Assembly: GCA_902590895.1 (NCBI GenBank)
Contig: CACIYM010000012.1
Coordinates: forward strand, 1-33,305
Direction: 5' to 3'
DNA length: 33,305 nt
Source of the DNA: an uncultured Alphaproteobacteria bacterium
Lineage (GTDB): Bacteria; Pseudomonadota; Alphaproteobacteria; Methylaequorales; Methylaequoraceae
Shown: positions 1 to 33,305 of the stretch, in pieces
Numbering within the stretch: the first letter of the stretch is position 1
How the letters are laid out: every line of letters begins with the position of its first letter
Notes under the pieces: model-generated
Told to the model about the DNA's origin: nothing
The model's database searches: none
What the model saw: the letters and a program-made list of their open reading frames with translations, nothing else
Program-made: the position numbers and the translations under genes

Positions 1-110
1 TTTTAAATTTTTGGGACAAAAATTTTCTTTATCATTTAAAATAATCTTTTCTTGACCATTAATTGTATTGTATATGCAAATTTTTTTTTTTTTAACTTCG
101 TAAGATTTAG

Positions 111-1478
111 ATAATCGCATGGTTATTTGGATGCTTTATTGAGGGTGCTTCAGGTTTTGGGACCCCGGCAGCTGTAGCCGCACCTTTAATGGTAGCAGTT
201 GGGTTTCCACCCTTATCTGCTGTTGTTTTTGGCATGATGATACAATCGACACCAGTATCTTTCGGTGCTGTTGGAACGCCAATGCTTGTGGGTGTGCAGG
301 GTGGTTTAAATAAAGAATTAATAACAAATCAATTAAATAAAATTGATTTAGAATGGGAATATTTTTTTAGAGTCATTGTTTCTGATGTTGCTGTAATTCA
401 TGCTATATGCGGAACATTTATGCCTGTATTATTGATTATGATTATGATCCATTTTTTTGGGGCCAAAAAAAATTGGATAAACGATATTGTTACGATTTTT
501 CCATTTGCAATTTTCTCAGCCTTATGTTTTACGGTTCCTTATTTAATTACAGCTATTTTTCTAGGACCTGAATTTCCATCAATTTTTGGGGGATTGTTTG
601 GTATGGCTACCGTGACATTAGCGGTAAAATATAATTTTTTAGTGCCTAAGGACATTTGGGAATTTGAGGAGAGTTCAAAGTGGCCTAAGCATTGGCTTGG
701 AAATGTAAATATGGAGTTAAAAAATAACAACAAAAAAAAGATTGGTAGCTTTGTTTCTTGGTTTCCATACATTCTTTTGGCTTTTTTTTTAATACTGTCT
801 AGGACTAACGATAATTTAAACAAGTTTTTAAAATCAGTGAATATTAACTTTTTAAACATTCTAGAAGAAGAAAAAATAAATGCAGTTTTTCATTTTTTGT
901 ATTCCCCTGGTTCTGTTTTACTTTTTGTAAGTTCAATTACATTTTTTATTCACAAAATGAATTTTCGTCAAATTAATCTTGCATTTCGTGACTCTACAAA
1001 AATAATTTTTGGAGCTGGCTTTGTTCTTTTATTTACTGTGCCGTTGGTCAGAATTATGATTAACTCTGGTATAAATTATAATGACTTTGTAAGTATGCCT
1101 GTTGCAATGGCAAAAGGTGTCTCTAATACAATGGGTAACGTTTATCCGTTTTTTGCTCCGACAATTGGAGCAATTGGAGCATTTTTAGCGGGTTCTAATA
1201 CAGTTAGTAATTTAATGTTAAGTCAATTTCAATTTGAAACAGCAATTATTTTAGAATTATCAGGAGCTTTAATGGTTGCAGCCCAAAGCGTTGGTGCGGC
1301 TGCAGGGAATATGATCGCAATTCATAATGTTGTTGCCGCATCAGCTACTGTTGGATTGCTTGGAAGAGAAGGTATGACTTTAAGAATAACTATATTACCA
1401 ACAATTTATTACCTGTTGTTTTCTGGTTTAATAGTTTTATGCTTAATATATATTTTTGGCTTCAAAGGCCCTCTTTAG
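111..1478 (+). pseudogene. lldP: L-lactate permease (LctP/LldP family), 5'-truncated or degraded
   Basis: Family motif [27 protein letters not shown] is encoded in frame from ~120, upstream of the first ATG (189). An in-frame TAG lies at 108-110 and the N-terminal ~100+ residues typical of the family are absent. The C-terminal part ([23 protein letters not shown]) is intact. Confidence 0.75.
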
Positions 1479-1489
1479 TAATTATTACC

Positions 1490-2029
1490 TTAGTTTTTTA
1501 CCAAGATAGCATTTCTTAGACGAAAAAACATATTATAATCATCATCTTTTGGTACAAGTTCCAATCTACCTCTTATATTAACAGCATCATATGAAAAAAT
1601 TATTGGATCTTTTGAGTGAACTTCGATAAGCAAATTAGAGGATGTATGTGGGTGGTATGGACAACTTAGAGGAAAAGGACCCAATAAAAATAAACTTTGT
1701 TTTTCATCTTGTTCAAGCGGAAACATATATCCTTGTACTAATATTTCTTTATTATTTAATTTTTTTATTGCCTCGGTAAATTTGGGTCTAACTCCAATCC
1801 ATTCATAGCCATCTTTATCAGTAATAGGGTATTCATCCATACCAGTCTCACCAAAAATTTGCCAAGGTGTACCCCCTGGAGGAAGATCAATAAAATCATC
1901 GACAAAAGATACTAAGTCGTCTTGCTCGAAAGAGGGATCATCGATATAAATTTCACTATCTTGACTATAAAGGTTATAGCCGAAAAAAATATAAAATATT
2001 ATGAGTGCAGTTGATATAAATCTTAAAAT
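1490..2029 (-). CDS. DUF3299-like exported protein; reading frame extends upstream of the annotated ATG (1840)
   Basis: ORF 1490-1840 (VQGYMFPLEQDEKQSLFLLGPFPLSCPYHPH) continues in frame to 2038 with a signal-peptide-like N-terminus (KILRFISTALIIFYIFFGYNLYSQ). There is no ATG/GTG/TTG in the extension; the likely start is ATT at 2029 behind AGGAAAG. Confidence 0.6.
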   Translation of the reverse strand: MLRFISTALIIFYIFFGYNLYSQDSEIYIDDPSFEQDDLVSFVDDFIDLPPGGTPWQIFGETGMDEYPITDKDGYEWIGVRPKFTEAIKKLNNKEILVQGYMFPLEQDEKQSLFLLGPFPLSCPYHPHTSSNLLIEVHSKDPIIFSYDAVNIRGRLELVPKDDDYNMFFRLRNAILVKN

Positions 2030-2057
2030 TTTTCTTTCCTATTTTATTACTGTAAAT

Positions 2058-3467
2058 TTATATATTTTGTGAGAGTTGATTTGCAACACTTATTTTTGAG
2101 CCGTTGTAAGCTGGAATAAGGGATGCAATGAAACCAGAAAATAAAACAACAGTTATAATGAAATAAAAGTCAAAATTTAATACAAATTTTGCTTTACTCA
2201 CGTTCAAAGGTGTAATGAGGTTACTAAAAATTTCAAAAGCAAAGAAACTCATTATAACCCCCAAAAGTATTCCAAAAGATATTATCAAGGTACCTTCGAG
2301 AACAATAATTTTAAATATTCTTTTTTTTGTGTAACCTATTGCTCTTAGTATTGCTAAATCACCCATACGGTTTTCAAGATTACCGGCAAGACCAGAAAAA
2401 ATACTTAAAATAGCTATCGATATCAGTAAAGTAGACAAAAGACTAAAGGTTTTGGATCCAAAACCTAACATTGATGTTAGACGAGTAATTTCTAATGCAG
2501 GATTAGCAGCTTGCATATTAGTCTCGCGATTTATCGAACGAGGAAGATTTACGTTAGCAATAGGTGAGTTTGTTTTAATTAATAAAGCTGTAATTTCTGG
2601 CTCGTTTAGATAGGTTTCAGATGATTTAAAGTTTTTTTGATTAGAATTGACATTTTTAAATTTTTTATTGACGTCATGTTCATTTTGATTTGAATGATTA
2701 TGATCATCATGGTCTTGGTGATGATCATCAACATGCTCTTCATGATGATCTTTTATTTTTTCCTTGTGATTATGTTTTTTATCTTTGTAAGACTCGTGAT
2801 GTTCGTCATTATTTTTATCACTTTTATGATTATGATTATGTTCTGCGTCGTGATGAATATCTTCTAACCCATGAATTTCTAATACTGAATTTACGGATGT
2901 TAACAATAACCTATCTACAACCGAACCAGAGGGTTTTAAAGAACCAACAATTTTGTAAGAATGTTCATCATGAACTCCACCTCCATCTATTAGACCATGA
3001 GCTCCACTTATTTTTTGATTAATTTTTACATCAATATCCGCACCGGCAATCATTTCAAAATCGTCATTCCACAATCTACCCTGATCAATCTTGACGTCAA
3101 AATGTTTTAAGTAATCATATGAAGTTCCAACAATTCTGTATCCTTTCCAATTGTCACCCAAAGCAAGGGGAATTGCTTTTTCTATCAATGGATTTTTGGA
3201 TATTTCAAGAGCAGATTTGTAGGGAATATTTCCGTTTGGAATATCTATATGATAAATAGACGATAAAACGAGTTGCAGGGGACTTCCTTTTGCTCCCACA
3301 ACAATATCAATTCCTTTACCGTCTGAATCAAGACGATTTTTGATATGATTACTGAACTGACTGATTAATAATGCTATTACAATACCAAAAGATGTTAATA
3401 AAACAGATAAAGAACTGTTTAAGCTTCTAGACTTAATTGAGTAAAAAATATAAGCGAGATCATTCAT
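2058..3467 (-). CDS. ABC transporter permease, FtsX/MacB type, with long His-rich extracytoplasmic loop
   Basis: N-terminal TM plus C-terminal TM cluster typical of FtsX permeases (GDLAILRAIGYTKKRIFKIIVLEGTLIISFGILLG). The loop has 18 His in 60 residues. Confidence 0.85.
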   Translation of the reverse strand: MNDLAYIFYSIKSRSLNSSLSVLLTSFGIVIALLISQFSNHIKNRLDSDGKGIDIVVGAKGSPLQLVLSSIYHIDIPNGNIPYKSALEISKNPLIEKAIPLALGDNWKGYRIVGTSYDYLKHFDVKIDQGRLWNDDFEMIAGADIDVKINQKISGAHGLIDGGGVHDEHSYKIVGSLKPSGSVVDRLLLTSVNSVLEIHGLEDIHHDAEHNHNHKSDKNNDEHHESYKDKKHNHKEKIKDHHEEHVDDHHQDHDDHNHSNQNEHDVNKKFKNVNSNQKNFKSSETYLNEPEITALLIKTNSPIANVNLPRSINRETNMQAANPALEITRLTSMLGFGSKTFSLLSTLLISIAILSIFSGLAGNLENRMGDLAILRAIGYTKKRIFKIIVLEGTLIISFGILLGVIMSFFAFEIFSNLITPLNVSKAKFVLNFDFYFIITVVLFSGFIASLIPAYNGSKISVANQLSQNI

Positions 3468-4087
3468 AATTTAATTTCTGATATATTTTTAAAAAATTTT
3501 TTAACTCTTTCATCATGTGATGAAATTACAATTGAGGATTTATTTTTTTTTGCTTGTGTAGATATAAGTTCTAAAACCTTTTTAGTATTTGTATCGTCTA
3601 ATGATGATGTTGGTTCATCTGCAAAAATAACTTTTGGGTTATTTATAACACCTCTAGCAATTGCTACACGTTGTGATTCACCAAAGCTTAAATTTTTTGC
3701 TAATTGTTTTCTTTTAGAAGTTAATCCAATGTCTTCAATTAATTCTATGATATTAGGTGATTTAAGTTTATTAAAACCAAGTAAAATATTTTGCTCAACA
3801 GTAAGATGCTTTACAAGATGAAGCCTTTGAAAGATCAAGCCAAAATTTTTGCTCCTAATCTCGTCAATATCTTTTTCCGTTAACTTTGAATAATCTTTAC
3901 CCTCAAAACTAATATAGCCTGATGTAGGCCTTAATAAACCAGACATCAAATTAATTAAAGTGGACTTTCCAGAGCCTGATGGACCTGAAACAATTAAATG
4001 CGAACCATTATCAATAGAAAAGTTGAGCTTACTCAAAATAATGTTATTTGCTATTAAATAATCTAAATTTTTAACTAAAAAGAACAT
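3464..4087 (-). CDS. ABC transporter ATP-binding protein (LolD/MacB-like)
   Basis: Walker A GPSGSGKSTL, signature LSFGESQRVAIARG, Walker B KVIFADEPTSSLD. Overlaps the permease by 4 nt. Confidence 0.92.
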   Translation of the reverse strand: MFFLVKNLDYLIANNIILSKLNFSIDNGSHLIVSGPSGSGKSTLINLMSGLLRPTSGYISFEGKDYSKLTEKDIDEIRSKNFGLIFQRLHLVKHLTVEQNILLGFNKLKSPNIIELIEDIGLTSKRKQLAKNLSFGESQRVAIARGVINNPKVIFADEPTSSLDDTNTKKVLELISTQAKKNKSSIVISSHDERVKKFFKNISEIKL

Positions 4088-4125
4088 TAAACTAAACTTA
4101 TTGATAGATAAAACTTTTTTTCGTC

Positions 4126-4491
4126 TTAAAGCCTCTCTAGCGTAAACACAGATAAATTAACGAGATAAAGAGATAAAGATAAATAAATATTTATTCTTAT
4201 TTTCCTCTGCTTTACATCACATTTCTTGTCTTCACACTCGTCTTTATTAGTACAAGAAATTCTTTTACCATGCATTTCTGTTAAAATTAATAGCAACAAA
4301 ATGATTGTTGAAAATATTATCAGGATTGGTTCAATTTTTTCTATTGTGGAACCTGATAGTAGTAAAAAAGGGAGTCCAATATTGGTTGACAAAGATAGTA
4401 TACTTAAAGTGAAGGGTACACCACAACATAAAAAGTGGCAAAAACAGCTTAAGAGCAAAAAGTATGAAGAAATAAACCTTGTAAGAGACAT
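4126..4491 (-). CDS. Small Cys-rich membrane protein
   Basis: 121-aa ORF upstream of the ABC genes on the same strand. Hydrophobic, with CFCHFLCCGVP and CTNKDECEDKKC motifs. Confidence 0.6.
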   Translation of the reverse strand: MSLTRFISSYFLLLSCFCHFLCCGVPFTLSILSLSTNIGLPFLLLSGSTIEKIEPILIIFSTIILLLLILTEMHGKRISCTNKDECEDKKCDVKQRKIRINIYLSLSLYLVNLSVFTLERL

Positions 4492-4512
4492 TTAAAAAAT
4501 AAAAAAATTGTT

Positions 4513-4525
4513 GTTAAATTATAAC
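4513..4525. promoter_or_regulatory. Weak candidate Zur box (GTTAAATTATAAC) between divergent genes 4491(-) and 4586(+)
   Basis: 11/13 match to GTTATAATATAAC, which is found upstream of the DUF1826 and COG0523 genes in this window. Confidence 0.35.
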
Positions 4526-4585
4526 ATATACAACAAAAATGCAATCACAACTTTAATCGTGTTAGTCAATACATTATAATTTTAT

Positions 4586-5188
4586 ATGAAATTTGTAAAT
4601 TCTTTCAAAAAAGCAGTTTTTTTGGTTGCGGTCTTAAATTTAATTTTTTTTTTTATTGAATTTACCGTAGCGTTAAACATTAGATCTGTCTCTTTATTAG
4701 CTGATTCAATTGATTTTATTGAGGATACATCAATTAATTTTTTAATTTTTTTTGCAGTTTCTCTTTCATTAGTAAAAAGAGCAAAGATAAGTGTTTTTTT
4801 ATCAATAATAATGATGTTACCAGGTCTTATTGCCATATGGGCTGTTTGGAAACAAATTATTTATCAGCAGCCGCCAGAACCAATTGAATTATCAATTGTT
4901 GGGTTTGGTGCTCTCGTTGTGAATTGTTTATGTACTTATATACTAATGAAATTTAGAAACTACAGTGGTAGTCTAACCAAAGCAGCATTTCTTTCAGCTA
5001 GAAATGATGCTGTTGCAAATTTTACTATCATTTTTGCCGGAATAATTACTATATTTTACCCATCGATTTGGCCCGATATCTTAGTTGGATTATTTATTGC
5101 TTACATAAGAACTGAGTCAGCATTAGAAATTTATAAAAAAGCACGCAGTGAATTAAAAAATATTCAAGAGCCCTCTAAAAAAATTTAA
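4586..5188 (+). CDS. Cation diffusion facilitator-like transporter
   Basis: Multi-TM protein with CDF-like motifs SLLADSIDFIEDTSINFLIFF and LSARNDAVANFTII. Confidence 0.7.
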   Translation: MKFVNSFKKAVFLVAVLNLIFFFIEFTVALNIRSVSLLADSIDFIEDTSINFLIFFAVSLSLVKRAKISVFLSIIMMLPGLIAIWAVWKQIIYQQPPEPIELSIVGFGALVVNCLCTYILMKFRNYSGSLTKAAFLSARNDAVANFTIIFAGIITIFYPSIWPDILVGLFIAYIRTESALEIYKKARSELKNIQEPSKKI

Positions 5189-5235
5189 ATTTTTTTTGAT
5201 ATTTCTAATCTAATATACTATTTATATTAATAAAT

Positions 5236-5598
5236 ATGAAACACTTGCTCATTCTGCTTTTTGGATTTATGCTTATTTTTAACACGAGCACCTCTTTGGC
5301 TTTAAAGCATGGTTTTAATCATAAAGAAAGCTTTTCATTATCAGAGCAGCATAATCATCGTAAAGATTCAAACAACTATGATTGTCATAGTTCAAAAAAT
5401 GATAAAAAATCATCAAATCAAACACATTGTGAAGGCGTCTGTTTATGTTCACATTTTTCCAATAAGTTAAACTTTATTTCGGATTCGAGTAACTGCAAAA
5501 CAAATGACTTCATCATAACCGATCGTTCAATTTTGCACACAAAGTTTTTTATATCGTCTTTTATAAAAAGCCCACCAAAAAGACCTCCAAAAATATAG
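5236..5598 (+). CDS. Small exported Cys/His-rich protein (putative metal binder)
   Basis: Signal-peptide-like N-terminus followed by HNHRKDSNNYDCHSS...THCEGVCLCSHFS. Confidence 0.55.
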   Translation: MKHLLILLFGFMLIFNTSTSLALKHGFNHKESFSLSEQHNHRKDSNNYDCHSSKNDKKSSNQTHCEGVCLCSHFSNKLNFISDSSNCKTNDFIITDRSILHTKFFISSFIKSPPKRPPKI

Positions 5599-5664
5599 TC
5601 TAAATTTCTTTTAAAAGCTTTACTACATAAGATCTAACAAAAATTAAATTTCTTAGGAGGATTT

Positions 5665-6306
5665 ATGAAGATCACAATATTTACGATATTGTTTACATTT
5701 GCTTGCTTTAATATCACAAAAGCTAGACCTGTTTCTTATCCTGGAGGATTAACACTAATGCTGATGAATAGTGCTATGAAAAATAGTTTGCATACTCACT
5801 ATTCTCCAACAGCAAAAACATCTTTGGGTTACAAAATAGAATATTGGCGAGGTGATGAATTTACATTAAACATGATTCAGATGAATAATCTCATCAAACG
5901 TTGGAATAAGCCTGAATCACAAGCTAATTTTTATTTAAAGTCAGCAATCGGTGCTGCTTTAAGTGATAAAGCTGACTTTGAAAGTAAAAAAAATTTTGCT
6001 GGTTTTATTGGAATATCAACAGATTGGGAAAATCAAAGGTATTTTATACAATATGCAAATCGTTACACTAAAGCTTTTGAAATAAAAGATTTCTATACAC
6101 AATTCATTCACCTTGGAATAGCTCCATACATTGGAGAGTATGGAGATATTCATACTTGGTTTATGATAAAAATTGACCACACCCCTGAGTTTGATAGAAA
6201 ACTTGTTTTCACACCTCATCTACGTTTTTTTAAAAATGTTCACTTAGTGGAAGTTGGTGCAGATACCAAGGGGAAAATCATGTTTAACTATGTTTTTAGA
6301 TACTAA
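5665..6306 (+). CDS. Exported protein, probable outer-membrane beta-barrel
   Basis: Signal peptide MKITIFTILFTFACFNITKARP, alternating beta-strand-like pattern, terminal aromatic (NYVFRY), SD AGGAGG upstream. Confidence 0.55.
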   Translation: MKITIFTILFTFACFNITKARPVSYPGGLTLMLMNSAMKNSLHTHYSPTAKTSLGYKIEYWRGDEFTLNMIQMNNLIKRWNKPESQANFYLKSAIGAALSDKADFESKKNFAGFIGISTDWENQRYFIQYANRYTKAFEIKDFYTQFIHLGIAPYIGEYGDIHTWFMIKIDHTPEFDRKLVFTPHLRFFKNVHLVEVGADTKGKIMFNYVFRY

Positions 6307-6319
6307 GAAAGGAATATTT

Positions 6320-6619
6320 ATGAAAAAATTAATTTTTTTTGTTGTAATTTTTTGTGCACTGTACAGAAGCTCATCGGCAGAGGATAAAAGTTTAACAGTA
6401 TATGCATACGTTAACGGTTTAGTTTGTGATTTTTGCGCACGTGCCTTAGAGATGACTATTGGAAAACAAAATGCCGTAAAAGCTATTAACGTTAATTTAA
6501 AGGATAAGGTTATAACAATAAACTTCAATGATAATCAAAGATTGGAGGATAGTGTTATTTCGCAATTAATTAATGATGCAGGGTATACTGTTAGAGAAAT
6601 AACTAATGAAAAAAAATGA
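6320..6619 (+). CDS. Exported heavy-metal-associated (MerP-like) domain protein
   Basis: Starting at ATG 6320: signal peptide plus HMA-like fold with CxxC (LVCDFCARALE). The ORF-track start at 6254 overlaps the preceding gene. Confidence 0.7.
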   Translation: MKKLIFFVVIFCALYRSSSAEDKSLTVYAYVNGLVCDFCARALEMTIGKQNAVKAINVNLKDKVITINFNDNQRLEDSVISQLINDAGYTVREITNEKK

Positions 6620-7001
6620 TACAACATTCTGGATTCAGACCATAATTCCATCATTAAGTTTGTTTACATCTTTGGGAACATTGCTATGTTGTGCGTTACC
6701 GGCTTTAATGGTAACGCTTGGTATGGGGGCAACTTTGGCTGGTTTAATTGGTGTTTTTCCATATATTACCTCTATTTCTGATTATAAGGAATATACCTTT
6801 ATAATCTCGGGTATATTGATTTTTTTTGGTTTTTTTAGTCAGTGGAGTACAAAAAACGTTTCATGTCCAAGTGATCCAGTTAAAGCAAAATTATGCAATA
6901 AATTAAGAAATTTTAGTTGGATAATATTGTATATTTCATTAACATTATATTTAATAGGATTCTTTTTTGCTTTCATTGCAATTCATATATTTTTTGAATA
7001 A
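6606..7001 (+). CDS. MerT-like small membrane transport protein
   Basis: Multi-TM protein with vicinal Cys in TM1 (LGTLLCCALPALMVTLGMGATLAGL). Overlaps the MerP-like gene by 14 nt. Confidence 0.65.
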   Translation: MKKNDTTFWIQTIIPSLSLFTSLGTLLCCALPALMVTLGMGATLAGLIGVFPYITSISDYKEYTFIISGILIFFGFFSQWSTKNVSCPSDPVKAKLCNKLRNFSWIILYISLTLYLIGFFFAFIAIHIFFE

Positions 7002-7041
7002 AAAAATATTTCAATTATTTTTTACCACTCTCTTATCCTTT

Positions 7042-7137
7042 TTATTTTTTACTAAGTATCCAGTAAATTGCTGCACCAAAGATAACCAATACCAGTAAAA
7101 TACCTCTACCGTAAGCAAGATGCTCTAAGACTTCCAT
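7042..7137 (-). CDS. 31-aa small single-TM protein MEVLEHLAYGRGILLVLVIFGAAIYWILSKK (not in ORF track)
   Basis: Complete small ORF with ATG and stop, a polar head, one hydrophobic helix and a KK tail. Confidence 0.4.
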   Translation of the reverse strand: MEVLEHLAYGRGILLVLVIFGAAIYWILSKK

Positions 7138-7240
7138 ATTAAAATTTAAAGATAGTTATAACTCAAATTTTAAACATAAATAAAAAGATTTTTAATAGTT
7201 AATTTATTAAAATTTTTAGTCACTAGAAATCATAAATAAA

Positions 7241-7885
7241 TTATATTTTATTATAATTTATTCGATTAATTTCTTCTAAAAAAGATGAATTATCTAAGCG
7301 CATTAAAACTGATGATTGATTGTGTAATGCAGAATCTGGAGTTCTGTGAAGGATTCCATTTTTTCCACCTCTAAAGACTGCAATATCCCATTTATTAATA
7401 AATTTACGTGCTGATTTGTCTTTGATAATTTTGCTATTAGGTTTACCAAGATAGAAAGCATGACGGTTTGCTGCATAATTTGGGAGCAGCTCAGTCCCTT
7501 GACCCGCATAGGTCAATAACAATCTAAAAGGAACCATATCAACATGATAACGCTGACAACCTCTAGCATTACCAACCCAAAAACTTAATTTATTCTCATT
7601 TAGGAATCTGCAAAATATTTCACATAAATTACTCATATCATTTAACCAAATATTATAATAAATATCACACTGAGATTTTGACGGTAAAAATTGTCTCAGT
7701 AATTTTTTAATGTCCCTTTTTGCTCTTCCTTTATGAACGAAACCAGATACAGATGGAATATATTTACATATTTTTTTAAAAAAAAAATTTGTTTTAAAAG
7801 GCGAGGGTCTTTTAAAAATTTCTAACTGACTATTCTTGTTTTTAAAATTGGTTAACTTGTTTAATATATATGAGTTGTTTATCAT
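7241..7885 (-). CDS. DUF1826-domain protein
   Basis: RYHVDMVPFRLLLTYAGQGTELLPN matches the DUF1826 signature, a family known to neighbour zinc-homeostasis genes. A Zur-like box lies 42 nt upstream. Confidence 0.75.
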   Translation of the reverse strand: MINNSYILNKLTNFKNKNSQLEIFKRPSPFKTNFFFKKICKYIPSVSGFVHKGRAKRDIKKLLRQFLPSKSQCDIYYNIWLNDMSNLCEIFCRFLNENKLSFWVGNARGCQRYHVDMVPFRLLLTYAGQGTELLPNYAANRHAFYLGKPNSKIIKDKSARKFINKWDIAVFRGGKNGILHRTPDSALHNQSSVLMRLDNSSFLEEINRINYNKI

Positions 7886-7926
7886 TAATCTGGAATGTAG
7901 AAGTAAAATGCGCTTTTATTGTAAGT

Positions 7927-7939
7927 GTTATAATATAAC
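7927..7939. promoter_or_regulatory. Candidate Zur box GTTATAATATAAC
   Basis: Perfect inverted repeat inside TAAGTGTTATAATATAACGTTTCAA. Nearly identical to the site at 26018-26030 upstream of the COG0523 gene. Confidence 0.7.
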
Positions 7940-8117
7940 GTTTCAATAAATTTATCTATCTAATTTTATAAATTAAAAAATTTATAGATCTAAACTGTGA
8001 TTAAATAAAATTATGTAGATGAAAATTAGACATAGTAAAATAAAATTTGTGGTACAAAATCTCTATAGATATGCTTTTTGCTACTGACATTAAGTTTAAT
8101 GCGCGATAAACTCACGA

Positions 8118-8993
8118 ATGGTAATGACTTTTTTTTTACATCGAAATACATATTATGCTGCTTTTTTTTTGATGTTTTTAAATATATTAACCGCTTGTTC
8201 TAGCACGCAATTAATTTACACATTTGTCGACAGATATATTCAGGATGAAATTGAATATTTTATTGATCTGAAAAAAGAGGATAAGGTTTTGCTCAGCCAA
8301 AAAGTATCGGAGATGGTTTCTTGGCATCGAAAATCAATGTTACCAAGTTATGCTAATTATCTTGATGAAATTGCGAAAAAACTTGAAGAAGTATATGATG
8401 AAAAAATTCTTGTAAACATGGCCCTAGCAAAAGGTTGGTTGTTAATTGAACAAACTGTCCTTGGATTGACACCATATGCATCAAAATTTCTTGTTAGATA
8501 CCAAACATCAGAGGATATTAAATTTATTGAAAAAAAAATGGAAAAACGACGACAAGAGCGCTTGGAAGAGTTTTCAAAATCAAACGAAACACGTTATGAA
8601 GATCGTGTAGATAGGTTAACCTCGAATTTTGAGAGATTTTTTGGAACTCTTAATGATGAACAGCTAATTCTTTTAAAGGATCATGCGCAAGCAACGTTGG
8701 GTGATGGAGTAACTCGCTTTGAAAATCGCACTATGCGGCAGAAGATTTTTATTAAATTTTTGTACACACAGCCAAAAGAATCAGAACTCACATCTTATTT
8801 GAACAAACTACTTTTACACGGTCATTTATTAACCAATCCTTCCTATGAAGCCTTCTCAGAAGTCTCTCTAGAGAGGTTTGAGACACTTCTTGTGAACATG
8901 ATTTCTAATTCTTCAACAGATCAACGAAAAATAATGATACGAAAACTCCGAAGCTATGCAAACGATTTTAAGGCTGTTTCTGAGAAAATATGA
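8118..8993 (+). CDS. DUF6279-like lipoprotein
   Basis: Lipobox LTACSS, followed by ...QLIYTFVDRYIQDEIEYFIDL....QKVSEMVSWHRKSMLPSYANYL. Confidence 0.75.
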   Translation: MVMTFFLHRNTYYAAFFLMFLNILTACSSTQLIYTFVDRYIQDEIEYFIDLKKEDKVLLSQKVSEMVSWHRKSMLPSYANYLDEIAKKLEEVYDEKILVNMALAKGWLLIEQTVLGLTPYASKFLVRYQTSEDIKFIEKKMEKRRQERLEEFSKSNETRYEDRVDRLTSNFERFFGTLNDEQLILLKDHAQATLGDGVTRFENRTMRQKIFIKFLYTQPKESELTSYLNKLLLHGHLLTNPSYEAFSEVSLERFETLLVNMISNSSTDQRKIMIRKLRSYANDFKAVSEKI

Positions 8994-9024
8994 TTATAAA
9001 AATTGATTATTGTTATTAATGTCT

Positions 9025-9067
9025 GGGTTTAAAACTAGACAACGGCAAGATTAATTAATTATTATAA
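9025..9067 (+). repeat. Dispersed left-end/leader repeat (copy G) containing TAGACA-18-TATTAT
   Basis: GGGTTTAAAACTAGACAACGGCAAGATTAATTAATTATTATAAA resembles 20193-20233 and 26149-26189. The tRNA-derived core is not visible here. Confidence 0.6.
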
Positions 9068-9072
9068 AAAAA

Positions 9073-9393
9073 ATGATAATTAACTTTAAGATAAAATTAA
9101 CAACTCTATTTATCTGCTTTTTTGTATCAAATGAAGTAAAATCCAATCAAGAAACTCAAAACGAAGAAGAAAATAAACGATTTGCCTGTATTGAAAAATA
9201 TTTGAATAAAGATTTAAAAAAAGGAGAAAAGCAAATAATTTATCGTGCTTGTGAGAGACTCATAAGTAAAAATGAGAAAAAGCAAAAAATAGCTAAATGT
9301 ACTTTAAAGGAGATTGGCAAACATCCTTTAACAGTTTTGATTGTAAAGCAAAATAATTGTTTTCATCATTTTATGTACCACAAATATGAGTAA
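9073..9393 (+). CDS. Small exported protein, four Cys, unknown
   Basis: Signal-peptide-like N-terminus. The start codon lies ~8 nt downstream of the -10-like TATTAT of repeat copy G. Confidence 0.5.
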   Translation: MIINFKIKLTTLFICFFVSNEVKSNQETQNEEENKRFACIEKYLNKDLKKGEKQIIYRACERLISKNEKKQKIAKCTLKEIGKHPLTVLIVKQNNCFHHFMYHKYE

Positions 9394-9559
9394 AAGCTTT
9401 ATCACTTTGCTTCTTATAAGTTGGGAAAAACATAGGTTATTTACCTTAATCATAAATAATAAGAAATGCTATGTTTTTTGACACCTTTAGTTTAAATTCA
9501 TATTAGTTTTATACTGCAATTAAATAATTCATATGATCTTATAAATGTAATGTTTAAAC

Positions 9560-10576
9560 ATGATTGAAAAAAAAAAAATGGCAAAAGAAAATCCCTCTAA
9601 ATTTGATCGCTCTACTACGAATCAAAATAGGGCTTGGGACAAGGACAATCAAGCGTGGTGGGATTGGTATGTTTCTCTGGCTGACAACTCAAATTCAAAC
9701 ACAAATGATAATCTATTAAAGTTACCTGAACTACCGAAAAAAAAATATCTATCAAAAATTTATATTAAACAAGAACTCTCAAGACCATTTAACTTAAGTA
9801 AGCATAATATAACAACTTTTCAAAAAAATGGTTTTATTAAGTTAAAGAACGTTTTAAATAGAGAATTAGTTCAAGCTTTACGTTGTGAAATTTTATTACT
9901 TTTGAAAAAAACTTTTAGAAATTATCATAAAAATAAAAAAAATCGTTTCTTAAGTCTTGAGATGATGTGGTTGAAAAATACATTAATCAGAGAATTTGTT
10001 TTGAGTTCAAGAATAGCAAAGATATGTGCTGATTTACTTTCTGTAAAAAAAATTCGCCTTTATCATGATAATGCATTAGTAAAAGAATCAGGTTGTGGTC
10101 GAACTCCATGGCATTATGATGATCATCATTTTCCTCTAGCAACAAATGATGTGATAACTGCATGGATACCAGCTCAATATATCCCAATTGAAATGGGACC
10201 TTTAACATTTGCAAAGCCATTGGAGGTTTACAAGCTTGTAAAAGATATCAAATTTAATGAATATGATACAAGTTACGATAGAAAGATAAAAAAGGTTTTT
10301 AAGAACAATCACGTTTCTATTGTTGAAGAACCTTTTGAATTAGGGGAGGTAAGCTTTCATCACAATCTGAGTTTTCATTCTGCACCAGAAAACAAAACTA
10401 CTCAAAGTCGGATTGTTTTAGCTAATACATATTTTGCTGATGGTGCTCGTGTTGTTAATAATCCTACCATGATTTCAGGAGATTGGAAAAAATTTATTCC
10501 TGAAACTAACCCAGGCGAAATTGTTGCAAGTAATTTAAATCCAATTTGCTGGCCCGTAGAAAACGAGATTAAGTGA
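9560..10576 (+). CDS. Phytanoyl-CoA dioxygenase (PhyH) family Fe(II)/2OG oxygenase
   Basis: HxD motif in TPWHYDDHHFPLATNDVITAWIPAQ, distal His in SFHHNLSFHSAPENKTTQSRIVL. Confidence 0.85.
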   Translation: MIEKKKMAKENPSKFDRSTTNQNRAWDKDNQAWWDWYVSLADNSNSNTNDNLLKLPELPKKKYLSKIYIKQELSRPFNLSKHNITTFQKNGFIKLKNVLNRELVQALRCEILLLLKKTFRNYHKNKKNRFLSLEMMWLKNTLIREFVLSSRIAKICADLLSVKKIRLYHDNALVKESGCGRTPWHYDDHHFPLATNDVITAWIPAQYIPIEMGPLTFAKPLEVYKLVKDIKFNEYDTSYDRKIKKVFKNNHVSIVEEPFELGEVSFHHNLSFHSAPENKTTQSRIVLANTYFADGARVVNNPTMISGDWKKFIPETNPGEIVASNLNPICWPVENEIK

Positions 10577-10583
10577 AAAATTA

Positions 10584-11513
10584 ATGCTTTTTAAAAATAA
10601 TTATAAAAATTTTAATTCATCATGGATTAATAAAATTGACTCAGGAGAAAATCCAAATAGTCAAGATTTATTAGACCATCTTGACCTTATACATGATCGT
10701 CATGCAGGTTTTACTGAAAAGATTGCGACCAGTTGTTGCGATGTACATGGAAAGAATAGCTACGAATTGCTTTTAGACACTATTGATCCAAGTTCACATA
10801 GCGATATTCTGGATTTAGCATGTGGCAGTGGAGTTCTCTTAGAGTACTGTAATAAACGTTTTCCTTTCAATCTAAAACTTTCTGGTGTGGATATGAACGA
10901 CAATGAACTTAAACTTGCACGCATCAGACTTTTAAATAAAGATATAGATTTTTTTAATGCAAAGGCGCAAAAATTAAACTTTATAAAAGACTCTTCAAAG
11001 GATGTTATTTTTTGTCATTGGGCATTAACATTAATGGATCCTATTATTCCCGTATTAAAAACCATTAAAAGGATACTAAAAAATCATGGTATTTTCTCTG
11101 CGATTGTCGATGGCGATTCAAATTCTGCAAAAGGATATTCAGAAATTAATGATATTATATACAAATATGTTCAAAAAATATTCCCTAATTATGGGTTATT
11201 AGAATTAGGTGATCCAAGAGTTAGATCTTTAAAAACACTCAATGAACTTGTTAAAATGGTATTCGATGACTGTGCAATAAAAATTACCCCTCATGTACTT
11301 ACTTTTAAGGAGACACCGAAAGTTTTAGCTAAAGATGTTTCAAGATTCTTTTATGCTTCATTAGTTTTATCATCTAAACATTATCAGATTTTGGTATCAG
11401 AACTTGAAAATTATTTTAATAAATCTTCAGTAAATGGTTTAAGTGAATTTAATCTTCCTGTAAATCGTTTAATTGTTGAGAAGAGTTCAAAATTATATTT
11501 TCTAAATAAATGA
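10584..11513 (+). CDS. Class I SAM-dependent methyltransferase
   Basis: SAM-binding motif ILDLACGSGVLLEYC. 7 nt after the dioxygenase gene. Confidence 0.85.
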   Translation: MLFKNNYKNFNSSWINKIDSGENPNSQDLLDHLDLIHDRHAGFTEKIATSCCDVHGKNSYELLLDTIDPSSHSDILDLACGSGVLLEYCNKRFPFNLKLSGVDMNDNELKLARIRLLNKDIDFFNAKAQKLNFIKDSSKDVIFCHWALTLMDPIIPVLKTIKRILKNHGIFSAIVDGDSNSAKGYSEINDIIYKYVQKIFPNYGLLELGDPRVRSLKTLNELVKMVFDDCAIKITPHVLTFKETPKVLAKDVSRFFYASLVLSSKHYQILVSELENYFNKSSVNGLSEFNLPVNRLIVEKSSKLYFLNK

Positions 11514-11520
11514 TTTCTCA

Positions 11521-12930
11521 ATGATATTTTTGAGTTTTTGTTTATTTCTTTTCTTATTCACTCTAATAGGTTTTTTATCAGTTCTTAAGAAAAAAAATAC
11601 AACTCAAGACTATTTGCTTGCAAACCAAGAGATTAAACCCTGGTTAGGAGCTATATCAGCGATTGCAACGTCAAATAGTGGATACATGTTTATTGGTCAG
11701 ATTGGATTTACATATGTTTATGGTCTACAATCTGTTTGGCTTATGTTTGGATTAATTTTTGGCGATTTTATATCATCTCTTTTTGTACACAAAAGTTTAA
11801 GAAAAAAATCAGAAGAATTAAAAGTTTTTAGTTTCGCAAATCTAGTAAGTAAATGGCATGGAAAAAATTATAAGTATGTTCAATTATTTGGTGGATTTAT
11901 AATTATTATTTTTTTGTCTACATATGCAGCGGCACAACTTAATGCTGGAAGTAAGTCTATGCATATTTTATTTGGTCTAGATTATAGATTAGGTGCAATT
12001 ATTGGAGGAATCATTGTATCACTTTATTGTTTTTCAGGAGGAATAAGAGCATCTATTTGGACTGATGCAGCTCAATCTTTTGTAATGATAGTTGCTATGC
12101 TTTTAATGGTTGTTTTTGGAGTAAAAGAAATAGGTGGTTTTTCTATCTTTATAAATGAATTACACAAAATATCTCCAGATTATATGAGATGGTTTCCATC
12201 AACAAATTTTTCAGAATTTTTCTTAGCTCCATTTATGTTTATTACTGGTTGGTTTTTTTCAGGTGTAGGTGTGATAGGTCAACCCCATGTTATGGTAAGA
12301 TTTATGACGATTGACAATACAAAAAATATCCCAAAAACAAGAATATATTATTACACTTGGTATACATTATTCTATTCACTAACAATTTGTGCTGCTTTTG
12401 TAGCAAGATTATTAATTCCTGAAACTGACAATTCAGATCCAGAGTTAGCTTTACCTACTTTAGCCTTGAATTTACTTCCAGAATTTTTTGTCGGAGTAGT
12501 ATTAGCAGGTATTTTTGCCGCCACAATGTCAACCGCGGATTCTCAAATACTTGCTTGCACTGCTTCAATTACAAACGACCTTTCATTTAACAAGAAAAAT
12601 AATTATTTAATTAATAAATTTGTTACTCTAATCGTTACAGTTTTTGTTGTTACAATTGCTATTAATGAAAATAAGAACGTTTTTAATCTTGTATTAATGT
12701 CATGGTCAACATTGGCTTGCTGTTTTTCTCCGTTAATAATAATCAACTCACTAAAATATAAAGTATCAGAATTTTTATCATTAATGATGATGATTGTACC
12801 ATTAATAACTTTACTATTATGGAGACATTACGAATTAAATAATTTTATTTACGAAGTCGCTCCAGGTATATTATCTGGAATTCTTACTTTTTTTATTTTT
12901 AAACAGTTTAGAAAACTAAACCCATTTTGA
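11521..12930 (+). CDS. Sodium:solute symporter family protein
   Basis: SSS motifs (SGGIRASIWTDAAQSFVMI; GIFAATMSTADSQILACTASITNDL). Same operon as the dioxygenase and methyltransferase. Confidence 0.9.
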   Translation: MIFLSFCLFLFLFTLIGFLSVLKKKNTTQDYLLANQEIKPWLGAISAIATSNSGYMFIGQIGFTYVYGLQSVWLMFGLIFGDFISSLFVHKSLRKKSEELKVFSFANLVSKWHGKNYKYVQLFGGFIIIIFLSTYAAAQLNAGSKSMHILFGLDYRLGAIIGGIIVSLYCFSGGIRASIWTDAAQSFVMIVAMLLMVVFGVKEIGGFSIFINELHKISPDYMRWFPSTNFSEFFLAPFMFITGWFFSGVGVIGQPHVMVRFMTIDNTKNIPKTRIYYYTWYTLFYSLTICAAFVARLLIPETDNSDPELALPTLALNLLPEFFVGVVLAGIFAATMSTADSQILACTASITNDLSFNKKNNYLINKFVTLIVTVFVVTIAINENKNVFNLVLMSWSTLACCFSPLIIINSLKYKVSEFLSLMMMIVPLITLLLWRHYELNNFIYEVAPGILSGILTFFIFKQFRKLNPF

Positions 12931-12951
12931 GTTAGTAAATCTGGATAAACT

Positions 12952-14187
12952 TTATGAGGGTGGAGATCGACTAATCAAAAGATTAGGTGTTAAAATTCCT
13001 AAACCTATTGAACAAATAAAAATATAAACAGCAAATATAATTAATTGAACGTCTAACGTTACACCGATATCTAACAAGAATCCCATTAGTGCTGGAGAGA
13101 TAGAGGTAGATAGTACAACCATAGAAAAACACATAGACCTTATTGATCCTATATATTCAATTCCATAAAGCTCTACCCATAAAGAACTTATAACAATTGT
13201 TGCTGCTCCGGCAGTTGTACCCATCAAAACCATAAATAAGGGTGCAATAAGAGTCTTGTCTGTAATTGCTATAAGGAGTAACCCAAAAGCTAGTGGTAAC
13301 ATAAAAAATCTTAGCAAATGCACTGTGCTAAATCGATCTATTATCCATCCAGCTCCAAAAGTAACTCCAATAACACTTAACGCAAAAAACGGGTAACAAG
13401 ATGCTAAAAATGTTAGTGACCAAGATTTTGTTTCAATTAAATGTATTTGATGGAAAAAAACTCCAGTTACTATAAAAGGAGAGGCAAGAAGTCCTGGCAT
13501 AATTTGGTAGAATCGTAAGTCTTTTAGGACTTGTGAACGATTCCATGAGACATTAAAATTTTTTTTTGATTCTGGGTAACCATTATCAGAGAAATTATTT
13601 CGCTTATATTCTAGATGTCTTCCTAGCAAGTAGACTAGCGGTAAACAAATAATTATTATACTTGTACCTATTCCTGTCCAAATTTCACGCCAAGTAAATT
13701 GCAATAAAAAGAATGTAATAAGAAAAGGTAAGAGGGCTTCCCCAATGGGGTGTCCCATTAATGCAATACTCATAGCTCGTCCTCTTTTTTTTGAAAACCA
13801 GCGAGCCATTGCAGTAACCGCTATATGACTGATCATACTTTGAGCAAATAAGCGAAGACCTAATAAAGATAAGAAAAGTACAAGAAGAGTTTCGGCACTG
13901 GATATCAGAAAAGAAAACCCACTTAATACCCCTAAAGTAATTAATCCAAGAAAAGTCAAATTAAATTGGTCTGTAAGTTTTCCGAGCCAAAAAAAAATTA
14001 TGGCACTCATCAGTGTCGCAGCGGAATAAAATATTCCAAACATTCCATGAGATAGATTAAACTCATTTCTTATTTCCCCGGAAAAAAGAGAAATAAAAAA
14101 AGTTTGACCAAAACTTGAGATAAATATTAAGAACACACCTAAACTGAGTTCTGGTATAGCGGAAATAAATATTCGTTTTGTTAACAT
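12952..14187 (-). CDS. MFS transporter
   Basis: 12-TM pattern with MFS loop motif LGKLTDQFNLTFLGLITLG and MARWFSKKRGRAMSIALMG. Confidence 0.88.
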   Translation of the reverse strand: MLTKRIFISAIPELSLGVFLIFISSFGQTFFISLFSGEIRNEFNLSHGMFGIFYSAATLMSAIIFFWLGKLTDQFNLTFLGLITLGVLSGFSFLISSAETLLVLFLSLLGLRLFAQSMISHIAVTAMARWFSKKRGRAMSIALMGHPIGEALLPFLITFFLLQFTWREIWTGIGTSIIIICLPLVYLLGRHLEYKRNNFSDNGYPESKKNFNVSWNRSQVLKDLRFYQIMPGLLASPFIVTGVFFHQIHLIETKSWSLTFLASCYPFFALSVIGVTFGAGWIIDRFSTVHLLRFFMLPLAFGLLLIAITDKTLIAPLFMVLMGTTAGAATIVISSLWVELYGIEYIGSIRSMCFSMVVLSTSISPALMGFLLDIGVTLDVQLIIFAVYIFICSIGLGILTPNLLISRSPPS

Positions 14188-14251
14188 GAATTAAAAAAAA
14201 CAGCTAAATATTCATATTCATTAGAAATAAAAATTCCTTCATACATTAATA

Positions 14252-15088
14252 TTAATCTTTTGACAGAAAAACCAGCATTACTTGTTGTTTGAATCGCCAT
14301 TGTTTGTTTTTAATACAACTATGAAGGTATGGACCAGTAGATGAATTATTAAGCATGGTATTAAGATCAATTGAATCGTCGAAAACACATCGTTGTAAGT
14401 ATCCTTCGACTTGTAAAGTTGAATTCTCAGATATACCATTTTCATAGGTAATTTTTTCAACTCTATGTGGAATATCCATTTCCTTTAGTATTTGTACAAT
14501 TTGTTCAGCAGTTGAATACGGTTCCCCAAAACCATTCTTAAAGCCATTTAAATAAGACCTATAAAATTTAAGATAGTGAGATTTTTCGGTTGCGTGAGCA
14601 ATGAAACCTGTTTTTGCCATCCCAAAAACAAAACGTTTTAAAGCCTCTTTAAGTTCGTGTTTAGGAACTGCATAAAGGGCATGTGTTGCCCAAATAATAT
14701 CATATGCTCCCTGCTCACAAGAGAATTCCTGCAAAGTTGTTTCAAATTCTGAACTCACTTCAAATGGAAATCGAAGAACCTTGCGTGTTTCTGCTATTGA
14801 AAATGAGGACGGATCCAGAAGTCCATATTCTACAGGTAATATTTTTGCATCTGATAATTTAGCATATTGAATAAGCGCCGATGGAAATTTACCTGAACCA
14901 CAAGCAACATCCAAGAGTTTTAGTCTCCGTTGACCTACATCAGCTTGATGAACTTCAAACCACTTCTTCCATTCAAATTTTTCTGCTAGATATTTGTAAT
15001 CAACAGAAGCCAGGGTATAAAAATTTTGCATTTCATTACGGCTTTTTTCGCTCCAGTGTTCACAACTTCTTTTAAATGTATCTTTCAT
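14252..15088 (-). CDS. Class I SAM-dependent methyltransferase
   Basis: LKLLDVACGSGKFPSALIQYA motif, YDIIWATHALY. Confidence 0.8.
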   Translation of the reverse strand: MKDTFKRSCEHWSEKSRNEMQNFYTLASVDYKYLAEKFEWKKWFEVHQADVGQRRLKLLDVACGSGKFPSALIQYAKLSDAKILPVEYGLLDPSSFSIAETRKVLRFPFEVSSEFETTLQEFSCEQGAYDIIWATHALYAVPKHELKEALKRFVFGMAKTGFIAHATEKSHYLKFYRSYLNGFKNGFGEPYSTAEQIVQILKEMDIPHRVEKITYENGISENSTLQVEGYLQRCVFDDSIDLNTMLNNSSTGPYLHSCIKNKQWRFKQQVMLVFLSKD

Positions 15089-15201
15089 ATGATTAGTCCT
15101 ATAATCCTCTTTAAGCTGATAAAACCCTTATTAGGTTAACACCAGTTTACCTATTTTATGTAATATTTTTGTTTAAAGTCATATAAATCCAACAAAAAAA
15201 T

Positions 15202-16806
15202 CTAGAGGAAATAAATTAAACAAAAAATTAAAATAGACCAAATAAACAAAATATAATACCGCGTTTTCCAAGTAAAATTAAAGTGTAATTTTTTAAAGAA
15301 TTTTAATGACCAAATAGAAGTTTTATTTACTTGAGATTTCAAGAATAAAAAGTTGTGTACCACAGCAATTTTAAAAGTAACAACAAAGCCAATTGCATTC
15401 CACCAAAGCCAAGATATATCAACTAAATAAATCCAACAATATAAGTTGAACAAAAATCCAAAAATTATTCCTATACAGGCACTGGTACCATTAATTTTTT
15501 TTGTCAAAATACCTAATGCAAAAACACCTATAATTGGTCCATTTATTAAAGAGCCTATTTTATTTATTGCAATCAGAACATTACTGGAAATGTCTTCAAC
15601 GTAAAAAGCAAGAATAATTGCTAATGAACCCCAAAATAGCGTTATTAATCTAGAAATGAAAAGGTTATTTTTTACAGAGAGATTTCTAAGATTTCTATTT
15701 CTTTTTATAAAATCCTCCATAGTAACAGCAGACAAGCTATTTAATACTGAATCTAATGATGACATAGCAGCAGAAAATAAAGCTACTAGAGTTAGTCCCA
15801 CTATACCAATTGGTAAATTTTCTATAAGAAAAATAGGAACAGCTAAATTAAAGTTAGGTATTCCATCTTGTTTTGGAAGGCTTGAAATAAAATCTGTGTT
15901 AATTTGAGAATAAGAGCCTATTCCTACACCAATTAAGCAGTATAACAATACAAGAGGAAATCTAAAAATACCGTTTAAAAAAAAAACTTTTTGTCCCTCG
16001 TCTTGATTTTTGGCGCATAATCCCTTTTGCATTTGACTTTGATCACAACCATAATAAGACAAATACAAAAAAAAACCTCCAATTAACATTGGCCAAAAAG
16101 CAAATTCCTTTCCATCACCTAGTCCATGATCAGAGAAGTTTAAATTTATATTTCTTTGTTCTGGAAAATAATCAAACATTGATCGTAAGCCATCAAATAT
16201 ACTTATTAAATAAAAAAGAATAAAAATTAATACAGAAGTCAAAATTATCATTTGAATTATATCGCTGTAAATTATTGCTTTAATTCCACCTAAAATATCG
16301 TAGATGATTGTTATAAGGCCCAGTATGAGAACAGAATAAACAAAACTTAAACCTGTTATCAGTTCAATTACTATTGATACACTGTAAACAATCACTCCAG
16401 TCGCAAAAACTCTTACAAAAAGAAATAGTGAACTCATTAATAATCTTGTTTTAAGATCAAACCTTTTTTCTAGATACTCGTATATTGAAATTACTTTTAG
16501 TTTATAGAAAATTGGATAAATAAAAATCATGATAACAATCATTGATAACGGTACCGCTAATTCATATTTCAACCAGCCCAAACCACCACCCACCGAAAAA
16601 GCTACAAAAGCAGGTGCACCCAAAATACTGTTAGTCGAACATTGGGTAGCTAAAATAGAAATGGCCAAGTTTTTAGAGTTTTGTTTTCTTGATGCAATAA
16701 AATAATCTTTTAAATCTTTTTGATCTTTTGATAAATAAGCAGATAATAAAATTAAACAAGCTAAGTAGCCAAATATAATAAACCAATCTAGATTTTCTAA
16801 ATTCAT
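15202..16806 (-). CDS. Sodium:solute symporter (SLC5-like)
   Basis: Multi-TM protein with LGGIKAIIYSDIIQMII and LVALFSAAMSSLDSVLNSLSAVTMEDF. Confidence 0.9.
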   Translation of the reverse strand: MNLENLDWFIIFGYLACLILLSAYLSKDQKDLKDYFIASRKQNSKNLAISILATQCSTNSILGAPAFVAFSVGGGLGWLKYELAVPLSMIVIMIFIYPIFYKLKVISIYEYLEKRFDLKTRLLMSSLFLFVRVFATGVIVYSVSIVIELITGLSFVYSVLILGLITIIYDILGGIKAIIYSDIIQMIILTSVLIFILFYLISIFDGLRSMFDYFPEQRNINLNFSDHGLGDGKEFAFWPMLIGGFFLYLSYYGCDQSQMQKGLCAKNQDEGQKVFFLNGIFRFPLVLLYCLIGVGIGSYSQINTDFISSLPKQDGIPNFNLAVPIFLIENLPIGIVGLTLVALFSAAMSSLDSVLNSLSAVTMEDFIKRNRNLRNLSVKNNLFISRLITLFWGSLAIILAFYVEDISSNVLIAINKIGSLINGPIIGVFALGILTKKINGTSACIGIIFGFLFNLYCWIYLVDISWLWWNAIGFVVTFKIAVVHNFLFLKSQVNKTSIWSLKFFKKLHFNFTWKTRYYILFIWSILIFCLIYFL

Positions 16807-16905
16807 ATAATTTTCAGCATTCAGATATTGTTATTATAAACAATTAATAATTTATTATGAAAGCTTATAAATTGAAAAACAAATTATAATCATTACACTC
16901 TCACT

Positions 16906-17922
16906 ATGATCGATAAAAATATCATTAGAAAATTTCTGAATGGTGAGGTTCAATACAAACAATTTGACATGTATTATGCTAATTTAGCTAAAAACCGTCA
17001 AAATAACTTAACTAAACCAATAGGAAGTTTGGGTAAATTAGAGAAATATGCAATATGGATGGCAGGTTGGCAAAAGAAAGAAAAACCAACAATAAAAAAT
17101 TTTCAATGCTTAGTTTTTGCTGGAAATCATGGAGTAGCAGAGAGAAATGTATCAGCTTATCCATCTCAAGTAACCGAACAAATGGTGAAAAATTTTAAGA
17201 ATGGTGGAGCTGCTATTAATCAATTGTGTAATTTATCAAATATTAAACTATCAGTTATTCCAATAAGTCTTGAAAATCCCACGAAAGATTTTTCAGAAGA
17301 AAAAGCGATGAATCCTAATGAAACATTATCTGCTATGAAATTGGGATATAATTCAGTTCCAAAAAAATGCGATTTATTATTACTTGGTGAGATGGGTATC
17401 TCCAATACTACATCAGCAACAGCAATAGCTTGTGCTCTTTTTAAAACTTCTGTAAAAAAATGGACAGGTTTGGGAACTGGTATATCAAAAAAAAATCTTA
17501 AAAACAAAATTTCCGTTATTCAGAAAGGATTAAAACTTCACGGGAAAAAATTTGATAGCGTAATTGAAATTTTGTCATGTTTTGGTGGAAGAGAGATGGC
17601 AGCAATTGTAGGATCGGTAATTGCTGCAAGAGTGAGAGGAATTCCGATTTTATTAGATGGTTTTGTTTCAACAGCCTCTGCTGCAACACTAACCATTTTT
17701 AACAAGAATATTTTGGAACATTGCCTAATTTCTCATTTGTCATCTGAACCAGGTCATAAAGGAATTATTATGAAATTAAAAAAGGAACCTATACTAGATC
17801 TAAATATGAGACTTGGAGAAGCAAGTGGTGGTGGCGTTGCTTCATTGATAATTAAAGCTGCCGTAGTTACGCACAATAAAATGGCAACATTTTCTGAGGC
17901 TGGTGTTAGTAAAAAAAGTTAG
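16906..17922 (+). CDS. cobT: Nicotinate-nucleotide--dimethylbenzimidazole phosphoribosyltransferase
   Basis: NLTKPIGSLGKLEKYAIWMAGWQ, VFAGNHGVAERNVSAYPSQVTEQMV, EMGISNTTSATAI, GEASGGGVA. Confidence 0.95.
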   Translation: MIDKNIIRKFLNGEVQYKQFDMYYANLAKNRQNNLTKPIGSLGKLEKYAIWMAGWQKKEKPTIKNFQCLVFAGNHGVAERNVSAYPSQVTEQMVKNFKNGGAAINQLCNLSNIKLSVIPISLENPTKDFSEEKAMNPNETLSAMKLGYNSVPKKCDLLLLGEMGISNTTSATAIACALFKTSVKKWTGLGTGISKKNLKNKISVIQKGLKLHGKKFDSVIEILSCFGGREMAAIVGSVIAARVRGIPILLDGFVSTASAATLTIFNKNILEHCLISHLSSEPGHKGIIMKLKKEPILDLNMRLGEASGGGVASLIIKAAVVTHNKMATFSEAGVSKKS

Positions 17923-17924
17923 TT

Positions 17925-18710
17925 ATGAGAGTTGTTATAAAAAATAAATATGTAATGGATTTTTTTGCAACAGTAATGTTTTTTACACGAATACCCATTA
18001 AATGGTCTTTTTTTTCAAATAAAGCACCAGACTTAACAAATGCTGCTTGGGCATTTCCTCTTGTAGGATTTCTTATTGGGCTACTATCAGGAATGCTAGG
18101 TGATTTGTTTATTTTCTTAGGATTACCAATTTTTTTATCTTGTATAATTGCAATTACTATGAGCATCCTTTTGACTGGAGCATTTCATGAGGATGGATTA
18201 GCTGACACAGCGGATGGTTTGGGAGCAGGAGGATCTCCACAAAGAATTAATAAAATTATTCATGATAGTCGCTTAGGAACATATGGAGTTTTGGCATTAA
18301 TTCTAGGTTTACTTACCAGACTGGGACTTTTATTAACTTTGGTTGAATGCGGATACTCGTTAGTATCTATTCTATCAGTTGGTTTTGCCTCTGGTAAATT
18401 AGCAATCTTATATTCTAGAAATTTTTTTAATAATTCAAGGTTTGCTAAAGTGGGAAGTATTGTTGGAGTAATTTCAAATAAAAATTTGTTTATAGCTAAT
18501 TTGATTTGGGTTTTGCCCACATTAGTAATTTTTCCTTTTCATGGAATATTGCTTGGTGGGATACTGATAACATTTATAATTTCAATAATAGGATTAAAGT
18601 CTAAAAAAGCACTAGGAGGAATAACGGGAGATATTTTGGGGGCAATTGCATTTTTAACTGAGTTAGTATTTCTTCTAGGGATTGTTATCGTCACGGTTAT
18701 TGTAAATTGA
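17925..18710 (+). CDS. cobS: Adenosylcobinamide-GDP ribazoletransferase
   Basis: FFTRIPI...WAFPLVG, HEDGLADTADGLGAGGSPQRINKIIHDSRLGTYG. Confidence 0.95.
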   Translation: MRVVIKNKYVMDFFATVMFFTRIPIKWSFFSNKAPDLTNAAWAFPLVGFLIGLLSGMLGDLFIFLGLPIFLSCIIAITMSILLTGAFHEDGLADTADGLGAGGSPQRINKIIHDSRLGTYGVLALILGLLTRLGLLLTLVECGYSLVSILSVGFASGKLAILYSRNFFNNSRFAKVGSIVGVISNKNLFIANLIWVLPTLVIFPFHGILLGGILITFIISIIGLKSKKALGGITGDILGAIAFLTELVFLLGIVIVTVIVN

Positions 18711-19327
18711 TTAAGCCAGTAAAATTATATTTAATCCGACATGCACCTGTAAAGCAGATCAAGGGTTGTTTTCCAAAACATAATCCTGATGCAATAATAA
18801 AAAAAAATCAGATTAAAATGTTGGCAGCATCTATTCCAAATAATTGTGTATGGTATGTAAGTCCTTTAAAAAGAGCAATTCAAACCGCAGAAGCTTTGTC
18901 AAAATTTGTTACTAATTCAAAAATAATAATTGAAAATAAATTAATAGAACAAAATTTTGGTGATTGGTCAGGAAAAAAAATTTCTGAAGTTTGGGAGGTT
19001 TTAAAAAAATGCAAAACAAAACACAATTTTTCATTTATTTCACCTGAATATTCACCTCCTAATGGAGAAAGCTTTAAAGAGCAATCTAAGAGAGTTGGGG
19101 TATGGCTTGAAAATTTAAACGTTTTGGAGGGTAAAAGTATAGTAATTATTTCGCACGCAGGTACTATAAGGTGTATATTATCACATGCTTTAAAAATTAA
19201 ACATGATTATGCAATTGGAATAGAGATACTTCATCAAGGTCTTAATATTTTAGAAATGATAAATAAGAAAGATAACAGACACAAAGGTGGTAGGTTTCGT
19301 TTATTAGCTTTAAACATAATAGTCTAA
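18707..19327 (+). CDS. cobC: Histidine phosphatase, probable alpha-ribazole phosphatase
   Basis: LIRHAPV, SPLKRAIQTAEALS, EQNFGDWSG, ISHAGTIRCIL. TTG start overlaps the cobS stop. Confidence 0.85.
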   Translation: MIKPVKLYLIRHAPVKQIKGCFPKHNPDAIIKKNQIKMLAASIPNNCVWYVSPLKRAIQTAEALSKFVTNSKIIIENKLIEQNFGDWSGKKISEVWEVLKKCKTKHNFSFISPEYSPPNGESFKEQSKRVGVWLENLNVLEGKSIVIISHAGTIRCILSHALKIKHDYAIGIEILHQGLNILEMINKKDNRHKGGRFRLLALNIIV

Positions 19328-19485
19328 GTATTTTTAATTAAAATGTTTATTATGAAAAGCCTTTTTAAAGCTTGCAGAAGCATTTAGATCATATAGTTAG
19401 AGTAAATGGAGGAAAACAGGAAAAAGAACGACTTAAGATTTAAAATTATAAAAATAATAGCAAAAAAAAAATTATTTATTAGATA

Positions 19486-20166
19486 ATGCACATGACTATT
19501 TTGGTTATATTTTTGTTGATAAGTTTTATTCCTGTTTTATGGGTTAACTACGTATTTAAGAAAAATGATACAATTTTACCAAATATGCCCTTTGATGCAT
19601 ATGAATTTGGTGAAGACATTCTTGAAGAATTGAAATTAAAAAACGTTAGTATAGAAAAAACTTTAATTGGTGATCACTACGATTTACTTGAAAAAAAAGT
19701 TAAGGTGCATGAAGATCGGCTTAAAAGAAAAAGCTTAACTTCAATTAGTATTATGTGTCACGAGATAGGTCATGCAATTCAACATGCTCAAAATTATTCG
19801 CCTTTAATCACGAGAACTAAACTTGTGAAAAACACTCAATGGATAAACAAAATAAGTTTGGCAATAATTTACATTGGATTTCCTTTAATTTTTGCTACTG
19901 GATCTTTATCGCTTATTAAATTCTGTGCTTCGATAATACTGCTAAGTACATTTATTGGAGTAATTATTCACCTGATTACACTTGAAGTAGAATTAGATGC
20001 TAGTTTTAATAGAGCCTTCCCAATAATTAAAAAGAAAATACCTGAAGTATATCACAATTCCTGTCGTTCTGTTCTCAGAGCAGCAGCTTTTACTTATGTT
20101 GTAGGTGTATTTAAAAATTTGATATCTTTACGTATGATATGGACAATTTTATCTAAACTAAGATAG
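19486..20166 (+). CDS. Zinc metallopeptidase, YugP-like membrane protein
   Basis: HEIGHAIQHAQ (HExxH) plus hydrophobic segments and LITLEVELDASFNRAFPII. Confidence 0.85.
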   Translation: MHMTILVIFLLISFIPVLWVNYVFKKNDTILPNMPFDAYEFGEDILEELKLKNVSIEKTLIGDHYDLLEKKVKVHEDRLKRKSLTSISIMCHEIGHAIQHAQNYSPLITRTKLVKNTQWINKISLAIIYIGFPLIFATGSLSLIKFCASIILLSTFIGVIIHLITLEVELDASFNRAFPIIKKKIPEVYHNSCRSVLRAAAFTYVVGVFKNLISLRMIWTILSKLR

Positions 20167-20240
20167 TGGCAGAGAGACAGGTGAAAACCCAGGGTTTTAA
20201 CTAGACAACCCCTAGGTTAATTATTTATTATGAATAAATA
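20167..20240 (+). repeat. tRNA-Ser 3'-end-derived repeat, copy F, with leader/promoter
   Basis: TGGCAGAGAGACAGGTGAAAACCCAGGGTTTTAACTAGACAACCCCTAGGTTAATTATTTATTATG. Similar to copy B (26124 on) across the whole length. Confidence 0.8.
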
Positions 20241-20271
20241 ATAATTGATAGGGTTAAAGAGGTTTACTGAA

Positions 20272-20664
20272 ATGCTAATTTTTTTACTCATAACGTTGAT
20301 AATATTTGGAAATTTGATTTATGCTTATCAATGTATTTTCCAAACACGCAAGTACATTGAGAAATATGGCTTTGGTGAAGGCAGCGCAATTATGACAAGA
20401 CTTGTTGGGACTTTTGCTGGCGGCTTTGCAGCCACCCTAGCTATTGCTTTAATCACTTCTATCGAAGGTGCTTGGTTACTGTTTGTCTATGGTTTTGTGC
20501 AAGCATGTATCGGGGCAATCGTTTGCTTTCAAACTATCCACAGTTATTGGGGTTCTGTTGACGGTGTAAAAACATCTGCTGAAGGATACATCGCTCCCGC
20601 CATAATAGCATTTTTAAACTTAATGGTGCTTATTATTGGTTGGGATTTACTGTTTAAAATATAA
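20272..20664 (+). CDS. Small multi-TM membrane protein, unknown
   Basis: Hydrophobic ORF. ATG 20272 with AGAGG upstream is an alternative to the track's TTG at 20245. Confidence 0.65.
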   Translation: MLIFLLITLIIFGNLIYAYQCIFQTRKYIEKYGFGEGSAIMTRLVGTFAGGFAATLAIALITSIEGAWLLFVYGFVQACIGAIVCFQTIHSYWGSVDGVKTSAEGYIAPAIIAFLNLMVLIIGWDLLFKI

Positions 20665-20710
20665 ATATTGAATTTCTGACTACAGGGGAACTCTTTTGCA
20701 GTCAAGGAGG

Positions 20711-20727
20711 TGGCGGAGAGTCAGGAA
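20711..20727 (+). repeat. tRNA-Ser 3'-end-derived repeat, copy E (core only)
   Basis: TGGCGGAGAGTCAGGAA matches the tRNA 3'-end core TGGCGGAGAGACAGGGA at 15/17. Confidence 0.65.
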
Positions 20728-20896
20728 ATACAGAAAAAAGTTTAAAATAACTTAAATCTAGAAATTTCAATTTTAATTGAAATAACAAGATATTTTCATA
20801 TATTATAATCAATATTTTTATAATTGATAATGAATCTAAATTTATTTCTTATTCACGTATTAAATCACTTAACTATATGAGAATGTTTTTTTATAA

Positions 20897-22222
20897 ATGG
20901 AAAAAATAGATATAGTCATCATTGGTGCTGGAATTGCTGGAATTGCATCCGCTTACTATCTGCAAAGAAACTTTCCAAATATTAAATTTAAAATATTAGA
21001 GTCAAGAAGTAGTGTAGGTGGAACTTGGGATCAAATGAGATTTCCTGGTGTTCGTGCAGATAACGACATGTATACCTATGGATTCAGCTATTACCCATGG
21101 AAAGGATCTATAATAGGGAACGGGGAGGAAATTAGAAATTATTTAAATGAGGTAACTGATAAATTTAATATCAAAAAAAACGTTTTATTTAATACCGAAG
21201 TCAAATCATTAATTTGGAAGGATAATAAATGGATCATTAAAACTGATCACAGTAAATTTACTAGTCAATACGTTGTTTGTTGCACGGGTTCAAGAGATCG
21301 TAAGAACCCACATCTTCCAAAGTTTAAAAATGAAAAAATATATAAAGGAAAAATTGTACACACTCAAGCTTGGGGAAACATAGAATTTAAAAACAAAAAT
21401 ATAACCATTGTTGGCAGTGGATGTACTGCTATAACAATGGCACCCTCGATTATCAAAGAAGCAAAAAAAGTAACGTTAATTCAGCGAAGTCCTGCATGGA
21501 TAATAAATATTGATAGTAAAGAAAAATCAACACGACTTTATAAAACATTTCAGGTTTTATGGAATTACTTTTCAAGTAGGATTTTTAAAAATTTTAAAAG
21601 AAAAAAAATGATATCCGGTAACGCCTATTACAACGAGACTACTACACCTTCATATGATTATTGGGATCAGCGTCCCGCAAGTAGCTTGGATAACGATTAT
21701 TTTTCAGCTGTAAAGTCAGAAAAAGTAACTGTAGTTCGACAAGGAATTAGTAATTGGGAGAGAACTGGTGTAAGGTTAAAAAACGGAAGAGTTATCAAAA
21801 GTGATATAACAATTATGGCCACTGGTGGTAATTCTCAATTATTAGGGGGCATTGATATCTTCGTTGAAAATAAACGAATTAACATTAACGATACAAGTTG
21901 GTATAGAGGAATGATGTTTAGTGGAATACCAAATCTCTTTGCACATGCTGGATATATTAATTTTAGTTGGACAGCAAGGTGCGAAATAGTAAGCCAACGT
22001 ATTTGTAAAACTATAAAATATATAAAAAAAAATAAATTACTAAGTTGTACTCCAAAATATATTGGAGAAAAAACAGAGCCATCAATTCAAGCAAATTATA
22101 TTTTGCGAGCAATGGACCAATTTCCTAACAGAACCTACAAGTTTTATCAAAATTACATTATAGAATATTTAAGTTTTAAATTTACCAAAATAAACGATGG
22201 AGCATTAGACTTTTCAAAATGA
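20897..22222 (+). CDS. Flavin-dependent monooxygenase (BVMO-like)
   Basis: GAGIAGIASAYYL, GGTWDQMRFPGVRADNDMYTYGFSY, BVMO-like fingerprint YKGKIVHTQAWG, second dinucleotide motif GSGCTAITM. Confidence 0.88.
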   Translation: MEKIDIVIIGAGIAGIASAYYLQRNFPNIKFKILESRSSVGGTWDQMRFPGVRADNDMYTYGFSYYPWKGSIIGNGEEIRNYLNEVTDKFNIKKNVLFNTEVKSLIWKDNKWIIKTDHSKFTSQYVVCCTGSRDRKNPHLPKFKNEKIYKGKIVHTQAWGNIEFKNKNITIVGSGCTAITMAPSIIKEAKKVTLIQRSPAWIINIDSKEKSTRLYKTFQVLWNYFSSRIFKNFKRKKMISGNAYYNETTTPSYDYWDQRPASSLDNDYFSAVKSEKVTVVRQGISNWERTGVRLKNGRVIKSDITIMATGGNSQLLGGIDIFVENKRININDTSWYRGMMFSGIPNLFAHAGYINFSWTARCEIVSQRICKTIKYIKKNKLLSCTPKYIGEKTEPSIQANYILRAMDQFPNRTYKFYQNYIIEYLSFKFTKINDGALDFSK

Positions 22223-22238
22223 TTAGAGGATTATTAAA

Positions 22239-23519
22239 ATGAAACTAGAATCTATTGCACTCCATCATGGTTATGAATCAGAAAAAAATGACCAAAAGTC
22301 AGCAACAACTCCCATTTATCAAACCTCGGGATTTACCATTGATAATACACAGCATGGAGCAGATTTATTTGACCTCAAAGTTGAGGGAAATATTTATTCA
22401 AGAATAGGCAACCCAACCAATGCAGTTCTTGAAAAAAGAATTGCGGAAATGGAAGGTGGAATTGCAGCTTTATCTTTGGCTTCTGGAATGGCCGCAATCG
22501 CATATGCCATTCAAACCATTACAAGAGCAGGGGATAATATTATAAGTACAAATCAATTATACGGAGGAACTTATAACTGTTTCACTCACAGTTTACCAAA
22601 GCAAGGTGTTAAAGTTAAAATGTTTGACGGAGACGATTATAAAGGAATTGATGAGGCAATAGATGAAAAAACTAAAGCTTTATATTGCGAATCAATAGGT
22701 AATCCTTATGGTAACATTATTGATATTAAAAAATTTGCAAATATTGCTCACAAACATGGGATACCATTAATTGTAGATAATACAGTAGCAACGCCATACT
22801 TATGTAGACCTATTGATTTTGGAGCAGATATTGTCATTCACTCTTTAACAAAATATATTGATGGTCATGGTGCTACTATTGGAGGAATCATAGTTGATTC
22901 AGGAAAATTTGATTGGGCCAAGGAACCAAAAAAATTTCCCATGCTTAATGAGCCGGATCCATCTTATCATGGAATTAGATATACTGAAAAGTTTGGACCA
23001 GCTGCTTTTATTGGTTGTTGTAGAGTTGTTCCATTACGCGAAACAGGAGCTTGTCTATCCCCAAACAATGCATACATAATAATGCTTGGACTTGAATCGT
23101 TGGGTGTGAGAATGGAAAGACATTGCAAAAATGCTCTTGCACTTGCGAGATATCTAGACGGTCACGAAAGTGTGAAATGGGTTAATTATGCAGCTCTACC
23201 TAACGACAAATATCATGATGTTTGTAAAAAAATTACCAATGGTCAAGCATCTGGTATTATCAGTTTTGGTATTAAAGGTGGAAAAGATTCAGGTGCGAAG
23301 TTTATTGATGCACTTCAAATGATTTTAAGGGTATTAAGTATGGGTGATGCTAAATCTCTTGCATGTCATCCTGCATCAACATTACACAGACAATTAACTC
23401 CAGAGCAAAAGGCTTCAGCAGGAGTTAGCGAAGACTTGATTAGAATCTCTGTTGGTATAGAGCATATTGATGATATTATTAATGATGTTGAACAAGCAAT
23501 TCAGGCATCAAAAAAATAA
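22239..23519 (+). CDS. metY: O-acetylhomoserine aminocarboxypropyltransferase (sulfhydrylase)
   Basis: PLP Cys/Met metabolism enzyme motifs ATTPIYQTSGFTIDNTQHGADLF, YSRIGNPTNAVLEKRIAEMEGG, HSLTKYIDGHGATIGG, HPASTLHRQLTPEQ. Confidence 0.93.
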   Translation: MKLESIALHHGYESEKNDQKSATTPIYQTSGFTIDNTQHGADLFDLKVEGNIYSRIGNPTNAVLEKRIAEMEGGIAALSLASGMAAIAYAIQTITRAGDNIISTNQLYGGTYNCFTHSLPKQGVKVKMFDGDDYKGIDEAIDEKTKALYCESIGNPYGNIIDIKKFANIAHKHGIPLIVDNTVATPYLCRPIDFGADIVIHSLTKYIDGHGATIGGIIVDSGKFDWAKEPKKFPMLNEPDPSYHGIRYTEKFGPAAFIGCCRVVPLRETGACLSPNNAYIIMLGLESLGVRMERHCKNALALARYLDGHESVKWVNYAALPNDKYHDVCKKITNGQASGIISFGIKGGKDSGAKFIDALQMILRVLSMGDAKSLACHPASTLHRQLTPEQKASAGVSEDLIRISVGIEHIDDIINDVEQAIQASKK

Positions 23520-23593
23520 TTAATTCTCTTAAACTATTTGCAGCTATGTTGAAACGCAACCTCAAGACTTCAAGAATCACCAATCAATTTATT

Positions 23594-23684
23594 TTAGATA
23601 TATAGTTTAGGTATAAAAAGCTGACTTGCAGCTTGTAGGAGCTCAGAAATCATAGGGTAAGTGTTAGTAGCGGAGAGAGTGAAA
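23594..23684 (+). repeat. Cassette-boundary repeat, copy D: 74-nt right end plus degenerate tRNA-Ser core
   Basis: 23594-23667 aligns ungapped with 28893-28966 (58/74 identical by hand count). Core TAGCGGAGAGAGTGAAA. Confidence 0.8.
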
Positions 23685-23712
23685 AAGCCAGGTTTTAATT
23701 ATGTTGCCGATA

Positions 23713-24528
23713 TTAAAAAGATAGTTTTAAAGAACCAGAAATTGAAAAATTATGTTGACCATCAATATTATCATTAGCTGACCCCAAGGTTGAAGCACTA
23801 ATGGTGTTGATTGAGGTTTCGTCAGATTCTAAGCCACCTTTATATCTGTATCCTAAATCAATACCTAAAGATAACTGGTTATTTTCGGAGACGTTTGTTA
23901 AATATTCAACACCAGTTTTAAGATCTGTTGCGAATACGGTCGAATCTTTTGAATAAGCTATTGCTGATGTTGATAAGCCTGCTGCGGTCAAAGTAAGATC
24001 AAGTCCGTCAATGGTGGCAAATCCAAATCCAGCGCTTAAATACGGACGAAAACCATTAGATAAATCAAATGATTTACCAGCACCAAAAATAAAACTTGTC
24101 TCACTGTAATCAGAAAACTTACCTCTTACAGTAGTAGTATTTTGACCTCCAAAGGTAAAGTTTGCTGCAGCTGTGATAGCATCAAAATCTTGAGCATCTG
24201 CAGAGTTATGCATAATTCTTAAAAAACCAAAATAATCGTTAGAAAAGTTATAACCAATTTCACCTCCAAACGATGTCATGGTATCAAAAGCATCATCATA
24301 ATCTATTTCTTGTGAAGTTATGGTAACGGCAGCGTTAGCAATTGCTCTACCACCTTGCGTAATATTTCCTCCTACAGCTAATGTTGCCTGTTGAGAAATA
24401 CTTCCACCTGTGTTAAATTCAGTACCTCCTAAAGGTTTAACATAAAAGTTATCAATTATTAGTGAGTGATCCTCCGAATATAATGCGATTGGTGACAAAA
24501 ATATTAAAGTAGAAAGAAACTTTTTCAT
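23713..24528 (-). CDS. Outer-membrane beta-barrel protein
   Basis: Signal peptide MKKFLSTLIFLSPIALYS, glycine/aromatic barrel pattern, terminal SISGSLKLSF. Confidence 0.8.
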   Translation of the reverse strand: MKKFLSTLIFLSPIALYSEDHSLIIDNFYVKPLGGTEFNTGGSISQQATLAVGGNITQGGRAIANAAVTITSQEIDYDDAFDTMTSFGGEIGYNFSNDYFGFLRIMHNSADAQDFDAITAAANFTFGGQNTTTVRGKFSDYSETSFIFGAGKSFDLSNGFRPYLSAGFGFATIDGLDLTLTAAGLSTSAIAYSKDSTVFATDLKTGVEYLTNVSENNQLSLGIDLGYRYKGGLESDETSINTISASTLGSANDNIDGQHNFSISGSLKLSF

Positions 24529-24634
24529 TATAATTCACCCCTACCTTATTTACATCATAATGTCAAGCTTATAAAAATATAAGTTGTTGCACTAAAAAAA
24601 ACCGTGGTTTATTTCCTCCCCGGGTCAATATTTT

Positions 24635-24739
24635 TTAGGGGTAAAAGTTAGGGGTAAAATTTCAGAATTAAGGCTCTAAGAATTAGGGAATCCGGGGCTT
24701 TCAGATAGTGGCGGAGAGACAGGGAAAAGGCCAGGGTTT
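24635..24739 (+). repeat. Cassette-boundary repeat, copy C: 74-nt right end, tRNA-Ser core (24709-24725), left end
   Basis: TTAGGGGTAAAAGTTAGGGGTAAAAT...CAGATAG|TGGCGGAGAGACAGGGA|AAAGGCCAGGGTTT. The 74-nt part is 59/74 identical to 26050-26123. Confidence 0.9.
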
Positions 24740-24748
24740 TATGCTAAT

Positions 24749-25963
24749 TTAAGCTACTTTCTGAAACCATACGGGGAAGGGATCAAGGGCTTTATGATAT
24801 GAATTGGGATCTTCAAGATAGTTCTTTATCAAACAAGCATCCAGTCTCTCACGAATATTCTTTTCATCCATCTCAGATTTTAAACCTATAAAAACAATTT
24901 CTTGTCGACGGTCACCAAAATCTTTATTCCAATATTTATCCATTAACGCATCAAAATCAGGTCCCTCTGGCCAACGATCTTTAGGTACAGTCGTCCACCA
25001 CCTACCAATTCCCTGATGACGAACAAATGCACCTGCCTGAGAAACTTCACCAATAAATTCAGGTCGACTTGAAATCCAAAAAAAACCTTTAGATCTAATC
25101 ACACCTGGCCATTCTTGATTAAAAAAATTATGGATTTTTGATGGATCAAATGGTTCACGGGCTAAATATACAAAACTTGTAATCCCATACTCTTCTGTTT
25201 CTGGAACATGATCTTTAAAGTTATAGAGTTCTTTTGCCCACAAAGGATGTGTATGAGCTTGTTTAAGATCAAACAAACCGGTACCAATAACTTCTTTTAG
25301 ATTGACAGTGGAGTGTGAGCATTCAAAGACTTTTGCCTCAGTATTAAGCCCACTTATAATTGCTTTAACAGTTTTTAATTCCTCAGAGGATATTAAGTCA
25401 ATCTTATTCAATAGAATTACATTAGCAAACTCAATTTGTTCGACAAGAAGATCAACAAGTGTTCGTTCATCATCTTCTAAACTTTCTCCTTTATCTTTTA
25501 AAAAATCAGTGGAGCTATAATTTTTGATAAGATTTGCAGCATCTACAACAGTTACCATTGTGTCAAGTTTTGCTACATCGGATAAACTTACTCCATCCTC
25601 ATCACGAAAGTCAAAGGTAGTTGCCACTGGTAAAGGTTCGGAGATACCAGTACTTTCTATAAGTAGGTAATCAAATTTACCTTCAGTTGCTAATTCTCTA
25701 ACTTGTACCAAAAGATCTTCACGTAAAGTACAACAAATACATCCATTACTCATTTCTACAAGTTTCTCTTCAGTTTGAGATAAGTTACCACCTCCACGTT
25801 CTACTAGATTAGCATCAATATTTACTTCACTCATATCGTTTACGATAACTGCAACCTTGAGACCTTGTCGATTATTAAGGATGTGATTTAAAAGAGTTGT
25901 TTTACCTGCACCAAGGAAACCCGACAATACTGTGACTGGAAGTTTTTTATCTAAAACTTTCAT
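24749..25963 (-). CDS. COG0523 (G3E family, CobW-like) GTPase, putative zinc metallochaperone
   Basis: [27 protein letters not shown] (CxCC), [18 protein letters not shown]. The likely start ([15 protein letters not shown]) is 25963 rather than 26008. Confidence 0.93.
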
Positions 25964-26017
25964 AATAAATTCTCCACAAAATTTAATTAAGTTAAAATCA
26001 AAAGACACATATTAAGT

Positions 26018-26030
26018 GTTATAATATAAC
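26018..26030. promoter_or_regulatory. Candidate Zur box GTTATAATATAAC
   Basis: Perfect inverted repeat 55 nt upstream of the COG0523 start. Extended match to 7927-7939. Confidence 0.75.
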
Positions 26031-26049
26031 ATTTCAACAATAAATTTCT

Positions 26050-26192
26050 TTGGGGGTAATCTTGGGGGGTAAAATTATAAAATCAAGGCTTTAAAGAGTA
26101 GGGAATCAGGGGCTTTCAGATAGTGGCGGAGAGACAGGGAAAAGGCCAGGATTTATATAGACAATCCCTAGATTAATTAAGTATTATGAATA
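26050..26192 (+). repeat. Cassette-boundary repeat, copy B: 74-nt right end, tRNA-Ser core (26124-26140), left end with promoter
   Basis: TGGCGGAGAGACAGGGA identical to the tRNA-Ser 3' end, followed by AAAGGCCAGGATTTATATAGACAATCCCTAGATTAATTAAGTATTATGAATAG. Confidence 0.9.
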
Positions 26193-26193
26193 G

Positions 26194-28230
26194 ATGTCAA
26201 TATTTTTTCAAGTAACGTTTTTTATCTTACTTACTTTTAATGTAAATCACAGCTATGCTTTGCCTAATTGTAAAGGAGATTATTGGAATAATTGTTTGGG
26301 AACTCATACAAATGCTAGGGGAGATAAATGGATAGGTGAATGGAAAGATAATAAGATGCATGGACAAGGAACTTACACAAATACTAAGGGCGATAAATAT
26401 GTAGGTGAATTTAAAGACAACAAATTCAATGGACAAGGAACTATGATATCTGGTAACGGCGATAAATATATAGGTGAACATAGATATGGCAAGCCTCATG
26501 GGCATGGAGTTTTTACATCTGCTGAAGGCGATAAATATATAGGTGGATGGAAAGACGGTAAAAAGCATGGACAAGGAACTTTTACATCTGCTGATGGCGA
26601 TGAATACATAGGTCAATTTAAAGACGACGATATTAATGGACAAGGAACTTTTACATCAACTCTTGGCCATAAATACACAGGTGAATTTAAAGATACTAAT
26701 TTTCACGGACAAGGAATTTTTGAATATGTTAATGGGAAAAAAGATGAAGGAATATGGGAAAATGGTACCTTTGTAAAACAAATAAAATTAGATCAACAAC
26801 AAAGCAAGAGACACAGTAAGCATGTGACAAATTTGCCTTCTTGTAAAGGAGCTAATCGTGATAATTGTTTTGGAACTATAAAATATACCAATGGAGATAA
26901 ATATGAAGGTGAATTTAAAGATGGTAAAAAGCATGGAAAAGGGACTTATATAACTAATCAAGGACATAAATACGTAGGCGAATATAAAGATGGTAAGAGT
27001 CATGGAAGAGGAACTGCTATATGGTCAAATGGAGATAAATATGAAGGTGAATTTAAAGATGGTAAAAGGCATGGAAAAGGGACTAATTCATTTGTCAATG
27101 GATTGAAATACACAGGTGAATTTAAAGATGATAATTATCATGGTCAAGGGACTTATATATCTCCTAAAGGAGGAAAATACGTGGGTAAATTTAAGGATGG
27201 TAAGAAGCATGGAAAAGGCACTTATATATCTCCTAAAGGAGATAAATACGTAGGCGAATTTAAAGATGGTAAGAGACATGGAAGAGGAACTGCTATATGG
27301 TCAAATGGAGATAAATATGAAGGTGAATTTAAAGATGGTAATTATCATGGTCAAGGGACTTACACATATGCTAATGGAACAAAAGATGAAGGAATATGGG
27401 AGTATAATAATTTTGTAAAATCAATAAAATTAGATCAACAACAAAAGCAAGCTGAAGGGAAAAAAAGAAAAGAGGAAGAAAGAAAAAAACAACAGGCAAT
27501 TATAGACCTTGAATCTAAAAGAATCACATTAGGAATGGGATCAGGTTTTTGGTTTGACAAACAAGGTTATTTCGCAACGAATCATCATGTAATTGAAGGC
27601 TGCAATACAACACAAATCAAATTAAATAATGAACTATTAGAATCAAAAATTATTTCATTTGATAAAACTAATGATATAGCAATAGGAAAAGTAGAAAAAG
27701 AAATTGCTTCTTTTTTTAAGCTTAGTAACAAACCGGAACTTGGCGAAGATGTATTGGTGGGAGGATTTCCTCTTAGTGGAGTTTTACAAAATGATAGTAT
27801 TAAAATTACAAGAGGAATAGTGAGCTCACTCTCAGGAATTAATAACAATTACTCAATGTTACAAATTGACGCACCGATTCAAAAAGGAAATAGTGGAGGT
27901 CCAATTATTAATACAAAGGGTGAAGTAATTGGAATAGCTACTGGAGCTTTAGAATCAACTAAAGAATATAAAACTCAAAATGTTAACTTTGGAGTTAAAG
28001 TAAATCTCCTTAGAAATATGTCTGAATCATTAGGAATAAATGTTAAAAATAGAGGGAGACTGAAAACTAGAAGCTCTAAAGAACTAGCCAAGGCCTTAGA
28101 AAAAAATACCATACATATTCACTGTACGAATACTTTTAAAAAATGGATGGAATATCAAAATAATGAAAAATCAAACACATATATGTCTGAACATGTTAAA
28201 ATTAATCTAAAGGAATATAAGAGTAAGTAA
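26194..28230 (+). CDS. Exported MORN-repeat protein with C-terminal trypsin-like (S1C-type) serine protease domain
   Basis: Signal peptide; two blocks of ~23-aa MORN repeats (GDKYEGEFKDGKKHGKGTY...); protease motifs ATNHHVIEG (His), NDIAIGKVE (Asp), QKGNSGGPIIN (Ser). Confidence 0.9.
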   Translation: MSIFFQVTFFILLTFNVNHSYALPNCKGDYWNNCLGTHTNARGDKWIGEWKDNKMHGQGTYTNTKGDKYVGEFKDNKFNGQGTMISGNGDKYIGEHRYGKPHGHGVFTSAEGDKYIGGWKDGKKHGQGTFTSADGDEYIGQFKDDDINGQGTFTSTLGHKYTGEFKDTNFHGQGIFEYVNGKKDEGIWENGTFVKQIKLDQQQSKRHSKHVTNLPSCKGANRDNCFGTIKYTNGDKYEGEFKDGKKHGKGTYITNQGHKYVGEYKDGKSHGRGTAIWSNGDKYEGEFKDGKRHGKGTNSFVNGLKYTGEFKDDNYHGQGTYISPKGGKYVGKFKDGKKHGKGTYISPKGDKYVGEFKDGKRHGRGTAIWSNGDKYEGEFKDGNYHGQGTYTYANGTKDEGIWEYNNFVKSIKLDQQQKQAEGKKRKEEERKKQQAIIDLESKRITLGMGSGFWFDKQGYFATNHHVIEGCNTTQIKLNNELLESKIISFDKTNDIAIGKVEKEIASFFKLSNKPELGEDVLVGGFPLSGVLQNDSIKITRGIVSSLSGINNNYSMLQIDAPIQKGNSGGPIINTKGEVIGIATGALESTKEYKTQNVNFGVKVNLLRNMSESLGINVKNRGRLKTRSSKELAKALEKNTIHIHCTNTFKKWMEYQNNEKSNTYMSEHVKINLKEYKSK

Positions 28231-28324
28231 ATTATATATTATTAAATTTACCTAATTGTAAGAAATATTCATTGTCAATTCACATTGATTGTATAATTTT
28301 AACATTCCAATTAAATTTTGGGGT

Positions 28325-28372
28325 ATAGTAACGACCTACCGTTCTGGAATAGTAACGACCTAATCGTTCTGT
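28325..28372. repeat. Two tandem direct repeats ATAGTAACGACCTA(C/AT)CGTTCTG upstream of the micro-ORFs
   Basis: 28325-28348 and 28349-28372 read ATAGTAACGACCTACCGTTCTGGA and ATAGTAACGACCTAATCGTTCTGT. The second contains AACGA-cctaa-TCGTT. Confidence 0.7.
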
Positions 28373-28441
28373 CTCAAACAGTAAAAGTTTCCGTACATTC
28401 AAATTTTCTTGGTTAATAACAATTAACAAAGGAGAACCGTA

Positions 28442-28558
28442 ATGGGCAAAATTATATACAACGTTTTAGTCAGAAAATCCTCACAAGATATCAAAATGAT
28501 ACCTACAGGACACACAATTATATTTGGTAGAAATTTAATTAAGAAAGGGGATAAGTAA
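28442..28558 (+). CDS. Micro-ORF 1 (38 aa): MGKIIYNVLVRKSSQDIKMIPTGHTIIFGRNLIKKGDK
   Basis: Good SD (AAAGGAGAACCGTAATG). Stop overlaps the next ATG (TAATG). Shares GRNLIKKGxK with micro-ORF 2. Confidence 0.55.
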   Translation: MGKIIYNVLVRKSSQDIKMIPTGHTIIFGRNLIKKGDK

Positions 28559-28674
28559 TGGTGAAAATAACAAAAAAGACTATTTACTACGAAGGGATGC
28601 CTCTGAGACCACTTAAGATGGGAAAAATTTCCATAGTACTTGGAAGAAATTTAATTAAGAAAGGAGGTAAATGA
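28558..28674 (+). CDS. Micro-ORF 2 (38 aa): MVKITKKTIYYEGMPLRPLKMGKISIVLGRNLIKKGGK
   Basis: Same length as micro-ORF 1, identical C-terminal motif, SD AAGGGG upstream, stop/start overlap with the next ORF (ATGATG). Confidence 0.55.
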   Translation: MVKITKKTIYYEGMPLRPLKMGKISIVLGRNLIKKGGK

Positions 28675-28832
28675 TGGCAAAGGTAATTTATAAAGGCTAT
28701 GCAAAAAAAGATGATCCAATTTACACTGATAGATTTGTAATTTCTAACCCTAAAGTAATCCTTCCTAAAAAAGGCAAAGATTTATACTTTCTTTATGGAA
28801 AAAGTGGAGAGTATTACTTCCCACTTTTTTAA
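28674..28832 (+). CDS. Micro-ORF 3 (52 aa): MAKVIYKGYAKKDDPIYTDRFVISNPKVILPKKGKDLYFLYGKSGEYYFPLF
   Basis: SD AAGGAGG. N-terminus (M-A-K-V-I-Y) resembles micro-ORF 1. Confidence 0.5.
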   Translation: MAKVIYKGYAKKDDPIYTDRFVISNPKVILPKKGKDLYFLYGKSGEYYFPLF

Positions 28833-28892
28833 TCTAATTAGCAGGAGCATTTCCTCCCCCGGGTCAATATATTCTTGGGGGGGGTATCTATT

Positions 28893-28966
28893 TTAGGTAT
28901 AAAGCTTAGGTATAAAAAACCAATTTAAAGCCCGTAGGAGTACAGAAATCTTAGGGTTAGGGTTAG
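28893..28966 (+). repeat. 74-nt cassette right end (copy A) abutting the tRNA-Ser 3' end
   Basis: TTAGGTATAAAGCTTAGGTATAAAAA...TTAGGGTTAGGGTTAG aligns ungapped with 23594-23667. A further upstream segment (TTTCCTCCCCCGGGTCAATAT) also matches the upstream of copy C. Confidence 0.85.
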
Positions 28967-29056
28967 TGGCGGAGAGACAGGGATTCGAACCCTGGAAGGA
29001 CTTGCATCCTTGCCGGTTTTCAAGACCGGTGCATTCGACCACTCTGCCATCTCTCC
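28967..29056 (-). tRNA. tRNA-Ser(UGA), CCA encoded
   Basis: Reverse complement GGAGAGATGGCAGAGTGGTCGAATGCACCGGTCTTGAAAACCGGCAAGGATGCAAGTCCTTCCAGGGTTCGAATCCCTGTCTCTCCGCCA. Class II variable arm, TGA anticodon. Confidence 0.97.
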
Positions 29057-29244
29057 ATTGCTTAGTTAATTATTTCTTAATAACTGATGAATATAATAAT
29101 CAAAAAACATTTATATTCAATAGGATTGAATGGTTATAAAAATTTATAATAACACTACAAGACAAAGTTTAAATATTTGAAAAAAGTTTTAAAGTTAAAT
29201 TATTTGTATAATATTTATGATAATTTCATTCATAGTAAATATTT

Positions 29245-29328
29245 ATGAGTTGGTTTAGTGTAACAGAAATAATAGTTGTCATAGGAATGTGGTTACTAGT
29301 GGTAATTCTTTACAAACTTTGGAAATAG
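29245..29328 (+). CDS. 27-aa small single-TM protein MSWFSVTEIIVVIGMWLLVVILYKLWK (not in ORF track)
   Basis: Complete small ORF ending 3 nt before the next gene's start. Confidence 0.4.
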   Translation: MSWFSVTEIIVVIGMWLLVVILYKLWK

Positions 29329-29331
29329 TTT

Positions 29332-30324
29332 TTGTCTTCACAAATGTACAATAAGGGAAAATTTAAAGCCTTTTTGGTTGAAAGTAACGAAAAAAAAGGG
29401 GTAATGGATGTAGATTTAGACACACTTGATGAAGGTGATGTTTTGATAAAAGTTTCATACAGTAGTTTTAACTATAAAGATGGCTTGGCTATAACCGGAA
29501 AAACTCCTATTTTAAAAAAATTTCCAATGATTCCAGGTGTTGATTTCTGTGGAACCGTTATTGAATCGCAAAATAACTTATTTAAATCTGGGGACAAAGT
29601 TATTCTTAACGGCTGGGGCGTTGGAGAGAAACATACTGGCGGGTTTTCTCAAATAGCAAGAGTTAATTCAGAATGGTTAATAAATCTGCCCAAAAAAATT
29701 TCTGAGAAAGACTCCATGATAATTGGCTCAGCTGGCTATACTGCTGCATTATGTGTAATGGTGATTCAAGATAAAATTAAGCCAAATGACGGTGAGATAC
29801 TTGTAACTGGGGCCTCTGGTGGGGTAGGGAGCATAGCCGTGAATCTTCTGTATAGACTTGGTTATAAAGTTGTAGCTTTGAGTAACAAGAATGAGAGCTA
29901 TTTAAAAAAGTTAGGTGCTAAAAGTGTTTTAAATAGAAAAGATTATATAATTAATAAAAAACCCTTAAATAGCCAGAAATGGGTAGGATCAATTGATACA
30001 GTAGGAGGAGATATTCTATCAAACATAATAAGTGAAACAAAATATGACGGTATAGTAGCATCAACTGGTTTAGCCAGAAGCCCAGATTTATTTACAACTG
30101 TATATCCCTTTATACTTAGAAATATAACATTGTCCGGTGTTGATTGTGTTTATGCTAACAAGGAAAAAAGAGAAAAGGCATGGCACCTTATTGAAAAAAC
30201 TTTAGATTTTAAAATACTTGATGTTATAAAAAACGAAAAAAGTCTTAGAGATCTAAAAAACCTATCTGAAAAAATATTAAAAGGTGAAGTTAAAGGAAGA
30301 ACATTAATAAATGTGAATTTATAA
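29332..30324 (+). CDS. MDR-family oxidoreductase, YhdH/AcuI-like (acrylyl-CoA reductase)
   Basis: FKAFLVESNEKKGV...YSSFNYKDGLAITGKTPILKKFPMIPGVDFCGTV; VTGASGGVGSIAVNLL. Confidence 0.88.
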   Translation: MSSQMYNKGKFKAFLVESNEKKGVMDVDLDTLDEGDVLIKVSYSSFNYKDGLAITGKTPILKKFPMIPGVDFCGTVIESQNNLFKSGDKVILNGWGVGEKHTGGFSQIARVNSEWLINLPKKISEKDSMIIGSAGYTAALCVMVIQDKIKPNDGEILVTGASGGVGSIAVNLLYRLGYKVVALSNKNESYLKKLGAKSVLNRKDYIINKKPLNSQKWVGSIDTVGGDILSNIISETKYDGIVASTGLARSPDLFTTVYPFILRNITLSGVDCVYANKEKREKAWHLIEKTLDFKILDVIKNEKSLRDLKNLSEKILKGEVKGRTLINVNL

Positions 30325-30408
30325 AATAAAATGAATAAGTTAATTATACAATAAAACCGCTAAAAATAGTATTTTGTAGATGAATGAAATGCCAAGAGAA
30401 TTACATAT

Positions 30409-31110
30409 ATGATTAAACTAAATAATGAGATTAGCTTTATAGTACCTTGTTATAACGAGGAAAATAATATTAATAATACACTTGATGAGATTAATAAAGT
30501 AATAAAAAAACTCAATGTAAAATACTATGAAATAATAGTTATAGATGATGGAAGTGTCGACAATACATATTTAAAAGTTAAAAAAACAAATTTTTTAAAA
30601 AAATTTAAACTTAAAAGAAATTTAGGTATAGGGGGAGCTTATAAGTATGGCTTAGACAAATCTAATAGTAAATACGTCATAATGATTCCTGGTGATAACT
30701 CTCACCCAGCTTCAAGTATACAGCCAATTTTAGAAGTTATGGGTAAAAAAGACATTATTATTCCATTTACATTAAAAAAAGGTAAAAGAAGTTTTTTTAG
30801 ATATTGTCTATCAAATGTTTTTACATCAGTAGTTAATTTTATTTTTGACATGAATATAAAATATTACAATGGTACAGTTTTGCATAAACGTGAGTTACTT
30901 AAAAAACTTAAAATCAATTCAAATGGATTTGACTATCAAGCTGAAATATTGATAAAACTTGTAAAACAAGGCCACACTTACGAATTCATTAAAGTCGAAA
31001 TAAATGAAAGAGAAATTGGAACAAGTAAGGCTGTGAGTATCTATAATGGTTTCAAGATAATCAAAAATTTAATTCTAATAAAAAAAAATCTTCAAAAAAA
31101 TCAAATATAA
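30409..31110 (+). CDS. Glycosyltransferase family 2
   Basis: ISFIVPCYNEENNINNTLDEI, IIVIDDGSVDNT, MIPGDNSHP. Confidence 0.88.
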   Translation: MIKLNNEISFIVPCYNEENNINNTLDEINKVIKKLNVKYYEIIVIDDGSVDNTYLKVKKTNFLKKFKLKRNLGIGGAYKYGLDKSNSKYVIMIPGDNSHPASSIQPILEVMGKKDIIIPFTLKKGKRSFFRYCLSNVFTSVVNFIFDMNIKYYNGTVLHKRELLKKLKINSNGFDYQAEILIKLVKQGHTYEFIKVEINEREIGTSKAVSIYNGFKIIKNLILIKKNLQKNQI

Positions 31111-31149
31111 AATTGGAGATTTACTCAATACATCATTATAAAATAATTT

Positions 31150-31941
31150 ATGCTAAATAAAAATGATTACAGTGATATCACAAAAAAATTAAGAGAAATA
31201 AGTGAAGAAGCTTCACAAAAAATTTTAGAAATATATAACTCAGATTTCAAAATTAACTATAAAAGTGACAGTTCACCATTGACCCTAGCAGATACAGAGT
31301 CAAATAAAATTATTTGTGAAAAATTAAGTAAAGAGTTTAAAAAAATTCCTATAATTTCCGAAGAAAATAATGTTAGAAATCTATCATCAGAAACTTTTTT
31401 TTTAGTTGATCCGCTTGATGGTACAAAAGAATTTATCGCAAGGAATGGTGAATTTACCGTAAATATTGGATTAATAATTAACAATCAGCCAAAGTTAGGA
31501 GTTATTCAAATTCCCGTAAGATCAACACAGTACTTTACTGACGGAGTCTATTCTTATAAATATAAAAAAACTTTAAAAAAAATTTCATCATTAAGTAACA
31601 ATGAAAATATTAAAATTACTGTAAGCAGGTCGCATTTAGATCTAGAAACAAAAAAATTCATACAAAATAATAAAGATATTTCAATATTAAAGGCTGGCTC
31701 ATCTTTAAAATTCTGTCTAATAGCTGAAGGAAAAGCTGATTTCTATATCAGAAATGGTAAAACAATGGGATGGGATATTGCAGCAGGAATTGCAATTCTT
31801 AAAACTGCTGGAGGTAAAATACGTAAATTAAACCTTAAGGAACTCATAATAAATAAAAAAACTTTTATAAATGATCCATTCGTATGTTATGGGAATAATT
31901 TTAATTCAGATAAATTAAAACTTATATTAAAACAATTTTAA
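31150..31941 (+). CDS. cysQ: 3'(2'),5'-bisphosphate nucleotidase (inositol monophosphatase family)
   Basis: PLTLADTESNKIICEKL, PIISEENN, FLVDPLDGTKEFIARNGEFTVNIGLI, MGWDIAAGIAIL. Confidence 0.88.
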   Translation: MLNKNDYSDITKKLREISEEASQKILEIYNSDFKINYKSDSSPLTLADTESNKIICEKLSKEFKKIPIISEENNVRNLSSETFFLVDPLDGTKEFIARNGEFTVNIGLIINNQPKLGVIQIPVRSTQYFTDGVYSYKYKKTLKKISSLSNNENIKITVSRSHLDLETKKFIQNNKDISILKAGSSLKFCLIAEGKADFYIRNGKTMGWDIAAGIAILKTAGGKIRKLNLKELIINKKTFINDPFVCYGNNFNSDKLKLILKQF

Positions 31942-32010
31942 GTATATTTAATCCATATAACCTAATCAAAAAATAGGAAATTGATATTAATTTTGTTTTA
32001 ATTAAAGACT

Positions 32011-33225
32011 TTATTTTAAAAGTTCAAAAATATTATTTTTAGTCGATGCCTTTTTAAAAATTAAATCTAAAATTTGCTGATCATCAATCTCAAAATTATG
32101 TTTTTCTTCAATATCGCTAACAAAATCAAAAATTTTTTTTGATCGATTGTCCTTTTCTTCAGTTTCCTCTAAAAATTTATAATTCCATTTATGATAATTC
32201 TCCCTGAAAATTTTTTGAAATTGCATAACATCCTTATTTGATAAATAACGTGTAAAATTGTAAAGATCTTTTTGTTTTCTGGTATTTTTTATGTGCTTAC
32301 CATCAAATCCGGTTATACCCGGTGTAAATGAGCCATCAAAAGTCTCTTTTAGACAGGAACTATCAAATTTAATGTTTAAATTTTTAAATATTTTGTTTAA
32401 TTCAAGCTTCAAATTTTTATGAAGGTCTTCAAGTTTTATAGCATATTCAACGCTATTATCTCTTGATTTAAGTTGTTGATCATCTTTGAATAAACCACTC
32501 AAACAGTGTGAGACAATATTCTTATCTTGTATTCCATTAAATCTGCCTTTAGGTTCTAAGTATCTCTTTATATGACTGACAAAAGTTTGAATAGGATGCC
32601 TAATTGTATGAATAATAGTCGTTTTTAAATAGTTTTTTTCTATTGTGTTTATTTCATACTTATCTGGGACGTGATGGTTATATAATATTATAAATTCTTT
32701 TTGTGCAGGTTTACATATACACATTGAATAAGACAAGAAAATAGTATCAAAGAATTCTTTATTATTTAATTTTTTTTTGCTTTTATACCTAATCGAAGAA
32801 AGTTCTAAAAAATATCTTATAAATTTATAAATATTAGGAAATTTTCTTTCGTTTTTGATTTTATTATCTCTTTCTGAAAATATAAAATCTTTTGGAATAT
32901 GTATATCAAGGTTTGTTCCATTGACCCTGACCATTTGATGTTCCCCTTTTTTATTTAAAGTTGCATAAAGTTCCAGAAAGTTGAAGAGTTGATCTTTAAT
33001 ATTTGCACCAGCAGGACTGTTATATTTGTTTGACCAATATGCCCTGAACTCCGATTTAATCGATAGAAAATTAGGATGACTTTCTAGTAAACCATAAAGA
33101 AACTGAGAACCGCTTCTTCCAAAATAAACTATACTAACGATTTTGTTACATTTTGATTTGCTATACTGATGCAACAACTTTTTGCTAATTTTGACCTTAT
33201 TTATTTTTTCTAAAATAATATCCAT
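32011..33225 (-). CDS. Sulfotransferase-family protein
   Basis: PAPS 5'-loop-like YFGRSGSQFLYGLLESHPNF and 3'-phosphate-like TIIHTIRHPIQTFVSHIKRY. Start 33225 (MDIILEK) or 33273. Confidence 0.75.
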   Translation of the reverse strand: MDIILEKINKVKISKKLLHQYSKSKCNKIVSIVYFGRSGSQFLYGLLESHPNFLSIKSEFRAYWSNKYNSPAGANIKDQLFNFLELYATLNKKGEHQMVRVNGTNLDIHIPKDFIFSERDNKIKNERKFPNIYKFIRYFLELSSIRYKSKKKLNNKEFFDTIFLSYSMCICKPAQKEFIILYNHHVPDKYEINTIEKNYLKTTIIHTIRHPIQTFVSHIKRYLEPKGRFNGIQDKNIVSHCLSGLFKDDQQLKSRDNSVEYAIKLEDLHKNLKLELNKIFKNLNIKFDSSCLKETFDGSFTPGITGFDGKHIKNTRKQKDLYNFTRYLSNKDVMQFQKIFRENYHKWNYKFLEETEEKDNRSKKIFDFVSDIEEKHNFEIDDQQILDLIFKKASTKNNIFELLK

Positions 33226-33305
33226 CTTTAATCTTTGAGTTATTAATACAATTTTCATTCCAAAACATGGCATATTTTTTGCTCAATCTCATAATGCAAT
33301 TTAAA

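Follow-up and report, generated by a model that had tools for sequence, protein, structure and literature searches.

A cassette array at a tRNA-Ser(UGA) gene in an uncultured alphaproteobacterium, with a probable portable promoter at one type of cassette left end

The 33,305-nt stretch of DNA analysed here (the window) contains an array of cassettes at a tRNA-Ser(UGA) gene, and we consider it likely that the site at 26194 is the left end of a mobile cassette carrying a portable sigma-70-type promoter that would produce a leaderless mRNA. The repeats in the window are copies of the 3' end of tRNA-Ser(UGA) (AGTGGCGGAGAGACAGG) with common flanks, every cassette junction carries the final ~17 nt of this tRNA, and in the same genome the att repeats are confined to this array. 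Judged by their sequence, the repeats are attachment sites for the cassettes arrayed at this tRNA gene. The array comprises cassettes for a 139-aa membrane protein (20166-20710), an FAD enzyme and a PLP enzyme (20710-23667), a possible outer-membrane protein on the minus strand (23667-24708; a Pfam search of the product of 23713..24528 gave no match), a CobW/ZigA GTPase on the minus strand (24708-26123) and a MORN-trypsin protein on the plus strand (26123-28966). Downstream of its main gene, the MORN cassette holds three tandem short reading frames at 28405-28832 with a spacing of 116 nt and Shine-Dalgarno-like AAGAAAGGAGG sequences. Coordinates are given in Table 1; the array, its cores, the fixed tandem repeats, the common left-end block and the identity between genera are read from the sequence.

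Table 1. Features of the window that bear on the cassette array and its promoter copies.
Feature	Position	Strand	Basis
Promoter copy without att core	9036..9065	+	pattern search
Small exported protein gene, 106 aa; related copy in G002	9073..9393	+	alignment
att core, one mismatch; distal end of recognisable array	20165..20181	+	core match
Promoter copy TAGACA-18-TATTAT, left end of 139-aa cassette	20202..20231	+	pattern search
139-aa-type membrane protein gene, probable start ATG 20272, AGAGG-containing leader	20272..20664	+	orthologue comparison
Degenerate att core ahead of FAD/PLP cassette	20709..20725	+	core match
Two-gene content: FAD monooxygenase-like and Cys/Met PLP enzyme	20897..23519	+	Pfam
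Degenerate att core, copy D, without promoter block	23666..23681	+	core match
Cassette gene, function not assigned; beta-barrel-like outer-membrane protein by inspection only	23713..24528	-	ORF
Right-end tandem repeats TAGGGGTAA-AAGT-TAGGGGTAA; motif as at relatives' integrase genes	24636..24657	+
att core, copy C, no promoter block behind	24707..24723	+	core match
CobW/ZigA-type metallochaperone GTPase	24749..26008	-	Pfam, NCBIfam
Right-end tandem repeats GGGGGTAATCTTGGGGGGTAAA, CobW cassette, 51 nt before core	26052..26073	+
att core AGTGGCGGAGAGACAGG, between CobW and MORN cassettes	26122..26138	+	tRNA-Ser 3'-end copy
MORN cassette left-end block: GAAAAGGCCAGG, promoter, start codon, first codons	26139..26203	+	alignments
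-35-like hexamer TAGACA	26158..26163	+	pattern search
-10-like hexamer TATTAT	26182..26187	+	pattern search; predicted transcription start 26194
Exported MORN-repeat and trypsin-like (HtrA-type) protease, 678 aa	26194..28230	+	Pfam MORN 243 bits, Trypsin_2 82 bits; NCBIfam
MORN cassette right end: tandem repeats TTAGGTATAAAG-C-TTAGGTATAAA, 51 nt ahead of core, putative arm-type sites for an integrase	28893..28916	+
tRNA-Ser(UGA), integration target; last ~17 nt = recombination core	28967..29056	-	ARAGORN; Rfam tRNA 61.5 bits

The first-pass annotation had placed TAGACA and TATTAT hexamers 18 nt apart at three sites, and this was borne out by exact matches on the plus strand of the window at 9036-9065, 20202-20231 and 26158-26187. 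Its distances from the -10 hexamer to the start codon were also right (26187 to ATG 26194, 9065 to ATG 9073 and 20231 to TTG 20245), as was the statement that the hexamers are missing from left ends C (24708) and D (23667), each of which precedes a minus-strand gene. The pattern TAGACA-N16-19-TATTAT has 3 matches in the window against 0.04 expected, a number reached in 0 of 100 shuffles; the genome-wide search that had been proposed, run with TAGACA-N17-19-TATTAT over the whole 1.07-Mb assembly, returned the same three copies only, and the reversed control returned none. The copies combine conserved -35 and -10 hexamers with a spacing in the 16-18 nt range of a sigma-70 promoter. Because generic 10-of-12 promoter matches are common and unremarkable in DNA this rich in A and T (54 against 42 in shuffles), the promoter case rests on conservation and placement. 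A family-wide hexamer search gave a number of matches of the same order as its reversed control and is therefore uninformative by itself; the signal lies in placement near tRNA-Ser.

We then compared seven homologous left ends, picked by their att core and not by the hexamers. All share TTTTAA-TAGACAA-N-TATTAT with the promoter 19-21 nt inside the core, and TAGACA is kept in 7/7 and TATTAT in 6/7. Mean column identity was 1.00 for the -35 hexamer, 0.93 for the -10 hexamer, 0.73 for the spacer and 0.64 for the stretch from core to -35, values that overstate selection because some of the homology between copies is common descent. A plus-strand gene follows the block in all seven cases, and the block occurs at none of the 14 left ends that precede minus-strand genes (8 distinct cassettes), although most of these ends have normal cores. 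After orthologous cassettes were collapsed, the block was present in 4 of ~9 forward cassettes versus 0/8 reverse ones (one-sided p ~0.05, hand count), so the end does not require it. The earlier proposal that the promoter doubles as the mobile-element end was not supported: it is the tRNA-Ser core that forms the end, and the majority of ends carry no such promoter. What stands of the proposal is a portable promoter just inside the core of some left ends, pointing into four unrelated plus-strand genes and found at none of the ends ahead of minus-strand genes.

The four cassette proteins behind the block have no mutual blastp similarity. Comparison of the MORN gene, L041:6212, L041:8384, 9073 and the G002 relative of 9073 showed homology that extends over the first 30 nt of coding sequence (15-27 positions identical) and then falls towards background. 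For three of the four cassette genes and for 9073, it passes through the ATG into the first ten codons, the start of a signal peptide, and the block therefore behaves like an adaptor that brings a promoter, a start codon and the opening of a signal peptide. The 139-aa gene does not share this N-terminus, and its promoter is present only where the att left end is present; the orthologues in G015, G004, G027, G028, G030, G018 and G007 have other upstream DNA and no promoter.

Standard sigma-70 geometry, from which the transcription start at 26194 is predicted, would put the start points on the A of that ATG and, for ATG 9073, one base ahead of it at 9072. The genes at 26194 and 9073 are likely to be expressed without a leader, and the same is plausible for L041:6212 and L041:8384. 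The 139-aa gene behaves differently. An AGAGG leader and ATG 20272 are conserved in nearly all of its orthologues, so the gene most likely starts at this ATG and not, as annotated in the first pass, at TTG 20245. The 20202 copy thus probably gives a transcript with a leader of ~34 nt, and it is the gene rather than the end that decides whether expression is leaderless; the idea that leaderlessness is a property of the end itself is not upheld, and leaderless expression remains a plausible reading at the four sites named. Among 267 non-redundant genes, from which the block genes were excluded, -10-like hexamers lie 5-8 nt before the ATG 34 times against 16 expected, about a twofold excess, while Shine-Dalgarno-like motifs number only 32, compared with 19 at a control position. 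A leaderless start is therefore plausible here and, for this lineage, probably nothing unusual.

The copy at 9036 had been counted among the left ends. It is not an attachment site, having neither tRNA core nor GAAAAGGCCAGG; the stretch from promoter to N-terminus is nonetheless homologous to the cassette copies. The identical hexamer pair with 18-nt spacing precedes genes away from any core both here and in L101. A second promoter family of the same form, TAGACATTCATTGTGTTTGTAATTTATTAT, lies 8-9 nt before ATGAAA (L101:7086-7124, L101:9135-9173, L117, L144 and L136), and its genes, several of them in tRNA-Ser(GGA) islands, encode small exported proteins with near-identical signal peptides and different mature parts. 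Near a tRNA-Thr, L105:2714-5264 holds a cluster of short genes without the same promoter, all beginning MKKLLLILICLFVSFEV and with unrelated remainders, which suggests shuffling of signal-peptide starts.

The right ends of the cassettes are ~80 bp long and of related types (GGGGGGTAATCTTGGGGGGTAAA, TAGGGGTAAAAGTTAGGGGTAA and TTAGGTATAAAGTTTAGGTATAAA), each containing a tandem pair of repeats that lies 50-53 nt ahead of the core in 19/19 exact tandem matches preceding a core. These repeats resemble tyrosine-integrase arm-type sites. The arrangement TAGGGGTAA-N4-TAGGGGTAA has 8 occurrences in 32 genomes and none in the reversed control: just upstream of three integrase genes, at tRNA-Ser right ends in G011, G017, G026 and G031, and at 24636 in the window. 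Its presence at both integrase genes and cassette ends links the two by sequence. The candidate is a DUF6538-Phage_integrase protein of 411-417 aa, encoded at tRNA-Ser(UGA) in G011 and at tRNA-Ser(GGA) in G017 and G031, and this tyrosine integrase is the likely helper of the cassettes. It was found in only 3 of the 32 genomes, which are incomplete, and was not found in G000 or in any of the cassette arrays read; the window cassettes encode no tyrosine recombinase, whereas the G011 element does. In G011 and in G018 the element is enclosed by two tRNA copies that are whole or nearly so. At L111:4455-15118 and L053:2606-8872 the elements have a near-complete tRNA-Ser(UGA) gene on either side, and the one from G011 encodes the integrase, a protein of 1,181 aa that is helicase-like by inspection, and one of 824 aa.

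A PF00589 search returned mainly XerC/XerD-sized matches (~2 per genome) and several phage-type integrases at other tRNAs. We rejected a resident integrase other than the DUF6538 type, since only this type lies at tRNA-Ser with matching repeats. The candidate scores 65.6 bits against the NCBIfam XerA/integron model (cut-off 220), and its relatives in phage and plasmid records are distant (<=36% identity among the matches listed). A viral origin was also set aside, as the core pattern, the right-end pattern and the integrase relatives were all without a match in IMG/VR. The right end gave no support for a hairpin or terminator, with z-scores between -1.0 and +2.0 and no terminator-like sites.

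To place the array among its relatives, DNA matches at E<=0.001 were collected from 15 other family genomes and one more distant genome (a short match, probably chance). In the sequence read, eight family genomes have at least one cassette junction (G026, G005, G002, G017, G031, G015, G016 and G007), with weaker cases in G004 and G024, so that arrays occur in about 10 relatives from several genera of the family. In public records the core pattern occurs in single-cell genomes labelled uncultured Alphaproteobacteria or Rickettsiales, and no viral contig in IMG/VR matched it. Cassettes are mostly single-gene, with a median core-to-core interval of 1,415 bp (range 464-6,765, n=27), and G026 has six consecutive cassettes in which every core is perfect. 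The CobW gene, present in 13/32 incomplete genomes, shares 98.7-99.0% DNA identity between the window and the att-site copies in G026, G017, G031, G016, G024 and G002, while chromosomal genes across the tRNA (AcuI-like and IMPase-like) share 65-71% between those genera; away from the attachment site (G027, G028 and G030) its identity is ~90%. This difference between cassette and neighbours implies that the CobW/ZigA cassette moves, and its ~99% identity in distant genera suggests a recent spread of a metal-homeostasis gene. Right ends, too, are nearly identical across genera.

From these features we infer recombinase activity, promoter activity and leaderless translation in the following scheme. 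Cassettes would circularise and insert at the tRNA-Ser 3' end, probably through the DUF6538-Phage_integrase tyrosine integrase in trans, each insertion restoring the tRNA and leaving the ~17-nt core between cassettes. One left-end variant would carry, 19-21 nt inside the core, a sigma-70-type promoter that points into the cassette. For at least three cassette genes the ATG follows the -10 box by 7 nt and the block continues into the signal peptide; a start codon at this distance would place transcription on the A of the ATG and give a leaderless mRNA wherever the cassette lands. A newly captured gene could thus probably be expressed at once from a ready-made promoter and start codon. A bolder form of this scheme, integron-like gene capture on a tRNA gene with the DUF6538 integrase in trans and one end class serving as an expression/secretion adaptor joined to different coding sequences, is put forward only tentatively.

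An unlikely alternative is that this lineage commonly has such a promoter before its exported-protein genes, and that it was carried into cassette ends with one gene and spread by homologous recombination without any special cassette role. Leaderless placement is indeed a general tendency, homology extends into the signal peptide, and a similar TAGACATT-N-TTTATTAT stands 8-9 nt before the ATG of small exported proteins in tRNA-Ser(GGA) islands. However, the block precedes four unrelated cassette genes, including the 139-aa one without the shared N-terminus, and attachment-free orthologues do not have it. The array could also be a decayed, immobile remnant of successive phage or island insertions in which the promoter persists by descent, as the degenerate cores at 20710 and 23667, the lack of an integrase in the array and the empty IMG/VR search might indicate; the ~99% identity of the CobW cassette across genera, the six perfect cores in G026 and the near-identical right ends speak against this, and we regard it as improbable. 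Equally hard to sustain, and if anything slightly more so, is the view that the left-end block is mainly an integrase-binding left arm site whose promoter likeness is incidental. The block does lie 19-21 nt from the core, and the reverse complement of its spacer (CCTAGGGGTTG, copy 20202) resembles the TAGGGGTAA arm motif, but the hexamers are better conserved than the spacer with that resemblance (0.73), all 14 left ends before minus-strand genes lack the block although most of their cores are normal, and the same hexamer pair and 18-nt spacing occur ahead of genes without a nearby core (9036 and L101).

The system belongs with the additive tRNA islands and the tandem ssrA islands. According to excerpts of three papers, marine and freshwater bacteria, some with small streamlined genomes, carry additive flexible genomic islands at tRNA genes: Alteromonas (PMC4119200), Actinomarinales (PMC7771536) and Methylopumilus, with tRNA-Lys repeats (PMC10872708). 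The array resembles the islands so described in its conserved tRNA target, its tandem cassettes separated by direct repeats of the tRNA 3' end, and a content that varies among relatives at the same tRNA site. It differs in being mostly single-gene and in having a defined ~80-bp right end, fixed-distance tandem repeats and some left-end promoter blocks, an end anatomy that does not appear in those excerpts of PMC4119200, PMC7771536 and PMC10872708. The Dehalococcoides ssrA-specific islands are likewise tandem modules, separated by 20-bp repeats that derive from the 3' end of an RNA gene, and many are without an integrase and thought to be mobilised by relatives (PMC3146451), as the integrase is missing from the modules here; they differ in their serine recombinase, tmRNA target and larger multi-gene islands.

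With integrons the array shares mostly one-gene cassettes, growth at one anchor and a recombinase likely acting in trans. In contrast to integrons, there is no IntI-type integrase beside the array, the junctions are tRNA-Ser 3' ends instead of attC, with a double-stranded, tRNA-derived core, and no anchor promoter Pc was found at the array; transcription from within large integron cassette arrays has been studied (PMC2945992). Tycheposons, as summarised in an excerpt of PMC10872708 citing Prochlorococcus work, have a tRNA gene at the end and a tyrosine recombinase and exchange cargo in the sea. The G011 element between two tRNA-Ser copies resembles them, whereas the window cassettes are one-gene in size, end in only ~17 nt of tRNA and not a complete gene, and hold no tyrosine recombinase gene. 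New are an end anatomy that is fixed, cassettes of one-gene size, a candidate integrase as helper and a promoter block resembling an adaptor, none of which was found described in the open-access papers searched. Streamlined ocean bacteria swap genes without obvious phages or plasmids, and one-gene cassettes with recognisable ends, one fixed tRNA target, a candidate integrase and expression signals of their own would give this a concrete, searchable mechanism; the end motif (tandem TAGGGGTAA, GGGGGGTAA or TTAGGTATAAA with a tRNA core ~51 nt later) can serve as a cassette finder for single-cell and metagenome data.

Some loci of the relatives show further variation. In G030, three successive tRNA-Ser copies, complete or partial, lie at L052:10739-11090 (reversed locus), and L042:5663-6127 (reversed locus) is a 464-bp cassette without an ORF of at least 70 aa. 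The tRNA-proximal and presumably newest cassettes at L041:13420-15276 and L042:6165-12776 (reversed locus) carry defence-like genes; such cargo includes a GmrSD-type restriction enzyme (Pfam) and, by inspection, a restriction-modification-like cluster in G005.
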